Assembly: GCF_034044635.1 (NCBI RefSeq)
Contig: NZ_JAXCLX010000001.1
Span: 186,001-250,000 of the forward strand
Reading direction: 5' to 3'
Source of the DNA: Dongia rigui
GTDB lineage: Bacteria; Pseudomonadota; Alphaproteobacteria; Dongiales; Dongiaceae
Length of the DNA: 64,000 bases
Part shown: piece by piece, positions 1-64,000 of the stretch
Layout: the number at the start of each line of letters is the position of its first letter
Position numbering within the stretch: position 1 is the first letter of the stretch
The notes under the pieces: model-generated
What the model saw: only the letters and a program-made list of their open reading frames with translations
The model's database searches: none
Told to the model about the DNA's origin: nothing
Translations under genes and position numbers: made by a program

Positions 1-2260
1 CGTAGCGCAGATAGGCGTCGCGCTCCTCGGTCTCGACATCGATATGGTTGAGGATCGACATGGAGACGACGGTATCGCCGCTTTCCATCTTGATGCCGCG
101 GACGCCCACCGAATCGCGGCCGGCAAAGACGCGCACATCGGTGACCGGGAAACGGATCGCCTTGCCGCTGCGGGCGGCGAGCAGGACGTCGTTCTCGTCG
201 GTGCACACGGCGACGCCGATCAGGCGGTCGCCATCATCCAGCTTCATCGCAATCTTGCCATTGGCCTTCACATCGACGAAATCGCTGAGTTCGTTGCGCC
301 GGACATAGCCGCTGGCGGTCGCGAACATCACGTGGCTGTTGCGCCAGGTCGCCTCGTCCTCGGGCAGCGGCATCAGGGTCGAGATCGTCTCGCCATCGCC
401 CAGCGGCAGCATGTTGACCAGCGCCTTGCCGCGCGCCTGCGGGTTGCCGAGCGGCAAACGATAGACCTTGGTCTTGTAGACCATGCCCTTGGTCGAGAAG
501 AACAGCACCGGCGTATGCGTGTCGGTGACGAAGACCTGGCTGACAAAATCCTCGTCGCGGGTCGACATGCCGGAACGGCCCTTGCCGCCGCGGCGCTGCG
601 CCCGGTAGGCGGAGAGCGGCACGCGCTTGATATAGCCGCCATGCGTCACGGTAACGACCATGTCCTCGCGCTGGATCAGGTCTTCGATGTCGTGTTCGAA
701 TTCCGAATCCTCGATCGTCGTCTTGCGCGGCGTCCCGAACTGGCCCCTGATTTCGAGGAGTTCATTGCGCAGGATATTGAGGCGCTTCGGCCGGCTCTCC
801 AGCGTCTCGAGGTGGTCGAGGATTTCGGTGGAAAGACCCTGCAATTCCTCGGCGATCTTGTCGCGCTCGAGGCCCGTTAGGCGCTGCAGGCGCAGATCGA
901 GGATGGCCTTGGCCTGTGCCTCAGAGAGGCGATAAGTCTCGGCCGCGCTGATGGGATGTTCCGGATCATCGATGAGGCGGATGAGCGGCGCCACATCGGC
1001 CGCCGGCCAATCGCGCGCCATCAGGCGTTCCTTGGCGGTCACCGGATCGGGTGCCGTCCGGATCAGCTGGATCACCTCGTCGATATTGGCGACGGCGATG
1101 GCAAGGCCCACCAACACATGGGCTCTCTCGCGCGCCTTGCCCAGGTCGAAGATGGTCCGGCGGGTGATCACTTCCTCGCGGAACTCGACAAAGGCAGCGA
1201 TGACCGATTTCAGCGTCAGCATCTCCGGCTTGCCGCCGTTGAGCGCCAGCATGTTGACGCCGAACGAGGACTGCAGCGGCGTGAAGCGGAACAGCTGGTT
1301 GAGGACCACATCCGCCATGGCGTCGCGCTTCAGCTCGACGACGACGCGGACGCCATCGCGGTCGCTCTCGTCGCGCAGATCGGCGATGCCCTCGATGATC
1401 TTCTCGCGCACGCATTCGGCCATGCGCTCGATCATGCGGGCCTTGTTCACCTGGTACGGGACCTCGGTGATGACGATGGCTTCACGGTCCTTGCGGATTT
1501 CCTCGACATGGGTGCGACCGCGCATGACGACCGAGCCACGGCCGAAATGATAGGCCTCACGGATGCCATTGCGGCCGAGGATCATGCCGCCGGTCGGGAA
1601 ATCAGGCCCGGGCACCAGGCGCATCAGCTCGTCGATCGTGATGGCCGGGTCGTCGACATAGGCGCAGCAGGCGTCGATGACTTCGGAAAGATTATGGGTC
1701 GGGATGTTGGTCGCCATGCCGACGGCGATGCCGCCGGCACCGTTGACCAGGAGGTTCGGGAAGCGTGCCGGCAGCACCACCGGCTCCTGGGCGCGGCCGT
1801 CGTAATTGTCCTGGAAGTTGACCGTGTCCTTGTCGATGTCTTCGAGCAGGGCCTCGGCTGCCTTGGAGAGGCGCGATTCCGTGTATCGCATCGCCGCCGG
1901 CGGGTCACCGTCCATCGAGCCGAAATTGCCCTGGCCGTCGACCAGCAGCACGCGGAGCGAGAAATCCTGGGCCATGCGCACCAGGGCGTCGTAGATCGCC
2001 TGGTCGCCATGGGGATGGTAGTTGGCCATCACGTCGCCGACCGCGCGGGCCGACTTTTTGAAGCCGCTGGAGGAGGAGAACCCGCCCTCGCTCATGGCAT
2101 AGAGGATGCGGCGGTGGACGGGCTTCAGGCCGTCGCGCACGTCAGGCAGCGCACGGCTGACGATCACGCTCATCGCGTAGTCGAGATAGGAGCGCTTCAT
2201 CTCCTCTTCGATATTGATCGGCGCGATATCGAATCCGGGTGTGGCGGGCGTGTCAGTCAC
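1..2260 (-). CDS. gyrA: DNA gyrase subunit A (3' part missing at window edge)
   Basis: Subunit A of DNA gyrase, the type IIA topoisomerase that introduces negative supercoils; it carries the breakage-reunion tyrosine. The reading frame is open to the window edge, so the C-terminal beta-pinwheel part is missing. Seen: [17 protein letters not shown] near the N terminus, [10 protein letters not shown] at about residues 82-91, and catalytic Tyr126 in AAMRYTE (E. coli Tyr122). I chose the GTG at 2260 because an in-frame TAA lies just upstream and the protein then begins MTDTPATPG, about the length expected before NIEEE. Oddity: the position equal to E. coli Ser83 is Gln87, while the Asp87 equivalent (Asp91) is kept. 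A sigma70-like promoter lies about 65 bp upstream. Identity is certain. Confidence 0.97.
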
Positions 2261-2326
2261 TGGAAATTATGCCTTGTGCTTCAATACTTTATTGGGCAGC
2301 GCCGGATCCCCCGAAACCGCGTCCGG

Positions 2327-2355
2327 AAGATAGCAGATCGGCCACAGCGCCACAA
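2327..2355 (-). promoter_or_regulatory. Putative sigma70-type promoter of gyrA
   Basis: On the minus strand a -35-like TTGTGG (2355-2350) is followed by a 17-bp spacer and a -10-like TATCTT (2332-2327). It points at gyrA and would give a leader of about 60 nt. Inferred from sequence resemblance only. Confidence 0.4.
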
Positions 2356-2386
2356 CAAATGCAGCGCTGCTGGGTGCTCAAAAAAC

Positions 2387-2431
2387 CCAATAAAAACAAA
2401 GGCCCGCCGCGATCCTGAGATGGCGGCGGGC
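2387..2431 (-). terminator. Rho-independent terminator downstream of the DUF1127 gene
   Basis: A perfect 9-bp stem (2423-2431 with 2402-2410, loop of 12 nt) is followed on the minus strand by a T-rich run (CTTTGTTTTTATT). It lies about 90 bp past the DUF1127 gene stop and before the gyrA promoter, so it probably insulates the two. Confidence 0.7.
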
Positions 2432-2520
2432 GGAAGGCAGGGATGTTACGGTAGGGATGGCCTGGAACGCCTGGGCTTCAGGTGAGTCGCAGGCCCTTCA
2501 AAGGGCCAGAAAGGACGCTT

Positions 2521-2727
2521 TTAGGCGGCCCGGGGACCCTCGAAACCATGGGCGAATTTCGTGGTGTCGTAGGCGTAGAACTCGGCCGGGGCGCGCATCA
2601 GGTGGTTCGCTGGATCGCGCAGCAGGCCCATATCCTGCAGCAGGTGGGCGTCGTAATCCGCCAGCACCGTCTCGAGCTTCGGCGAGATCGCCTTAACACG
2701 GCCACGGAGGAACAGACGGGTCAGCAT
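2521..2727 (-). CDS. DUF1127-like small protein
   Basis: A 68-residue basic protein. The central segment (LADYDAHLLQDMGLLRDP) resembles the DUF1127 core, in which a leucine-rich helix ends in a D-[IM]-G-L turn. DUF1127 proteins are common in alphaproteobacteria and some members act in RNA turnover or stress and phosphate adaptation; no role can be assigned here. The ATG at 2727 has a good ribosome-binding site (GGAGA, 7 nt upstream). It is transcribed away from the LysR gene at 2874 across about 150 bp, the usual geometry of a LysR target, so it may be controlled by that regulator (inference). Its own terminator lies downstream. Confidence 0.7.
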   Translation of the reverse strand: MLTRLFLRGRVKAISPKLETVLADYDAHLLQDMGLLRDPANHLMRAPAEFYAYDTTKFAHGFEGPRAA

Positions 2728-2866
2728 GATGAAATCTCCAATCGTTTAGCTACACTCTGTCGCATGTCCTCGCCCGGAGGTTCATGCCGCTCTGCAGCAT
2801 CTGTTTGATGGACTGAATCTAGGATCGAAACAGGCAATTGACACGCGATAGTTAGTAACGGATATG

Positions 2867-2881
2867 TTTAGTTATGCTAAA
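2867..2881. promoter_or_regulatory. Palindrome TTTAG-N5-CTAAA over the LysR start codon
   Basis: A perfect 5-bp inverted repeat with a 5-nt spacer, positioned over the ATG of the LysR gene and facing the divergent DUF1127 gene. It is AT-rich against a GC-rich background. LysR regulators bind interrupted dyads, and autorepression sites often overlap their own start, so it is a candidate operator. Short dyads also arise by chance. Confidence 0.35.
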
Positions 2882-3803
2882 TCCACAGACCTATCCGCGG
2901 CGACTTGCCGCCCTGCCCGGCCTCCGCGCCTTCGAAGCGGTGGCCCGGCTTGGCAGCGTCCGCCAGGCGGCGGCCGAGCTCCACGTCACCCCAGGGGCCG
3001 TCAGCCAGCAGGTCAAAGCGTTGGAGGCCGAAATCGGCGGCGCCCTGGTCCAGCGCCAGGGCACCGGCATTGTCCTTACCCGCATGGGCCAGGAGGTGAA
3101 GGACGACCTCACCGCCGCCTTCCGCATCCTTGCCCGCGTCTCAGACCGGATGCGCAAGGGCCTCAAGGGCCTGTCGCTGCGCTTGCGCATCGAAGATCCA
3201 GCCTTGGCCGCAAACTGGCTCCTCACCCGCCTGCAGCGCTATCGGAGCCGTGCCGACAGCGTCGACGTGGTGCTGGAGACCGCGACCAGCTGGTCGCATA
3301 TGGAGCCCGACGCCTTCGATTTCGACATCCGCTTTGGCCTCGGCGATTGGGAGGACGTGACTGCCCACCGTCTTTTCGCCGATGAAGTCTTCCCCGTCTG
3401 CAGTCCGCGGCTTCTAACCAAGCATCCGTTGAACGAGCCGCGTGACCTCTCGCATCACACCCTGCTGCATCTCGACTGGACCGGCCAAGCCGTGATCTGG
3501 CCCGATTGGCCGGCCTGGCTGCGCGTCGCCGGCGTCCCTGACATCGACACCACGCGCGGCATCCACTTCACCGATTTCGCGCTGTGTTTGCAGGCAGCGG
3601 TGGCGGGTCAGGGTGTCTCATTGGGCACCACCGCGGTCGTCGCAGATGCGCTGAGTGACGGCCGTCTGGTGGCGCCTTTTGAAAAGAGCATCCTCACCCC
3701 CTTCGCCTATTACGTCGTGCACGCGCCAGACGTGATGAAACGGCCGGAGGCGAAGGGCTTTCTGGATTGGATCTTGGAAGAGGCGCGGCTGACGGAGGTC
3801 TAG
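2874..3803 (+). CDS. LysR-family transcriptional regulator (GcvA-like)
   Basis: A 309-residue LysR regulator. The N-terminal winged helix-turn-helix spans about residues 14-75 (LPGLRAFEAVARLGSVRQAA, then HVTPGAVSQQVKALE), followed by a periplasmic-binding-protein-type effector domain. The phrase LRAFEAVARLGS and the position of GAVSQQVKALE match the GcvA/AmpR subgroup. The effector is not known. The start is ATG 2874, with a palindrome over it. The stop overlaps the convergent gene on the other strand by 4 bp in a shared CTAG. The likely target is itself or the divergent DUF1127 gene. Confidence 0.9.
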   Translation: MLNPQTYPRRLAALPGLRAFEAVARLGSVRQAAAELHVTPGAVSQQVKALEAEIGGALVQRQGTGIVLTRMGQEVKDDLTAAFRILARVSDRMRKGLKGLSLRLRIEDPALAANWLLTRLQRYRSRADSVDVVLETATSWSHMEPDAFDFDIRFGLGDWEDVTAHRLFADEVFPVCSPRLLTKHPLNEPRDLSHHTLLHLDWTGQAVIWPDWPAWLRVAGVPDIDTTRGIHFTDFALCLQAAVAGQGVSLGTTAVVADALSDGRLVAPFEKSILTPFAYYVVHAPDVMKRPEAKGFLDWILEEARLTEV

Positions 3804-4879
3804 ATCAGTGCCACCAGCTTTGCCGCCATCGCCGCGGCATCCTCCGGTCTCAACCGCGTGCATTTCTCGCCGAGATGCTTTTCGAACGCCGTCGCTGTCT
3901 TTTCGGTGAAGATCACCGTGCCGTCCTTCTCCAGCGCCGTGATGCCGTCGAAGGTGAGCGCTGCCGCGTTGGTACTGAGTGCATGCTCGAGGGTCCATTC
4001 GCGCGGCAGATCGACCGCCACGCCCTTGCGGCTGATGGTGACGGGATAGCCGCCGACCAGTCCGTTGGGCGCCGGCGCATGCAGTGCATAGGGTTCGTCG
4101 CTCAACAATGCCGCCAACACATCGAGCGCCGCCGACGCGGTGATGCGGTTGATCTCGTCCGTCTGTTCGACCGCCATCTTCACGCTGCGCAGCTTGTCTT
4201 TGACACCCAGCGAAATGTCATGCCCGTGCCACAGCACCTGTAGAAGAAAGGGGGGAAATTCCTTCACCGCCTCCTCGCGATAGAACAGCGACGCCAGGGC
4301 GTGACCGCCGACCAATTTCACGGCGAGTTCGGGGATTGGCGCCTTGGCCTGTTCACTGGCCAGAAAGCGGATCTTGGGCAGGCATTCGCTGATATCGCCG
4401 ATGCCGATGATCGGTCCCTGCCCGGTCATATGCAGAATGGCGTTGACCACATCCGGGTAGGTGCCGCTGACCCACGGGCAATGCAGTTCCGACTTCTCCC
4501 AGGCGGCACGCAGGCTGAGCATCGGCGCCAGATGGCAGGCGAGCCAAAAGCCGAACGGCAGGTTCTTGAACTTCGCGGCATTGACGCTCGTCGCGACCTT
4601 CCACCAGGGCAGCATCGTCGGGGCTGCGAACATCAGATCCGGCTGGATCTTGCGCAACAGTTCCGGTGCATTGGGGGCATTGAAATCAAAGGCGACGACA
4701 TCGATGCGCGGGTATTGGCCTTCCAAAGCGGCGCCGATCTTGGCGGCGTTGGCCTTGGCACGGGCATGGGCGGTGTTTCGCGTCGCCACAATGATGTGCT
4801 GGAATCGCCCATCGCGCGCCGCCGCTTCCAGCACCGCACCACCCAGTTTGCCCAGCGATATCAGCAACAGCTTGCTCAA
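3800..4879 (-). CDS. Uncharacterised protein with N-terminal Rossmann-like fold
   Basis: A 359-residue protein I do not recognise. It begins with a hydrophobic strand and a glycine-rich turn (LLLISLGKLGGAVLEAAA, residues 4-21), then a basic strand end (VATRN), as in NAD(P)-binding Rossmann domains; the middle (LPFGFWLACHLAPML, FLLQVLWHGHDISLG) recalls saccharopine-dehydrogenase-like proteins. No catalytic motif could be fixed. The start is a TTG (4879) behind a G-rich stretch. It stands alone between two convergent or tandem neighbours, and its stop overlaps the LysR stop. A perfect inverted repeat lies between it and tex. Could be an opine or saccharopine dehydrogenase relative; family uncertain. 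Confidence 0.7.
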   Translation of the reverse strand: MSKLLLISLGKLGGAVLEAAARDGRFQHIIVATRNTAHARAKANAAKIGAALEGQYPRIDVVAFDFNAPNAPELLRKIQPDLMFAAPTMLPWWKVATSVNAAKFKNLPFGFWLACHLAPMLSLRAAWEKSELHCPWVSGTYPDVVNAILHMTGQGPIIGIGDISECLPKIRFLASEQAKAPIPELAVKLVGGHALASLFYREEAVKEFPPFLLQVLWHGHDISLGVKDKLRSVKMAVEQTDEINRITASAALDVLAALLSDEPYALHAPAPNGLVGGYPVTISRKGVAVDLPREWTLEHALSTNAAALTFDGITALEKDGTVIFTEKTATAFEKHLGEKCTRLRPEDAAAMAAKLVALI

Positions 4880-4961
4880 CCGGCCCCCGATTCCAAGATC
4901 GGGACAAGCGTAACGGTGGAATCGCGCGTTGGCGATACCCCCTCACCCCGCGAAATGGGCA

Positions 4962-4990
4962 GTCATGCCCGGGTCAAGCCCGGGCATGAC
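4962..4990. repeat. Perfect 12-bp inverted repeat (REP-like)
   Basis: GTCATGCCCGGG, 5-nt loop TCAAG, then CCCGGGCATGAC. It sits just past the tex stop and before the next minus-strand gene. There is no T run, so it is more like a dispersed intergenic palindrome than a classical terminator. A degenerate half (TGCCGGGCATGACG) occurs again at 47087-47100. Confidence 0.75.
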
Positions 4991-4999
4991 GGCGTAAAA

Positions 5000-7330
5000 T
5001 CACTTCTTAAACCCGGCCTTCGCAAAAGCCGCCGCCAGCGCGTTGTCACCGCCGCCACCGCCGCCGCGATTCTGGGCCGGCTTGTTGTCCTGCATGAACT
5101 TGCGCTCGTTGCGCGCCATCGGCCGGTCCTTTGGTGTCTCCGTGTTCTGCCGGTTCTGCGGCGTCTCGCCGGAGCGCATGGTCAGCGAAATGCGCTTTCT
5201 TTTGATGTCGACTTCCAGCACGCGGACCTTCACCACGTCGCCGGGCTTCACCACCTCGCGCGGGTCCTTCACGAAACGGTCGGCCAAGGCTGAGACGTGG
5301 ACGAGACCGTCCTGATGCACACCGATATCGACGAACGCACCGAAGGCCGCAACGTTGGTGACGACGCCTTCCAGCATCATGCCCGGCTGCAGATCCTTCA
5401 TTTCCTCGACGCCTTCCTTGAAGGTCGCCGTCTTGAACTCCGGTCGTGGATCTCGGCCTGGTTTTTCCAATTCCTTGATGATGTCGGTGACCGTCGGCAC
5501 ACCAAAGGTCTCGTCCGTGAATTCTTCCGGCCGCAGGCTTTTAAGCAGCTTCGTGTCGCCGATGACGGCGCTCATCTCCTTGCCGGTGACGGCGAGGATG
5601 CGGCGCACAACCGGATAGGCCTCCGGATGGACAGAAGAATTGTCGAGCGCGTCTTCACCCTCGCGGATGCGCAGGAAGCCCGCCGCCTGTTCGAAAGCCT
5701 TCGGCCCGAGGCGCGGAACGCTGAGTAGCTGCTGGCGCGACTTGAACGGACCGTTGGCATCGCGGAAGGCAACGATGTTTTGGGCGAGGCTCTCTCCCAG
5801 GCCGGACACGCGGGCCAGGAGCTTGGCCGAGGCGGTGTTTACCTCGACGCCGACCGCGTTCACGCAATCTTCGACCACCGCATCGAGTGCCTTGGAGAGG
5901 CGGAATTCGGCCACATCATGCTGGTACTGGCCGACGCCGATGGATTTCGGATCGATCTTCACCAATTCGGCGAGCGGGTCCTGCAGACGGCGCGCGATGG
6001 AAACCGCGCCGCGAATGGTCACGTCCAGTTCCGGCAATTCCTTCGACGCATATTCCGAGGCCGAGTACACGGAGGCACCCGCTTCCGACACCATGACCTT
6101 GGTGAGCTTCAACTCGGGGTGACGCTTCATCAGATCATCGGCGAGCTTGTCGGTCTCGCGGCTTGCCGTGCCGTTGCCGATGGCGACCAGTTCCAAACTG
6201 TGGCGATGACAGAGGGCCGCGAGGACCGCAATCGATTCATCCCATTGGCGCTTGGGCTCATGCGGATAGATCGTGGCGAATTCCAGCACCTTGCCGGTCG
6301 CGGCGATGACGGCGACCTTGCACCCCGTGCGCAGGCCGGGGTCGAGACCCAATGTCGGCCGGCCGCCGGCCGGGGCCGACATCAGCACGTCCTTGAGGTT
6401 CGATGCGAAGACGCGAACCGCCTCGTCTTCCGCCGCCTGGCGCAGCCGACCCATCAGATCGAGCTCCAAGCTGAGCTTCAGCTTCACGCGCCAGCACCAA
6501 TGCACCACGTCGATGAGCCAGGAATCGGCAGCGCGCCCCTGGTCGGCCACGCCGGACTGCGCGGCGATGACGCGCTCGGCCTCATTCAGCGCCTTGCGGT
6601 CCTCCGGCTCATCGATGGCGAGATTGAGTGCCAGGATTTCTTCCTTCTGGCCGCGGAACATGGCCAGCGCCCGGTGCGACGGCACCTTGGCGATCGGCTC
6701 GGCGGCATCGAAGTAGTCGGAAAACTTGGCGCCGCTGTCCTGCTTGCCGTCCATGACCTTCGAGACGAGCTTCGCCTTGTCCCACATGAATTCACGCAGG
6801 CGCGCCAGCAGATCGGCATCTTCGGCAAAGCGTTCCGAGAGAATGTCGCGCGCGCCTTCAAGCGCCGCCTTTACATCGGCTACGCCCTTCTCGGCGTTGA
6901 CGTAAGCGGCGGCTTCATCCTGCGGCTTCTTCGTCGGATCGCCGAGCAGAAGATCGGCCAAGGGCTCAAGCCCTGCTTCGCGCGCAATCATCGCCTTGGT
7001 CCGGCGCTTGGGCTTGAAGGGCAGATAGAGATCCTCGAGGCGCGCCTTGGTATCGGCAACGGCAATCTCGCGGCTGAGCTCGTCGGTCATCTTGCCTTGT
7101 TCTTCGATACTCTTGAAGATCGCAGCACGGCGATCCTCGAGCTCGCGCAGGTAGCCCAAGCGCTCTTCGAGCTTGCGCAGCTGAATATCGTCGAGGCCAC
7201 CGGTGACTTCCTTGCGGTAGCGGGCGATGAAGGGAACCGTGGCGCCACCATCCAGCAATTCGACCGCGGCTTTGACCTGCACATCCCGTGCGCCAAGCTC
7301 TTCGGCGATTCTTGCTTCGATGGATTTCAT
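5000..7330 (-). CDS. tex: Tex family RNA-binding transcription accessory protein
   Basis: Tex is a conserved nucleic-acid-binding protein that acts on transcription complexes. This copy has about 776 residues and all family parts in order: the N-terminal helical domain ([25 protein letters not shown]), a YqgF/RuvX-like RNase H fold ([27 protein letters not shown]), helix-hairpin-helix ([19 protein letters not shown]) and a C-terminal S1 domain ([20 protein letters not shown]), then a glycine-rich tail. I placed the start at ATG 7330, not at an upstream in-frame codon, because AGGAG lies 6 nt before it. Single gene, divergent from the cupin gene at 7481. Confidence 0.95.
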
Positions 7331-7480
7331 GCGCGACTCCTCAACGACTCGGATACTGGCACCCAATTTGGGCGAAAGGCGGGCCTTGTAGCGGAGCGAT
7401 GACTAGGGTTCAATGCCTTGACGTTACCGCATCTCCTGCCTAGTCGCGCCAGCTCCTTGATTCTACGGAAAGATCACTTC

Positions 7481-7792
7481 ATGACCGCCAGCGCCAAATC
7501 GACCCGCCCCGCCGCCGTGCCGACCGTCCAGGTCGACAACGAGCGCGTCACCGTGACCGAATGGCGCTTCGCACCGGGCGCCGAAACGACCTGGCACCGT
7601 CATGGTTACGACTACGTCGTGGTGCCGCTCCTGGACGGCAAGCTGCAGATCGACGACGGCAAGGAACAGCGCATCGTCGAGATGGGCGCCGGCAAATCCT
7701 ATTATCGCCCCGTGGGCGTCGAGCACAATGTCATCAACGCCAGCGATTACGAGTACGCCTTTGTCGAAATTGAATTCAAGACACCGCAGTAA
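7481..7792 (+). CDS. Small cupin-domain protein
   Basis: A 103-residue single-domain cupin. Motif 1 is seen as WHRHGYDYVVVPLLDGKLQI and motif 2 as the GVEHNVINAS segment, with His residues in the usual metal-binding places. Function unknown; such proteins include metal-dependent isomerases, dioxygenases and small sensors. I chose ATG 7481 because a GGAAAG site precedes it, while the longer frame starts 21 codons earlier without one. It is followed by C-rich hairpins and then rnr. Confidence 0.85.
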   Translation: MTASAKSTRPAAVPTVQVDNERVTVTEWRFAPGAETTWHRHGYDYVVVPLLDGKLQIDDGKEQRIVEMGAGKSYYRPVGVEHNVINASDYEYAFVEIEFKTPQ

Positions 7793-7830
7793 GTGCGGCA
7801 GGGGTTTGAGCGAGACGCCCCTCACCCCAA

Positions 7831-7918
7831 CCCCTCTCCCCGCAAGCGGGGCGAGGGGCTTTAAAGCGAACTCGGTCGAAACTCCCTCGCCCCGCGACAG
7901 CGGGGCGGGGGCCGGGGT
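7831..7918. repeat. C-rich intergenic hairpins between the cupin gene and rnr
   Basis: Two G+C-rich dyads: 7831-7842 pairs with 7847-7858 (one mismatch, loop CAAG), and a second forms from CGCCCCGC and GCGGGGCG further on. The same CCCCTCTCCC-type sequence recurs at 16361-16390 and 49240-49372, always between genes. It could act as an intrinsic terminator or be a dispersed extragenic repeat. Confidence 0.6.
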
Positions 7919-7930
7919 GAGGGGCGGATC

Positions 7931-10390
7931 ATGACGAACTCAAAACCAACCGGCGACAAACCGAGCAAACCCAAGCCCTCACGCGGGCCACGCAAGGATG
8001 CCCGCAGCGCACGGCGCGACGCTGCCGCTGAGGCGAGCGGAAAGGGCGGAAAAAGCAAAGCCGTGCCCTTCCCGACCAAGGAACAGGTTCTCGACTTCAT
8101 CCGCACCTCGCCGGTACCGGTCGGCAAGCGCGAGATCGCCCGCGCCTTCAATCTGCGCGGACAAGACCGCATTCCGCTCAAATCGCTCCTGAAGGAATTG
8201 GAGAAGGATGGTGCGGTGGATCGCGGCAAGGCACGTCGCCTCGCAGCGCCGGGGGCACTCCCCGAAGTCGCCGTCATCCAGATCATCGGTCCCGATGCCG
8301 ATGGCGACATCTGGGCGCGGCCGATCGACTTCCCCGAAGACGATGCCGAGCCGCAGATCATTGTCATCGAGGACAAGAAGCTCGATAAGCCACTCGCCCC
8401 CGGTGACCGCGTGCTGGCGCGCCTCGAGCGCAAGGATTCCGACGTCTACGAAGCGCGGCCGATCCGCCGACTGCAGGCGCGGGCCGAGCGCGTGGTGGGT
8501 GTCCTTGAGAAAGGCCCGCACGGTACCGGCCGCATTGTTCCGACCAGCAAGCGCATCAAGACCGAATTCAGCGTCGACGCCAAGGATCTTGGCGGCGCGC
8601 GTGGTGGCGACATCGTGATCGCCGAGGTCGAGCCCGCCAAGCGCATGGGCACGCCGCGCGCACGCGTCGTCGAGCGCATCGGCCGCGTTGGCGAGGCGAA
8701 GGCGGTCAGCATGATCTCGATCGCCGAACATCACATCCCGTTCCAGTTCCCTGTGGCCGCGCAGGAACAAGCAGAGGCGGCGACGGCAGCCCCACTTGGC
8801 AATCGCACCGACCTTCGGAAAATTCCGCTCGTCACCATCGATGGCGACGACGCCCGCGATTTCGACGATGCCGTCTGGGCGGCACCCGACGACAATGCCG
8901 ACAATCCCGGCGGCTGGCGCATCATGGTCGCCATCGCCGACGTGTCCTGGTATGTCCGCCCCGACGACGCGCTCGACCGGGTGGCGCGCGACCGCGGCAA
9001 TTCGGTCTACTTCCCGGACCGCGTCGTGCCCATGCTGCCGGAGGAACTTTCCAACGGCTGGTGCTCGCTCCGTCCCCATGAAGACCGCCCGGTGATGGCA
9101 GTCGAAATGACCATCGATGCCAATGGCCGCAAGCTGCGCCATCATTTCCTGCGCGGCCTCATGCGTTCGGCAGCCCGCCTCACTTACGAGAAGGCGCAGG
9201 CGGCGATGGACGGGAATCCTGATGATCTCACCGGCCCGTTGCTCGAGCCGGTGATCAAGCCGCTTTACGGCGCCTTCCATGCGCTCCTCAAGGCGCGCGA
9301 GGAGCGCGGCACCCTGGAACTCGATTTGCCGGAACGCCGCGTCTTCATCAACAAGGACGGCCAGATCGAGCAGATCGTGCCGCGCGCGCGCCTCGACAGC
9401 CACCGCCTCATTGAGGAATTCATGATCGCTGCCAATGTGGCGGCGGCCGAGGCCCTGGAGAAGAAGCGCTGGCCCTGCATGTACCGCGTCCACGACCAGC
9501 CGGATGCAACCCGGGTCGAGGCCTTGCGCGAATTCCTCGATTCACTCGGCTTCAATCTGGCGCGGGGTCAGGTCTTGCGGCCCAAGCACTTCACGCAGCT
9601 GCTGGTGAAAGCCAAAGACACACCCTTTGCCGAGATGATTTCGTCGCTCATCCTGCGTTCTCAGGCCCAGGCAGTCTATGCGCCGGAAAATCTCGGCCAT
9701 TTCGGTCTGGCGCTCACGCGCTATGCACATTTCACTTCGCCCATCCGCCGCTACGCCGATCTGCTCGTGCATCGGGCGTTGATCGGTGCCTATGATTTCG
9801 GCGAAGGCGCGCTCGACAGATCGGCGACGGCGGAGTTTGCCGAAACGGCGGTACACATCTCCGGCACGGAGCGGCGTGCAGCCGCCGCCGAACGCGATGC
9901 CGTCGACCGCTATGTCGCGGCCTTCCTCGCCGACAAGATCGATGGCGAGTTCGATGGCCGCATCTCGGGCGTCGCCCGCTTTGGCCTCTTCATCAATCTG
10001 AAGGAAACCGGGGCGGATGGAATCATCCCCATATCGACCCTGCCCAATGACTTCTACGACCATGACGAGGGCCGGCATGCCCTGGTCGGACGCCGTTCTG
10101 GCCGCACCTTCCAATTGGGCCAATCCGTCACGGTCCGGTTGGTCAGCGCCGATGCCTTGACGGGTGGCATTACCCTGGAGCTGCTTTCCGCCGAGCCCCT
10201 GGCGACCAGCGCCTTGACCGGCGGGTCAGATCGGGACTTCCGCCAGACCAGCTCCCGCCAAAACGCCAAGAAACCCGGCGGGAAGCCCAAGCAGGGCCGC
10301 CCGAAGAACATACGTTTTGGTGGCGATAAGGGTCGGGTATCCGGCGGGAATGGCAAAAAGCCCGCTAAAAAGGCGAAGAAGCGTCGCTGA
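7931..10390 (+). CDS. rnr: Ribonuclease R
   Basis: A 3'-5' exoribonuclease of the RNB family that degrades structured RNA. The 819-residue chain has a basic N-terminal extension, a winged-helix region (about 45-105), cold-shock-like domains, the RNB catalytic domain with the Asp cluster DGDDARDFDDAVW (about 302-314), the HFTSPIRRYADLLVHR signature (about 600-615), an S1 domain (about 660-740) and a Lys/Arg-rich tail ending in KKPAKKAKKRR. The start ATG 7931 opens straight after a G-rich stretch. The tail and length are normal for alphaproteobacterial RNase R. Confidence 0.97.
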   Translation: MTNSKPTGDKPSKPKPSRGPRKDARSARRDAAAEASGKGGKSKAVPFPTKEQVLDFIRTSPVPVGKREIARAFNLRGQDRIPLKSLLKELEKDGAVDRGKARRLAAPGALPEVAVIQIIGPDADGDIWARPIDFPEDDAEPQIIVIEDKKLDKPLAPGDRVLARLERKDSDVYEARPIRRLQARAERVVGVLEKGPHGTGRIVPTSKRIKTEFSVDAKDLGGARGGDIVIAEVEPAKRMGTPRARVVERIGRVGEAKAVSMISIAEHHIPFQFPVAAQEQAEAATAAPLGNRTDLRKIPLVTIDGDDARDFDDAVWAAPDDNADNPGGWRIMVAIADVSWYVRPDDALDRVARDRGNSVYFPDRVVPMLPEELSNGWCSLRPHEDRPVMAVEMTIDANGRKLRHHFLRGLMRSAARLTYEKAQAAMDGNPDDLTGPLLEPVIKPLYGAFHALLKAREERGTLELDLPERRVFINKDGQIEQIVPRARLDSHRLIEEFMIAANVAAAEALEKKRWPCMYRVHDQPDATRVEALREFLDSLGFNLARGQVLRPKHFTQLLVKAKDTPFAEMISSLILRSQAQAVYAPENLGHFGLALTRYAHFTSPIRRYADLLVHRALIGAYDFGEGALDRSATAEFAETAVHISGTERRAAAAERDAVDRYVAAFLADKIDGEFDGRISGVARFGLFINLKETGADGIIPISTLPNDFYDHDEGRHALVGRRSGRTFQLGQSVTVRLVSADALTGGITLELLSAEPLATSALTGGSDRDFRQTSSRQNAKKPGGKPKQGRPKNIRFGGDKGRVSGGNGKKPAKKAKKRR

Positions 10391-10516
10391 TTCTGCATAA
10401 GCGAGGCCCTAGCCTGCGACAGGATTTCTGCTAGATTGGCCCGCAACGAGGGTAACCCTAGCGGGCGCGAGCGGGCAGCGTTTCGGCTTTGGGAAAAGTA
10501 GCGGATATCAGCTGAC

Positions 10517-12145
10517 TTGAGTGCGTTTCGTCCTGTGGGTTCTGAGACCGGGTGGCCTGCCAGTCAGGTGGCACGCCGGATCGTCATTCTGCCGCTGCTG
10601 CTTGGCCTTTATGCCTGTGCCAGTCCCGCCAGCCGATCGCCGGAAGATGCGACCGCGGCCCTCGACAGGGACATGCTGGTCACAGGCCTTGGCGACATCG
10701 ATTCGATCTACATCACCAAGCAGGACATCGGCGGGCTCACCCTCACTGGGTTGCAGCAGTTGTCCACCCTCGATCCGGATATCACGGTCGAAGGCGGCAA
10801 GGACGATCTGAAGCTGCTTCAGAAAAAGAACCTCATTGAGGCTGAAAAACTTGCCGATGGCGACGACGCCAGCGCCAAGCAATGGGGCAAGGCCGCCGCC
10901 AAGCTGCTGAAGGAAGCGCGGGCGAAGTCCACCAAGATCGCCGCCGCCGGCAATGAGAGAATCTACGAAGCGATCTTCACCGGCATCGTCGGCAAGTTGG
11001 ACGGTTTCTCGCGCTATTCGGGGACAGATGCCGCGCGCGAGGACAAGGCGTCCCGCGATGGTTTTGGCGGCATCGGCGTACGCATCTCGGTCGAAGACGG
11101 CGAAGTGCGCATCACCGCGATCATGCATTACACCCCAGCCGAACGCCTGGGGCTGAAGCGCGACGACGTCATCATGAAGATCGACGGGCAATCGGTCGAG
11201 GGCCTAACCCAGCAGCAGGTCGTCAATCAACTGCGCGGCGAGGTCGACAGCCATGTCGTGCTGACCCTCATGCGCGATGGCAAGGACGAGCCGTTCGACG
11301 TCAGCGTCAAGCGCGCCCATGTCGTGCCGGAGACCGTCAGCTATCGGCGCGAAGGCGATATCGCCTATTTCCGCATCTTCAGCTTCAATTCCGAGACTGC
11401 CAACAGCCTGAAGCGCGAGGTCAAGGACGCCAAGGAAGAGATCGGCAAGAAGATCAAGGGCTACGTGCTCGATCTCAGGAACAATCCCGGCGGCTATGTG
11501 CCGCAATCGGTGGCGACTGCGAACCTTTTCCTCGATGAAGGCCGCATCGTCTCGATCCATGGCCGCCATCCCGACAGCCACCAATACTTCGAAGCCAGCG
11601 ACGGCGATCTCACCGACGGCAAGCCGATGGCGGTGCTGATCGATGGCAATTCGGCCTCAGCCGCCGAAATCGTCGCCGCCGCCTTGCAGGACAATGGCCG
11701 CGCCGTGCTGATCGGCACCAACTCCTATGGCAAGGGGACGGTCCAGAACATCAAGCCACTGCCCAATCAGGGCGAGATCAAGCTGACCTGGGCGCGCTTT
11801 CATGCGCCGTCCGGCTACACCCTTCATCATCTCGGCGTGCTGCCCAGCGTCTGCACGGCGGGCAAGCACAATTCGGACGAGTTGCTCAACGAATTGAAGC
11901 TCGGCGAACTGCCCAAGGTACCGGTCGCCCAGCGCAATGCCGCCAAGCCAGACGACACCAAAGCCTTGGATGCGCTGCGCCAGACCTGCCCGGCACGGAA
12001 GAACGAGGATCCAGTCGATCTTGAACTGGCCCTCAAGCTGCTGCAGCAGCCAGGTCTCTATCGCAGCGCCGTCAACCTCGCCGATCCGCCGGAAGGCGCG
12101 CAGGTCGATGACGCAGCCGAGGCACTCCTCCCCTTCGTGCCGTGA
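10517..12145 (+). CDS. S41-family carboxy-terminal processing protease (CtpA-like lipoprotein)
   Basis: An exported serine protease of the tail-specific (C-terminal processing) family. A signal peptide with lipobox LYAC precedes an N-terminal helical region, a PDZ domain (GFGGIGVRISVEDGEVRI) and the S41 catalytic domain with Ser in IDGNSASAAEI and Lys in GTNSYGKGTVQ. The first possible start is TTG 10517; a GTG at 10568 would give a tighter signal peptide (ARRIVILPLLLGLYAC) and is equally likely. The stop overlaps the GTG of the following Nudix gene (GTGA), so the two are translationally coupled. Confidence 0.9.
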   Translation: MSAFRPVGSETGWPASQVARRIVILPLLLGLYACASPASRSPEDATAALDRDMLVTGLGDIDSIYITKQDIGGLTLTGLQQLSTLDPDITVEGGKDDLKLLQKKNLIEAEKLADGDDASAKQWGKAAAKLLKEARAKSTKIAAAGNERIYEAIFTGIVGKLDGFSRYSGTDAAREDKASRDGFGGIGVRISVEDGEVRITAIMHYTPAERLGLKRDDVIMKIDGQSVEGLTQQQVVNQLRGEVDSHVVLTLMRDGKDEPFDVSVKRAHVVPETVSYRREGDIAYFRIFSFNSETANSLKREVKDAKEEIGKKIKGYVLDLRNNPGGYVPQSVATANLFLDEGRIVSIHGRHPDSHQYFEASDGDLTDGKPMAVLIDGNSASAAEIVAAALQDNGRAVLIGTNSYGKGTVQNIKPLPNQGEIKLTWARFHAPSGYTLHHLGVLPSVCTAGKHNSDELLNELKLGELPKVPVAQRNAAKPDDTKALDALRQTCPARKNEDPVDLELALKLLQQPGLYRSAVNLADPPEGAQVDDAAEALLPFVP

Positions 12146-12801
12146 TCGCCAAGCCCCGCGATGCGGCCGGCTTGGTCCTGATCCGCGCCGCCAAGAAGGG
12201 CCCACCTGAAATCCTGATCGGCCGGCGCCCCTCCAAGATGGACTTTCTGCCCGGTATCCATGTCGTCCCCGGCGGGCGGGTCGACCCCGAGGACGCGCTG
12301 CCGGGTCCTGGCCAACCCCATCCGGCCGTGGCCGCGCAGCTCGGGCCCCGCTGGGCTGCATTCATGAACGCGGCACTGCGCGAGACGTTTGAGGAGACGG
12401 GTTTACTTCACGGTCGAGGTGACTCGAACACCGTTCCGGCGCATTCCGGATCATTGGGGGGAGCCTATGATGGTCAAAAATGGGCGCCGGATTACGCCAG
12501 CCTCGATTACCTCTGCCGGGCGATCACGCCGGTGACCTCGCGGCGGCGGTTCAACACCCGATTCTTCCTGGGCGACGGCGCCAAAACCCTGGGCACCCTC
12601 GCCGGAAACGGTGAATTGGAGGATCTGGCCTGGATTCCTACCCCGCACTTGGGGGCGTTTAATCTGGTGGATGTGACCGAATATGTGCTCAAAACCGCGA
12701 TCCGGCGCTGGGAAAGCGGCATTCCGATCGGTGCAGAGCCTGCTAAGCTATTGAATTATCGAAGCGATATTCTCACCCTGCAGACCATGCGGAAGCCTTG
12801 A
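12142..12801 (+). CDS. Nudix hydrolase (NUDT8/NUDT19-like)
   Basis: A 219-residue pyrophosphohydrolase of the Nudix superfamily. The catalytic helix is seen as LRETFEETGLL (about residues 79-89). The GG of the Nudix box (VVPGGRVDPED) is separated from it by an insert of about 25 residues, as in the NUDT19/NUDT8 group (CoA- and nucleotide-type substrates). The GTG start overlaps the protease stop by 4 bp. Substrate not predictable. Confidence 0.85.
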   Translation: MIAKPRDAAGLVLIRAAKKGPPEILIGRRPSKMDFLPGIHVVPGGRVDPEDALPGPGQPHPAVAAQLGPRWAAFMNAALRETFEETGLLHGRGDSNTVPAHSGSLGGAYDGQKWAPDYASLDYLCRAITPVTSRRRFNTRFFLGDGAKTLGTLAGNGELEDLAWIPTPHLGAFNLVDVTEYVLKTAIRRWESGIPIGAEPAKLLNYRSDILTLQTMRKP

Positions 12802-12825
12802 CTTTCGGCCGTTCCCCGCTATTTT
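12798..12825 (+). promoter_or_regulatory. Sigma70-type promoter of rpmG
   Basis: TTGACT (12798-12803), 16-bp spacer, TATTTT (12820-12825), about 45 bp before the L33 start. The -35 overlaps the Nudix stop codon. Confidence 0.55.
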
Positions 12826-12875
12826 GCGCCATCCTTTTGCGGCGACACGCATTTTTACTTTTTTGAGAGACGGCC

Positions 12876-13043
12876 ATGGCCAAGTCAGCGACCATCCTTG
12901 TGAAGCTCGTCAGCACCGCTGACACGGGCTACTACTACGTCACCAAGAAGAACCCGCGCTCGACGACCGAGAAGTTCGAATTCAACAAGTACGACCCGGT
13001 TGTGAAGAAGCACGTGCCCTTCAAGGAAGCGAAGATTAAGTAA
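12876..13043 (+). CDS. rpmG: 50S ribosomal protein L33
   Basis: A 55-residue protein beginning [18 protein letters not shown] and ending KEAKIK. The [10 protein letters not shown] and [10 protein letters not shown] segments are typical of bacterial L33. The metal-binding CXXC pairs are absent, so it is the zinc-independent (C-minus) form. It has its own promoter and a strong terminator after it, so it is transcribed alone. Confidence 0.96.
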
Positions 13044-13070
13044 TCGCGCTTACTCAGCACGAACCTATTT

Positions 13071-13105
13071 GAAAGGGGCGCTTCCTCATGGGAAGCGCCC
13101 CTTTC
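13071..13105. terminator. Bidirectional terminator between rpmG and the BKACE gene
   Basis: A perfect 15-bp stem (GAAAGGGGCGCTTCC and its complement) with a 5-nt loop, ending in TTTC on one side and flanked by A residues on the other. It serves rpmG on the plus strand and the convergent minus-strand gene. Confidence 0.85.
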
Positions 13106-13110
13106 GCATT

Positions 13111-13941
13111 TCAGGCGGCTTTGAGACCGAGAAGTGAACGGGCCTCGGCGGCGGTGGCCGGATGGCGATCGTATTTGCCGCAGAGATCGGCGACGCGCTT
13201 CACCAGCTCGGCATTGCTCGACGCCAAGCGCCCCTTTTCGAAATAGATGTTGTCCTCAAGCCCGGTCCGCACATGGCCGCCGCGCTTCAGCGCCCAGTGA
13301 TTGGCATCGAGCTGCAGCCGGCCGATGGCGGCGGCGGTCCAGGTGGCAGTCGGCATCAACTCGGTCAACTCCTCGAGCATGAAATCGACGATCTTCTCGC
13401 GTGCGGGGAGTGCGCCGGGAATGCCGAGGACAAACTGCACATGCGGCGGCGATTTCAGCAGGCCGCGATCGACCAGCACCTTGGCGTTGTAGAGCATGGC
13501 GAGATCGAAGAGCTCGCATTCCGGCTTCACGTCGAACTTGATCATGTCGTTCGCCAGCTCGTCGATGAGCTGCGGCGGGTTCTCGTAGATGATGGTGGCG
13601 AAGTTGACCGAGCCGGTGGCGAGCGAGCCCATATCGGGCTTGAGGCTCAGGGCGGCGCCGCGCTCGGAGGCTTCACGCCCACGCCCACCGGTCGAGAACT
13701 GGATGATCATGCCGGGGCAATGCTTGGCGATGCCCTCCTGCACTTGGCGGAACTTCTCGACGTCTGAGCAGGATCTGTCCTGATCGTCGCGGACATGGAT
13801 ATGAACGAGGCTCGCCCCGGCCTCGAAGGCCTCATGCGTGCTTTCGATTTGCTCAGCGGGCTGGGTGGGAACGGCCGGATTTTGCGCCTTAGTCGGCTGG
13901 CTGCCGGTGATGGCGACGGTGATGATAGCTGGCGTGCTCAT
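13111..13941 (-). CDS. Beta-keto acid cleavage enzyme (BKACE, DUF849)
   Basis: A 276-residue TIM-barrel enzyme of the BKACE family, which condenses a beta-keto acid with acetyl-CoA using zinc and releases acetoacetate. Seen: AITGSQPTKAQNPAVP at the start, the metal motif HIHVRDD (about 48-54), a glycine-rich STGGRGRE segment and the C-terminal GLEDNIYFEKG. The substrate (for example 3-keto-5-aminohexanoate or dehydrocarnitine) cannot be told. I used ATG 13941 behind a GAAACGAG site; the longer frame upstream is antisense noise over the neighbouring gene. It follows the NDUFAF6-like gene by 25 bp and may share its transcript. Confidence 0.92.
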   Translation of the reverse strand: MSTPAIITVAITGSQPTKAQNPAVPTQPAEQIESTHEAFEAGASLVHIHVRDDQDRSCSDVEKFRQVQEGIAKHCPGMIIQFSTGGRGREASERGAALSLKPDMGSLATGSVNFATIIYENPPQLIDELANDMIKFDVKPECELFDLAMLYNAKVLVDRGLLKSPPHVQFVLGIPGALPAREKIVDFMLEELTELMPTATWTAAAIGRLQLDANHWALKRGGHVRTGLEDNIYFEKGRLASSNAELVKRVADLCGKYDRHPATAAEARSLLGLKAA

Positions 13942-13966
13942 GGTCTCGTTTCTTTTTGCTCGCTGA

Positions 13967-14791
13967 TCAGATTCGCCCCCATCCGCGCGCCAGAACAAGC
14001 CGCCAGATATCGAGGCCGGAAGGCGCCCTGCCGCCCACCGCGACCGGATCGTAGCCGTGTCGGCGCAAGCGCTCAAGCTGTGCCGCCGCCAACCGTCCGG
14101 GAAAGAGCGCGGGGATGGCGGCACGTGGCAGCCTTTCCTTTCGCGCCGCAGCAAGAAGCGCCGATGCGCGGTGGCAAACCAGTTCCACCGCCACGGCCAC
14201 GTCGGCACCAGGCTGCAACGCGAGCAGCTTGTCGTGATCGACACCCGGCAACATCACGCGCCGATGCTGTGCCAGATAGACGGTTGCCCGCGCGATTCCG
14301 ACAAGGCCATAGGCCGTGCCGACTTGGCGTGCCGCCAGACGCTGCGCTTCCGGTGGCGCTCCCGTACAGACTGAGAGTGCCAGTTCCGCGAGCGCACCGG
14401 CGCTGGCCGCGGCATAACCTTCGAGTTCCGCAAGATCGGCGGGCGTTGCCGCCTCGACATCGCGCTCGCGCGCGTCGATGAGCGAGCGCAGCAGCGCCAC
14501 ATCCAGGTGCCGCCGTTCAATGAGATCGGCCAATTCCTGCACCAGATGATGCCGATGGCCCCTCCCGGCCGCGACATCGTCCAGCGCGTCGCGCCACCAT
14601 TGCAGGCGAATGAGACCCAGCATCTTCTCCGAAACCTTGTCGGCGATACCGGCAAGCTCGGCATTTAACGCATAGAGGGTCGCAAGGTCCCGCCGCAGCG
14701 CTGCCGGCGCCGCGATCGCGCACAAGAATCGGTCGCGATCTGCCCGGCGCAGTTCCTCCAGCACGCGAAGCTCGGTTTCGGCTTCGCTCAT
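13967..14791 (-). CDS. Phytoene/squalene synthase-like protein (NDUFAF6-type)
   Basis: A 274-residue all-helical protein of the trans-isoprenyl-diphosphate synthase fold. The family features LYALNAELAGIAD and IRLQWWRDALDD are present. The Asp-rich substrate motifs are incomplete compared with true squalene synthases (the first should read DXXXD). Proteins like this include the mitochondrial complex I assembly factor NDUFAF6, and in alphaproteobacteria the gene usually follows the Mth938-like gene after secDF, so a role in respiratory complex assembly is more likely than isoprenoid synthesis (inference). Start ATG 14791 is preferred over an upstream TTG. Confidence 0.8.
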   Translation of the reverse strand: MSEAETELRVLEELRRADRDRFLCAIAAPAALRRDLATLYALNAELAGIADKVSEKMLGLIRLQWWRDALDDVAAGRGHRHHLVQELADLIERRHLDVALLRSLIDARERDVEAATPADLAELEGYAAASAGALAELALSVCTGAPPEAQRLAARQVGTAYGLVGIARATVYLAQHRRVMLPGVDHDKLLALQPGADVAVAVELVCHRASALLAAARKERLPRAAIPALFPGRLAAAQLERLRRHGYDPVAVGGRAPSGLDIWRLVLARGWGRI

Positions 14792-14912
14792 GGTATCAAC
14801 AGCAATCCCATAATTTCCCAATGGATTTACGGGGAATCAGTTTCTCCGTCTCATTCCATCCTATAGAATGCGACCCATAGCCACACCGCTTTTGCTTTGG
14901 AGGGGTACAGCA

Positions 14913-15497
14913 ATGAGCAAAATTCTCGAAAACCTGCACAGGACTTTGGCCGCCGGCGTCGTGCTTGCCATCGTCGTGTTTCTGATCGTCAATCTGGGCG
15001 GCTTCGACCCGGGGCCGTATGTCGCTTTCCTGTTCCGCTTCATCCATGTCTGGTTCGGCATCCTGTGGATCGGTCTGCTTTACTACTTCAACTTCGTGCA
15101 GATCCCGTCGATGCCGAAAATTCCCGACGAGCAGAAGCCGGCGATCGGCAAGGTCATCGCGCCGACTGCCCTCTACTTCTTCCGCTACGCAGCCCTTGGC
15201 ACGATCGCCTTCGGCCTGATCACGGCCGCGCATAACGGCTACATCATCGAAGCGCTGACCTTCCAGCCCGGCTTCCGCACCATCGGCATCGGCATGTGGC
15301 TGGCGCTGATCATGGGCTTCAACGTCTGGTTCGTTATCTGGCCGAACCAGCAGCGTGCACTTGGCCTGGTCGAAGCCGACGCTGACACCAAGAAGAAATC
15401 GGCGCGCACCGCGATGCTGACCTCGCGCGTCAACACGATGCTGTCGATCCCGATGCTCTATTGCATGGTGGCGCAGCAGCAGGGCATCGGCAACTAA
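14913..15497 (+). CDS. PuuD/urate-hydroxylase-like membrane protein
   Basis: A 194-residue protein with about five membrane segments (for example VVLAIVVFLIVNLGG, FRFIHVWFGILWIGLLYYF, IGIGMWLALIMGFNVWFVI). The His-bearing helix FIHVWFGILWIG resembles the membrane domain of PuuD, a membrane urate oxidase, but the C-terminal cytochrome domain is missing. Its job is unknown. The start at ATG 14913 follows a strong GGAGGGG site. It ends at an excellent terminator and precedes sodB. Confidence 0.75.
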   Translation: MSKILENLHRTLAAGVVLAIVVFLIVNLGGFDPGPYVAFLFRFIHVWFGILWIGLLYYFNFVQIPSMPKIPDEQKPAIGKVIAPTALYFFRYAALGTIAFGLITAAHNGYIIEALTFQPGFRTIGIGMWLALIMGFNVWFVIWPNQQRALGLVEADADTKKKSARTAMLTSRVNTMLSIPMLYCMVAQQQGIGN

Positions 15498-15521
15498 ACC
15501 GATCCACATATCGTTCCGATG

Positions 15522-15553
15522 AAATCGGGGTCCTTCGGGACCCCGATTTTTTT
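15522..15553 (+). terminator. Rho-independent terminator with UUCG tetraloop
   Basis: Perfect 12-bp stem AAATCGGGGTCC (15522-15533), loop TTCG, complementary arm 15538-15549, then a T run. Textbook intrinsic terminator ending the PuuD-like gene. Confidence 0.95.
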
Positions 15554-15698
15554 GTGCGCTAAGTTGCCGCAGACGAAAGGGGAACCACCACGCAACGAAG
15601 CGGTTATTTTCCCTGCTAGCAGCCAGTGCCGCACATGCTTTTCCCCGCATCGCGTGGCCCGCCAAGCTGCCGATCTTCGCAGCAATGAGGAATTCCTG

Positions 15699-16280
15699 AT
15701 GTCTGAGATTACCCTGCCCCCGCTCCCCTACGCCCTTGATGCCCTGCAGCCGCATATTTCGAAGGAAACGCTCGAGTTCCATTACGGCAAGCATCATCAG
15801 ACCTATGTCACCAACCTCAACAACCTGATCAAGGGCACCGAGTTCGAAGGCAAGTCGCTGGAAGACATCGTGAAGAAGTCGTCGGGCGGCATCTTCAACA
15901 ACGCCGCACAGATCTGGAACCACACCTTCTATTGGCACAGCTTGTCGCCCCAGGGCGGCAACGAGCCAACCGGTGCCTTGGCCGATGCGATCAAGGCGAA
16001 GTGGGGATCGTTCGAGAAGTTCAAGGAAGAGTTCACCAAGGTCTCGGTCGGCACCTTCGGGTCGGGCTGGGGTTGGCTGGTGAAGAAGGCCGACGGCTCG
16101 CTCGATCTGGTCAGCACCAGCAATGCAGCGACGCCGCTCACCACGGCCGACAAGCCGCTCCTCACCTGCGACGTGTGGGAGCATGCCTATTACATCGACT
16201 ACCGCAACAAGCGCCCCGATTATCTCGGCGCGTTCTGGAAGCTGGTGAACTGGGACTTCGCCGCGAAGAATTTCGCGTAA
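15699..16280 (+). CDS. sodB: Superoxide dismutase [Fe]
   Basis: A 193-residue cytoplasmic superoxide dismutase. Metal ligands are visible: His in LEFHYGKHH (about residue 27), His in WNHTFYW (about 75), and Asp and His in [13 protein letters not shown] (about 160-164). The Gln in [13 protein letters not shown] is the iron-type signature; the Mn form carries its Gln elsewhere. I used ATG 15699; the upstream frame is open by chance. Flanked by terminators on both sides, so monocistronic. Confidence 0.96.
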
Positions 16281-16305
16281 GTCTCGGCTCCCTTGATCTG
16301 AACAG

Positions 16306-16340
16306 GCCCTCTCGCCTCGCGGCGGGAGGGCTTTGTCTTT
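16306..16340 (+). terminator. Terminator of sodB
   Basis: An 11-bp stem with one mismatch (16306-16316 with 16321-16331, loop TCGC) followed by TTTGTCTTTT. Confidence 0.75.
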
Positions 16341-16437
16341 TGGAGAGAGCCGTCACTTCCAGCCCCCTCCCCGCCTCCCCCTAAAGGTGGGAGGAGCTCT
16401 AAGCGAGGTCGTTGGTACGAAGTCAGTTAGAAGCGCT

Positions 16438-16821
16438 TCACGCCACCGCGATCAATGCCGCGGCAATGCGGCGGCCCTCGGCCATCAGCACATTGAAGGT
16501 TCTGGCAGCCGCACCGGTGTCCATCGGTTCGACGACAATGTTCTGCGCACGTAAGGCGGCGCGCAGATCGCGCGGAACCATGGCGAGGCGGGGGCCGCAG
16601 CCAAGCAGCAGCAAGTCGATGTCGCCGGCCTCGGCGCCCGCGATCACGGGGGCGAGGCTCTCGAGGCTCAAGGATGCCATGTCGCGGACGGTCCATGTGA
16701 TCGTGCGCGTCGGAAAGACGAGAACCGACCCTTCATAGGCGGTGCCGGTCACTTTAAAGCGCAGATCACCATAGCTCTCGATGATCTGCCGGCCGGCCGG
16801 AATGAGCGGCGTAAGATCCAT
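16438..16821 (-). CDS. Mth938-like domain protein (NDUFAF3 homologue)
   Basis: A 127-residue single-domain protein of the Mth938/DUF498 family, which includes the mitochondrial complex I assembly factor NDUFAF3. Seen: GDLRFKVTGTAYEGSVLVFP, LLLLGCGPRLAMVP, and the C-terminal ARTFNVLMAEGRRIAAALIAV. The start ATG 16821 has AAGGAG 6 nt upstream. It follows secF by about 27 bp, the conserved alphaproteobacterial order, and is probably co-transcribed with secDF. Confidence 0.88.
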   Translation of the reverse strand: MDLTPLIPAGRQIIESYGDLRFKVTGTAYEGSVLVFPTRTITWTVRDMASLSLESLAPVIAGAEAGDIDLLLLGCGPRLAMVPRDLRAALRAQNIVVEPMDTGAAARTFNVLMAEGRRIAAALIAVA

Positions 16822-16848
16822 CTAGAACTCCTTGGACTTGAGACAGCC

Positions 16849-17808
16849 TCAAGCCTTCTGCACGGTCGTCGTCGCTGCCTTGCCCTTGTCCGAACCGATA
16901 TTGCGCAGGTTCATATAGAGCAGCATCGGCGAGGCGACGCAGATGGTCGAATAGGTGCCGATGACGATGCCCCAGATCATGGCGACCGAGAAACCGTGCA
17001 TCGCTTCGCCACCCCAGAAGGCCAATGCCAGGACCGAGAGCAGCGTCAACCCGGACGTCACCGTGGTACGCGCCAGCGTCTCGTTGAGCGCCTGGTTGAT
17101 CAGTTGTGCCAGGGGCATGGTCTTGTAGCGCCGCAGGTCATAGCGGATGCGGTCGTAGATGACGACCGTGTCGTTGACCGAATAACCGGCGATGGTCAGC
17201 ACGGCAGCGACGGTCGTGAGGTTGAACTCCATGCCGGTGAGCGCGAAGAAGCCCACCGTGGTGACGCAATCATGGAACAGCGCCAGCACCGCGTTGATGC
17301 CGAACTGCCATTCATAGCGGAACCAGATATAGGCCATGATACCGAGCATGGCGAAGATCGAGGCCCAGACGGCGCTCGACTTCAACTCGTCGCCAACCTT
17401 AGGACCGACGGTTTCCGTGCGGCGGTACTGCCAATCGCTGCCCAGCGTTTCCTTCACCTTGGTGACGGCAGCCTGGGTCGTCTGCTCCTGCGTCGCCGTC
17501 TCGGTCGCATCCTGTTGCGGGATGCGGATGAGGACGATGTCGGGCGAGCCGAATTCCTGGAGGGCAATCTCGCCCAGTTCCAGGCCGTCGAGTTTATTGC
17601 GCATGTCGCCGAGATCGGCCTGGGCGGTCGGTGCCTTCACTTCCATGATGACGCCGCCGGCAAAGTCGATGCCGAAATTGAGGCCCTTGGTGAAGACCAG
17701 CACGAAGGAACCGACGATCATGAGGACCGAGATCAGGAACGTGATCTTGTGCGGCCACATGAAGTTGATCTTGGTACCGTGCGGAACGAGGTGAAGCGGC
17801 TTGAACAT
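16849..17808 (-). CDS. secF: Protein translocase subunit SecF
   Basis: A 319-residue inner-membrane protein with six predicted transmembrane helices and a large periplasmic loop. With SecD it uses the proton-motive force to pull proteins through SecYEG. Seen: NFGIDFAGGVIMEV after helix 1, and the late motifs AGYSVNDTVVIYDRIR and TSGLTLLSVLALAFWGG. It starts 15 bp after secD, so the two are one operon. Confidence 0.97.
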   Translation of the reverse strand: MFKPLHLVPHGTKINFMWPHKITFLISVLMIVGSFVLVFTKGLNFGIDFAGGVIMEVKAPTAQADLGDMRNKLDGLELGEIALQEFGSPDIVLIRIPQQDATETATQEQTTQAAVTKVKETLGSDWQYRRTETVGPKVGDELKSSAVWASIFAMLGIMAYIWFRYEWQFGINAVLALFHDCVTTVGFFALTGMEFNLTTVAAVLTIAGYSVNDTVVIYDRIRYDLRRYKTMPLAQLINQALNETLARTTVTSGLTLLSVLALAFWGGEAMHGFSVAMIWGIVIGTYSTICVASPMLLYMNLRNIGSDKGKAATTTVQKA

Positions 17809-17823
17809 TTTCTTCTCGCTCCT

Positions 17824-19383
17824 TTAAAGCGGCAGCGCCTTGGGACGCGCGCGGCGCAGCCAGATCGACGTCATCAGGCGGGTGACAACCACCGCCGTGA
17901 AGACCGAGCTGACGATGCCGATGAGCAGCGTGATGGCGAAGCCCTTGATGGGCCCGGAGCCGAAGGCAAAGAGGAACATGGTGGAAATGGCGTGGGTGAC
18001 GTTGGCGTCGAAGATGGTCGCCTGCGCTTCGCGGTAGCCCGCTTCCATGGCATTGACCGGCGAGCGGCCGTTGCGCATTTCTTCGCGCACGCGCTCAAGG
18101 ATCAGCACGTTGGCGTCGACCGCCATGCCCAGTGTCAGCACCATGCCCGCGATGCCGGGGAAGGTCAGCGTCGCACCGATGGCCGAGAGGAAACCAAGCA
18201 TCAGCACGCCGTTCAGCACCATGGCGAGATTGGCGAAGATGCCGAACAGGCCATAGAGCACGACCATCGCCACGGCGATGAAGACGATGGCGATCAAGCA
18301 GGCGCGCTTGCCCGCCTCAATGGAATCGGCACCCAGATCGGCACCGACGGTCCGCTCTTCGAGCACGGTGAGGGGCGCCGGCAGGGCGCCGGCGCGCAGC
18401 AGGATGGAAAGATCACGGGCTGTTTCGACGGTGAAGTTACCGCTGATGATGCCGGCGCCACCCAAGATGGCGTCATTGATCTTTGGCGCGCTGATAATCT
18501 GATTGTCGAGAATGATCGCAAAACGCTTGCCGATATTCGCCTTGGTCGCATCGCCGAATTTGCGCGCGCCGACCGAGTCAAACTTGAACGAAACCACCGG
18601 CATGCCACCTTCAAAGCTCTGCTGTGCATCGGTGAGGGTTTCGCCGGAGACCATGACCGGTCTCTTGATCCAGAGTTTCTGCCCCGGGGTTCCATCCTTC
18701 TCGACAACGGGAAGCTGGATCGACGTCGGCGGACCATTGCCAGTCGATTCCGCTACCTCGTCGACAAGCTTGAACTCCATCTTGGCAGTCTTGCCGATTA
18801 ATCCCTTCAATCGCTGCGGATCACCGAGTCCAGGAACCTGTACGACAATGCGATCCTCACCCTGACGGATGATCGTTGGTTCTTTGGTGCCCGTTTGGTC
18901 GATGCGCTTCGAGATGATCTCGATCGACTGTTCGACGGCGCGCTTCTTGATCTCGGCCAGGGAAGTATCATTGAAGTAGGCCGCAACCGACCCATCGGCA
19001 GCGATATCGAGTTGCATGCCGATCGTGGCTTTCGCCAGCGCCTCACGGGCGATTTCGATGGCACCCAGATCGCGCAGCTTCAGCGTCACCCGGTCAGCCT
19101 TGACGCTGAGATCGGTGTAGCCGAGCTTTTTTTCACGCAGGGCGGCGCGGATGCCATCCTCGGTTGCGTCCAGCTTGCCCCGCACCAGAGCCGCCGTATC
19201 GACCTCGTACAACAGATGCGAACCGCCCTGCAGATCGAGGCCGAGGCTGACGGTGCGGGCCGGCAGCCAGGCCGGCAGCTTGTCGATATGCGCCGCGCCG
19301 AAGACATTGGGCAGGGCCGTGTAGAGACCGACCAGCAGCACCGCCAAAATCAGCGTTATCTTGAACTTTGAAAACTGCAGCAT
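17824..19383 (-). CDS. secD: Protein translocase subunit SecD
   Basis: The 519-residue partner of SecF. One N-terminal helix, then the periplasmic P1 domain (SLGLDLQGGSHLLYEV; KRIDQTGTKEPTIIRQGEDRIVVQVPG) and five helices near the C terminus with GMAVDANVLILERVREE, the proton-path motif. Second gene after yajC, with an 84-bp gap that holds no obvious promoter. Confidence 0.97.
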   Translation of the reverse strand: MLQFSKFKITLILAVLLVGLYTALPNVFGAAHIDKLPAWLPARTVSLGLDLQGGSHLLYEVDTAALVRGKLDATEDGIRAALREKKLGYTDLSVKADRVTLKLRDLGAIEIAREALAKATIGMQLDIAADGSVAAYFNDTSLAEIKKRAVEQSIEIISKRIDQTGTKEPTIIRQGEDRIVVQVPGLGDPQRLKGLIGKTAKMEFKLVDEVAESTGNGPPTSIQLPVVEKDGTPGQKLWIKRPVMVSGETLTDAQQSFEGGMPVVSFKFDSVGARKFGDATKANIGKRFAIILDNQIISAPKINDAILGGAGIISGNFTVETARDLSILLRAGALPAPLTVLEERTVGADLGADSIEAGKRACLIAIVFIAVAMVVLYGLFGIFANLAMVLNGVLMLGFLSAIGATLTFPGIAGMVLTLGMAVDANVLILERVREEMRNGRSPVNAMEAGYREAQATIFDANVTHAISTMFLFAFGSGPIKGFAITLLIGIVSSVFTAVVVTRLMTSIWLRRARPKALPL

Positions 19384-19467
19384 ATCGCCCGGTATCCTAG
19401 TAGCTTTGACCTGGTAGCTGGCCGAGGGAGCGGAGCGCTTGTTGGGCGCCCCGCCCTGCTCTTCTCG

Positions 19468-19860
19468 TCAGGCGTCGTTGGCGCCTTCGGACTTCGCTTC
19501 GCCCTTGGCTTCGACGGCTTTGCCGCCTTTGCCCGTCGGCAGGGTGCGGTTGAGCACATCCTGGATGGCCGAGCGCAGCACACGCACCTTCACGCCAGCG
19601 GCGATCTCGACTTCGACATCATTCTCGCCATCGACGGCCTTCGTGATGGTACCGAGGATGCCGCCATTGGTGACAACCTTGTCACCCTTCTTCGCCGCGG
19701 CGACGAGCGCGCGATGTTCCTTCATGCGCTTCTGCTGCGGGCGGATCATCAGGAACCAGAAGACAACGAAGATGAGGACCAGCGGCAGAAAGCTGGTGAT
19801 CATGTCGCTGGCACCCGGAGCGGCACCCGCGGCCTGTGCGTAAGCTTCTGAAATGAACAT
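19468..19860 (-). CDS. yajC: Preprotein translocase subunit YajC
   Basis: A 130-residue protein with one N-terminal transmembrane helix (FLPLVLIFVVFWFLMIRPQQKR) and the cytoplasmic YajC domain (GDKVVTNGGILGTITK). It is the accessory subunit of the SecDF complex. ATG 19860 is preferred because GGGAGAG precedes it and the preceding 14 codons are not conserved. The C terminus is unusually Lys/Glu/Ala-rich. First gene of the yajC-secD-secF-Mth938 set. Confidence 0.94.
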   Translation of the reverse strand: MFISEAYAQAAGAAPGASDMITSFLPLVLIFVVFWFLMIRPQQKRMKEHRALVAAAKKGDKVVTNGGILGTITKAVDGENDVEVEIAAGVKVRVLRSAIQDVLNRTLPTGKGGKAVEAKGEAKSEGANDA

Positions 19861-19995
19861 GGAATCTCTCCCTGAAGAATATTGGCCGTCAGGGTCCGGC
19901 AAACCGCCCCAACCTTCCCGAAAGGCGGGACTATAACCATCGGCCAGGGAAATGCAATCGGCCTTTTCCCTTATAGATCAGCAGGATATCGGCAA

Positions 19996-21363
19996 TCAGC
20001 TTGACGTGCGCCGGCGCAGTTCCTCGAGAAACGCCTTGGTCGCGAATCCATCGGCCGGGAGACCGACCTGCAGTTGGAAGGCTCGGATCGCCTTGCGGGT
20101 CTTCAGGCCGATGACGCCATCGGCACTGCCACCCAAAAGACCGCGATCGATCAGGCGTTGTTGCAGTTCCTCCCGCTCGTCGAGCGACAGCAGCGGCTCA
20201 TCGACCGGCCACGTCGCCTTGACGCCCGGACCGCCCATGACGCGCTGGCCGAGATAGGCGACCGACAGCGCGTAGGAGGTCGAGTAGTTGTATTTGAGGA
20301 TGGTCTTGAAGTTCTTCGTCACCAGGAAGGCCGGGCCCTTATAGCCCGCCAGCACCAGGATCGAGGTATTGCCGGGGAGTGCCGGCAGCGGCTGGCCGTC
20401 GATCGTCCGGACACCGCGCTGCTGCCAATGGGCGGCCGGCTTCTCGATGTCGAGTTCCGCCTCCTGATAGGGGAAGCCTTGCGGCAATTTCACCTCGAAG
20501 CCCCAGGTGAGGCCGCGCTGCCAGCCATCGCGCACCAGGTGATTGGCGGTCGAGGCAAAGACGTCGGGCATCGACGTCCAGAGATCCGGGGCGCCCGAAC
20601 CATCGCGATCAACCGCGACGGTGAGGTAGTTCGAGGGCAGGAACTGGCTGTGGCCCATGGCGCCGGCCCAGGAGCCGATCATCTGGGCAGGCTGTACATG
20701 GCCGCGATCGACGATCTTCAAGGCCGAGAGAAGCTCTGTGCAGGCGAACGCCTTGCGGCTGGTGCCGTAGCCCACATTCGAGAGCGCTTCGAAGACATTC
20801 ACATCGCCGAAATTGTTGCCGAAATCCGTCTCAATGCCCCAGATGCCCATGAGGATCGCCGGCGGCACGCCGTAGTCGCGCTCGACATCGCTGGCGATGG
20901 CGCGCACCTCGGGGAGTTTCGCCTGGCCCTTGGCGACGCGTTCAGCCGACACGGCGCGGTCGAGATAGGTCCAGACCGGTGTCACAAATTCGGCTTGCTT
21001 GCCAGCGCGGTCGCGGATCTTCGGGTTTTCGGTGACGCCCGCAAACGCCGTGCGGATGACCGGTTCCGGTTCGCCCTGATGCAGTGCATAGGCGCCAAAA
21101 CGCGCCACCCATTCCTGGTAACTCGCGGCATTGGCCGGGCAGGTGGTCTGGGTAATCTGGGTGAAATCGGGGACGGCAGATGCAGCAGGTGCCGCAGGGG
21201 TTGGTGCGGGTTCCGGCGCGGTTGGTGCTGTCACCACGGGCGGTTGCGTCGGCTGTGCGGCGCAGCCGGTCAGCAGGCCGGTGAGCAAGGCTGCCGAGAC
21301 AAGGCGCTTTCCCTGCCTGCTGCAATGCGCCTGAACCGCCGCCGAAACCATGATCTGCCCCAT
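19996..21363 (-). CDS. Lytic murein transglycosylase (MltB/SLT_2 type, PG-binding)
   Basis: A 455-residue lipoprotein that cleaves the glycan strands of peptidoglycan. A signal peptide with lipobox LTGC (about residue 34) is followed by a Pro/Ala linker, the SLT_2 domain with catalytic Glu in GIWGIETDFGNNFG and motifs MIGSWAGAMGHSQFLPSNY, and a C-terminal PG_binding_1 domain (GLLGGSADGVIGLKTRKAIRAFQ). The start ATG 21363 could be replaced by ATG 21351. Confidence 0.93.
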   Translation of the reverse strand: MGQIMVSAAVQAHCSRQGKRLVSAALLTGLLTGCAAQPTQPPVVTAPTAPEPAPTPAAPAASAVPDFTQITQTTCPANAASYQEWVARFGAYALHQGEPEPVIRTAFAGVTENPKIRDRAGKQAEFVTPVWTYLDRAVSAERVAKGQAKLPEVRAIASDVERDYGVPPAILMGIWGIETDFGNNFGDVNVFEALSNVGYGTSRKAFACTELLSALKIVDRGHVQPAQMIGSWAGAMGHSQFLPSNYLTVAVDRDGSGAPDLWTSMPDVFASTANHLVRDGWQRGLTWGFEVKLPQGFPYQEAELDIEKPAAHWQQRGVRTIDGQPLPALPGNTSILVLAGYKGPAFLVTKNFKTILKYNYSTSYALSVAYLGQRVMGGPGVKATWPVDEPLLSLDEREELQQRLIDRGLLGGSADGVIGLKTRKAIRAFQLQVGLPADGFATKAFLEELRRRTSS

Positions 21364-21435
21364 CTCGCTATCGAATCAACGAACCTGAAGATAAAGGGCA
21401 ATTGTTAAAAAGTCACCGCTACTTAGCCGGGCCAA

Positions 21436-22194
21436 CTAGCCGGAATGGAGCAGCTGGTAGATGCCGTGGCCGAGGTAGACCGCCCCAATGGCCACGCCCA
21501 GCCCCCGGGTCCACATCAGGAAGGCGCGGTTGGTGAGGCGGTCCAGCACGACGCGCGCCAACGTGGCGCCCACCATGGCGGTGACGATGGCGACGCCAAA
21601 GACCCAAAGCGGCACCTCGGAAACGACCTCGCCCTGGGTGGCGATGAGGGTGAAATAGATGAGGCGGTAGACATGGCCGACCAACTGGCTGAACGCCTTG
21701 GTGGCGACGATCTGGCGCCGGTCGAGATCGGTGCGGAAGAAGAAAATGTCGACCAGCACACCGGCGACGCCCGAGATCAGCTGCACGCTCATCACCACGA
21801 AGCCGAGGACGGTCGAGGCATAGGGGCGGCGGATGTCAGGGGCGATATGGGCTGGCACCAGCACGGCGATCATCGGCACGACCCCCATGCCGATATAGAC
21901 CCAGGCGGTGGGCGGCTGGAAACTGATCCAGGTGAAGATCGCAAAGGCGATCCCAGAGCCCAAGATATAGCCCGGCATGACGCGCCACAGGATGAGACGG
22001 TACCACAGCAAAGCGCGCCAGCCGTTGGAGGTCATCTGTGTCACAGCATGGAGGCTCATCGCCGCGGGCACGGGAAGAACGAGCAGCAGCAGGCCAAGGA
22101 GGATGAGCCCGCCCAGCATGCCGAAAATGCCGGAGAGGAACGACGTGGCGAGCACGGCGGCGATCACGGCAAGAAGGGTGGCGGCAAAGCTCAC
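21436..22194 (-). CDS. TauE/SafE (DUF81) family membrane permease
   Basis: A 252-residue membrane protein with about seven or eight helices (LLAVIAAVLATSFLSGIFGMLGG; LVVLP region). The N-terminal GIFGMLGG and the central VQLISGVAGVLVDIFFF repeat are typical of TauE/SafE permeases, proposed to export sulfite, sulfoacetate or related anions. It starts at GTG 22194 behind GGGGAAC. Divergent from the LysR gene at 22300, across about 100 bp, so possibly under its control. Confidence 0.88.
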   Translation of the reverse strand: MSFAATLLAVIAAVLATSFLSGIFGMLGGLILLGLLLLVLPVPAAMSLHAVTQMTSNGWRALLWYRLILWRVMPGYILGSGIAFAIFTWISFQPPTAWVYIGMGVVPMIAVLVPAHIAPDIRRPYASTVLGFVVMSVQLISGVAGVLVDIFFFRTDLDRRQIVATKAFSQLVGHVYRLIYFTLIATQGEVVSEVPLWVFGVAIVTAMVGATLARVVLDRLTNRAFLMWTRGLGVAIGAVYLGHGIYQLLHSG

Positions 22195-22299
22195 GCGAAT
22201 GTTCCCCGAATTGGTCTCTCCCTATGCGCCGCCCGGACTTTCGCCGCCAACGACAATATGCCAGACTAGCCCAAGTTTTTATTGGGGTAAGATTGCTAG

Positions 22300-23190
22300 A
22301 TGACACCGTCTCTCAAAGGATTGAAAGCAGTCGAGGCTGCTTTGCGCTTAGGCAGCTTCGTGGCTGCGGCAGCGGAACTCAATGTCACCCAGACCGCCAT
22401 CAGCCGGCTGGTGAAACTGGTCGAGGGGCAGATCGGGCAGATCCTGTTCGAGCGCCACGCCAATTCCCTCATTCCCACGCCGGCGGGTCGGAGCCTCGCG
22501 CCATTGCTCGACGACGCCTTTCGGCGGCTGGAGGCAGCGGTCGACAGCGTGCGGCGAACCGCTTTGCCTGGGCTGTCGGTCGCGGCTGGCCCGACCTTCG
22601 CCATGCGCTGGCTGATCCCACGCCTGCAGCATTTTCAGCGCCAGCATCCAGGCATCGAGGTGCGGCTGGTCACCGCGATCGACGATCACGTCACCTTGCG
22701 CCAGGATTGGGCGGCAACAGTCAGGCTTTCAACAGCCCCTCTGCCCGGCTTCATCGCCGAGAAACTGTTCAGCGCGGCGCTCTTTCCAGTGGCCGCCCCG
22801 GTCGTCGCACAGGGCATCGGCCGGCTTGCCGACCTGCAGCACAACACGCTGCTGGAAGTGGCACACGCACCGCAGGAATGGCCGCGCTGGCTGGCGATGA
22901 GCGGACTGGACCCGGCGCGTTTTCGCCGCCGCCTCTCCTTCGACTATTCGACCTACGCGATTCAGGCGGCACTCGATGGCCTCGGCGTCGCCTTGGTCCG
23001 CGCACCCTATGTGCAGGACGATCTTGCGGCCGGCAGGCTGGTGCGGCTGTTCGATCTGGCCCTCAGCGATCCGGGCCGTGCCTGGCACCTCATCTACCGG
23101 GCCGAGGCCCTCAGCGACCCCGCCTTCGTGGCCTTTCGCGACTGGCTGCTCTCGGAAGTGGAGCGCAGTGAAGCAGCCAAGGAAGATTAG
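22300..23190 (+). CDS. LysR-family transcriptional regulator (GcvA-like)
   Basis: A 296-residue LysR regulator with N-terminal HTH (LKAVEAALRLGSFVAAAAEL, TQTAISRLVKLVEGQ, about residues 6-50) and a C-terminal effector domain of the GcvA type. The start ATG 22300 follows GGGGTAAG. It is divergent from the TauE/SafE gene and 85 bp upstream of an EamA transporter on the same strand; it probably controls one or both. Effector unknown. Confidence 0.9.
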   Translation: MTPSLKGLKAVEAALRLGSFVAAAAELNVTQTAISRLVKLVEGQIGQILFERHANSLIPTPAGRSLAPLLDDAFRRLEAAVDSVRRTALPGLSVAAGPTFAMRWLIPRLQHFQRQHPGIEVRLVTAIDDHVTLRQDWAATVRLSTAPLPGFIAEKLFSAALFPVAAPVVAQGIGRLADLQHNTLLEVAHAPQEWPRWLAMSGLDPARFRRRLSFDYSTYAIQAALDGLGVALVRAPYVQDDLAAGRLVRLFDLALSDPGRAWHLIYRAEALSDPAFVAFRDWLLSEVERSEAAKED

Positions 23191-23275
23191 CGCATAACAG
23201 CCATGAGCGGCGGTGCCCTTGCCGTCACGGGCATGGTCTTTATGCTGCGGTCAATTCAGGGGGGAACGACATCGC

Positions 23276-24172
23276 ATGTCTGATGGGGCCGCTTCGCAAA
23301 GCACCAAGGGCACGCTGCTGGTGACAGCAGCAGCCATCTGCTGGAGTCTCGGTGGACTCATCGCGCGCCAGATTCAGACCGAGGCCTGGGTGACGGTCGG
23401 CTGGCGGGGCGCCATCGCCGCCGTGGCATTGCTGATCTTTCTCCTCATCCGCGATGGGCGCGGGACCTGGACGCATTTTCGCAATATGGGCGCGGGCGGA
23501 ATCGGTGTGGCGATCTGCTTTGCCGCCGCGTCGATCTCCTTCGTCATCGCGCTGCAACACGCGACCGTGGCGCTGATCCTGGTGGTGCAGTCGACGGCAC
23601 CGCTGATTGCCGGGCTCCTCGCCTGGATTTGGATGCGCGAACGTTTGGGACTTGCGCGTATCGTCGCCATGGCCGTGGCCTTTGGCGGCATTCTGCTGAT
23701 GGTGGCCAAGGCCGAAGGCCATGCCGATTTGCTCGGCATGTCGCTCTCCGGCGTCATTGCGGTGAGCTTTGCGGTGGCCACCGTGCTCACGCGCCGCTTT
23801 GCCCATGTGCGCATGACGCCGGCCACGTGCCTTGGCACCGCGATCATGGGCGTCATCGGCTTCAGCTTGGCAGGCGAGCTGGCGTTCGAGGTGACGGGCA
23901 GCGACCTCTTCTATCTGTTCCTGTTCGGCGCGGTACAACTTGCAATCGGCCTCATCCTTTTCACTACCGGTGCGCGCTTGATCCCCGCTGCCAAGGCGGC
24001 CCTCATCTCGCTCGTGGAAACAGTGCTGGGCGCCTTCTGGGTGTTCGTTTTCCTGGGCGAGAATCCCGGCATCTATGCCCTCTATGGCGGGATACTGGTG
24101 GTGGGTGCCGTGGCCGGCAACACGCTTTATGACCAGCGCCGCGCGCAGCGGCAGCCACTCAACGCCGCATGA
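23276..24172 (+). CDS. EamA/DMT-family transporter
   Basis: A 298-residue membrane protein with ten helices in two EamA repeats (each about 125 residues; first from GTLLVTAAAICWSLGGLIA, second from SLSGVIAVSFAVATVLTRR). The final helix carries the usual SLVETVLGAFWVFVFLGE motif. Exporter of small metabolites; substrate unknown. ATG 23276 has a GGGGGG site about 12 nt before. Its stop overlaps the next gene's ATG (ATGA). Confidence 0.9.
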   Translation: MSDGAASQSTKGTLLVTAAAICWSLGGLIARQIQTEAWVTVGWRGAIAAVALLIFLLIRDGRGTWTHFRNMGAGGIGVAICFAAASISFVIALQHATVALILVVQSTAPLIAGLLAWIWMRERLGLARIVAMAVAFGGILLMVAKAEGHADLLGMSLSGVIAVSFAVATVLTRRFAHVRMTPATCLGTAIMGVIGFSLAGELAFEVTGSDLFYLFLFGAVQLAIGLILFTTGARLIPAAKAALISLVETVLGAFWVFVFLGENPGIYALYGGILVVGAVAGNTLYDQRRAQRQPLNAA

Positions 24173-25395
24173 ACGGCGCCCTCATTGCCCGCGCACTGGG
24201 GCCCTTCGCCGCCGGCTATTTCACCTCCTATCTCTTTCGCGTCGTGAATGCGGCGATCTCGGATGATCTGGTGAAAGAGCTCTCGCTCAGCAACACCGAT
24301 CTCGGCCTCATGACGTCGATGTATCTCTACGGCTTCGTGCTGTTCCAATTGCCGTTGGGGTTGCTGCTCGACCGCTTCGGTCCGCGGCTGGTGCAGACCG
24401 GGCTGCTGCTGCTGGCGGCCTTGGGCGCGGCATTATTTGCACTGGGCAACAACACCGTCGAACTTGCCGGTGCGCGGCTCCTCATCGGTGTCGGGCTCGG
24501 CGGCTGCCTGATGTCGGCCTTCAAGGCCAATGCCATGTGGCTGCCGCCGGAACGGCTGGCATTGGGGAATTCGGCGGTCGTGACCTTCGGTGGGCTCGGC
24601 TTCCTGGCTGGCACCTATCCTGCCAATCTGGCGGCCGACCTCATCGGCTGGCGCGCCCTGTTCTTTATCCTTGTTGGCTTCACACTGGCGGTCACAGCGA
24701 CGATATATTTCCTGGTGCCAAAGCGCGATGACGACCATCATCCCCTCGCGTTCCGTGCCCAATTAAAAGGCTACGCCGATATCTTCCGCGACGGCATTTT
24801 CTGGCGCGTGACACCGATGGTGGCGGCCATCTCGGGCACCTTCATCGCCGTCCAGACATTATGGGCGACGCGCTGGATGGTCGATGTGGCTGGCCTGGAG
24901 CGGCACGCTGCCGGCCAGCAATTGATGATCCTGGGATTGGCCTTTGCCGTGGGGTCGCTGTCGACAGGCTTCATCGCCGATGCCGCCCAGCGGCGTGGCA
25001 TCGCACTCAAATTCATCGTCGGCGCCGCTTTCGCCCTTTATGCAGCAGCGCAGCTGGCGATGATCTTTGCGCTGCCCATCGCCCTGCCCGTGATCTGGCT
25101 GGTCTATGGCTTCACCGGTCAGGCGGCCAATCTGGGCTATGCGACGCTCGGCGCGCATTTCGGGCGCCAGCTCGCGGGACGCGCACAATCGGCTGCCAAC
25201 CTGATGCTGTTTCTGGCATCGGCGCTGTTCCAGTCATCGATCGGCTGGGCACTCGACCATCTGTCGCTCAGCATGCCCAAGGCCGACGCCTACGCCATAG
25301 CCCTTGGCACCTTGCTGTGCCTGCAGGTACTGGCTTTCACCTGGTATGCCGCCGGCCGCTATGCGCTGGTTCAGCGGGCGACCGCCGGCCGCTGA
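24169..25395 (+). CDS. Major facilitator superfamily transporter
   Basis: A 408-residue MFS protein with 12 helices. The loop 2-3 motif is present (LLDRFGPRLVQTG), and loop 3 (RLLIGVGLGGCLMSAFKANAMW) fits the sugar/organic-anion type. Its ATG overlaps the EamA stop by 4 bp, so both transporters are one operon. Its C-terminal end overlaps the convergent doxX-like gene by 25 bp. Confidence 0.9.
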   Translation: MNGALIARALGPFAAGYFTSYLFRVVNAAISDDLVKELSLSNTDLGLMTSMYLYGFVLFQLPLGLLLDRFGPRLVQTGLLLLAALGAALFALGNNTVELAGARLLIGVGLGGCLMSAFKANAMWLPPERLALGNSAVVTFGGLGFLAGTYPANLAADLIGWRALFFILVGFTLAVTATIYFLVPKRDDDHHPLAFRAQLKGYADIFRDGIFWRVTPMVAAISGTFIAVQTLWATRWMVDVAGLERHAAGQQLMILGLAFAVGSLSTGFIADAAQRRGIALKFIVGAAFALYAAAQLAMIFALPIALPVIWLVYGFTGQAANLGYATLGAHFGRQLAGRAQSAANLMLFLASALFQSSIGWALDHLSLSMPKADAYAIALGTLLCLQVLAFTWYAAGRYALVQRATAGR

Positions 25396-25814
25396 CCTGT
25401 GCGCGTCGCGATCAGGTGGTCGAGCGAGACATGCCCGGCACCGTTCTTGATGAGGAACAGCAGCGACACCGCCCAGACGGCATGAGTGTCGAAAGCACCG
25501 GGGTAAACGAAGATCTCGATCACCGCCGTCATGCAGAGCAAGGCCAAGGCAGCAAAGCGCGTGCCGAGACCCGCGAAGAGGAACATCGGCATGGCAAGTT
25601 CCATCGCCATGGCCATGGGCGCCGCGAGCTGCGGCGGGATGAGCGGCAGCTGGTATTCATATTGGAACAGCGCCAGCGTATTGCCGTTGTCCCAGCCATC
25701 GAGCTTCAGCAGGCCGGAACGCAGAAAGACGACGGCGATGCCAAGCCGCGCCAGCAGCGCGATCAAATCCATCGGGACGCGCGAAAAGAAGTCGATCAGT
25801 CGGTTGAAAGGCAT
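25371..25814 (-). CDS. DoxX-family membrane protein of the bufferin operon
   Basis: A 147-residue DoxX protein with four helices (LIALLARLGIAVVFLRSGLLKL; APMAMAMELAMPMFLFAGLG). DoxX proteins are often the last gene of bufferin operons, where they may help electron transfer or membrane redox chemistry (inference from context). Start ATG 25814 lies inside the end of bufC (19-bp overlap), so translation is coupled. Its end overlaps the convergent MFS gene. Confidence 0.85.
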   Translation of the reverse strand: MPFNRLIDFFSRVPMDLIALLARLGIAVVFLRSGLLKLDGWDNGNTLALFQYEYQLPLIPPQLAAPMAMAMELAMPMFLFAGLGTRFAALALLCMTAVIEIFVYPGAFDTHAVWAVSLLFLIKNGAGHVSLDHLIATRTGQRPAVAR

Positions 25815-26581
25815 GGTGCATCCTGTGTCGTATCAAGGGAAAACGCATAGCCGGTAAACGCCCGCGCCTGCAGCAGTGCGGCGAGCGTGGGCGCCATGTC
25901 GCTCATTTCGCCGGCAGCAGCGCCCAGGGATGCGCCGGTGAAAAGTGCCGCCGCGAATGCAGCGGCGGCCGGCGCCAAAGCCAGCAGCACGACCTCGTCA
26001 TCGTGCCGTGACACAAGAACGGATTGGCCCGGGGCATCAGCCGCAATAGCGGCCGTTTCGATGTCGAACGTATTGGTCTGCCAGATCGTGTGGATGGGAT
26101 AGGCCGAGTGCAGCAAACGCGCCGCCGGATGGATCTCGAAGACGAGATCGCCCACGCGTTCCGGCGCAACATCCACGAGGGCTTGTGGCATCAAGACCGG
26201 TGCGTCCGCTGCGTGCAAGGCTAGGTGCCGCGCCCATTCCAGGCGCACGACGTCGGGCAGATAGGCAAGCTGCGACAGATCGGACAAGGTCCCCACGAAA
26301 TCGGCAAAGCCCGCGCCATAATCATGGATGACGGGTGTGGTTGGCGGCTGTGCAGCAATGAAGCGCAGGGCACACCCCTCGAAACAGTCAGTACCGAGCA
26401 GGCGGCATGTCACGGGAAAACGCGATGTCAGGGTTGCGATCAAACCGGCAAATACATTGTTCCGATAAATGGCAAAGCGTCCGGGCTGCCGCAGGCCGGT
26501 CGGAATCGCGATCGACCGGTCCAGAATGGCTGCGGCGAAAGCGGCCTGTCGGTCACGCGGCAACATGGGCGTTTCCGGCAT
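25796..26581 (-). CDS. bufC: BufC-type putative DNA-binding domain protein (DUF2063)
   Basis: A 261-residue HvfC/BufC family protein. The N-terminal DUF2063 helices show RQAAFAAAILDR, RFAIYRNNVFAGLIATLTSRFPVTCRLLG (about 35-63), then DYGAGFADFVGT and a second half that holds the HPAARLLHSAYPIHTIW motif. In characterised systems this protein partners the MNIO enzyme in recognising the precursor. The annotated name putative DNA-binding is historical. It overlaps the end of bufB by 29 bp; ATG 26566 is an alternative start with a GGAAA site. Confidence 0.9.
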   Translation of the reverse strand: MPETPMLPRDRQAAFAAAILDRSIAIPTGLRQPGRFAIYRNNVFAGLIATLTSRFPVTCRLLGTDCFEGCALRFIAAQPPTTPVIHDYGAGFADFVGTLSDLSQLAYLPDVVRLEWARHLALHAADAPVLMPQALVDVAPERVGDLVFEIHPAARLLHSAYPIHTIWQTNTFDIETAAIAADAPGQSVLVSRHDDEVVLLALAPAAAAFAAALFTGASLGAAAGEMSDMAPTLAALLQARAFTGYAFSLDTTQDAPCLSTD

Positions 26582-27437
26582 GGGTGTTCAGAATCGCTTG
26601 CGCCCGCGCGGCTTCGCCGCGCAGCACATCCCAGGACGGCAGATCCTGGTCCCATTCGATCAAGGTCGGCAGCGGGCCGGTCTGTGCCACGACATGGCGA
26701 TAGAGATCCCAAACCGGGCCGGCCACCAGGGAGCCATGGGTATCGATCAGGACCTCGGTGCCGTCTGCATCCGTTTCGGCGCGATACCCGGCCAGATGGA
26801 TCTCGCCCACACACTGCAACGGATAGGCTGCGAGATACCCGCGCGGGTCGTAATCAAGATTATTGGCCGAAACGAAGACATTGTTGATATCGAGCAACAG
26901 GCCGCAGCCGGTGCGACGCACCAGTTCAGAGAGCAGATCTGTCTCAGCCATATCGTTGCCATCGAAGCTGAGATAGAGCGATGGATTCTCGATCAACAGC
27001 CGGCGTCCGAGACATCCCTGCACTTCATCGACATGGGCCACAACCCGGTCGAGCGTCTCGTGGGTGTAGGGGAGCGGCAGCAGGTCGTTCAAGAACTGAC
27101 CGCCATGCTCGGACCAGGCGAGATGCTCGGAAAAGCAAGCCGGTTCATAGCGCCGCATGAGATCGGCGAGGCGCCCAAGATGGGCCGGGTCCGGGCGCGC
27201 GGTTCCGCCCAGCGACAGGCCGACACCGTGAAAGGACAGCGCACAATGATCCCGGACCTTGCCGAGAACGCGATGCTGCGGTCCGCCGGCACACATAAAG
27301 TTCTCGGGATGCACCTCGACCCAGGCGACGCGGTGGGGATCGGTCAGCAGATCGGCATAATGCGCCGAACGCAGGCCGATCCCGGCTTTCGCCGGGACCG
27401 GGCCACGCGCCGCCGCGATGTCGGGCTGCAGCGTCAT
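26553..27437 (-). CDS. bufB: BufB, MNIO (DUF692) iron-dependent modifying enzyme
   Basis: A 294-residue TIM-barrel enzyme of the multinuclear non-heme iron-dependent oxidative (MNIO) family. Metal ligands and motifs visible: HPENFM (about 42), SFHGVGLSLGG (about 68), FSEHLAW (about 102), LIENPSLYL (about 147), LLDINNVFVSANN (about 180), HLAGYRAE (about 215), DTHGS (about 232) and EWDQD (about 264). Members modify Cys residues of the precursor peptide, here the bufA product. Starts 4 bp after the bufA stop; no strong SD, so coupled. Confidence 0.95.
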   Translation of the reverse strand: MTLQPDIAAARGPVPAKAGIGLRSAHYADLLTDPHRVAWVEVHPENFMCAGGPQHRVLGKVRDHCALSFHGVGLSLGGTARPDPAHLGRLADLMRRYEPACFSEHLAWSEHGGQFLNDLLPLPYTHETLDRVVAHVDEVQGCLGRRLLIENPSLYLSFDGNDMAETDLLSELVRRTGCGLLLDINNVFVSANNLDYDPRGYLAAYPLQCVGEIHLAGYRAETDADGTEVLIDTHGSLVAGPVWDLYRHVVAQTGPLPTLIEWDQDLPSWDVLRGEAARAQAILNTHAGNAHVAA

Positions 27438-27441
27438 AGGC

Positions 27442-27732
27442 TCAGGATTCGATAGGCTTCAGGGAACCAGCGCGCTCGGTGCCATCCGGCAGCTTGATCA
27501 TGGTGGTTTCGCATGAGCCCTTGGGCACCAGTTTCCAGGCGGCCTTGTCGTAATCGGCCTTTGACTGGCCGGCGCAGGAATTCCCGCCGGCCGAGGCGCA
27601 ATCATTTTGGCCGGCGAGCGCCACACCAAAGCACTTTTCCTTTGCCTCGTCGGCCCGGGAAGGGGCGCTGGCGATCGCAAGAGCAGTCAACAACGAGCCG
27701 GCCAAAGCCAGCGACGCGGTACGGCGGTTCAT
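27442..27732 (-). CDS. bufA: BufA bufferin precursor (DUF2282)
   Basis: A 96-residue precursor of a Cys-modified peptide (RiPP). It has a Sec-type signal peptide ([19 protein letters not shown], likely cut near SRA-DE, residue 27) and a core with four Cys at 34, 45, 53 and 74, in the DUF2282 pattern [28 protein letters not shown] 27732 is chosen over ATG 27738 because AGGAGG lies 8 nt before it but only 1 nt before the other. Bufferins bind copper in the envelope after MNIO modification; the copper role here is inferred. Directly behind an ECF-type promoter motif. Confidence 0.93.
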
Positions 27733-27781
27733 AAGCATTTCCTCCTGAAAATGAGCAGCCGTTTGCTGCCCTACGCGGCAT

Positions 27782-27809
27782 GTTTCGGGTCCGAACGGTT
27801 CGGTGTTAC
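27782..27809 (-). promoter_or_regulatory. ECF (SigF-type) promoter of the bufferin operon
   Basis: On the minus strand: GTAACA (27809-27804), 16 bp, CGAAAC (27787-27782). This closely fits the GTAACC-N16-CGAA form I recall for Caulobacter SigF. It is about 50 bp before the bufA ATG. The same motif precedes the sigma gene on the other strand. Confidence 0.7.
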
Positions 27810-27878
27810 AGCGATGGGGCCAAAATCATGCAGTTTACCGACGCAGCACGATGAATCATGATGCGCCACCCGGCCGGT

Positions 27879-27906
27879 GTAACAATTGTTGCCAGGGCCG
27901 CGTAAC
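27879..27906 (+). promoter_or_regulatory. ECF (SigF-type) promoter of the sigma factor gene
   Basis: GTAACA (27879-27884), 16-bp spacer, CGTAAC (27901-27906), about 15 bp before the GTG start of the sigma factor. Together with the motif in front of bufA it suggests autoregulation. Confidence 0.65.
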
Positions 27907-27921
27907 ACGGGGTGTGCAGGT

Positions 27922-28473
27922 GTGACGGATTTGGAAGACGAACTGGCCAGTCTGATGCGGGCGGCCCAGGCGGGGGACGCCGGGGCCTATCGCCGGTTGC
28001 TGGCGGCCCTTGCCGACATGCTGCGCCGCTGGGTCAGGCGGGAGTTGTCGCGCCAGGGCTACGAGATCGCAGAAGCCGAGGACATCGTGCAAGAGACATT
28101 GCTGGCCATTCATTTGAAGCGCGGGAGCTGGGACCCTGACCGGGCCATCCTGCCGTGGCTGCGCGCGGTCACCCGGCACAAGTTGATCGACAATCTGCGC
28201 CGGCGCGGCCGCCGCATCATGGTGCCGGTCGACGACATCATGGAGACGTTGGCGGCACCCGAACCCGAAGAGACGCTGTCGACCGAGGCCCTCGACCGGC
28301 ACCTGGCGACTTTGCCGCCCGGCCAGTCGCAAGTGGTCCGCGCCATTTCCATCGACGGGTTGAGTCCCAGCGAGACTGCCAAGAAACTGACCCTGAGCGA
28401 GGGCGCCGTGCGGGTGGCGCTGCACCGGGGACTTGCCGCCCTTTCGCGCGCGGCACAAAGGAGCGAACAGTGA
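27922..28473 (+). CDS. ECF sigma factor (SigF-type) next to the bufferin operon
   Basis: A 183-residue RNA polymerase sigma factor of the ECF class. Region 2 is seen as ELASLMRAAQAGDAGAYRRLLAAL, AEAEDIVQETLLAIHLKR and WLRAVTRHKLIDNLRRRGRR (about 5-108); region 4 as LPPGQSQVVRAISIDGLSPSETAKKL and GAVRVALHRGLAAL (about 135-175). I chose GTG 27922 because the only longer start, a TTG at 27886, would fall inside the promoter motif. It overlaps the NrsF gene (GTGA) and is divergent from bufA. Confidence 0.93.
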   Translation: MTDLEDELASLMRAAQAGDAGAYRRLLAALADMLRRWVRRELSRQGYEIAEAEDIVQETLLAIHLKRGSWDPDRAILPWLRAVTRHKLIDNLRRRGRRIMVPVDDIMETLAAPEPEETLSTEALDRHLATLPPGQSQVVRAISIDGLSPSETAKKLTLSEGAVRVALHRGLAALSRAAQRSEQ

Positions 28474-29108
28474 AGACCGACGATCTCATCAGCGGCCTCG
28501 TGGCCGACCAGGGACGCCCACCAGCACGGGCCCAACAGATTCTTGCTGTCGCACTACCGTTGGCGCTCATCGTTTCGCTGCTGGTGTTCGTCGTGGAACT
28601 GCGGATTCGGGCGGATTTTCTGACCGCATTGGGGACGTGGCGGTATCTGTTCAAATTCGCGACCGCCGGCAGCATCGCCTTGTTCGGCCTGGTCTTGCTG
28701 CTTGAAATGGCGCGGCCCGAACAGTCGGTTCGCCGCGTTTTCCTTTGGCTGCCGCTTGCCTTGGCGCCGCTGCTGCTGTCGGTCGCCATGGAAATGGTGA
28801 TGCTGCCGACCGATCAATGGGGCGCCAGCGCGATTGGATTCTACCCGCTTTACTGCCTGTGCCTGGTGCCGGCCATCTCACTGGCGCCGCTGGCGGCCGG
28901 GCTCTACGCCATGCGTCGTGGCGCCCCGCAATCGCCGACGATGGCCGGGGCCGCTGCCGGTTTCGCCGCCGGCGGCATCGGTGCCTTCATCTACTCGGTC
29001 CACTGCGACAATGATTCGCCGTTCTATGTGGCCATCTGGTACCTGGGCGCGATCGTCATCGTCACGATCCTCGGGGCTCTGATCGGGCGCAGGGTGCTGC
29101 GGTGGTAG
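28470..29108 (+). CDS. nrsF: NrsF-type membrane anti-sigma factor (DUF1109)
   Basis: A 212-residue membrane protein with about six helices, of the DUF1109/NrsF family of anti-sigma factors. The C-terminal half carries FYPLYCLCLVPAISLAPL, GAPQSPTMAGAAAGFAAGG and YSVHCDNDSPFYVAIWY. Cys131 and Cys179 fall where the two conserved Cys residues of Caulobacter NrsF lie; metals probably act through them to release the sigma factor. GTG 28470 overlaps the sigma gene's stop and follows AAGGAG, so the pair is translationally coupled. Confidence 0.92.
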   Translation: MKTDDLISGLVADQGRPPARAQQILAVALPLALIVSLLVFVVELRIRADFLTALGTWRYLFKFATAGSIALFGLVLLLEMARPEQSVRRVFLWLPLALAPLLLSVAMEMVMLPTDQWGASAIGFYPLYCLCLVPAISLAPLAAGLYAMRRGAPQSPTMAGAAAGFAAGGIGAFIYSVHCDNDSPFYVAIWYLGAIVIVTILGALIGRRVLRW

Positions 29109-29214
29109 CCCCGCGGCGATAGCTAAACCAAGGTATGCGAGGCATATCGTTCCTGTTGAGTTCCAGCGTTACGGCCGGTTGGCGGGGCGCCGCCTTTCGA
29201 TTATGCTGCCGGCC

Positions 29215-29937
29215 ATGGGAACGACTCAGACACAAACCACCGAACGCACCTTGCGCGCCTTTGCGCTGCTCGAGGGCATCCCCGACATCGACCTGAAAGC
29301 GCTCGAAGGGCGCTGCCGGTGGCGCAATTGCGACAAGGGCCAGACCATTCTGGACAAGGGCGCCACATCGAAGGATGTGTTTTTCGTCCTTAAAGGTTCC
29401 GTGGCCGTTGTCACCTTCTCGCCCTCCGGCAAGGAAGTAACGCTCGCGACCGTGAAGCCCGGCGAATCCTTCGGCGAGTTGGCGGCGATCGACGATCAGC
29501 CGCGTTCGGCCAGCGTGACCGCGATCGAGAAGTCGGAATTGTGCATCATGCCGCCCGACGTCTTCATGGATCTGGTGCGCACCAATGCCGCCGTCTCCTT
29601 CCGCCTGCTGCAGCGCATGGCGCGTCTGGTGCGCCAGAGCGGCCTGCGCATTATGGAACTGTCGACGTTGCAGGCGGCACAGCGCGTCTATGCCGAGTTG
29701 CTGCGCATGGCGCAGCCGGAACCAGCCGTGCCCGGCCTCTGGGTCGTGCGCCCGTTGCCGCCGATGCATGAGATCGCCGGCATCACCAGCACGACGCGTG
29801 AGACGGTCAACCGAGCTGTCAGCCAGCTCTATCCGAGCGGGCTTCTGAAGCGCAAGGGGCGCAACCTTTATCTGATGGATAAAGTGAAGCTCGAAGAACT
29901 GGTGCAGACCATCCAGGCGCATCACGCGCACAAATAG
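29215..29937 (+). CDS. Crp/Fnr-family transcriptional regulator
   Basis: A 240-residue regulator: an N-terminal cyclic-nucleotide-binding-like domain (about 15-125; DVFFVLKGSVAVV, GESFGELAAIDDQPRSASV), the long dimer helix (RLLQRMARLVRQSGLRIMEL) and a C-terminal winged HTH (EIAGITSTTRETVNRAVSQL, about 187-206). There are no N-terminal FNR-type iron-sulfur Cys residues. Effector unknown; the PRSASV segment resembles the CRP cAMP pocket. ATG 29203 is another possible start. It ends 12 bp from the convergent phosphatidyltransferase gene. Confidence 0.88.
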   Translation: MGTTQTQTTERTLRAFALLEGIPDIDLKALEGRCRWRNCDKGQTILDKGATSKDVFFVLKGSVAVVTFSPSGKEVTLATVKPGESFGELAAIDDQPRSASVTAIEKSELCIMPPDVFMDLVRTNAAVSFRLLQRMARLVRQSGLRIMELSTLQAAQRVYAELLRMAQPEPAVPGLWVVRPLPPMHEIAGITSTTRETVNRAVSQLYPSGLLKRKGRNLYLMDKVKLEELVQTIQAHHAHK

Positions 29938-29949
29938 AATGCCGGCCGT

Positions 29950-30555
29950 TCAGGCTGGCAGCGCCCGCAACGTGGCGGCAATCCGGGTTGCCGTGGTCAA
30001 CCAGCACAAGATGCCGAAGAGCCAGGCCAGCCAGTTGAAGGCGCCTGGAAACAGCAGCATCAGGACGAAGACGGCAATCGTCTCAGTCCCTTCCGTGAAG
30101 CCACCAAGATACGCAATGCCTTTCCCGGCAGTTACCTCGTCAGATTGATTGCGTTTGGCCGCCATGATGGCATGCGCCAGAAACGTCGTGCCGGTGCCAA
30201 CGAAGCTGAAGATCAGGAAGGCCGCCGCCACGGCATGTTCGGGCCGCGCCACGGCGCAGGCAAAGACGAAGCCGGCATAGAAAATGAAATCCAGCACGAT
30301 ATCGAGATAGGCGCCGCGATCTGTCGGCCGGGTCAGTCGCGCCAGCGATCCGTCGATGCCGTCACACAGGCGGTTGGCACCAAGGAGAACAAGCCCCCAG
30401 AACTCTGCCCCGCTGGCGATGGCAACGATCGCGAGAAGACCGAGGCCAAAGCCGATCCAAGTGACGCGATCCGCGGTGAGGCCAGCGGCCTGCGCCTTGC
30501 GCGCCAACCGCTCGAGCGATGGATCGATGCGCCGCCTGAGGGCGCGATCGAACAT
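29950..30555 (-). CDS. CDP-alcohol phosphatidyltransferase family protein
   Basis: A 201-residue membrane enzyme with the CDP-alcohol phosphatidyltransferase signature D-x2-DG-x2-AR-x8-G-x3-D-x3-D, seen as CDGIDGSLARLTRPTDRGAYLDIVLDF in pieces near residues 66-92. The acceptor alcohol is unknown; neighbours suggest phospholipid synthesis. The ATG at 30555 overlaps the pssA stop (TGATG), so pssA and this gene form one operon. About five helices. Confidence 0.88.
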   Translation of the reverse strand: MFDRALRRRIDPSLERLARKAQAAGLTADRVTWIGFGLGLLAIVAIASGAEFWGLVLLGANRLCDGIDGSLARLTRPTDRGAYLDIVLDFIFYAGFVFACAVARPEHAVAAAFLIFSFVGTGTTFLAHAIMAAKRNQSDEVTAGKGIAYLGGFTEGTETIAVFVLMLLFPGAFNWLAWLFGILCWLTTATRIAATLRALPA

Positions 30556-31346
30556 CAGTCGTGATCCGCGTCGACTTCCGTCGCGGCTGCCTCCGGAATC
30601 GGGCGCTGCGCCTGCAGCCGGCGCTGGCTGCGATAGGCGAATGGCAGCGTCGAGAGATAAGCGAGCAGCGTGAAGAACAGCGTCGCCCAAGGCAGGCTCA
30701 CCAGCAGCGACGCATAGGCGACGACTGCAATCATGGTGGGCAACACCCAGGCCTGCGTCACGCGCACGCGCTTGAACGAGAAGGTCGGCAGGCGGCTCAC
30801 CAGCAGGCCGGCGACAACGACCAGAAAAATGCCCACGAAGAGCGGTGCGCGAAGGAACTCGAAGCCGTATTCCAGCCAGGCGATGAGCGGCATCAGCACC
30901 AGGCCCGCACCGGCAGGTGCGGGCACGCCGGTGAAGAAGCGGCTGGTCCAGGCCGGTAGATCGGCGTTATCGAGCTTGGTGTTGAAGCGCGCGAGACGCA
31001 ACGCCATGCAGGCGCTGAAGGCCAGCGTCAGCGCCCAGCCGATGCCCTTCACCTCATGCGTGCTCCACAGGAACATGATCATCGCCGGCGCCACACCAAA
31101 GCTGACAAAATCGCTGAGAGAATCGAGCTCCGCACCGAATTTGCTGGAGGAATCGAGCAGGCGCGCAATGCGTCCGTCGAGCGCGTCGAAGACGGCTGCG
31201 ATCAGAATGGCGATGACCGCGTTTTCCCAGCGGTCAAGCAACGCGAAGCGGATGCCGGTAAGACCCGCGCAAAGCGCGAAGATCGTCAGCATATTCGGGA
31301 TCAGCCGATTGATCGAATGATCGCGCAGGCGGCGGTGTCGGATCAT
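30555..31346 (-). CDS. pssA: CDP-diacylglycerol-serine O-phosphatidyltransferase
   Basis: A 263-residue membrane enzyme that makes phosphatidylserine. The CDP-alcohol motif is seen as FDALDGRIARLLDSSSKFG and ELDSLSDFVSFGVAPA (about 54-88). The C terminus is rich in Arg/Gln/Glu and probably cytosolic. Start ATG 31346 has AAGGAG 6 nt upstream. It follows psd by 44 bp; together they form the phosphatidylethanolamine pathway. Confidence 0.94.
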   Translation of the reverse strand: MIRHRRLRDHSINRLIPNMLTIFALCAGLTGIRFALLDRWENAVIAILIAAVFDALDGRIARLLDSSSKFGAELDSLSDFVSFGVAPAMIMFLWSTHEVKGIGWALTLAFSACMALRLARFNTKLDNADLPAWTSRFFTGVPAPAGAGLVLMPLIAWLEYGFEFLRAPLFVGIFLVVVAGLLVSRLPTFSFKRVRVTQAWVLPTMIAVVAYASLLVSLPWATLFFTLLAYLSTLPFAYRSQRRLQAQRPIPEAAATEVDADHD

Positions 31347-31390
31347 GGCATACTCCTTCGCGTCACTGACGCTTCGAACACTGGCAGGCT

Positions 31391-32077
31391 TTAGCGCATC
31401 TCGCCGAGGCGGGCCGCTTCTTCCGACCGGAAATCGGCCAGAACCGTTTCACCGGCAACCGCCAACTGGCCAACCGCGACCAGCGGCTGCACCCCGTCGG
31501 GCAGATAGACATCGACGCGGCTGCCGAAGCGGATCATACCGTAACGCTCGCCCGCGCGCAGCCTTTGGCCGTTGCGGGTCCAGCTCAAGATTCGGCGCGC
31601 GACGAGACCCGCGATCTGCACCACCAGAATGTCCTGGCCGTCGGCCATGCGCAGATGCATGGAGCTGCGCTCGTTCTCGTCGCTGGCCTTGTCGAGGGCA
31701 GCATTGAGGAACTTGCCCGGGCGGTAGGCCGTGGCGATCACCTCGGCATCGACCGGGGAACGGTTGATGTGAACCGAGAGGACGTCCATGAAAACGCTGA
31801 TGCGGGTGCGCGGGCGTTGGTCGAGGCCCAACTCGGCCGGGGGGACGGCCGGCTGGATCATCTGTACGACGCCGTCGGCCGGGCTGATGACGAGCCCAGC
31901 GCGGGTCGGGGTGATGCGGTCCGGATCACGGAAAAAATACCCACACCATAAGGTAAGCAGAAGGCCGACGAAGCCCAGCGGGTACCAAAGCCACCACAGA
32001 ATGGCGGTGGCGATGGCGAAAATGGCCAGGAACGGCCAACCGGCCCGGTGGATCGGATTAAAGAACTTCGGCTTCAA
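31391..32077 (-). CDS. psd: Phosphatidylserine decarboxylase (short form)
   Basis: A 228-residue proenzyme converting phosphatidylserine to phosphatidylethanolamine. It has two N-terminal helices, then [37 protein letters not shown], and the autocleavage site Gly185-Ser186 in [11 protein letters not shown], which becomes the pyruvoyl group. The start is TTG 32077 with AGAGG upstream. This is the short type, common in alphaproteobacteria and archaea. Confidence 0.94.
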
Positions 32078-32285
32078 AATACTGCCTCTTGGTAACGGCT
32101 TGGCCGGCGATGTTCGGCCCGCTCCTCCGGCTAATATGATGATTTGTCATGGATCGTCCACCCCCGCGGTGCGAAAATACATCACGCGCGACGCACTTTT
32201 TTCTGACCAAACAGGGTGCTCTTTTACAGATCGTTAAGCGAGACGACCTAGCATCATTCGCGAACGCAACAGGGGATTCGTCAGA

Positions 32286-32756
32286 GTGAGCATTTCGATC
32301 CTGCCGATGCTGGCAAACAGCACGCTGCCACCCGGTGTGGATCACATGCACATCGAGAACGATGGTACGGTACGACTTGGCAGCGGCGGCCAGTTAGTCG
32401 AATTCGGCTTCAAATTCATGGATGTGCCGTTTTTGGCGACTACCCGCCAGGTGCAGTCAGGGCCGATCGTCCAGATTTCGGGCGAGATCGCGCCGCTTCC
32501 CTATTCCGCCGAAGGCCTGGTCATGCGCCGTTCGGTGATGGCGATCATCGACGCCAGCCAGGATCTGCTGCATTCGCGCCTGGCCATCAGCAAGCATAAA
32601 TCGATCCTTTGCGTCGGCAAGGCACCGTTCGTCACACCGGCCACGCCGGTCGATCTCGTCTCGGCCGCGGCCAGCGTATTGCTCGAAGTGAAGCCGTTCC
32701 TGCAATTGCTGGCCGAAGTCCTGCCGACCTGGCCCAAGGCAGCCGAAGCCATCTGA
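32286..32756 (+). CDS. Uncharacterised 156-residue protein
   Basis: I do not recognise it. It has no signal peptide or membrane helix. It begins with MSISILPMLANSTLPPGVDHM; the middle (VPFLATTRQVQSGPIVQISGEIAPLPYSAEG) is probably beta-rich and the rest helical (AISKHKSILCVGKAPF, LVSAAASVLLEVKPFLQLLAEVLP). The start is GTG 32286, behind AGGGGA. It is divergent from psd and convergent with the LysM protein. Codon use looks like a real gene for this genome, and the shadow frames are shorter. Confidence 0.7.
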   Translation: MSISILPMLANSTLPPGVDHMHIENDGTVRLGSGGQLVEFGFKFMDVPFLATTRQVQSGPIVQISGEIAPLPYSAEGLVMRRSVMAIIDASQDLLHSRLAISKHKSILCVGKAPFVTPATPVDLVSAAASVLLEVKPFLQLLAEVLPTWPKAAEAI

Positions 32757-32766
32757 TCCGCCATGA

Positions 32767-33897
32767 CTATTGCGGAAGCGTCAGCACCTGGCCCGGATAG
32801 ATAAGATCCGGATCGCGCACGCGGTCCTTATTGGCCTCGTAAATCACCGAATATTGCAAGCCTTCGCCATAGGTGCGGCGCGCCAGACGCCACAACGAAT
32901 TGCCGGGCTGCACCACGATCTGCGCATCGCCCGGCGTGAGGGCCGCGAAATCCGGCTGTTCGATCGGCTGCGCGATGCGGGCCGTCACCTTGTTGTTCGC
33001 ATCGACCTGGTCGACCCGCAGTTCATGCCGCCCGATACTGAGTTTGTCCGCTGGCACGAAACGCCAACGGCCCTGCGGGTCGACCGTTGCCGATCCCATC
33101 AGCTTGTCATCGAGATAGAGCGCCACTTTGCTGTCCGCCGCCGCCCGGCCCGCCAGCGCCATGCGGCCTTCCTTGTCGAAATCGACGACGTCGAGCGTCG
33201 GCTCGCGCACCGGCCCTTTCGGCAGGTCTGCGGTACTGCCGGTGCTCGGCATGTTGAGAATTTCGCTGGGGCCTTCGCCGCTTTGCGGTACGGACAGGGC
33301 CAAGGCACCGGCGGGTGCCGAGACCGCATTGCCGGCGATATCCTTGGCCGGCGCCGGCACCACGACGATGACCATGCGTTCGGATGGTTCCGCCGCGCCG
33401 CCCTCGCCTTGCGCCTGCAGGGTGAATTTATGTTCACCCGGCGCGATGGAACTGTTGGGCAGCAGCACCCATTCGCCGCGATCATCCGCCTTGGCGCTGC
33501 CGATCACCTTGCCATCGTCCAGCAGCGTCACGCTAGCGCCCGGCTTGGCGCGACCGGCGATGACGGCATCGCCGTTGGGATTGACACGGACGACATCAAA
33601 GCTGGGCGCTGTCGGTGCGGCGGCGGCACCTTGCGCGGCGTCATTGGCGACGACGGCCGTACCAGTCGCGGGCGCCGCGGCGCCGGCGGTTTGCGCGCTG
33701 GTGCCGACGGGGGACGCGGCGCTGGGTACTGCCTCCGACGTGGCGGCTGGCACCGTGGCCGTGCCATTTTCCGCCACCGGCGGCGTATCATTATCGCCGG
33801 AATCGTCGCCTTCCTGCTGGCCGATCGAATAGATCAGGCCGGCGGCAACCACGACCACGGCGGCGCCCGTCACGCCGATCAAAGCCAATCTCGACAT
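32767..33897 (-). CDS. Membrane-anchored LysM protein with Ig-like repeats
   Basis: A 376-residue envelope protein: an N-terminal signal anchor (LALIGVTGAAVVVVAAGLIYSI), a long Ala/Pro/Thr-rich linker (about 30-100), two Ig-like domains of about 85 residues (the first around PNGDAVIAGRAKPGASVTLLDDGKVIGSA, the second around KEGRMALAGRAAADSKVALYLDDKLMGSA), and a C-terminal LysM (VVQPGNSLWRLARRTYGEG...YPGQVLTLPQ). It probably binds peptidoglycan. Function not known. Confidence 0.85.
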   Translation of the reverse strand: MSRLALIGVTGAAVVVVAAGLIYSIGQQEGDDSGDNDTPPVAENGTATVPAATSEAVPSAASPVGTSAQTAGAAAPATGTAVVANDAAQGAAAAPTAPSFDVVRVNPNGDAVIAGRAKPGASVTLLDDGKVIGSAKADDRGEWVLLPNSSIAPGEHKFTLQAQGEGGAAEPSERMVIVVVPAPAKDIAGNAVSAPAGALALSVPQSGEGPSEILNMPSTGSTADLPKGPVREPTLDVVDFDKEGRMALAGRAAADSKVALYLDDKLMGSATVDPQGRWRFVPADKLSIGRHELRVDQVDANNKVTARIAQPIEQPDFAALTPGDAQIVVQPGNSLWRLARRTYGEGLQYSVIYEANKDRVRDPDLIYPGQVLTLPQ

Positions 33898-34061
33898 TTA
33901 CCTTCCCCGTTGCACCCTTGTTGCCCGACCCCTCAGGCGTCTTTCCGGGTCCTATTATTGTCAAGCTAATCCCATGTCTGCCCCGCCGCAATCGCCATGC
34001 CTCGATCCTGTGCGCCAATGGTCATTGAACTGTCCCGGAAGCCGGTTCATATTGGTGCCTA

Positions 34062-34181
34062 ATGAATAAGCAATCTTCCGCCCTCGGCTTGGGCGATCCG
34101 GCTCGAGCCAGTTTTTCCCCCGACATCGCCGCGATCAGCCGCGCATTGTCCCCAAACCACAGGAGCGACCCATCGGAATGA
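34062..34181 (+). CDS. Possible 39-residue ORF upstream of the LOG-family gene
   Basis: An ATG-started frame (MNKQSSALGLGDPARASFSP at its start) whose TGA overlaps the ATG of the next gene (ATGA). The arrangement is that of translational coupling. There is no good SD in front of it and no recognised family, so it may be chance; the next gene has its own AGGAG at 34161. Confidence 0.25.
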   Translation: MNKQSSALGLGDPARASFSPDIAAISRALSPNHRSDPSE

Positions 34182-34762
34182 CTCCGATTACATCCCTTTG
34201 CGTCTATTGCGGGTCATCCCGCGGTGTTAACCCGGCCTTTGTCCCCCTCGCCCGCGATCTCGGCAAGCAAATGGCCGAGCGTAAGATCCGCCTCGTCTAT
34301 GGCGGCGGCCGCGTCGGCTTGATGGGGGCCTGCGCCGATGGCGTCATGGCCCATGGCGGCGAGGTTGTCGGCATTATTCCGCAACATCTGCAGGACCGGG
34401 AGATCGGCCACAGCGGGCTCACCGAGCTCAAGGTGGTCGACAACATGCATACCCGCAAGCGCATGATGTTCGAGCTTTCGGACGCCTTCATCGTCCTGCC
34501 CGGCGGGCTCGGCACGCTGGAAGAATTTTTCGAGATCGTCACTTGGCGCCAGCTCGGCATGCACGACAAGCCGATCATCGTGCTCAATGCCGACGGCTAT
34601 TGGGACGGGCTCGTCGACATGATCGACGGCATCATCGACGACGGATTTGCCCAGGCTTCGTGCCGGCAGTATTTCTCGGTCGTGAACTCAATCGGGCGCC
34701 TTTTCGACTTATTGGCGGCCCCGGCTGAAACCCAAGAACCCGACCATCCAGAGCGCATCTGA
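34178..34762 (+). CDS. LOG-family protein (TIGR00730, cytokinin-type phosphoribohydrolase)
   Basis: A 194-residue Rossmann-like enzyme of the LOG family, nucleoside 5'-monophosphate phosphoribohydrolases that release free bases. Motifs: VYCGSSRGVNPAF at the N terminus, YGGGRVGLMG (about 40-50) and the signature LPGGLGTLEEFFEIVTW (about 107-123). The native substrate is usually AMP or a related nucleotide. An AGGAG lies 12 nt before ATG 34178. Confidence 0.92.
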   Translation: MTPITSLCVYCGSSRGVNPAFVPLARDLGKQMAERKIRLVYGGGRVGLMGACADGVMAHGGEVVGIIPQHLQDREIGHSGLTELKVVDNMHTRKRMMFELSDAFIVLPGGLGTLEEFFEIVTWRQLGMHDKPIIVLNADGYWDGLVDMIDGIIDDGFAQASCRQYFSVVNSIGRLFDLLAAPAETQEPDHPERI

Positions 34763-34927
34763 CAGCGGCAATTGGTTTTCACACTAGCTTTCAGGGATTT
34801 GGCTGGCCTTGGACTAAGGTATGGCGCCAAATTCCTTCAAATCGCCCCAGCCAGCCACTAGACTGCGCGCGATTTCGCGCCCTCCAGCGCCTTTCCGGCG
34901 CATCGTTTGAAGAAGGATTGAGCCCCC

Positions 34928-36142
34928 ATGGCGAAGATTAAGGTCAAGACTCCGGTCGTCGAGCTTGATGGCGACGAGATGACCCGCATCATCTGGTCGT
35001 TCATCAAGAACAAGCTGATCCTGCCCTATCTCGACATCGACCTGAAATACTACGACCTTGGCGTCGAGATGCGCGATAAGACCGACGACAAGATCACGAT
35101 CGAATCCGCCAACGCGATCAAGCAATACGGCGTCGGCGTCAAATGCGCGACCATCACCCCCGATGAGGCGCGCGTCAAAGAATTCAACCTGAAGCAGATG
35201 TGGAAGTCGCCCAACGGCACGATCCGCAACATCCTCGACGGCACCGTTTTCCGCCAACCGATCATCTGCAAGAACGTGCCGCGCCTGGTGCCGGGCTGGA
35301 CGCAGCCGATCGTCGTCGGCCGTCATGCGTTCGGCGACCAGTACCGCGCCACCGACTTCCGGGTGCCCGGCAAAGGCAAGCTCACCATCAAATTCGAACC
35401 CGAAGACGGCAGCGCGCCGATCGAGAAGGAAGTGTACCAGTTCCCAGGCGGCGGCGTCGCCATGGCGATGTACAACGTCGATGAATCGATCCGGGGCTTC
35501 GCCCGCTCGTCGTTCAACTATGGCCTGACGCTGAAATGGCCGGTCTATCTCTCGACCAAGAACACGATCCTCAAGGCCTATGACGGCCGGTTCAAGGACA
35601 TCTTCCAGGAAGTCTTCGATACGGAATTCAAGGACCAGTTCGCCAAGGCCGGCATCACCTATGACCACCGCCTGATCGACGACATGGTGGCGTCCGCCTT
35701 GAAATGGTCTGGCGGTTTCGTCTGGGCCTGCAAGAACTATGACGGCGACGTGCAGTCCGACACCGTGGCGCAAGGCTTCGGCTCGCTGGGCCTCATGACC
35801 TCGGTCTTGCTCTCGCCGGACGGCAAGACGGTTGAAGCGGAGGCGGCCCACGGCACGGTGACACGCCATTACCGCGAGCATCAGAAGGGCAAGGAAACCT
35901 CGACCAACCCGATCGCCTCGATCTACGCCTGGACCCGTGGCCTGTGGTATCGCGGCAAGTTCGACGGCACGCCGGAACTGCAGAAGTTCGCCGAGGATCT
36001 GGAGAAGGTGTGTGTCGACACGGTCGAGAGCGGCTTCATGACCAAGGACCTCGCTTTGCTCATCAGCCCGGATCAGAAATGGCTGTCGACGACCCAGTTC
36101 CTCGACAAACTCGACGAAAACCTCAAGAAGAAGATGGGCTGA
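34928..36142 (+). CDS. icd: NADP-dependent isocitrate dehydrogenase
   Basis: A 404-residue homodimeric type enzyme of the tricarboxylic acid cycle: isocitrate + NADP+ to 2-oxoglutarate + CO2 + NADPH. N-terminal [14 protein letters not shown], substrate-binding KSPNGTIRN (Ser and Asn), metal ligand Asp in [18 protein letters not shown] and the [22 protein letters not shown] tail are typical of the eukaryote-like IDH group found in alphaproteobacteria. A 165-bp promoter region precedes it. It is followed 6 bp later by the cyclophilin gene. Confidence 0.97.
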
Positions 36143-36148
36143 TCGATC

Positions 36149-36688
36149 ATGTTGAAGCGCATTCTCCTGGTGCTGGCATTCGTCGTGGGCGCCAGCACCC
36201 CGGCCCTCGCCCTTGATCCGGAAAACACCCTCTATCTCGACCTCAAGAACGGCCGCGTCGTCATCGAGTTGCTGCCGCAGGTGGCACCGAAGACGGTCGC
36301 GCGCATGAAGGAACTGGCGCGCCAGGGCTTCTTCGACGGCACGCCGATCCACCGCGTCATCCCCGGCTTCATGGCCCAGATGGGCGACCCGACGGGGACC
36401 GGCACCGGTGGCTCGGGCCAGAACCTGCAGGCCGAGTTCAGTACCCTGCGGCATGAGCGCGGCACGGTGTCGATGGCCCGGGCGGCATCACTCGACAGCG
36501 CCGACAGTCAGTTCTTCATCTGCTTCGCACCGGCCCCCTTCCTGGATGGCAAATACACCATCTGGGGCCGCGTCGTTGACGGCATGCAATTCGTCGACCG
36601 CATCAAGGCTGGCACGGAAGAGGACAACGGCACCGTCCTGCTGCCGGACCACATCAAGACCGTGAAGGTCGCAGCCGACGTTCAGTAA
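36149..36688 (+). CDS. Periplasmic peptidyl-prolyl cis-trans isomerase (cyclophilin)
   Basis: A 179-residue cyclophilin with a signal peptide (MLKRILLVLAFVVGASTPALA, cut after residue 21). Seen: IHRVIPGFMAQMGDPTGTGTGG, AEF, GTVSMARA, and DSADSQFFICFAP. It begins 6 bp after icd, so they are probably co-transcribed. Confidence 0.95.
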   Translation: MLKRILLVLAFVVGASTPALALDPENTLYLDLKNGRVVIELLPQVAPKTVARMKELARQGFFDGTPIHRVIPGFMAQMGDPTGTGTGGSGQNLQAEFSTLRHERGTVSMARAASLDSADSQFFICFAPAPFLDGKYTIWGRVVDGMQFVDRIKAGTEEDNGTVLLPDHIKTVKVAADVQ

Positions 36689-36706
36689 ACGACCGGGCTG
36701 GTGGTC

Positions 36707-36748
36707 AAAAGGGCGATGCGGGCCAGGCTTGCATCGCCCTTTTCATTT
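36707..36748. terminator. Terminator between the cyclophilin gene and tenA
   Basis: A 13-bp stem AAAAGGGCGATGC (36707-36719) with its complement (36731-36743), loop of 11 nt, A and T runs on each side, so it can serve both convergent genes. Confidence 0.85.
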
Positions 36749-37426
36749 CTAGCGCCACGCGGCCGTGGGCCACGCCTCCAGGCGATAGGCCGCGTCCCAG
36801 AACATCCATTCGAACTCCACCGATTTGCGAAACAACGCCAGCATGCGCTGGCGCAGTTCAGCATGGGCTTTTTCGGCGGCCGCGTCGGCAGCCGTCTCTG
36901 CGGCACGAACCGCAGCCTGAAATTCGTCCGACGCATAAGTTTCAATCCACAGTGCAAAGGGATTGTTCGGGACGCTCTGCTGAGCAATGGCGGTTCCAAC
37001 CTCGGCATAGACGCTGAAACAGGGCAACAGGGCGGCAAGCAACGTCTCATATGATCCCGTCTGTGCTTCGGCCAGCAGGAAGCTGGTGTAGCCAAGGCAG
37101 GTCGGTGATCGCTCCGTCGACTGTGCCACCGCGCGATCGACGCCGAATTTCGACAGGTAGCTGTGCTGCATCTCCTGCTCGAAATGCACGGCCCCGGCTG
37201 CATTGGCGGCGAATTGCGCAATCAGTTCTGCATTCGGTGCCTTGGCCGCCAGCGCCGCCAACGCGCGGGCATAATCGGTCAGATAGAGCCCATCCTGGAC
37301 GAGGTAATGCCGAAAGCGATCCTGTTGCAGCGTTCCCGCGGCGAGATCGCGATTGAAGGGCAGTTCGTGAATCGCTTGCAGCAGTCGCGCATTCTGATTG
37401 CGTGCCGTGGTCAAAAAAGACGTCAT
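36749..37426 (-). CDS. tenA: TenA-family thiaminase/aminopyrimidine hydrolase
   Basis: A 225-residue helical enzyme that salvages degraded thiamin by hydrolysing aminopyrimidines to HMP. Seen: FRHYLVQDGLYLTDYARALAALAAK (about 35-59), AAGAVHFEQEMQ, YTSFLLAEAQTGSYETLLAALLPCFSVYAEVG with the catalytic Cys, and FWDAAYRLEAWP at the end. ATG 37426 has AAGGA 9 nt before it; ATG 37435 overlaps the thiD stop (ATGA) and is a possible alternative. Last gene of the thi operon. Confidence 0.9.
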   Translation of the reverse strand: MTSFLTTARNQNARLLQAIHELPFNRDLAAGTLQQDRFRHYLVQDGLYLTDYARALAALAAKAPNAELIAQFAANAAGAVHFEQEMQHSYLSKFGVDRAVAQSTERSPTCLGYTSFLLAEAQTGSYETLLAALLPCFSVYAEVGTAIAQQSVPNNPFALWIETYASDEFQAAVRAAETAADAAAEKAHAELRQRMLALFRKSVEFEWMFWDAAYRLEAWPTAAWR

Positions 37427-37431
37427 CAAAG

Positions 37432-38241
37432 TCATTCCTTGGTTTGCCAAAGCTGATGGAAATGATGCACCGGACCATGCCCATGTCCGACGACCAGCCG
37501 GTCGCTGGCCGCGATGGCACCGGTCAGATAGCGCTTGGCAGCGGCGACGGCCGCGGGCAGGTCCGGTGATTGCGGCAGCAGCGCGGCGATCGCCGCCGAC
37601 AGAGTGCATCCGGTGCCGTGGGTACTTCGGGTCTCGATGCGCGTTGCATCGAAGCGATGCCGATCAAGACCGGTTGCCAGGAGATCGGGACTCTCACCGC
37701 CGGTCAGATGCCCACCCTTCAGGAGCAACGCCGTGCCGAAACGGGTACGCCACAGATCGGCGAGCCGCACCATGCCGCGCCAATCCGCCGGCACCGGTTC
37801 GTCCAGCAATGTGGCGGCTTCCGGCAGGTTCGGCGTAGCGAGTGTTGCCAAAGGCAGCAACCTGTCCCGCAAACTTTGCACGGCCGCTGTATCCAGCAAA
37901 TGATGCCCGCTCTTGGCTACCATGACCGGATCAAGCACGATCCATTTTGGGCGCCAGTGCTGTAGGCAGGCAGCCACTTCCCCGACGATGCCGGCATTTG
38001 CCAGCATGCCGATCTTCACAGCATCAATGCGCAGATCATCGAACACCGCGTCGATCTGTTGGCGCACGAAAGATGGGGCGACCACCTCGACCCCAACGAC
38101 GCCACGCGTATTCTGGGCAGTGAGCGCCGTCAGAACGGCGCAACCATAACTGCCCAGCGCCGAGAAGGTCTTGAGATCGGCCTGAATACCGGCACCGCCA
38201 CTCGGGTCACTGCCAGCAATGGTAAGGACGTTGGCGATCAT
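37432..38241 (-). CDS. thiD: Hydroxymethylpyrimidine (phosphate) kinase
   Basis: A 269-residue ribokinase-fold enzyme that phosphorylates HMP and HMP-phosphate. Seen: LTIAGSDPSGGAGIQADLKTFSALGSYG at the N terminus, VLDPVMVAKSGHHLL, LKGGHLTG, and the anion-hole THGTGCTLSAAIAALL. ATG 38241 overlaps the thiE stop (ATGA) and has GGAGG 7 nt upstream, while ATG 38247 lies 1 nt from that SD. Confidence 0.95.
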   Translation of the reverse strand: MIANVLTIAGSDPSGGAGIQADLKTFSALGSYGCAVLTALTAQNTRGVVGVEVVAPSFVRQQIDAVFDDLRIDAVKIGMLANAGIVGEVAACLQHWRPKWIVLDPVMVAKSGHHLLDTAAVQSLRDRLLPLATLATPNLPEAATLLDEPVPADWRGMVRLADLWRTRFGTALLLKGGHLTGGESPDLLATGLDRHRFDATRIETRSTHGTGCTLSAAIAALLPQSPDLPAAVAAAKRYLTGAIAASDRLVVGHGHGPVHHFHQLWQTKE

Positions 38242-38873
38242 TGCCATGCCTCCTCGATGCATTGCCGGAGCGACATGGTCGCCTGACGCGGATTCGGAGC
38301 ACTGCAGATGGCGGAAACCACGGCAACCCCATCGGCACCCGCCGCCATGACACTGCCGGCATTGCTCAAATTGATTCCGCCGATCGCTACGACGGGCAAA
38401 GCGATCCGGGAGCGGAGGATGGCGAACTGCTGGAGCCCGAGTGCCGGCGCAGCATCCGTCTTCGACCGGGTGGGAAAGACGGGACCCAAGCCGACGTAGT
38501 CGACCAAGACAAGATCGCGTTCGGAGATGTCCTCGGTGCAAGTCACCGAGAGGCCGATGATTTTGTCCTTGCCCAATAGTTGCCGTGCAAACGGCGCCGG
38601 CATGTCAGCCTGACCAACGTGGACACCGTCAGCGCCCGCTGCAAGCGCAATATCGATGTGATCATTGATGATGAGCGGTATACCGGCCCGCCGGGTTAGC
38701 GCGCGCAAAGCCAAGGCGTCAGTGAGAAATTGACGCAGGTTGGTGCGTGTCCCGCGCAATTGCACCATGCTGGCACCGCCATCGATAGCGGCGGCGACAA
38801 TCCTTTCGATTCCGCCGGGACGGCAGAATTCCTGGTCGGCGACCAAATAAAGCGACAAGTCGAGCGACGTCAT
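38238..38873 (-). CDS. thiE: Thiamin-phosphate synthase
   Basis: A 211-residue TIM-barrel enzyme joining HMP-PP and thiazole phosphate. Seen: LYLVADQEF, MVQLRGTRTNLRQFL, LIINDHIDIALAAGADGVHVGQAD, VTCTEDISER and YVGLGPVFPTRSKTDAAPALGL. Its ATG overlaps the thiM stop (ATGA). Note RGT in place of the more common R-x-K; the QLR part is kept. Confidence 0.95.
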   Translation of the reverse strand: MTSLDLSLYLVADQEFCRPGGIERIVAAAIDGGASMVQLRGTRTNLRQFLTDALALRALTRRAGIPLIINDHIDIALAAGADGVHVGQADMPAPFARQLLGKDKIIGLSVTCTEDISERDLVLVDYVGLGPVFPTRSKTDAAPALGLQQFAILRSRIALPVVAIGGINLSNAGSVMAAGADGVAVVSAICSAPNPRQATMSLRQCIEEAWQ

Positions 38874-39673
38874 GACAGCCGCATCCCACCGGCGAGATCG
38901 CCGGCTTGGATTTGATAGAGGGCGTCGATGAAGGCGGTTTGGAAAGTCCCTGGCGCCTGGGCCTTGGCAAAGGCGGCCTCACCCGCCACGCCCATCGTCA
39001 CCATTGCCAGCACGGCCGCCCTGAACGGGTCCTTGATGACCGCGAGATAGGCGCCACCGATGGCGCTGGCGGTGCAGCCCATGCCGGTGACACGCGACAT
39101 GATGGCATGCCCATTGGCGATGCCGACAACGCGGCTGCCATCGGTCACGTAATCCACGGCACCGCTGACGACGACGACAGCCCCACTGTTGCGCGCCAGG
39201 AGTTGCGCGGCTTCGACGGCGGCGTCGGACGCGAGTGTGCTGTCGACCCCCTTTCCACCCGCTGCATACCCGGCCAGCGCCGAGATCTCGGAGGCATTGC
39301 CGCGAATGATTGCTGGCCGATGGCGCAGCAGGTCAGCAGCCAGGCGCGTGCGATAGCCAAGAGCACCGACAGCAACCGGATCAAGCAACCAGGGCCGCTT
39401 GGCCGCATTGGCCGATAGGGTGGCCAGCCGCATCGCCGCGGCCCAATCCGGCGACAACGTGCCGAGATTGACGACCAGTGCACCGGCGATCGCCGCTAAC
39501 TCGGCTGCCTCCTCCGTGTTCTCGACCATGGCTGGCGAGGCACCAAGCGCCAGAAGCGCGTTGGCCGTCAGATTGGCGACGACAATATTCGTCATGTTAT
39601 GAATAAGCGGAGCCGAATTGCGGATGGCCGACAAGGCGGCGGCAAAATCGGCTTCGACAGGTGCAGGCGACAT
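38870..39673 (-). CDS. thiM: Hydroxyethylthiazole kinase
   Basis: A 267-residue kinase that phosphorylates thiazole alcohol for thiamin salvage. Seen: PLIHNMTNIVVANLTANALLALGASPAM (about 23-50), PWLLDPVAVGALGYRT, IIRGNASEISALAG and SRVTGMGCTASAIGGAYLAV with the catalytic Cys. I placed the start at ATG 39673 because GGAGAG lies 7 nt upstream; a TTG at 39676 is less likely. First gene of thiM-thiE-thiD-tenA, downstream of a TPP riboswitch. Confidence 0.95.
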   Translation of the reverse strand: MSPAPVEADFAAALSAIRNSAPLIHNMTNIVVANLTANALLALGASPAMVENTEEAAELAAIAGALVVNLGTLSPDWAAAMRLATLSANAAKRPWLLDPVAVGALGYRTRLAADLLRHRPAIIRGNASEISALAGYAAGGKGVDSTLASDAAVEAAQLLARNSGAVVVVSGAVDYVTDGSRVVGIANGHAIMSRVTGMGCTASAIGGAYLAVIKDPFRAAVLAMVTMGVAGEAAFAKAQAPGTFQTAFIDALYQIQAGDLAGGMRLS

Positions 39674-39680
39674 CAACGTC

Positions 39681-39706
39681 TCTCCCTTTCAAAAGCCGAA
39701 GGGAGA
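39681..39706 (-). promoter_or_regulatory. SD-sequestering hairpin of the TPP riboswitch
   Basis: On the minus strand TCTCCCTT (39706-39699) pairs with AAGGGAGA (39688-39681), loop of 10 nt. The second arm contains the thiM Shine-Dalgarno. This is the likely expression platform, closing translation when TPP is bound. Confidence 0.75.
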
Positions 39707-39754
39707 AACACCAACAGACAAGATGACGTGAACAGCCGCTTGCCGGGCGGTGCA

Positions 39755-39836
39755 ACGATCCCTTCGCTGGCATGATCCAGATCAGGTTCCTCGGGTATAA
39801 TCTCAGCCCGCTCCGAAAAGAGCAGACACCCCGCGT
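39755..39836 (-). promoter_or_regulatory. TPP riboswitch (THI element)
   Basis: On the minus strand the conserved core is clear: GGGGTGTCTGCTC, GGGCTGAGA, TACCC, GAACCTGATCTGG, and ATGCCAGCGAAGGGA, the consensus for the thiamin pyrophosphate aptamer. It lies in the leader of thiM, between a strong promoter and the SD-blocking hairpin. Confidence 0.96.
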
Positions 39837-39849
39837 TACAACGGATCGC

Positions 39850-39877
39850 AGTCTACGGAAACGACGCGCCCTGTCAA
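39850..39877 (-). promoter_or_regulatory. Sigma70 promoter of the thi operon
   Basis: On the minus strand, TTGACA (39877-39872), 16-bp spacer, TAGACT (39855-39850), placed just before the riboswitch. The -35 hexamer is perfect. Confidence 0.75.
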
Positions 39878-39889
39878 ATCACTGCGCTG

Positions 39890-40864
39890 TCAGCGGCGTG
39901 GCGCGCGGAGCAGGGCGAGGGGCAGCTTGTAGGCCTGATCCGGCACTTTACGCGCCATGACGATGCCGAAGGCCGCCGGGAAAGCGGCAATCGTGATCAG
40001 CCAGCCGCCTTCAAGGACATCATCGGACATCGCGGAATTGACGCCGATCAGCGCGAGGATAATCGCGCCGGCAATGAGCAGGCGCCCGACCCAGCGCCAA
40101 GCCTTGAGCCCGCCTTGCTGCGGTGGGTAAAGGTCGATATCTGGCTGCGCCCGCAGGAAGACTTCGATCATTTCCATGCGCCCGGCCCAGATCGCGGCCA
40201 TCGCCGACACACCGATCGTCACGGCGTAGAGCGCAAAGAGTTGGCCGCGCAATTGATCCGCATTTGCGAAGACGCCCTTGCGCATGGCCTCAAACGCCAT
40301 CAACGGAAAATCATAGAATCCGTGGGCGACGATCGGCAGGCCGAGGGCCAGAACGAGGGCCGCCGGGGCCATGATATCCTTGCGCCACCACCAGGCCAGG
40401 AAGACACCCATCATCATGCCGTCGATGGTGTGGCCGGGCACCGCCATCGCGCCGCGCATCAGGCCGGTCACGATCCAATCCTTGGCGCTGAGCAGATAGA
40501 GGATGTTTTCGAGCAGCGCGAAGCCGAGGCCGGTGAGCGCTGCGCCACAGAAAAGATCGCCGCCAGAATCGCATTGCGGATGACGGCGGATGTAGAACCA
40601 GACGATGAGGAACTTCGCGACTTCTTCGGGGATGGCCGCCCCCAGCCAGGCGTCGCGCGCCGCCTCCCAGAGCGGATCCTGCGGGTGGCCGAGACGGCTG
40701 AGCAGGACCGAGAAGCCGATGGCGAGTGGCGCCGAGATCATGCCACCGATCACGGCCTTGACGCCGAGGCCAATACCCAGGCGATGCCGGAAATGCGTGA
40801 GGAAGAAGGCGACCAAGAACAGCGGTGGAAGGATCGCTGCAAACAGCGTGAGAACCAGCGTCAT
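39890..40864 (-). CDS. PrsW-family intramembrane metalloprotease (copy 1)
   Basis: A 324-residue membrane protein with about eight helices and the PrsW motifs: IPEEVAKFLIVW (glutamate pair, about 79-90), FALLENILYLLS, PGHTIDGMMMG, and VAHGFYDFPLM. In Bacillus PrsW starts cleavage of an anti-sigma factor. Target here unknown. The ATG overlaps the stop of the upstream PrsW-like gene (ATGA), so the two are co-translated. C terminus extended by a soluble linker and two more helices. Confidence 0.88.
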   Translation of the reverse strand: MTLVLTLFAAILPPLFLVAFFLTHFRHRLGIGLGVKAVIGGMISAPLAIGFSVLLSRLGHPQDPLWEAARDAWLGAAIPEEVAKFLIVWFYIRRHPQCDSGGDLFCGAALTGLGFALLENILYLLSAKDWIVTGLMRGAMAVPGHTIDGMMMGVFLAWWWRKDIMAPAALVLALGLPIVAHGFYDFPLMAFEAMRKGVFANADQLRGQLFALYAVTIGVSAMAAIWAGRMEMIEVFLRAQPDIDLYPPQQGGLKAWRWVGRLLIAGAIILALIGVNSAMSDDVLEGGWLITIAAFPAAFGIVMARKVPDQAYKLPLALLRAPRR

Positions 40865-41646
40865 GCCGCTTTCCGCAGACGGCGCCGCATGACAAAGACG
40901 CTGGCAATGGCTGCCAGGATGACGCTGGGGATGGCCACGGCCGCCAGCGCGAAATGCGGCAGCATCTGGTCGATCTCAGTGGGTTCGAGATCCTGGCCAC
41001 GATCCAGCATGGTGAGAACCGGCACGATCAGGCCCCAATCGACGGCCGTGTGGCCAATGACAGCGGTCAGGAATCCGCCCAGGGCCGCCAGCCAGTTGAA
41101 CCGGGGACTGTCAGCAAGGCGGGCGAAGAAGATGCCCATCAGGCAACCGAGCGATGCATGCAGGAAGCTTGCTGCCAACGACCGCACGAGCGGGACGATG
41201 AGCGGGTTGCCAATCTCGCTGTTGACCATGGTTGTGACCGCGGAGTTGACGCTGTAGCCGATATTCTCAACCGCCGCGAAGGCCAGGCCGCAAAGAACCG
41301 GCAGGCGAAATGCCGTGGCACGATCGATCTGCTGATGAAAGACCGAGAAATGGCGCAGCACGAAGAAGGCAGCGAGCACCGCCACCGATTTCACAAACTC
41401 TTCCGGCAGGCCGGCCATGGTCAGGCTGATCATAAAGGCGTCACCCAGCCCCGGATCCTGCGGCAGGGTCAATCTGTCCTTGAGGTGAAAGAACAGCAGC
41501 AGGGGAACCGGCGACAACGCCCCCAGACCCAACGCCAGCGCCACGACGCGCCATTTGGTGCGTACCGGCAGCAGATACTGCACGACGACGACCCAGCCGG
41601 TCGTGATTGCAGCAACGATGGCAATGGCGGCGACGGTATTCACCAT
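40861..41646 (-). CDS. PrsW-family intramembrane metalloprotease (copy 2)
   Basis: A 261-residue membrane protein with the same motif set: LPEEFVKSVAVLAAFF, FAAVENIGYSVNSA, ASFLHASLGCLMG and IGHTAVDW. It starts at ATG 41646, 37 bp after the alaS stop region, and overlaps copy 1 by 4 bp. Sequence similarity outside the motifs is low, so the two are old paralogues. They may work as a pair or have different targets. Confidence 0.85.
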   Translation of the reverse strand: MVNTVAAIAIVAAITTGWVVVVQYLLPVRTKWRVVALALGLGALSPVPLLLFFHLKDRLTLPQDPGLGDAFMISLTMAGLPEEFVKSVAVLAAFFVLRHFSVFHQQIDRATAFRLPVLCGLAFAAVENIGYSVNSAVTTMVNSEIGNPLIVPLVRSLAASFLHASLGCLMGIFFARLADSPRFNWLAALGGFLTAVIGHTAVDWGLIVPVLTMLDRGQDLEPTEIDQMLPHFALAAVAIPSVILAAIASVFVMRRRLRKAA

Positions 41647-41683
41647 GTGATCAGCGTCGCCCCTGGACCATCATCGATCTGCT

Positions 41684-44356
41684 TCAGGCTGCTTTGACGC
41701 GGTCGCGCAGCAGCGCCTCGATGGCACCGACCGCTTCCTGCGCCCGCGCGCCATCGGGTCCGCCGGCCTGGGCCATGTCGGGGCGGCCACCCCCGCCTTG
41801 CCCACCGATCGCCATCGAGCCCGCTTTCACCAAATCCACGGCACTGAAGCGGCCAGTGAGATCTTCCGTCACAGCGACGACGATCGAGGCCTTGCCGTCG
41901 CTGTTGGCAACGAGTGCCACAACACCGGAGCCGAGCTTTTTCTTGAATTCGTCCGCCATGCTCTTGAGTTCCTTGGCCGGCACGCCGTCCAGCACGCGGC
42001 CCGAGAATTTGACCCCGCCGACATCAATGACGTCATTGCCGCCACCGCTGCCGCCCGTCGCAATCGCCTTGCGCGCTTCGGCAAGCTCGCGTTCCAACTT
42101 CTTGCGTTCTTCCAGCAGACTGACGATGCGGCTGGGCAGTTCCTGCGGCAGGGCCTTGATTGCCGCCGCGGCTTCGGCGAGCTGCTTCTGCTGGTCGGCC
42201 ACGAACTTTTCCGCCGCGGCACCTGTCACCGCCTCAATGCGGCGCAAACCGGCGCCGACCGCACCCTCGGACACGATCTTGAGGAAGCCGATATCGCCGG
42301 TGCGATGAACATGGGTACCACCGCACAGTTCGGTCGAGAATTCCTTCACTTCCTCGTCGGCGCGACCGCCCATCGAGACGACGCGCACTTCTTCGCCGTA
42401 TTTCTCGCCGAAGAGCGCCATGGCGCCGGCGGCGATGGCGTCATCAGGTGTCATCAACTTGGTCGCCACATCGGCATTGGCGCGGATGCGGCGGTTCACT
42501 TCATGCTCCACCCAAGCCATATCCTCAGCCGACATGCCTTTGCTGTGGGAGAAGTCAAAGCGCAGTCGATCAGGTGCCACCAGCGAACCCTTTTGGGTCA
42601 CATGATTGCCAAGGCGCCGTCGCAGGGCCTCGTGCAGCAGATGGGTCGCCGAATGATGCGCGCGCAGGCCCGAACGGCGGGCATGGTCGACCTTCATCTC
42701 GACCGCGTCACCATTCTTCAGGCTGCCCTTCACAACCTTACCGATATGGACGTGGAGGTCGCCGAGCTTCTTCTGCGTGTCGTGGATCTCGATTTCGGCC
42801 CCATTGGCCGAAACGAGCTTCCCGCCGTCGCCCATCTGGCCGCCGGATTCACCGTAGAACGGCGTCTGATTAGTGACGATCGAGACCTCGTCGCCAGCCT
42901 TCGCCTCGGTGATTTCCTGGCCGGCCTTGACGATAGTCAGCACCTGGCCTTCGGCCTTTTCAGTCGAATAGCCAAGGAAGTCGGTGGCGCCGAGGCGCTG
43001 GCGGATCTCGAACCAGATCTCTTCTGTCGCCGCCTCACCGGAACCTGCCCAGGCCGCGCGGCTGCGCTCGCGCTGCTTCTCAAGCTCGGCATTAAAGCCA
43101 TCGACATCGACTTCCATTCCCTTGTCACGCAGGATCGATTGCGTGAGGTCGAGCGGGAAGCCGCGGCTGTCTGACAGCGCAAAAGCGACGCTGCCGGAGA
43201 GCTTGCCATCCTTGGTCAGGCCACTCTTCGAACTGATGGCGCCTTCGAGCTCCTTGAGGCCGGTATCGAGGGTCTGCTTGAAGCGCGACTCTTCCAGCTT
43301 CAGCGTTTCCGTGATCGCCGCTTCAGCGCGGCCGAGTTCCGGATAGGCCTGGCCCATCTCGGTGACCAGGGCCGGCACCAGCTTGAACACCAACGGGTCC
43401 TTGCAGCCCAGCAGATGGGCATGCCGCATGGCGCGCCGCATGATCCGGCGCAACACGTAGCCGCGGCCTTCATTCGACGGCATGACGCCGTCGGCAATGA
43501 GGAATGCGCTGGAGCGCAGATGGTCGGCGATGACGCGGTGGCTGACATTGTGTGACCCATCAGCCTCGGTGTTCGAGGCATGCGCCGACGCCTCGATGAG
43601 CGTCCGCATCAGGTCGATGTCGTAATTGTCATGCTTGCCCTGGAGGACCGCCGCCAGGCGTTCGAGGCCCATGCCGGTGTCGATCGATGGGCGCGGCAGG
43701 TTCACGCGCTCGGCCTTCGTCACCTGCTCGAACTGCATGAAGACGAGATTCCAGATCTCGATGAAGCGGTCGCCATCGGCGTCGGCCGAGCCGGGGGGAC
43801 CACCAGCGATCTTGTCGCCATGGTCATAGAAGATTTCCGAGCAGGGACCGCAGGGGCCGGTATCACCCATGGCCCAGAAATTATCCGAGGTCGGGATGCG
43901 GATGATCTTGGAATCCGACAGGCCGGCGATGCGCTTCCACAGGCCGTGCGCCTCGTCATCGTCGATATAGACGGTGACGGTCAGCTTGTCCTTGGGCAAG
44001 CCGTATTCCTTGGTGATGAGGTTCCAGGCCAGTTCGATCGCGCGTTCCTTGAAATAGTCGCCGAAGCTGAAATTGCCCAGCATTTCAAAGAAGGTATGGT
44101 GCCGCGCGGTATAGCCGACATTCTCCAGATCGTTGTGCTTGCCACCGGCCCGGACGCACTTTTGGGCGGTCGAGGCCCGGACGTAGTCGCGCTTTTCCTG
44201 GCCCGTGAAGACGTTCTTGAACTGGACCATGCCCGAATTCACGAACATCAGGGTCGGGTCGTTCCGTGGCACGAGCGGCGACGAGGGCACGATTTCGTGC
44301 CCTTCCTTGCGGAAATAGTCGAGGAAAACGCGGCGAATGTCGTTGGCGGTCTGCAT
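41684..44356 (-). CDS. alaS: Alanyl-tRNA synthetase
   Basis: An 890-residue class II synthetase that charges tRNA-Ala. Seen: [23 protein letters not shown] and [19 protein letters not shown] (class II catalytic domain), [15 protein letters not shown], the editing domain motif [16 protein letters not shown] with [13 protein letters not shown], and the C-Ala domain ending [15 protein letters not shown]. All metal ligands of the editing site are present. Divergent from moaA. Confidence 0.98.
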
Positions 44357-44547
44357 CTTCTGGGTCCGAAACTTCTACCTGGTCGATTTAAGGGCCGTTT
44401 TGCGGCGCGAAAGGCGATTATTTAGAGTTTTTCCAAGGGAAACAAGGTATTTGACGGCGTCGCGCCCCGCTTTAGAGCAGCCTGCCCGGGTGCCGGACGC
44501 ATAGCGGCGGCTTGTCTCGAAAACCCTGTTGGATTTGGGGAGGAAAT

Positions 44548-45603
44548 ATGGTCCAGGGCGCCTTATATTCACCCGTTATGAACGCCCTGACGCCCACCCC
44601 AGCCCAGCCCATGGTCGACCCGTTCGGCCGGCGCATCAGCTATTTGCGCGTGTCGGTGACCGATCGCTGCGACTTCCGCTGTGTCTATTGCATGGCCGAG
44701 GACATGACCTTCCTGCCCAAGGCGGAGGTCCTGAGCCTCGAGGAACTCGACCGGCTGTGCAGCGCCTTTGTCGGCGTCGGCGTCAAGAAGCTGCGCCTGA
44801 CCGGCGGCGAGCCGCTGGTCCGCAAGGGCATCATGCAGCTTATCCGCAACCTGTCGCGGCACCTGCAGACCGGGGCGCTAGATGAACTGACGCTGACCAC
44901 CAACGGCAGCCAGCTTGGGAAATACGCCGAGGAGCTCGCCGATTGCGGGGTGAAGCGCATTAATGTCTCGATCGACTCCCTTGATCCGGAAAAATTCACG
45001 CGGATCACGCGCTGGGGCAAGCTGGAGCCGGTGCTCGACGGCATCGCCGCGGCAAAGGCCGCCGGCATCCGCGTCAAGCTCAATACTGTGGCCCTCAAAG
45101 GCGTGAATGACGACGAGTTCTATCGGCTGGTCGAATGGTGCGGCGAGAATGGCCATGACATCACCTTCATCGAGGTGATGCCGATGGGCGATATCGGCGG
45201 TGAAAACCGGGTCGACCAGTTCTATCCGATCTCACTGCTGCGCAGCCATCTCGGCAAACGCTGGACATTGAAGGATAGCGGGCATTACAGCGGCGGACCG
45301 GCCCGTTATGTGACACTGGAAGAGACCGGGCAGCGGGTCGGGTTCATTACGCCCCTCACCCACAATTTCTGCGAAGCCTGCAACCGCGTGCGCCTTACCT
45401 GCACCGGCACACTTTATATGTGTCTGGGCCAGGACGATGCCGCGGATCTGCGGGCACCTTTGCGCGCAAGCGAATCAGACGAGGCTTTGCTGGCGGCGAT
45501 CCGCGAAGCCATCCGCCGCAAGCCCAAGGGACACGACTTCATCATCGACCGCGACCATCAAGGGCCGGCGGTCGAGCGTCACATGAGTGTCACGGGTGGT
45601 TGA
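44548..45603 (+). CDS. moaA: GTP 3',8-cyclase MoaA (molybdopterin)
   Basis: A 351-residue radical SAM enzyme, first step of molybdenum cofactor synthesis (GTP to 3',8-cH2GTP). Seen: the SAM cluster CDFRCVYC (about 42-49), [23 protein letters not shown], the C-terminal cluster [18 protein letters not shown], and the GG end residues. I used ATG 44548 behind GGAGG; the earlier TTG-type start lacks a site. No other moa gene is in the window. Confidence 0.95.
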
Positions 45604-45626
45604 GGATCGGGGCGGCTGCCCCACGG

Positions 45627-46160
45627 TCAGTCGATGATGACCTGGTGGCAGAACTTCTTGCCATCGGAAATGGTCACCTGGGTGAACCCCAATAACTTCA
45701 AGAGATCGAAAAAGGTAGCCTCTTCCGGCTGCGTATTTTTCTGGAAGAACGGTGTCGAGCGGGCGACGAGCGTCAGACTGGCGAACAGGGCCCGTGCCCG
45801 ATAGATCGTGTCGAGCGAGCCGTCATGGAGGCCGGTGATGATCAGCTTCTGCCCCTCATCGCCCTTGGCAAAGAGGGCGTAATCGGGCGCGTATTGACCA
45901 GAGACGAGCTGCCGAGCCATGCCGATGACGAAGCCCAGGCGCCGGATCTTGTCGCTGTCTTCCAGGGTGACGACACGGCTGCTGTAATGCTCGACGGTCT
46001 GTGGTGTCGGGTAATAGTAGCCTTCGTGGTGGTCACCGGCCTCATCCTCGCCGGTGACGGTCAGGGCGACGCTTTCCTGGGCCGAGGCCCGCATGGGCGG
46101 TCCGAAAACACCCATCGCCAGTCCCAAACCGAGCGCTACAGCCCAAATCCCACGACGCAT
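45627..46160 (-). CDS. Secreted protein of unknown function
   Basis: A 177-residue protein I do not recognise. It has a signal peptide ([20 protein letters not shown], cut near ASA-QE), then a His/Tyr-rich segment ([23 protein letters not shown], in pieces about 40-62), and two helical stretches ending [18 protein letters not shown]. It holds a single Cys near the end ([10 protein letters not shown]). The start is ATG 46160 behind GGGGG. Convergent with moaA and divergent from nadK, so probably a single transcript. Confidence 0.7.
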
Positions 46161-46289
46161 AAAAGCCCCCAATGCCCCACGTTTCTGCCGGCTAGACTGC
46201 AATGCGCCCTGGCTTTTGACAAGGGCAGCTTTGGCAAGCGCCGTTGCCCCCGCTATACTGCGCCCGCCCTCCTCCGGAGCCAGAATCCA

Positions 46290-47069
46290 TTGAACACCGT
46301 CAACTCCACGCCCAGCATCGCCTTTTTCGCCGCCGAATCGCCCGATGCGAGGGCCGCCTTCGCGGAGCTCACCGGCCGCTATGGTGCCGGCGATATCGCC
46401 CATGCCGACGTCATCGTCGTGTTGGGGGGTGACGGCACGATGCTGCGCGCCCTGCACGGCTCCATGAACCGCAAGGTCCGCATTTTCGGCATGAATTGCG
46501 GCACGGTCGGCTTCCTGATGAACCGATACGACACGGCAGGCCTGGTCGAACGTGTCAAACGGGCGGAACAGGTCATCCTCCACCCCCTGCAGCTCACCGC
46601 CAAGACCGGCGACGGGCAGGAGCACCGACTGGTCGCCATCAACGAAATCTCGCTGCTGCGCGAAACCGCGCAGGCCGCCAAGATCAGCATCGAGATCGAT
46701 GGCCGCGAGCGGATGAGCGAACTGGTCTGCGACGGCGTCCTGGTGGCGACGCCCGCCGGCAGCACCGCCTATAACCTGTCCGCGCACGGGCCTATTCTGC
46801 CCCTCGCCTCGGGCGTCTTGGCCTTGACGCCGATCAGTGCATTTCGCCCGCGGCGCTGGCGCGGCGCCATCTTGCCGCAAAAGGCGAAGCTGCGCTTCAT
46901 CATCCGCGAGGCCGACCGCAGGCCCGTGAGTGCCACCGCTGATTTCAACGAGATCCGCGAGGTGACCGAGGTCACTGTTTGCCAGGATCCCAGCACGGCC
47001 CTAACGCTGTTGTTCGACCCGGAACATCACCTGGAAGAGCGCATCCTGCAGGAACAGTTCCAGGCGTAG
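46290..47069 (+). CDS. nadK: NAD kinase
   Basis: A 259-residue ATP-NAD kinase, cytosolic source of NADP. Seen: [16 protein letters not shown] (about 45-60), [25 protein letters not shown], and the conserved C-terminal half [23 protein letters not shown]. The start is a TTG (46290) behind CGGAG; the frame runs further upstream but without conservation. Confidence 0.95.
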
Positions 47070-47104
47070 TGATCATCCTCTCGTCATTGCCGGGCATGAC
47101 GATG

Positions 47105-47992
47105 TTATTTTGCGCCAATCTGTTCCTTCGCGAAGGTGCACACATCCGAGATCAGTCGATCGATATTGGCTTTCAGCGCGGCAAAGCCATCGTGCTTTTC
47201 GATGCGATCCTCGTCCATGTATAGGCCGCGGTTGACTTCGATCTGCAGCGAGTGGCTGCCGGAAAGCGGCCGACCGAAGCGTGCTACCAGTTCAGCACCC
47301 TTGAAGGGATGATTGATCTGCACTGAATAGCCCATGGCACGCAGGCGCTCAGCGACGAACTCGGTGAAGGCCGGATCGCAGCTTTCCCCTTCGCGGTCGC
47401 CCAGCACGAAATCGTCGCGCGGGATCGGCTTTCCCTGATGCCGGCCCGTCGTGCGCATCGAATGGCAGTTTACGTGCCAGACAGAACCGTATGCACCCAG
47501 CCGCTCCTCGATCATCGACGCCAATTCATCATGGTAAGGCCGATGGTAGCTTTCGATCCGCGCCATGATCTCATCCACCGTCAGCGGGCGGTCATAGATG
47601 TGAACGCGGCCCTTGATCAGGCGGCGGATCAGGCCCAGCCCCATCTCCGCCTTTTCGCTGGCCCGGACCGGTCGCGGCCAGGGCTCGGCCAGCATATCGG
47701 TGTCGATTTCGTCTTCGTGACGGTTGGGATCGATATAGGCCCGGGGGAACAGGGCTTTCAGAAAGGCGGCGCCAGCGGCTGGGGCATCGGCGTAAAGGTC
47801 GTCAACGAAAGCATCCTCGGCACGTCGCAGCATGTCGCGGGGAACGACATGGCCGAAATCCCCGGGATAGTCGTATCCGCTATGGGGTGAATCGAACACC
47901 ACCGGCGCCAGCGCCACGCCCGGTGCCGGCTCGTAATGCACCAAAACACCCGGCAGATAAGTCTTTCGCTGCATGCGCCCCGGCTCTGCCAT
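47105..47992 (-). CDS. N-formylglutamate amidohydrolase
   Basis: A 295-residue zinc amidohydrolase (HutG-type or related). Motifs VVFDSPHSGYDYPGDF, DPNRHEDEIDTDML, GSVWHVNCHSMRTTG and DFVLGDREGESCDPAFTEFV are seen. It hydrolyses N-formylglutamate to glutamate and formate in the histidine pathway, although no other hut gene is here. I used ATG 47992; the longer frame starts without a ribosome-binding site. Divergent from the argE-like gene across about 85 bp. Confidence 0.88.
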   Translation of the reverse strand: MAEPGRMQRKTYLPGVLVHYEPAPGVALAPVVFDSPHSGYDYPGDFGHVVPRDMLRRAEDAFVDDLYADAPAAGAAFLKALFPRAYIDPNRHEDEIDTDMLAEPWPRPVRASEKAEMGLGLIRRLIKGRVHIYDRPLTVDEIMARIESYHRPYHDELASMIEERLGAYGSVWHVNCHSMRTTGRHQGKPIPRDDFVLGDREGESCDPAFTEFVAERLRAMGYSVQINHPFKGAELVARFGRPLSGSHSLQIEVNRGLYMDEDRIEKHDGFAALKANIDRLISDVCTFAKEQIGAK

Positions 47993-48078
47993 TCCGTCAT
48001 CTTGCCATTCTGCTGCACCCCGGTATGCTTTCCCGCATCGCTCGTCAATAGCACGCCTTGTCAACACGGAGTTCCATC

Positions 48079-49239
48079 TTGGCGCCACGTCCGCAAAGTC
48101 TCGATCTCATTCGCCGTCTGATCGCCTTCGATACGACCAGCCGTAATTCCAATCTGGAATTGATCGATTTCCTGCGCAATTACCTAGACGGCTTCGGCAT
48201 CAAGAGCGAACTCATCCATGACGTGACCGGCAAGAAGGCCAACCTCTATGCCACGATCGGTCCGGATGACCGCGCCGGCTACGCGCTGTCCGGCCATACG
48301 GATGTGGTGCCCATCGACGGCCAGGATTGGTCGAGCGACCCCTGGACCGTCAAGGAAGATGGCGACAAGCTTTACGGCCGCGGCACCAGCGACATGAAGG
48401 GCTTCCTCGGTGTCGTCCTCAACGCTGTGCCGGAACTGGCCAAGCGCAAACTGACGACGCCGGTGCATCTGCTTTTCTCTTACGACGAGGAAGTGGGCTG
48501 CTTGGGCGTCCGACGCGCATTGGAAGTCCTCAAGGATCGCCCGATCAAGCCCAAGGGTTGCGTCATTGGTGAGCCGACCTTGATGAAGGTCGCCATCGCG
48601 CATAAGGGCAAGAAGAGCCTGCGCTGCCATGTCCATGGCTTGGAGTGCCATTCCTCGCTGGCGCCGAAGGGCGTCAACGCGGTGGAGTACGCCGCCGAAG
48701 TCATCGGCTATCTGAAGCGCATGGGGCGCCGTTTTGCTGCGGAAGGCCCATACGACCACGATTACGACGTGCCACATACCACCGTGCATACAGGCGTGGT
48801 GAAGGGCGGCACGGCCCTTAACATCGTACCCAAGGATTGCAGCTTCGATTTCGAATTCCGCTACCTGCCGGTGCAGAAGCCGGACGATCTGGTCGCCGAG
48901 GTGAAACGCTTCGCCGAGGAAGAATTGGCCAGGGAAATGAAGGCGATCAATGGCGAGACCGGTTTCTCGTGGGAGCCGATCTCCGCTTTCCCCGGCCTGG
49001 ACACGGCGGAAGATGCCGAGATCACCGTCATCGCCAAAGCGCTCACCAAGGCCAACGACACGATCAAGATCGCCTTTGGCACCGAAGGCGGCCTCATTCA
49101 GCAAATCGATATTCCGACCGTCATCTGTGGCCCCGGCTCGATCGAGCAGGCCCACAAGCCCAATGAATGGGTGATGATCGAGCAAATCGCGCAATGCGAA
49201 GCGTTCCTGGAACGGTTCGTGGCGAGAGTGAGCGCGTAA
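48079..49239 (+). CDS. argE: Acetylornithine deacetylase (ArgE-type M20 peptidase)
   Basis: A 386-residue zinc-dependent deacetylase of the M20 family. Metal motifs SGHTDVVP (about 76-83), GRGTSDMKGF (about 109-118), FSYDEEVGCLG (Glu pair), VIGEPT, and the late FGTEGGLIQQ. The last step of arginine synthesis (acetylornithine to ornithine) is the usual role. The start is TTG 48079 behind GGAG, 7 nt; a TTG at 48058 is less likely. Confidence 0.92.
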   Translation: MAPRPQSLDLIRRLIAFDTTSRNSNLELIDFLRNYLDGFGIKSELIHDVTGKKANLYATIGPDDRAGYALSGHTDVVPIDGQDWSSDPWTVKEDGDKLYGRGTSDMKGFLGVVLNAVPELAKRKLTTPVHLLFSYDEEVGCLGVRRALEVLKDRPIKPKGCVIGEPTLMKVAIAHKGKKSLRCHVHGLECHSSLAPKGVNAVEYAAEVIGYLKRMGRRFAAEGPYDHDYDVPHTTVHTGVVKGGTALNIVPKDCSFDFEFRYLPVQKPDDLVAEVKRFAEEELAREMKAINGETGFSWEPISAFPGLDTAEDAEITVIAKALTKANDTIKIAFGTEGGLIQQIDIPTVICGPGSIEQAHKPNEWVMIEQIAQCEAFLERFVARVSA

Positions 49240-49372
49240 CCCCCTCTCCCCGGCCCTCCCCCACCGCCGACGCATGTCGGCCTTCGCCGACTGTGGGGGG
49301 AGGGAGCCGTTCGCCACAACAACCTCGCCCGAATCCCCTCTCCCCTACGTGGGAGAGGGTTAGGGAGAGGGG
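49240..49372. repeat. C-rich structured spacer between argE and the cupin gene
   Basis: Two hairpin groups in 130 bp: a branched one (CCCTCCCCCA to TGGGGGGAGGG with the inner stem GCCGAC-GCAT-GTCGGC) and a perfect 9-bp stem 49336-49344 with 49351-49359. Same C-rich sequence style as at 7831 and 16361. Likely a terminator zone for both convergent genes. Confidence 0.6.
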
Positions 49373-49375
49373 GCG

Positions 49376-49726
49376 TTACAGATTGTGCTTCTTGCGCCAA
49401 TCCACCGGATAGAGCGCGTAGCAGACGATGGCCTTATCGCCCTCATAGGTGATCGGGGTCTTTTCGGGCAGCCAGATGACATCGCCGGGGCCTGCCTCGA
49501 TGACGCCGCCCGGATGCTTGAGGCGGAACCAGCCTTCGATGACGATGATCATCTCATCATAGAGAACGGTCCAGTCGATCGAGCAGCCGTCGAACTTGGC
49601 GATGCCGACGCCCATGGTGCTAGACAGATCGGGGCCGACAAGACGGCTGATCTCCGCCGTGCCGGGAGGACCGCCGTAAGCCTCGAACTTCATGTCCGAG
49701 CGTTTGTAATGCGTGACTTTCCCCAT
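49376..49726 (-). CDS. Cupin protein (EutQ-like)
   Basis: A 116-residue cupin of the EutQ-like sort: SSTMGVGIAKFDGCSIDWTVLYDEMIIVIEG and the second motif GPGDVIWLPEKTPITYEG. Metal His residues are few. In amine catabolism clusters such proteins may bind small metabolites. Its ATG 49726 has GGAGAGAG upstream, just past the EamA gene's stop, so it follows that gene on the same transcript. Confidence 0.8.
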   Translation of the reverse strand: MGKVTHYKRSDMKFEAYGGPPGTAEISRLVGPDLSSTMGVGIAKFDGCSIDWTVLYDEMIIVIEGWFRLKHPGGVIEAGPGDVIWLPEKTPITYEGDKAIVCYALYPVDWRKKHNL

Positions 49727-49737
49727 TTGTCTCTCTC

Positions 49738-50682
49738 CTAGCTGAGATGCGCTGAGTTCAATGCCGGATCGGTCTTCTTAGCCTTCAGCATCTGCAATTC
49801 CGACATCAGGATGCCAGCGATCACGAGCACGCCGCCGATGATCTGCATCAGTGTCGGTTTGGTGCCGGAGAGCGCGAAGATGCTGATCGAGACCACCGGC
49901 ACAAGGTTGAGATAAAGGCTGGCCACAACGACCCCGGTGCGCTTCACGCCGAAGTTCCACAGATAAACACCGAAGGCAACGAGCACGACGGTCATCCAGG
50001 CAAAGACTAGCCAATCGGTCGCGTTGTCCGGCATGGCGGGTGGAAAATGCGCCGCGCCCAAAACTGCCGCTATCGTGAAAATGACGGCAAGGCCAACGCC
50101 GCCGGTGGTCATTGTCACGGTGGTGATGCGCAGCTGCGACCAGCCGCGACACCATTTCTGCGCGGCAGTCGAGTACCAGGACCAGCAGGCGAAGGCGATC
50201 ACCATCAAGATCTCGCCACCACGAAAATCGAACATATCGCCACCGTCCAAATGCACCGTCGCCAGCGCACTACCCAGGATGGCGAGTGCAATGGCCGGCA
50301 ACATGCGCCGATCGACCGGTACCTTGAAGACGATGCGATCGACCACCGCCGCAATGGCCGGCGAGGTCGCACTGAGAATTGCCGCCGTGATCGGATTGCA
50401 GTGAAAGACACCTGTCGTATAGAGCGCCGCATAGCAACCGATGCCGATGATGCCGAGCGGCCAGATCCGCCAGTCACCACCCGAGCCGGCGGTCACCGCG
50501 CTCGGTTGCCGCCGCTCCAGCAAGGCCAGCGCCGCCCACATGACCGGCAAGGCGCCGATATAGCGAAAGGCGGCCAGAAAGAACGGGTCCCAACGCTGCA
50601 GTAGATGCGCAACGGTTGGCACCATGGTGCCCCAGAGAAGGGCCAGCAGAGCCAAGCCGAAATAGCCGATCCATTTGGCCAT
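49738..50682 (-). CDS. EamA/DMT-family transporter (paralogue A)
   Basis: A 314-residue ten-helix transporter (MAKWIGYFGLALLALLWGTM at the start; NPITAAILSATSPAIAAVVDRI and SLYLNLVPVVSISIFAL in the two EamA repeats). It is clearly related to the transporter at 51907-52824 (WCRGWSQLRITTVTM against WCRDWSQVRITFVTM). I used ATG 50682, which mirrors the start of the paralogue. Divergent from the agmatinase-family gene. Confidence 0.88.
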   Translation of the reverse strand: MAKWIGYFGLALLALLWGTMVPTVAHLLQRWDPFFLAAFRYIGALPVMWAALALLERRQPSAVTAGSGGDWRIWPLGIIGIGCYAALYTTGVFHCNPITAAILSATSPAIAAVVDRIVFKVPVDRRMLPAIALAILGSALATVHLDGGDMFDFRGGEILMVIAFACWSWYSTAAQKWCRGWSQLRITTVTMTTGGVGLAVIFTIAAVLGAAHFPPAMPDNATDWLVFAWMTVVLVAFGVYLWNFGVKRTGVVVASLYLNLVPVVSISIFALSGTKPTLMQIIGGVLVIAGILMSELQMLKAKKTDPALNSAHLS

Positions 50683-50757
50683 GATTTGGTAACAATCCGA
50701 GTCGTTACTGGAGAGCGCTATCGAAATCATGGCTCGACACTGTGTCAAAGCTTGCTT

Positions 50758-50883
50758 AAGGTCGTCACGCTCAAGAGGATAAACGACCTTTCCTTGAGTT
50801 TGACGACCCCTGGGGGAGACCCCCAGCAATCCGAAATCGAGACCTCAATCGATCCCAGGTGACCTTTAGGGGAGATCCCTAAG
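50758..50883. promoter_or_regulatory. Structured leader between EamA-A and the agmatinase-family gene
   Basis: Several dyads lie close together: AAGGTCGT (50758-50765) with ACGACCTT (50783-50790), CTCAAG (50770-50775) with CTTGAG (50793-50798), CTGGGGG-AGA-CCCCCAG (50810-50826) and TTAGGGG-AGA-TCCCTAA (50866-50882). The last two have the same 7-bp stem and AGA triloop. Some are probably parts of a cis-regulatory RNA or binding sites. Unassigned. Confidence 0.5.
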
Positions 50884-50910
50884 TGACGAAACCCAGGAAG
50901 AGTTTTTCCA

Positions 50911-51897
50911 ATGCATGACGAAGATGCTGCTGACGACGCCGACATCAAAATCGACGGCGCCATTTCCCGTAAAAGCCCTTATGGACTTGCCCTCGAGCCG
51001 ACCTTTGCCGGCGTCCTGTCCTTCATGCGGCGCAATTACAGCAAGAATCTGAAAGGCGCCGACCTGGTCATCAGCGGCGTGCCGCTTGACCTTGCGGTCA
51101 CCCACCGCCCCGGCGCACGGCTTGGGCCACAGGGCATTCGCCTTGCCTCGGCGGAAGTGGCGAGCCTCAAGCCATACCCTTGGGGCTTCGATCCGTTCGA
51201 GAAGATGGCGGTCATCGACTATGGCGATTGTTATCTCGACGTCCACAACCCAATGACGATTCATGACGCCATCGTCGACCACGCACGCCATATCCTGAAA
51301 TCAGGCGCGCGCATGCTGACCCTCGGCGGCGACCACTACATCACCTATCCGCTGCTGCAGGCGCATGTCGAGAAGTTCGGCAAGCCCTTGTCCCTCATTC
51401 ATTTCGACGCGCATTGCGACACCTGGGCTGACGATGAACCGAAATCGCTCAATCACGGCTCGATGTTCTACAAGGCGGTCAAGGATGGTCTGATCGACCC
51501 TGAGCATTCGGTGCAGATCGGCATCCGTACCTGGAACGACGACTTCATGGGCATCAACATTCTGGACGCGCCGTGGGTACACCGCCACGGGACTGATGCG
51601 GTCATCAAGGAAGTGAACCGCATTGTCGGCGACCGGCCGGCCTATTTCACCTTCGATATCGACTGCCTCGACCCCGCCTTCGCGCCAGGCACCGGCACGC
51701 CGGTTTCAGGCGGCCTGTCGGCAGCACAGGGCCTTGCCATCGTGCGTGGTTTCACCGAGCTCAATTTGGTGGGCATGGATGTCGTCGAAGTGGCCCCGGC
51801 CTATGACCAGAGCCAGATCACGGCACTGGCGGCCGCACACATCGCCTGCGATCTCATCTGCCTGATGGCCAAGCGCAAGGCCGACGGCAAGCTTTGA
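50911..51897 (+). CDS. Agmatinase/arginase-family ureohydrolase
   Basis: A 328-residue binuclear metal hydrolase of the arginase fold, cutting guanidino compounds to an amine plus urea. Metal motifs: LTLGGDHYITYPLL (about 140-153), LIHFDAHCDTWAD (about 164-176) and TFDIDCLDPAFAPGTGTP (about 247-264). The exact substrate (agmatine, guanidinobutyrate or another) is not fixed by sequence. AGGAAGAG lies 8 nt before ATG 50911. Structured leader in front; flanked by two related EamA transporters. Confidence 0.9.
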   Translation: MHDEDAADDADIKIDGAISRKSPYGLALEPTFAGVLSFMRRNYSKNLKGADLVISGVPLDLAVTHRPGARLGPQGIRLASAEVASLKPYPWGFDPFEKMAVIDYGDCYLDVHNPMTIHDAIVDHARHILKSGARMLTLGGDHYITYPLLQAHVEKFGKPLSLIHFDAHCDTWADDEPKSLNHGSMFYKAVKDGLIDPEHSVQIGIRTWNDDFMGINILDAPWVHRHGTDAVIKEVNRIVGDRPAYFTFDIDCLDPAFAPGTGTPVSGGLSAAQGLAIVRGFTELNLVGMDVVEVAPAYDQSQITALAAAHIACDLICLMAKRKADGKL

Positions 51898-51906
51898 CGA
51901 GAGACG

Positions 51907-52824
51907 TCATCCTGCGGGCTTGCCGGCCCGCAGGATGCGCCATTCCGAATAGACGATCCCGACCAGCACCAATGCCCCGCCGATGAGTTGCAGCAGTGTC
52001 GGTTGCGCACCTTGCAGCACGACCAGGATGGCGATTGCCACCAACGGGGTGAGATTGATGTAGAGCGACGCGGTCACCACGCCGACCGCGCGCACGCCAG
52101 CGTTCCACAGAACGACCCCAAGAACCATCACCGTCACGATGTACCAAAGCAGGCTGAAGCCTTCGATCGCTCGCGCCGGCACGGCAGGCGGGAAGGCCAC
52201 ATAGCCGGTGGCGCCCAGCACAAGATAAAGCAGGGTCATGGCAATACCGGACGTCGCCATGGTGACGAAGGTGATGCGCACCTGGGACCAATCCCGGCAC
52301 CAGCGCTGGGCCACGGTCGAATACCAGGCCCAGCAGATCGTTGAGAGAAGGATGAGGAGTTCGCCACCACCGAAGGCGATCCCATTCCCGCCACTGCCCG
52401 GGCTGACGGAAGCCAGCGCGCAACCGATGGCGCTGGCGATGAGGCCCGGCACCATCAGCCGGTTGAACGGCAGGCCGAAGAAGACCCGATCGGTGACGGC
52501 CGCCACGGCCGGTGCGGTTGCCGTGACGATGGCGGCGAGGATGGGGTCGCTGAACTGAACGCCCAGCGTGTAGAAGACCGCAAAGCCGCCATTCCCAAGC
52601 ACGCCGAAGGTCCATTGTTTCCAGCGCGGAACCGCGGACGGTGCTGGCCGCCCCCGGTCGGTGACCTGCATCATCAGCCAAAGCAGGGGCGCTGCCCCCA
52701 AGGAACGGGCGGCGACCAGGAAATAGGGATCCCAGCGTTCCAACTGATATTTGGTGAGCGGGATCATGCCGCCCCAGAACAGGGCTGCCAAAAGCAACCC
52801 CGCAACCCCGACCCAGCGCCCCAT
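51907..52824 (-). CDS. EamA/DMT-family transporter (paralogue B)
   Basis: A 305-residue ten-helix transporter (MGRWVGVAGLLLAALFWGGM; TATAPAVAAVTDRVFFG; SLYINLTPLVAIAILVV). It aligns along its whole length with paralogue A at 49738-50682. Start ATG 52824 has GGGGGAATC. It is convergent with the agmatinase-family gene and divergent from the oxidoreductase gene. Confidence 0.88.
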   Translation of the reverse strand: MGRWVGVAGLLLAALFWGGMIPLTKYQLERWDPYFLVAARSLGAAPLLWLMMQVTDRGRPAPSAVPRWKQWTFGVLGNGGFAVFYTLGVQFSDPILAAIVTATAPAVAAVTDRVFFGLPFNRLMVPGLIASAIGCALASVSPGSGGNGIAFGGGELLILLSTICWAWYSTVAQRWCRDWSQVRITFVTMATSGIAMTLLYLVLGATGYVAFPPAVPARAIEGFSLLWYIVTVMVLGVVLWNAGVRAVGVVTASLYINLTPLVAIAILVVLQGAQPTLLQLIGGALVLVGIVYSEWRILRAGKPAG

Positions 52825-52996
52825 GATTCCCCCGAATATGCCCCTTATCGCCCGCCTCGGGGCGCGGCACTCTCTCAACTGCAGCCCTCACGGTCAATCC
52901 ATGCGCGCGCATGCCGAGATTGCTTTGGCCGCATTGACACTGCGGTAGCAAGGCAGGACATTCCCCACCATGTTCCTGCACTAATGGGGATTTAAC

Positions 52997-54304
52997 GTGC
53001 AACTGCCCAATGCCCTGCCTGCCGAGGCGGATGTGGTCATCATCGGCGCCGGTATCCAAGGCTGCGCCAGCGCCTATTACATGACGCAAGCCGGCATGAA
53101 GGTCGTCCTGCTGGACAAATCGCGGGTTGCCGGCCAGCAAAGCTCGCGGGCCTGGGGGTTCGTGCGGACGCAGATGCGCGACCCTGACGAGATCCCCTTG
53201 ATGGAAGCCTGCAAGACCCTGTGGCGCGGGCTCGAGGCAGAGCTCGGCAGCGATCTCGAATGGAATGACGGTGGGGCGCTTTACGCCAGCAACTCGCCGG
53301 CGATCATGGCCTACCGCGAAAAGTGGCTGCAGACGGCTCGGCCTTTCGGCCTCGATACGCGCCTCCTCAGCGTTGCCGAGGTGAAGAAACTGCTGCCCAA
53401 CCTCGCCAGCCCGATCAACGGCGGCCTCTATACCAAGAGCGACGGCCATGCCGAACCGCGAAAGGCAGCGGCGGCTTATGCCTTGCGCGCACGCGAGCGC
53501 GGGGCCGTCATCCTGGAAGGCTGCGGCGCGCTCGCCATTGAGAAATCCGCCGGCCGTGTCAGCAGCGTCGTCACGGAATGGGGCGATATCCGCACCAAGC
53601 ATGTCCTGCTTTGCGCGGGTGCCAGTTCATGGCGCCTGCTGAAGCCGCACCATGTGCTGTTGCCACAATCCTTCGTGCGTGCCTCTGTCGCGCGGACCAA
53701 TATTCTGCCGGCGGTAACGGACTCAGCCTTCGTCGGCGATGGCATCGCGTTTCGCAAGCGCAGTGACGGTTCGCTCAATATCGCCTCCAGCATGCATGGC
53801 GATGTCGACGTGACGCTCGACCATCTGCGCCTTGCACCCTGGTATTGGAAGGCCTATCGCGACAGCGCCAAGGGCCTCTCCCTGCATGTCGGTGGCCCCA
53901 TGCTGCGCGATCTTCGCCAGCGCCTGCCCTGGCGCGAAGAAGCACGCCAGCCGGCCATACACGAGCGTGAACCGATGATCCCGCCGCAGCAGGAACGCTT
54001 GCAGGGTGCCGTGCGCTTGATCGAGCGCGCCTTCCCGACGATCGGCCGCGTCGGAATCGCCGAGCAATGGGCAGGTAATATCGACACGCTGCCAGATGGC
54101 ATTCCCGTGCTGGATGCGCCGCCCGCCCTGCCCGGCCTGCTGGTGGCGACCGGCTTCTGCGGCCATGGCTTCGCGCTGGGGCCAATTGTGGGCAAGATCA
54201 TGCTGGCGCTGGCACAAGGCATCGACACCGGGTTCAACCTGCGGCCCTTCCGCCTATCGCGCTTTGCCGAGGGCGACGTCAAGCAACCTCTGTCCATCTG
54301 GTGA
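52997..54304 (+). CDS. FAD-dependent amine/sarcosine oxidase-type oxidoreductase
   Basis: A 435-residue flavoprotein of the DAO family. FAD-binding GxGxxG is seen as VVIIGAGIQGCASAYYMTQAG (in pieces about 14-34), then LDKSRVAGQQSSRAWGF, and the C-terminal GLLVATGFCGHGFALGPIVGKIM. It oxidises a secondary or primary amine group; the substrate is unknown. The start is GTG 52997 with GGGGA upstream. Probably works with the neighbouring ureohydrolase and transporters. Confidence 0.88.
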   Translation: MQLPNALPAEADVVIIGAGIQGCASAYYMTQAGMKVVLLDKSRVAGQQSSRAWGFVRTQMRDPDEIPLMEACKTLWRGLEAELGSDLEWNDGGALYASNSPAIMAYREKWLQTARPFGLDTRLLSVAEVKKLLPNLASPINGGLYTKSDGHAEPRKAAAAYALRARERGAVILEGCGALAIEKSAGRVSSVVTEWGDIRTKHVLLCAGASSWRLLKPHHVLLPQSFVRASVARTNILPAVTDSAFVGDGIAFRKRSDGSLNIASSMHGDVDVTLDHLRLAPWYWKAYRDSAKGLSLHVGGPMLRDLRQRLPWREEARQPAIHEREPMIPPQQERLQGAVRLIERAFPTIGRVGIAEQWAGNIDTLPDGIPVLDAPPALPGLLVATGFCGHGFALGPIVGKIMLALAQGIDTGFNLRPFRLSRFAEGDVKQPLSIW

Positions 54305-54310
54305 TGCGCG

Positions 54311-54715
54311 ATGCCCCAATTGACCCATGAGACGACGGCCTTCATCGACGGCCTGACCTACGACGCAGCTGGCCTCATTCCCGCAATCGCGCAACAGCAC
54401 GACACGGGCGAGGTGTTGATGATGGCCTGGATGAATCGCGACAGCATCCTTGAGACGCTCCGCAGTGGCCGCGTCGTCTATTGGTCGCGGTCGCGCCAGG
54501 CGTTGTGGCGCAAAGGCGATACGTCGGGACAGGTCCAGACGCTCAAAGAACTGCGCGTCGATTGCGATAAGGACTGTCTGCTGGTGCTGGTCGATCAGAT
54601 CGGCGTTGCCTGCCACACCGGCCGGCGCAACTGCTTCTTCACGTCGATTGGAGACAATAGTCCCAAGATCATCGCAGATGTGCGCATTTCGCCGGACAAA
54701 CTCTATGAAAAGTGA
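54311..54715 (+). CDS. hisI: Phosphoribosyl-AMP cyclohydrolase
   Basis: A 134-residue zinc and magnesium enzyme of histidine synthesis. Seen: VLMMAWMNRDSILETLRSGRVVYWSRSRQALWRKGDTSG (in pieces about 36-73), VDCDKDCLLVLV with the metal Asp and Cys residues, and CHTGRRNCFF. It is a stand-alone HisI without the HisE part. It starts 6 bp after the oxidoreductase stop, but the link is probably only positional. Confidence 0.95.
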   Translation: MPQLTHETTAFIDGLTYDAAGLIPAIAQQHDTGEVLMMAWMNRDSILETLRSGRVVYWSRSRQALWRKGDTSGQVQTLKELRVDCDKDCLLVLVDQIGVACHTGRRNCFFTSIGDNSPKIIADVRISPDKLYEK

Positions 54716-54722
54716 GATGGAA

Positions 54723-54788
54723 CTGTCTGCTGTGAATGAGTTTTTAACTGTTGCAGCATAGAGGATAGTTGAACGCAGCAGCAGACAG
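54723..54788. other. Long inverted repeat between hisI and a small gene
   Basis: CTGTCTGCTG (54723-54732) pairs perfectly with CAGCAGACAG (54779-54788), with a loop of 46 nt that itself contains AACT...AGTT. No T run follows. It could be a processing site or mRNA structure. Function unknown. Confidence 0.5.
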
Positions 54789-54802
54789 AGTAAACGAAAG
54801 CT

Positions 54803-54994
54803 ATGGCTAGCCGGGAAGAGAACGAACAACGCGCGCTGGATATCGTCGCAGGTCGTGCCGACCCGGCGGCCGGTTCGCCGAAATCCGGCAAATCGGGCCT
54901 CGGCGGCATGGAGTTGACCGGTATCCTCCTGTGGGTGCTGGTGCTGCTCGCGGGCGCCGGCATCGCCGCCTACTACTTCCTCGCTGCCAAATAG
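54803..54994 (+). CDS. Small C-terminally anchored membrane protein
   Basis: A 63-residue protein: a charged N-terminal part (MASREENEQRALDIVAGRADP), a Gly/Lys/Ser linker (GSPKSGKSGLGG) and one C-terminal transmembrane helix (LTGILLWVLVLLAGAGIAAYYF). No family recognised. The start ATG 54803 follows a weak GAAAGC. The amino-acid make-up and the codon third positions look coding. It lies between hisI and kynB. Confidence 0.6.
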   Translation: MASREENEQRALDIVAGRADPAAGSPKSGKSGLGGMELTGILLWVLVLLAGAGIAAYYFLAAK

Positions 54995-55058
54995 CGCAGC
55001 TTGCCGCCGACCTCGCGGTCGCTTAGGGTTCAGTGACTGAATTCCTGGCAGATGGCGC

Positions 55059-55679
55059 ATGCTCTACGACATTTCCCAAACTTTGAGACCCGACCTGCCG
55101 GTTTGGCCAGGTGATACCGCCTTTACCCTGAACCGCACTTGGGCGATGGGCCCTGGTATTCCCGTCAACGTCTCTGCCCTTACCCTGTCGACCCATAGCG
55201 GCAGCCATGCCGATGCGCCGTTTCATTACGACGGCGATGGAAAGACGATTGATGCGGTCGATGCCAATGTCTATCTGGGACCGGCACAGATCGTGGACGC
55301 CCGGGGGGCCAGCGGCTTCGTCACTGTCGAGCGCATCATGCCGCAATTGCACATGAATGTTTCCCGCGTGCTGATCCGCACCTATCAGACGGCGCCGCAG
55401 CAGATCTGGGACGACGATTTCGCCGCCATCGATCCGCTCTTGATCGAGGCGCTTGCTGATCGCGGCGTGAAGCTCATCGGCGTAGATACACCGTCGCTTG
55501 ACCCGCAAAGCTCAAAGAAGATGTCGGCCCATCTTGCCGTCGCGCGGCGGGGTCTCGCCATTCTTGAAGGGCTCGTCCTCGACGCCGTGCCTTTCGGCGT
55601 CTATGAACTCATCGCCTTGCCGCTCAAAATCGCCGGCGCGGATTCGAGCCCCGTGCGGGCCATGTTGCGGAGCCTTTGA
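55059..55679 (+). CDS. kynB: Kynurenine formamidase (arylformamidase KynB)
   Basis: A 206-residue metal-dependent cyclase-fold enzyme that hydrolyses N-formylkynurenine to kynurenine. The signature is seen as STHSGSHADAPFHYDGDGKTID (in pieces about 43-65), then DTPSLDPQSSKKM and AILEGLVLDAVPFGVYELIALPLK near the C terminus. It precedes kynU by 3 bp, and they form an operon. The first enzyme of the pathway, tryptophan 2,3-dioxygenase, is not in the window. Confidence 0.93.
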   Translation: MLYDISQTLRPDLPVWPGDTAFTLNRTWAMGPGIPVNVSALTLSTHSGSHADAPFHYDGDGKTIDAVDANVYLGPAQIVDARGASGFVTVERIMPQLHMNVSRVLIRTYQTAPQQIWDDDFAAIDPLLIEALADRGVKLIGVDTPSLDPQSSKKMSAHLAVARRGLAILEGLVLDAVPFGVYELIALPLKIAGADSSPVRAMLRSL

Positions 55680-55682
55680 CAG

Positions 55683-56924
55683 ATGACCATGCTGGACCGC
55701 GCCCAATGCGCGGCGCTTGACGCCAAGGACCCGCTTGCCTTCGCGCGCGCGCGCTTTGATGTACCGGAGGGCCTGGTCTATCTTGACGGCAACTCGCTCG
55801 GCGCTTTGCCAAGGGCCACTGCCGATCATTTGAGCGCGGTGGTCCGCAACCAGTGGGGCCAGGACCTCATCACCGGCTGGAACAAGCATGGCTGGGTCGA
55901 CCTGCCGCGCCGACTTGGCGCGAAGATTGCTCGTCTGACCGGCGCAGACCAGGATGAAGTAGTCGTTTGCGATTCGACCTCGCTCAATGTCTTCAAACTG
56001 CTGAGTGCCGCTCTCGCCTTGCAACCCGGGCGTCGGGTCATTCTCTCCGATACCGGAAACTTCCCGACCGACCTTTACATGGCGCAGGGCCTGGCTGATC
56101 TCCTCGGCCGGGACCACCGGCTTGAACTGGTGACGCCCGAAGCTGTGGCTGGGCGCATCGGCCCCGATGTCGCCGTGGTGATGCTGACGGAAATCGACTA
56201 TCGCACCGGCCGCCGCCACGACATGGCCGCCATCAACAGGCTGGCCAAGGCTGCAGGCGTTCTGACGTTGTGGGACCTCGCCCATTCCGCCGGCGCCCTG
56301 CCCGTTGACCTCAATGGCACGGGTGCCGATTTCGCGATCGGCTGCGGCTACAAGTATTTGAATGGCGGTCCCGGCGCGCCGGCCTTCCTGTTCGTCGCCA
56401 AGCGGTGGCTCAATGAAACGCGCCAGCCCTTGTTCGGCTGGTTCGGCCACGCGGCACCTTTCGCCTTCGAGACCGCGTATCAGCCCAAGGCCGGTATCGA
56501 CCGCTTCCTGGTCGGGACGCCGCCGGTCTTGAGCATGGCGGCACTCGAATGCGGCCTCGCCACTTTTGACGATATCGACCTGATTGAGATCCGCCGCAAG
56601 TCGCTGGCGCTCGGCGACCTGATGATCCGGTTGGTGGCTCAGGAATGTGCCGGCGCCGGCCTGACCCTGGCCAGTCCGACAGACGGGGGCCAGCGCGGGA
56701 GCCAAGTCAGCTACGCCCACGATTGCGGCTATGCCGTCATGCAGGCGCTCATCGCGCGCGGCGTCATCGGCGACTTCCGGGCACCCAATCTGATGCGATT
56801 CGGCTTTACCCCGCTTTATGTGCGCTACCAGGACATCTGGGAAGCGGTTGCCATCCTTAAAGCCGTTTTAGCGGGGGCCGAATGGCGGCGGCCAGAGTTC
56901 AGCCAGCGGGCGGCGGTCACCTGA
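55683..56924 (+). CDS. kynU: Kynureninase
   Basis: A 413-residue PLP enzyme of fold type I that splits kynurenine to anthranilate and alanine. Seen: VYLDGNSLGALPRATADHL, GWNKHGWVDLPRRLG, LWDLAHSAGALPVDL (PLP Asp) and CGYKYLNGGPGAPAFLFV with the PLP Lys (about 224). Operon with kynB. Confidence 0.95.
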   Translation: MTMLDRAQCAALDAKDPLAFARARFDVPEGLVYLDGNSLGALPRATADHLSAVVRNQWGQDLITGWNKHGWVDLPRRLGAKIARLTGADQDEVVVCDSTSLNVFKLLSAALALQPGRRVILSDTGNFPTDLYMAQGLADLLGRDHRLELVTPEAVAGRIGPDVAVVMLTEIDYRTGRRHDMAAINRLAKAAGVLTLWDLAHSAGALPVDLNGTGADFAIGCGYKYLNGGPGAPAFLFVAKRWLNETRQPLFGWFGHAAPFAFETAYQPKAGIDRFLVGTPPVLSMAALECGLATFDDIDLIEIRRKSLALGDLMIRLVAQECAGAGLTLASPTDGGQRGSQVSYAHDCGYAVMQALIARGVIGDFRAPNLMRFGFTPLYVRYQDIWEAVAILKAVLAGAEWRRPEFSQRAAVT

Positions 56925-57007
56925 TAAAGCCGGCTCCGAGGACTGGATTTTATTGCCCCGCCGAGGCAACATGCGACCCAATTGGTACAATTAAGGAGTT
57001 CAGCTTC

Positions 57008-57250
57008 ATGCGGCCGATTTTCGTGATGGTCAAATGCGAGCCGGGCAAGTCCTATGACGTCGCCGAAAAAGCGCTGGATACGGTGCAGCAGATCGCCGAG
57101 CTCTATTCCATTTCGGGGCAGTACGATCTGCTGGTGAAATGCTATCTGCCGACCGAAATGGATGTCGGCCGCTTCGTGACGTCTGAGTTGCAGACGCTGC
57201 CGCATGTCAAGGACACGCTGACGATCATCACCTTCAACGCCTTCACCTAG
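57008..57250 (+). CDS. Stand-alone AsnC/Lrp ligand-binding domain protein
   Basis: An 80-residue protein equal to the C-terminal RAM domain of Lrp/AsnC regulators (PIFVMVKCEPGKSYDVAEKALDTV, SISGQYDLLVKCYLPT, TLPHVKDTLTIITF), with no DNA-binding part. Such proteins bind amino acids and form oligomers. ATG 57008 has AAGGAG upstream. It lies between kynU and livK and may sense amino acids for either (inference). Confidence 0.88.
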   Translation: MRPIFVMVKCEPGKSYDVAEKALDTVQQIAELYSISGQYDLLVKCYLPTEMDVGRFVTSELQTLPHVKDTLTIITFNAFT

Positions 57251-57290
57251 AACGCCAACGAACAACCACAAGGACAGGGGAAAGAAGAAA

Positions 57291-58634
57291 ATGACGACCA
57301 GGATCTCGCTTATGAAGCGGGCCAGCATCGCGGCCATGCTCGCCTCGGGCCTCGCCCTCACTGCCTGCGGTGAGAAGAAGGAAGAACAGGCAGCCAGCAG
57401 CGAAGCGGCACCCGCTGCCAGCACGGCAACATCGGAGGCGACGCCCGCGGCCAGCACTGCGACCTCCGAGGCGGCACCTGCCGCGGCACCCGCTGCCGGC
57501 GACACCAAGGTCGGCATTCTCTTCGACGTCACCGGCCCGATCGCCAGCTTCATCCCGCCGATGATGGATTCGGTGAAGCTCGCCGAAAAGGAAATCAATG
57601 ACGGCGGTGGATTGCTGGGGGGCAAGATGGTGACCGTGGTCGGTGACACCACCGGCTCGACCCAGGGCGCCGTCGACGCGGCGACCAAGCTGGTCAATGT
57701 CGAGAACGTGCCGGTAGTTGTCGGCGCGCTGATGTCCGGCACGACGCTGGCTGCGGCCAATGCCGTCACCATCCCGACCGGCGTGCTGCAGATCTCGCCC
57801 ACCGCGACCTCGCCAGACTTTACCTCGCTGAAGGACAACGATTACGTCTTCCGCATTGTTCCTTCCGATGCCTATCAGGGTGTCGTGCTGGCCAAACTGG
57901 TGCTGGACCAGGGCATCAAGACCGTGGCCCTGACCTATGCCAACAACGATTACGCGACACCGCTCGCGACCGGTTTCGCCGAGGCTTACAAGAAGGGCGG
58001 CGGCACGATCACGGCCGAGGTGAAGCATGAGGAAAAGCAGCAGAGCTATGCGGCTGAACTCGGCACCCTCGCCAAGGATAAGCCGGAAGCCCTGGTCCTC
58101 ATCGCCTATGCCGGCGATTCCGGTACGACCATCGTCAAGGAAGCCTTGGAGAACGGCCTCTTCAACCGCTTCATCGGCACCGATGGCCTGCGCGATAACA
58201 AGCTCATCGAGACGATTGGCGCCGACAACCTGAAGACCTCGTTCTTCACCTCGCCTTCCGCCCCGGAGAGCGACGCTGCCAAGGCGTTCGATGCACTCTA
58301 CACGGCCGCCTACCAGACCTCGAAGGACAAGATTTTCATCGGCCAGACCTATGACTCGGTCATGCTGGCGGCGCTTGCCGTCGAGAAAGCAGGCTCGACC
58401 GATCGCGCCAAGGTGAAGGATGCCCTGCGCGAGGTTGCCAATGCTCCGGGCGAGAAGATTCTTCCCGGTGAATGGAAGAAGGCCAAGGAACTGATCGATG
58501 CCGGCAAGGATGTCGATTATTCCGGCGCCACCGGCGAAATGGAATTCGATGCCAATGGCGATATTCCCGGCGTCATCGGCCATTTCGTGGTCGACGGCAA
58601 CGGCTACAAGCAGGTCGGTCTCGTCACGCCGTAA
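57291..58634 (+). CDS. livK: Branched-chain amino acid ABC transporter substrate-binding lipoprotein
   Basis: A 447-residue periplasmic binding protein of the LivJ/LivK type. A signal peptide with lipobox LTAC (Cys at about 26) is followed by an Ala/Thr/Ser/Glu-rich linker with two copies of AAPAASTATSE-like units (about 34-60), then the two-lobe binding domain (VGILFDVTGPIASFIPPMMDSVKLAEKEIN; ATSPDFTSLKDNDYVFRIVPSD; FIGQTYDSVMLAALAVEKAG). Substrate probably an amino acid. It is on the opposite strand to, and convergent with, livMHFG. Confidence 0.9.
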   Translation: MTTRISLMKRASIAAMLASGLALTACGEKKEEQAASSEAAPAASTATSEATPAASTATSEAAPAAAPAAGDTKVGILFDVTGPIASFIPPMMDSVKLAEKEINDGGGLLGGKMVTVVGDTTGSTQGAVDAATKLVNVENVPVVVGALMSGTTLAAANAVTIPTGVLQISPTATSPDFTSLKDNDYVFRIVPSDAYQGVVLAKLVLDQGIKTVALTYANNDYATPLATGFAEAYKKGGGTITAEVKHEEKQQSYAAELGTLAKDKPEALVLIAYAGDSGTTIVKEALENGLFNRFIGTDGLRDNKLIETIGADNLKTSFFTSPSAPESDAAKAFDALYTAAYQTSKDKIFIGQTYDSVMLAALAVEKAGSTDRAKVKDALREVANAPGEKILPGEWKKAKELIDAGKDVDYSGATGEMEFDANGDIPGVIGHFVVDGNGYKQVGLVTP

Positions 58635-58655
58635 AGCGCCAGGCAACCATGCGAG

Positions 58656-58686
58656 CGGCCCGCCCATCGGCGGGCCGTTTTCGTTT
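58656..58686 (+). terminator. Terminator of livK
   Basis: A perfect 9-bp stem CGGCCCGCC / GGCGGGCCG (58656-58664 with 58669-58677), loop CATC, then TTTTCGTTTT. Confidence 0.9.
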
Positions 58687-58692
58687 TGGCGG

Positions 58693-59640
58693 TCAGCGGT
58701 CGATGCGCCGGGGTGGCCGTTCGGGCAAAACGCCCTTGGCAAAGCGCTGCAGCACGACGATCAGCAGCACGCCGATCAACAATGCGCGCATGTAAGAGGA
58801 CCGGGTGATCCATTCGGCCGGCAGCCGATTGGTGAGAAGCTCGGTGCCGGACCAAATGAGCCAGACCAGCCCCGCGCCCAGCAGGGCACCACGGTTATTC
58901 CCGCTGCCACCGATGATCAGCATCACCCAGACCAGGAAGGTGGTGAGCAACGGTTCGGTGGCACTGGCACCGATGAACTTGAAATACATCGCGGAGAGGG
59001 CCCCGCCGAGGCCCATCACGGCGGCGCCGATGACGAAAGCCTCCAACCGGAAACGAACCACGTCCTTGCCGATGGCCGCCGCCGCCAGCTCGTTGTCACG
59101 TATGGCGCGCATGGCGCGGCCCCAGGGCGACACCCAGGCCCGCTCCAGAGCGACATAGACAGCCAGCATTACGGCCAGCACGAAGACGAGAAAGGCCACG
59201 TTACCCCAGGGCTGCCCCAGGCTTTCGAAGGGCCGTGGGATGGTCGAAATACCCATCGTGCCATTGGCCAGCCAATCTTCGTTCTTCAGCACCAGACGGA
59301 TGATTTCCGAGATCCCGATCGTCGCCATCGCGAGATAGTCGCCCTTGAGGCCAAGGCAGATGCGTCCGATCGGCCAAGCGATGAGGCCCGACAGGAACAT
59401 GGCGACCGGGATCGCCAGAATGGGCGGCCAGCCGAAGCCGCCCAGGTAATGTGGACTGTCAGGTGAAGCCAAGATCGCCGTGCTGTAGGCGCCGACGGCA
59501 AAGAAGCCGGCAATGCCGGCATTGAAGAGGCCGGCGAAACCCCATTGCAGGTTGAGGCCCAGGCACAAGACGCCATAGATGCCGAACATGGTCGCCAGCG
59601 ACAGGGCATACATGAAGAGGCCAAGGAACTGCTGATCCAT
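58693..59640 (-). CDS. livM: Branched-chain amino acid ABC transporter permease LivM
   Basis: A 315-residue permease with about eight to ten helices. Seen: GLNLQWGFAGLFNAGIAGFFAVGAY and the EAA-like loop SPWGRAMRAIRDNELAAAAIGKDV. ATG 59640 overlaps the livH stop (TGATG); a GTG at 59643 is also possible. Confidence 0.92.
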   Translation of the reverse strand: MDQQFLGLFMYALSLATMFGIYGVLCLGLNLQWGFAGLFNAGIAGFFAVGAYSTAILASPDSPHYLGGFGWPPILAIPVAMFLSGLIAWPIGRICLGLKGDYLAMATIGISEIIRLVLKNEDWLANGTMGISTIPRPFESLGQPWGNVAFLVFVLAVMLAVYVALERAWVSPWGRAMRAIRDNELAAAAIGKDVVRFRLEAFVIGAAVMGLGGALSAMYFKFIGASATEPLLTTFLVWVMLIIGGSGNNRGALLGAGLVWLIWSGTELLTNRLPAEWITRSSYMRALLIGVLLIVVLQRFAKGVLPERPPRRIDR

Positions 59641-60539
59641 CACAGCACCCGCCCTTTGAAAAGCCCCGTCGGCCGCCAGATCAGCATGCAGACCATGACG
59701 AAGAAGGCGACCGCATTCTTGTAGGCGGGCGGGACCAGCGGCATGTCAGCGATCCAGGGATAGGTCGCCACTTCCTGTGCCACGCCAATCGCGAGGCCAC
59801 CGACAATGGCGCCATATGGCTTGCCGATCCCACCCAGGATCGCCGCCGCAAACAGCGGCAGCAGCAGATCCCAGCCGACGCTGGGGTGCAGTTTCGAATT
59901 GATGCCGGCAAAGACGCCAGCCGCCGCAGCCAGGCCACCGCCAATGAGCCAGGTCCAGCGCACGACGCGTTCGGTATCGATGCCCGAGATGCGCGCCAGA
60001 TCGGCATCGTCGCTCATCGCGCGCATCGCCTTGCCCATCCGGCTGCGGCTGAGGAACCAGTGCAGGCCGGCGGCGATCACGACAGAGACCAGAATGATGA
60101 TGATGTGCTTCTGTGCAATGCGGAAACCGCCAAAGAGTTCGACCGGCTTGCGGATGCCCGTCTCGTAATTGAGGACGTCGACACCCCAGATCAGCTGCAC
60201 CAGCGAACGCAGAACCAACATGACGCCGAACGAGGCAATGACGACGATGATGCCGGGACTCTTGCGGAAGGGTCGATAGGCTAGGCGGTCGACGACCACA
60301 CTCACCAAGGCGCCGGCGATGACGGCAATCGGCAAGGCCAGATAGACAGACCAGCCAAGGCTCGCCACCAGGCTGTAGGCCACGTAGGCGCCAAAGGTCA
60401 TGACGTCGCCATGGGCAAAATGGGCAAAGCGCAGGATCGCAAAAATGAGCGAGATGCCGACGGCGCCAAGGGCATAGATGCACCCCACAGCGACGCCCGG
60501 CAGGAAATAGAGATTCATGAAATCGGCCAGGGCTTGCAT
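59640..60539 (-). CDS. livH: Branched-chain amino acid ABC transporter permease LivH
   Basis: A 299-residue permease with about eight helices (YFLPGVAVGCIYALGAVGISLIF; SRMGKAMRAMSDDADLARISGIDTER; PYGAIVGGLAIGVAQEV). The start ATG 60539 follows the livF stop at once. Together with LivM it forms the channel. Confidence 0.93.
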   Translation of the reverse strand: MQALADFMNLYFLPGVAVGCIYALGAVGISLIFAILRFAHFAHGDVMTFGAYVAYSLVASLGWSVYLALPIAVIAGALVSVVVDRLAYRPFRKSPGIIVVIASFGVMLVLRSLVQLIWGVDVLNYETGIRKPVELFGGFRIAQKHIIIILVSVVIAAGLHWFLSRSRMGKAMRAMSDDADLARISGIDTERVVRWTWLIGGGLAAAAGVFAGINSKLHPSVGWDLLLPLFAAAILGGIGKPYGAIVGGLAIGVAQEVATYPWIADMPLVPPAYKNAVAFFVMVCMLIWRPTGLFKGRVL

Positions 60540-60540
60540 C

Positions 60541-61245
60541 TCATCCACCCAAAAAGGATTGGCCGATTTCGGGATTGCCGAGCAGCGCCTCCGCCGTGCC
60601 GGTGAAGCGATTGCGCCCAGTCGCCAGCACATAGCCGCGATGGGCAATCGCCAGGGCTTGGCGCGCATTCTGTTCGACCAGGAGAATACCGATCCCTTCC
60701 CTGTTGATGGCAAGGATCCGGTCGAAGATCTGCTCCATCATCAGGGGCGAAAGGCCTGCAGTCGGTTCATCGAGCATCAGGAGCCTGGGTTCCGTCATGA
60801 GCGCCCGCCCCACGGCGACCATCTGGCGCTGGCCGCCGGAAAGCTCGCCGGCCGGTTGGTTGGCCTTTTCCTTCAAGACCGGAAAAAGGTCGAACACCTG
60901 CTCCATCACCCGCGCTTGCGCGGCCGGCTTCAGGAAGCCGCCCATCTCGAGATTTTCGCGGACCGTCAGCGTGCGAAAGACATTGCGTTCCTGCGGCACG
61001 AAGCCCATGCCGGCGGCCACCAGCGCGTTGGGCGCGGCATTGGTGATATCCTTGCCGTCCAACGACACGCGTCCCTCGCGCAAGGCCACCAAGCCAAACA
61101 ATGCCTTCATCGCCGTGGATTTGCCTGCACCATTGGCGCCGATGATGACGACGATCTCATGGGCACCGACAGTAAGGTCGACGCCATTGAGGATGTCCAT
61201 CCCACCATAACCGCCGATCATGCCCTGGGCTTCAAGCAGCGCCAT
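60541..61245 (-). CDS. livF: Branched-chain amino acid ABC transporter ATPase LivF
   Basis: A 234-residue ABC ATPase. Walker A IIGANGAGKSTAM, Q-loop FVPQERNVF, signature LSGGQRQMVAVGRALM, Walker B LLMLDEPTAGLSP and the switch His region LLVEQNARQ. ATG 61245 is 2 bp after the livG stop. The frame open further upstream is an artefact. Confidence 0.94.
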   Translation of the reverse strand: MALLEAQGMIGGYGGMDILNGVDLTVGAHEIVVIIGANGAGKSTAMKALFGLVALREGRVSLDGKDITNAAPNALVAAGMGFVPQERNVFRTLTVRENLEMGGFLKPAAQARVMEQVFDLFPVLKEKANQPAGELSGGQRQMVAVGRALMTEPRLLMLDEPTAGLSPLMMEQIFDRILAINREGIGILLVEQNARQALAIAHRGYVLATGRNRFTGTAEALLGNPEIGQSFLGG

Positions 61246-61247
61246 GA

Positions 61248-62009
61248 TCAGGCCTTCCTGCCGCCGAGATAGGCCTCGATCACATCGGCACTGGCGCGAA
61301 TATCGCTCATCGAACCTTGGGTCAGCACTCTGCCCTCCGCCATGACGATGACCGGCGAGCAGAGCCGCGCGATGAGGTCCATGTCGTGCTCGATCACAAA
61401 GAAGGTATAGCCGAAATCGCGGTTGAGACGCTCTATCTCGCCGGCGATCTCGGCGAGCAAGGTCCGATTGACGCCGGCGCCGATCTCGTCGAGCAGCACG
61501 ACCTTTGGCTGCCACATCATCGTGCGGGCCAGTTCAACGAGCTTTTTCTGCCCACCGGAGAGGTTGCCGGCCAATTCGTGCTTCACGTGGTCGATGCGCA
61601 GTTGGGCCAGGACCTCCTCCGCACGTTCGCGAATGATGCGCTCCTCGGCCCGGACCTTTCGCCAGTTGAGCCAGACGCTGGCGACGTGTTCGCCCAATTG
61701 ACCTGACGGGACCGCCATCAGGTTCTCCAGCACCGTCATGCGGCCGAATTCGTGTGCAATCTGGAATGTGCGGGCCAGACCCTGTGAGAACAATCGATGC
61801 GCCGGCCATCCGGTGACGTCAGTGCCGTCCAATGAGACACTGCCATGATCCGGGGCGAACAGGCCGGCAATGATGTTGAACAGCGTCGATTTGCCAGCGC
61901 CGTTCGGCCCGATCAAACCCGTGATCGATCCCTTGGCGACCTGCAACGAGCATCCGTCAACGGCGCGGATCCCGCCGAAGCGCTTGGTGATGTTGTCGAC
62001 GACGATCAT
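61248..62009 (-). CDS. livG: Branched-chain amino acid ABC transporter ATPase LivG
   Basis: A 253-residue ABC ATPase: Walker A LIGPNGAGKSTLF, signature LSGGQKKLVELARTMM, Walker B VVLLDEIGAGVN (note Ile-Gly where DEPxAG is more usual) and FFVIEHDMDLI. It lies 19 bp after the HpaI-SDR gene, on the same strand. Confidence 0.93.
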   Translation of the reverse strand: MIVVDNITKRFGGIRAVDGCSLQVAKGSITGLIGPNGAGKSTLFNIIAGLFAPDHGSVSLDGTDVTGWPAHRLFSQGLARTFQIAHEFGRMTVLENLMAVPSGQLGEHVASVWLNWRKVRAEERIIRERAEEVLAQLRIDHVKHELAGNLSGGQKKLVELARTMMWQPKVVLLDEIGAGVNRTLLAEIAGEIERLNRDFGYTFFVIEHDMDLIARLCSPVIVMAEGRVLTQGSMSDIRASADVIEAYLGGRKA

Positions 62010-62028
62010 GGCCTGTGGTCGTCAGTAC

Positions 62029-63540
62029 TCACGCTTTGGCGCGAACGGTGGTTTCCGCCGGCAGGTAATTGGCGAAATCCCCCTCGATCGCCTTGGCATC
62101 GAGAGCCACGCCATTGAAGACGCCAGATGCCATCCCGCCAGGATAGATATCCTCCATCCGCGCGCGAAGGCCTTGGATCAGGGCCTCGGCTACCTGTTGC
62201 GGGCGCATCTTCATGCCTTCGAAACCCGGCGTCATCGGTGTGTCGACGGCACCCGGCAGAACGCCCATCACATGCGTACCCTGCTTGCGCAGCTCGGCGC
62301 GCAAGGCCTGGGTCAGCGACAGCAGTGCCGCTTTGGAGGCAGCATAAGTCGCCATCAACGGTACGTTGCTGTGGGCCACGACCGAGATGAGATTGGCCAG
62401 CCCACCACCCCCGTTCTTGGCAAGGATCGGCTGGAACGCGCGCGAGAGCGCGAGCGTTCCCAGGTAGTTTGTTTCCATCTCCCGCCGCGCATTGTCGAGA
62501 CCGTTGCCGCTGAACACGCCTTCATTGGAATTCCAGCCGGCATTGTTGATCAGGAGGCTGACATCGGGGCAGGCCCCGGCAGCCGCGGCGACGCTGGCCG
62601 GGTCGGTCACGTCGAGCTGGACCGGAACCAGTTTGTCGGGCGCCACCGCCGTCAGCAGACGCAGGCTGTCGACGTGGCGGGCGCCGCAATAGATCTTGGC
62701 AGCCCCCGCGCGCAGCAGGGCACGTGCGATTTCGCTGCCAATGCCGCCATTGGCACCGCTGACCAGGGCCACGGCATCCTTCACGAGGTCGGGCCCGGTG
62801 CCGGTCCGCGCGTGCTTCACGGCACCCTTGGCCGGCTCCTGGATCAAGGCCTGGTCATAGGCAAGAACCACCCACTGGAAACCTTGTGCACGGCGGTCGG
62901 CAGCAAAGCTCGCATAGGGCGTGAAGATGCCGCAAGTCTTGCCGGCGGCCTTGGCCGCCGTGAGGACGGATTGCACCGCCGCCTCATGCTTCGGCCCGAA
63001 ATCCGGGAAGGTGCCGATCGACATCGCGAGGTCAAAAGGGCCGACGAAGAGCATGTCGATGCCGGGCACGGCCGCGATCTCGGCCGCGTTGGCAACGGCT
63101 GTGGCCGTCTCGATCATGACGGCGACGACAATGTCGTCATTGGCGTTCGGAATATAGGATTTGTAATCCAGCATCGGCCGCGTGCCGCCACCGGAGCGGC
63201 CGCCCATGGGCGGATACTTCGCCGCGCGCACGACAGCGCGCGCCTGTTCGGCGGTATCGACCATCGGCACGATCAGCGCCCGGGCACCAGCATCGAGCAC
63301 ATGGCCGATGGCGTAGTCGCTGGCATCGACGCTGCGCACGGCGGGGATGGTCTTATGCCGCACGAGGCCGATCGCGTATTCCAGGCTGGCACGGTCCCAG
63401 AGGCCGTGCTGCATATCAAAAAGAATGCAGTCCGGCTCGGACTCCGCCAGCAATTCCGCGACCGATGGCGACCCAAGGGTAGCCCAATGGCAACCGATGC
63501 AGCCACCGGCGGCGAGTTTTTCCTTCAACGGATTGGACAT
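62029..63540 (-). CDS. Fusion of HpcH/HpaI aldolase and short-chain dehydrogenase
   Basis: A 503-residue two-domain protein. Residues 1 to about 245 are an HpcH/HpaI aldolase (class II, pyruvate type): FDMQHGLWD (41-49), AVRSVDASD, PPMGGRSGG (110-118), VMIETATAVANAAEIAAVPGID (in pieces, 141-162) and FVGPFDLAMSIG. Residues about 255-503 are an SDR: SGANGGIG (261-268) as the NAD(P) motif, NNAGWNSNEG, and the catalytic YAASKAALLSL. It could join C-C bond cleavage and a redox step. The start ATG 63540 abuts the next gene's stop. Confidence 0.9.
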   Translation of the reverse strand: MSNPLKEKLAAGGCIGCHWATLGSPSVAELLAESEPDCILFDMQHGLWDRASLEYAIGLVRHKTIPAVRSVDASDYAIGHVLDAGARALIVPMVDTAEQARAVVRAAKYPPMGGRSGGGTRPMLDYKSYIPNANDDIVVAVMIETATAVANAAEIAAVPGIDMLFVGPFDLAMSIGTFPDFGPKHEAAVQSVLTAAKAAGKTCGIFTPYASFAADRRAQGFQWVVLAYDQALIQEPAKGAVKHARTGTGPDLVKDAVALVSGANGGIGSEIARALLRAGAAKIYCGARHVDSLRLLTAVAPDKLVPVQLDVTDPASVAAAAGACPDVSLLINNAGWNSNEGVFSGNGLDNARREMETNYLGTLALSRAFQPILAKNGGGGLANLISVVAHSNVPLMATYAASKAALLSLTQALRAELRKQGTHVMGVLPGAVDTPMTPGFEGMKMRPQQVAEALIQGLRARMEDIYPGGMASGVFNGVALDAKAIEGDFANYLPAETTVRAKA

Positions 63541-64000
63541 TTACTTCCCCGCGCTTTCGGCCCAGCGCTTCATCAAGGTGTTCGACGGCTGCTTTTCATC
63601 GAGCAGCTTCTTAGCCGTCTCATTTCCCGCCGTCGGCAGCCCCTTGGGATCAAGAAGGCCGATCTGGACCAGGACCGAAGCCTGATCCCAATAGATATGT
63701 TCATGATAGAGCTTGTCGCCGCGGAAACAGACGATCGCCACCAGCGGGATCTCGACATACTTCCCGGTCGGCTTCACGCCGGGCAACATCCAGTCGATCT
63801 CGCGGTCGTGGGTAAAGCAGAACAACATCTCGTCGACGACACGATCGGCGCCAACTGTGCGCGAGATCGGGATGAGCTTGGTATCGGCCGGATTGGCATT
63901 GACGAAATGGTGCTGATAGAAGCGCGCCAATTCCTTTTGTCCGACACCCCCCGTCATGGTCGGGATGTGGTTGACGTAAGGCTGGTCGACCATCGTCTTC
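63541..64000 (-). CDS. NTF2/SnoaL-like protein (5' end beyond window)
   Basis: The C-terminal ~153 residues of a protein in the SnoaL/NTF2-like group, often annotated carboxymethylenebutenolidase-associated. Seen: MVDQPYVNHIPTMTGG, SRTVGADRVVDEMLFCFTH, DREIDWMLPGVKPTGKYVEIP and EHIYWDQASVLVQIGLLDP. The frame is open to the window end. I recall family members having more sequence before the first shown Met (TMVD pattern), so the true start is probably outside. Function unknown. Upstream of the HpaI-SDR gene in the same operon. Confidence 0.75.
   Translation of the reverse strand, partial: KTMVDQPYVNHIPTMTGGVGQKELARFYQHHFVNANPADTKLIPISRTVGADRVVDEMLFCFTHDREIDWMLPGVKPTGKYVEIPLVAIVCFRGDKLYHEHIYWDQASVLVQIGLLDPKGLPTAGNETAKKLLDEKQPSNTLMKRWAESAGK

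Follow-up and report, generated by a model that had tools for sequence, protein, structure and literature searches.

A predicted SigF/NrsF-controlled bufferin locus of the Caulobacter type in Dongia rigui

Results

A bufferin operon diverges from an ECF sigma/anti-sigma pair

Open reading frames were examined across the window, i.e., the whole stretch of 64,000 nt analyzed here, in which a minus-strand bufA-bufB-bufC-doxX operon diverges from plus-strand sigF and nrsF. The bufA gene (27442..27732) encodes a Buf1 (DUF2282) precursor of 96 residues (PF10048, 82.4 bits, cut-off 22.4) and is followed by bufB (26553..27437), encoding an MNIO (DUF692) predicted bufferin maturase (PF05114, 337.9 bits), by bufC (25796..26581), encoding the DUF2063 partner of the MNIO enzyme (PF09836, 88 bits, cut-off 27.2), and by the last gene of the operon, doxX (25371..25814), encoding a DoxX-family membrane protein (PF07681, 68.2 bits, cut-off 23.6). 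On the opposite strand, sigF (27922..28473) encodes an ECF sigma factor with Sigma70 regions 2 and 4 (NF009165, 239.7 bits, cut-off 198), and nrsF (28470..29108) a membrane anti-sigma factor (PF06532, 173.4 bits, 1-204 of 204); both genes start with GTG. All six products score above the cut-offs of their Pfam families (DoxX, DUF2063, MNIO, DUF2282, Sigma70 r2/r4, and NrsF), and these families, together with the gene calls, confirm the divergent arrangement given in a preliminary description of this DNA. The same description had the buf genes overlapping, which is true of bufB/bufC (29 nt) and bufC/doxX (19 nt), as it is of sigF/nrsF (4 nt), but not of bufA and bufB, which are separated by a 4-nt gap.

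The ATG at 27732, with AGGAGG 8 nt ahead of it, was taken as the start of bufA; the alternative ATG at 27738 lies just 2 nt from AGGAGG. Given this start, the BufA cysteines fall exactly where they had been placed beforehand, at positions 34, 45, 53, and 74, and the N terminus is signal-peptide-like, with a single hydrophobic stretch (residues 5-23) and a cleavage-like site judged by eye only. The locus has two features of a Buf1 cluster, namely, a four-Cys DUF2282 precursor and the order bufA-bufB-bufC with DoxX. In Buf1, modification affects the central cysteines, whereas a disulphide links the outer pair (PMC12452194). BufB scored above the curated NCBIfam BufB cut-off (NF050167, 367.8 versus 310 bits), and its top solved relative by sequence was 3bww. 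BufC reached 58.4 bits with the NCBIfam HvfC-family model, under the cut-off of 142, and a search of solved structures with BufC gave a best E value of 0.032.

The Asn-Ser-Cys core of BufA, initially regarded as unusual, proved to be normal variation. Asn-Ser-Cys was found at the third BufA Cys in 10 of 30 relatives, which vary widely at this place, and His-Ser-Cys in 6 of the 30; among the best 80 named loci listed, His-Ser-Cys was found in none and Thr-Thr-Cys in 71. On these counts, we rejected the notion of a special core. The residues preceding the third Cys do differ among lineages, which speaks for an effect of this core on the modified site or its chemistry, but the frequency of Asn-Ser-Cys and the wide variation among relatives make such an effect highly improbable, as does the little conservation near Cys reported for DUF2282 precursors in the available part of a 2026 paper (PMC13097082).

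The sigma factor, carrying regions 2 and 4, adjoins a DUF1109/NrsF membrane protein, and from this context we infer that it is of the SigF/ECF16 type. NrsF is a family member by Pfam but not a strict equivalog by the NCBIfam AntiSigF_NrsF model (NF042994, 101.6 bits, under the cut-off of 300). Its Pfam match spans the whole family profile, a simple hydropathy scan gave five helices (six had been counted previously), and a search of solved structures with its profile returned nothing better than an E value of 0.035. According to the alignment, the conserved NrsF cysteines correspond to Cys129 and Cys179, which occur in 64/64 and 54/64 distinct homologues, respectively; both are present here. 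The protein also carries an extra cysteine, Cys131, which occurs in 1 of the 64 homologues. As a separate observation, an alternative TTG start of sigF at 27886 would fall within the putative sigF promoter described below.

A SigF-type motif precedes bufA, sigF, and unlinked genes

Only two matches to a SigF-type motif, TGTAAC-N17-CGAA/CGTA, exist in the window, and both lie in the gap between bufA and sigF, facing outwards. The minus-strand match, TGTAAC-N17-CGAA (27784..27810), is a putative promoter of bufABC-doxX, and the plus-strand match, TGTAAC-N17-CGTA (27878..27904), a putative promoter of sigF-nrsF. The pair exceeds chance: in 64 kb, 0.20 matches were expected, and 2 of 100 shuffles reached two. 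Compared with the published GTAACC-N16-CGAA, the spacing is equal; the two sites both have A for C as the sixth base, and one -10 element reads CGTA. Upstream of sigF, the motif is kept in six of seven genomes of the genus, with a spacing of 16 or 17 and 9 to 10 of 10 positions, and was not seen for G005. Genome-wide, four of the seven strict matches precede bufA, sigF, bufA2, and an msrQ-like gene. The number of matches itself is not above a reversed-pattern control (7 versus 5, or 8 versus 41 with N16-17), so that single matches elsewhere are meaningless by themselves, and genome-wide counts were rejected as evidence. Two other sets of matches were set aside: a strict motif at the 3′ end of an rluD-type gene that lies upstream of rpoH, found in three genomes and perhaps better explained by coding constraint, and TGAAAC-type 9/10 matches, seen in six genomes 273 to 305 bp ahead of the NrsF match and probably located inside the sigma gene.

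In the genome of the window, the unlinked genes preceded by the motif are a bufA2-B2-C2 operon, the second precursor passing the BufA2 model, and the msrQ-like gene, which scores 123.6 bits, just under the MsrQ cut-off of 130. The BufA2 comparison covered 29 loci over the model cut-off and omitted L076 (incomplete at the contig start), tandem second copies, and sub-cut-off matches, and the MsrQ comparison used 22 of 28 matches, the six weakest being omitted. A second copper peptide (Buf2), encoded elsewhere in the genome, also seems to be under the same sigma factor. Four further genomes of the genus likewise have the motif before the msrQ-like gene; the G005 gene is without it, and no match was found in G004. 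The preliminary description had the sigma factor switching on both itself and the peptide pathway in a self-contained module. The motifs before sigF and bufA, along with the Caulobacter precedent, favor such control; a self-contained module is not supported, the unlinked Buf2 operon and msrQ-like gene being preceded by the motif as well. A bolder proposal is that one NrsF-gated sigma factor runs Buf1, the unlinked Buf2, and msrQ as a combined copper/oxidation periplasmic regulon in two lineages (the genus and family f42), and that a Cys131 acquired by NrsF in this species, next to the conserved Cys (Cys129-Leu-Cys131), could form a direct Cu(I) site; we regard it as speculative and rather improbable.

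The motif and nrsF co-occur across genomes

The comparison of loci drew on one locus each from 30 of the 35 genomes in which a match occurred (49 matches overall). The motif was present before bufA at 13/14 loci from genomes with nrsF and 0/16 from genomes without it. As the compared genomes are related, P values overstate independence. In G009, the sole miss, a second bufA beside nrsF has the motif, as is likewise the case in G005 and G012. Three more bufA genes that adjoin or accompany nrsF, along with an unlinked second copy, were viewed separately, outside the 13/14 count, and loci L144-L147 and L149 entered no count. Bufferin genes away from nrsF can be without the motif even in nrsF genomes, as seen for one in G009 and for the second copy in G001. 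Among the best 80 named loci listed, where the BufA and NrsF genes were found with purpose-made profiles, a strict motif preceded bufA in 26/30 with linked nrsF and in 2/50 without, against a background of 24/4,000 letter-shuffled windows. In those 50 of the 80, nrsF was absent from the fetched stretch (flanks up to 5 kb), and bufferin operons therefore do not need nrsF. This would suit a sigma/NrsF pair that is a chance neighbor regulating other genes, with the bufferin operon under its own control; however, the motif standing before bufA here and the close co-occurrence of motif and nrsF leave very little room for such an explanation.

Discussion

With a probability of roughly 0.88, we consider that this locus represents the SigF/NrsF-bufferin module described in Caulobacter and works by the steps proposed here. 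This reading draws on the families and order of the genes, the promoter motifs, and the motif/nrsF co-distribution observed above and borrows the likely inducer, thiooxazole chemistry, export, copper binding, and release mechanism from other species. NrsF, in the inner membrane, would hold SigF until periplasmic stress acting on Cys129/Cys179, by analogy most likely Cu excess or other thiol-reactive metals, sets it free. SigF would then read TGTAAC-N16/17-CGAA(CGTA) before bufABC-doxX, sigF-nrsF, the unlinked bufA2-B2-C2, and the msrQ-like gene. BufBC would convert BufA cysteines, probably the central Cys45 and Cys53, to thiooxazoles, and the peptide, presumably exported by Sec, could then buffer periplasmic copper. 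MsrQ may help repair oxidized periplasmic methionines.

The term "metal sensor" for NrsF would likewise be borrowed by analogy. According to the available portions of two studies, Caulobacter SigF responds to Cr, Cd, and Cu (PMC3511200, PMC8224329), and metal-induced sigma release is reported (PMC3511200); the same portions describe sigF as not strongly autoregulated under metal stress (Kohler et al., PMC3511200) and as among the genes induced in a Cu study (PMC8224329). Alternatively, the same module could respond to periplasmic thiol/methionine oxidation (HOCl, H2O2) instead of metal, copper buffering being one arm of an oxidative-damage response. The motif before the msrQ-like gene in five genomes of the genus points this way, as does a motif 36 bp before a DsbD-like gene in two genomes of the genus (Pfam run on one). 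So do the accessible parts of reports on ECF16/DUF1109 relatives, in which the Bradyrhizobium system responds to H2O2 (PMC3420878) and that of Brucella to HOCl (PMC8315932), with msr genes as shared targets, and the impairment of a Caulobacter sigF mutant in stationary-phase oxidative stress (quoted in the portion available of PMC8224329). Nonetheless, from what is available of those Caulobacter studies, agents that generate reactive oxygen species do not induce SigF genes (Kohler et al., PMC3511200), the whole regulon is Cu-induced, and the sigF mutant is Cu-sensitive (PMC8224329). The main products, moreover, are copper-binding peptide families. An oxidative signal is possible but on the unlikely side.

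Sequence comparison supports the Caulobacter SigF-bufferin circuit recurring as a unit in alphaproteobacteria and a few other records, and the promoter motif offers a way to tell bufferin operons likely under SigF from the rest. A further suggestion is that the rule that sigma/NrsF genes accompany Buf1 and not Buf2 clusters holds for the neighborhood only, Buf2 being apparently wired to the same sigma factor at a distance.

Among known systems, Haemophilus RpoE2 is, in the accessible part of the report (PMC7907618), an ECF sigma factor over a COG3220 (MNIO)-DUF2063-DoxX cluster and Msr, as here, but its anti-sigma factor is a 67-residue cytoplasmic protein, unlike NrsF. We took the Haemophilus DoxX-DUF2063 cluster as an oxazolin cluster, whose precursors are of the EGKCG type, unlike BufA. 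Bradyrhizobium EcfF-OsrA and Brucella ECF16/DUF1109 (NrsF) share with this locus Cys129 and Cys179, with the same numbers, and Msr-type targets; the targets named in the available parts of those reports are Msr, scavenger, and other genes, with no bufferin operon, in contrast to the locus here. The Buf1/Buf2 bufferins, or captophorins (PMC12452194 and the available part of PMC13097082), have in common with it the four-Cys DUF2282 precursor, MNIO, DUF2063 partner, and DoxX and differ in the core, which is Asn-Ser-Cys here. In Caulobacter, the same regulon and motif were shown experimentally (PMC3511200 and the available part of PMC8224329). Its regulon includes a second MNIO operon (CC2907-2905) and msrPQ-type genes (CC2748), in parallel to the targets found here, although here the motif precedes an msrQ-like gene and the MsrP-like gene lies on another contig. 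The BufA2 model passed by the second precursor here had no match in the Caulobacter genome searched; CC2907 is listed as DUF2282 by Kohler et al. (PMC3511200), and Antoine et al. state that C. vibrioides possesses a Buf2. The sigF-nrsF genes of Caulobacter crescentus/vibrioides with CC3254-CC3257 (the Buf1 operon) resemble the present locus in gene content, adjoining sigma/anti-sigma genes, and promoter consensus and spacing, and with this shared architecture the locus is of a kind already known.

Gene content of the bufferin locus

All six genes of the locus lie at the coordinates proposed in the preliminary description, and the product of each scores over a Pfam cut-off. The minus strand carries bufA (27442-27732; DUF2282), bufB (26553-27437; MNIO, with an NCBIfam bufferin maturase match of 367.8 bits against a cut-off of 310), bufC (25796-26581; DUF2063), and doxX (25371-25814; DoxX). 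Divergent from them on the plus strand are sigF (27922-28473; sigma-70 regions 2 and 4, with an NCBIfam RNA polymerase sigma factor match of 239.7 against a cut-off of 198) and nrsF (28470-29108; NrsF), the product of which scores 101.6 with the strict NCBIfam NrsF model, under its cut-off of 300. The gene overlaps described for the buf operon are present except between bufA and bufB, which are separated by 4 nt. Two starts are possible for bufA; the one at 27732 lies 8 nt behind AGGAGG and places the cysteines of BufA at 34, 45, 53, and 74, as originally numbered. The locus is complete and clearly belongs to a known kind, the Caulobacter-type SigF/NrsF-bufferin module. At its borders, an MFS transporter gene (24169-25395, plus strand) and doxX converge, their 3′ ends sharing 25 bp (25371-25395), and a Crp/Fnr-type regulator gene (29215-29937) lies downstream of nrsF on the same strand.

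Promoter motifs in the bufA-sigF gap

Caulobacter SigF is reported to recognize GTAACC-N16-CGAA (PMC3511200). The related pattern TGTAAC with CGAA or CGTA matched twice in the window versus 0.20 expected, a count reached in 2 of 100 shuffles. The two matches, one per strand, both fall within the bufA-sigF gap, each oriented toward its adjoining gene and with the spacing of the Caulobacter SigF motif. This gives direct sequence support to control of both units, the bufA operon and sigF-nrsF, by one sigma factor, and agrees with the earlier proposal that the sigma factor switches on itself as well as the peptide operon. For Caulobacter, both promoters are described as assayed with lacZ fusions, and sigF autoregulation as not strong under Cr or Cd (PMC3511200); under Cu, the regulon including sigF is reported to go up, and a sigF mutant to be Cu sensitive (PMC8224329).

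Co-distribution of the motif with nrsF

DUF2282 was found in 35 of 61 compared genomes and NrsF in 20, in 19 of them over the cut-off. One bufA locus per genome was fetched from 30 genomes, and the motif was scored at ≥9 of 10 positions in a 430-bp stretch. It preceded bufA in 13 of the 14 loci whose genomes have nrsF versus 0 of the 16 whose genomes lack it (P = 1.2e-7; because the species are related, this and the following nominal P values are not true probabilities). The lone miss was a bufA of genome G009 that does not adjoin nrsF; the G009 bufA adjoining nrsF carries the motif, as do those beside nrsF in G005 and G012, outside the first set of 30, so that wherever a genome of this sample has both genes (16 genomes), at least one bufA is preceded by the motif. 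Counting against a simple rule, the second, unlinked bufA of G001 has no motif. The 16-locus count leaves aside G019, G041, and G044, in which DUF2282 but not NrsF was found.

In a second comparison, which shares three genomes of this genus with the first, the best 80 loci of a BufB alignment search of named genomes were kept, and BufA and nrsF were found by profiles built here. A BufA-type gene lay upstream in all 80, the nearest relatives among them being an unclassified proteobacterial MAG and a Dongia mobilis MAG; nrsF was on the stretch in 30, placed divergent and upstream in 24, downstream on the same strand in 3, and otherwise in 3. Among these 80 loci, the relaxed motif preceded bufA in 29/30 with nrsF versus 10/50 others, and the strict motif (GTAAC and −10 exact) in 26/30 versus 2/50 (nominal P = 1.2e-14), against a background of 24 in 4,000 letter-shuffled stretches. 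The 26 strict sites lie 158 to 222 bp upstream of where the BufA match begins. We consider this co-distribution one part of the analysis worth keeping.

Cysteines of BufA and NrsF

It had been suggested that Asn-Ser-Cys at the third BufA cysteine might alter the modified site. Among 30 relatives, this triplet occurs in 10, along with Thr-Ser-Cys (6), His-Ser-Cys (6), Ser-Ser-Cys (5), and Asn-Ala-Cys, Thr-Thr-Cys, and Thr-Val-Cys (one each). In the best 80 loci, Thr-Thr-Cys accounts for 71, Thr-Ser-Cys for 4, Asn-Ser-Cys for 3 (the three nearest relatives there), and Ala-Thr-Cys for 1, with 1 unread. Cys-flanking residues in DUF2282 precursors are described as poorly conserved (PMC13097082), and the triplet is not expected to affect which site is modified. 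By the precedent of Buf1, the DUF2282 bufferin family, in which the central cysteines are reported as modified and the outer pair as forming a disulfide (PMC12452194), Cys45 and Cys53 would be modified and Cys34 and Cys74 disulfide bonded.

In NrsF, Cys129 is present in 64/64 and Cys179 in 54/64 distinct homologues; the two cysteines of Caulobacter NrsF are reported to matter for holding SigF genes at basal level (PMC3511200). Because the same anti-sigma family is reported to respond to H2O2 in Bradyrhizobium (PMC3420878) and to HOCl in Brucella (PMC8315932), "metal sensor" is better worded as a sensor of thiol-reactive stress, for which metals are likely agents. The window's NrsF is alone among the 64 distinct homologues (1/64) in having an additional cysteine, Cys131, which forms a Cys-Leu-Cys sequence with the invariant Cys129; this third cysteine is a further part worth keeping.

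An unlinked Buf2 operon and a putative wider regulon

The genome holds one DUF2282 gene, one NrsF, and two MNIO genes. The strict N17 motif matched seven times, which does not count as an excess over the reversed-pattern control (5); the evidence therefore lies in where the matches fall rather than in how many there are. Four matches precede bufA, sigF, the second MNIO operon, and an msrQ-like gene; the last two are unlinked to the locus, and the module is therefore not self-contained as first described. Another strict match (L005; G000:C1:97208-97234), which recurs in G001 and G003, is situated inside an rluD-type gene at its 3′ end, roughly 250 bp ahead of rpoH, and probably reflects coding constraint.

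The second operon (L003/L009; G000:C1:2447413-2449503) encodes an 87-aa precursor with six cysteines (BufA2 model, 86 bits; cut-off, 60), a BufB over its cut-off, and a partner with a weak HvfC-family match under its cut-off. The adjoining gene on the other strand has a PvdO-family match far under the model cut-off. The motif precedes bufA2 in 9/14 loci from nrsF genomes versus 1/15 without (nominal P = 0.0017), all ten positives being confined to two lineages, this genus (5/5 loci) and family f42 (5/5, including a locus from a MAG that gave no NrsF match). In other lineages it was found in 0/19 loci, five of them from genomes with nrsF. Both bufferin families thus appear, from these motifs, to be under joint SigF control, which we count as the second part worth keeping.

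Antoine et al. place sigma and NrsF genes in Buf1, not Buf2, clusters and give C. vibrioides a Buf2 (PMC12452194); CC2907, the second of the Caulobacter precursors, appears as a DUF2282 protein in Kohler et al. (PMC3511200), and the BufA2 model had no match in the Caulobacter genome searched. If CC2907 is that Buf2, distant SigF control of Buf2 is already implied in print; the literature searched yielded no statement that SigF controls Buf2 at a distance.

Elsewhere in the genus, G006 (L274, with Pfam support) and G002 (L288) each have a DsbD-like gene with a SigF-type motif 36 bp upstream of its start codon, a possible further target; the strict matches inspected in the genome of the window showed no gene of this kind. 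Strict motifs before a molybdopterin oxidoreductase (L265, G001), a DUF1223 protein (L275, G005), and a pyridine-nucleotide disulfide oxidoreductase (L262, G006), in one genome each, may be due to chance.

The msrQ-like gene (L011/L240; G000:C4:274.8-275.5 kb) has the motif 83 bp before its domain match and scores 123.6 bits, just below the MsrQ cut-off of 130; an MsrP-like gene, a weak match only, is on another contig (C3). Across genomes, the motif precedes msrQ-like genes in 7/12 with nrsF versus 1/10 (nominal P = 0.03), mainly in this genus (5/6 tested). A comparable set is described for Caulobacter, in which a second MNIO operon and msrPQ are under SigF (PMC3511200, PMC8224329).
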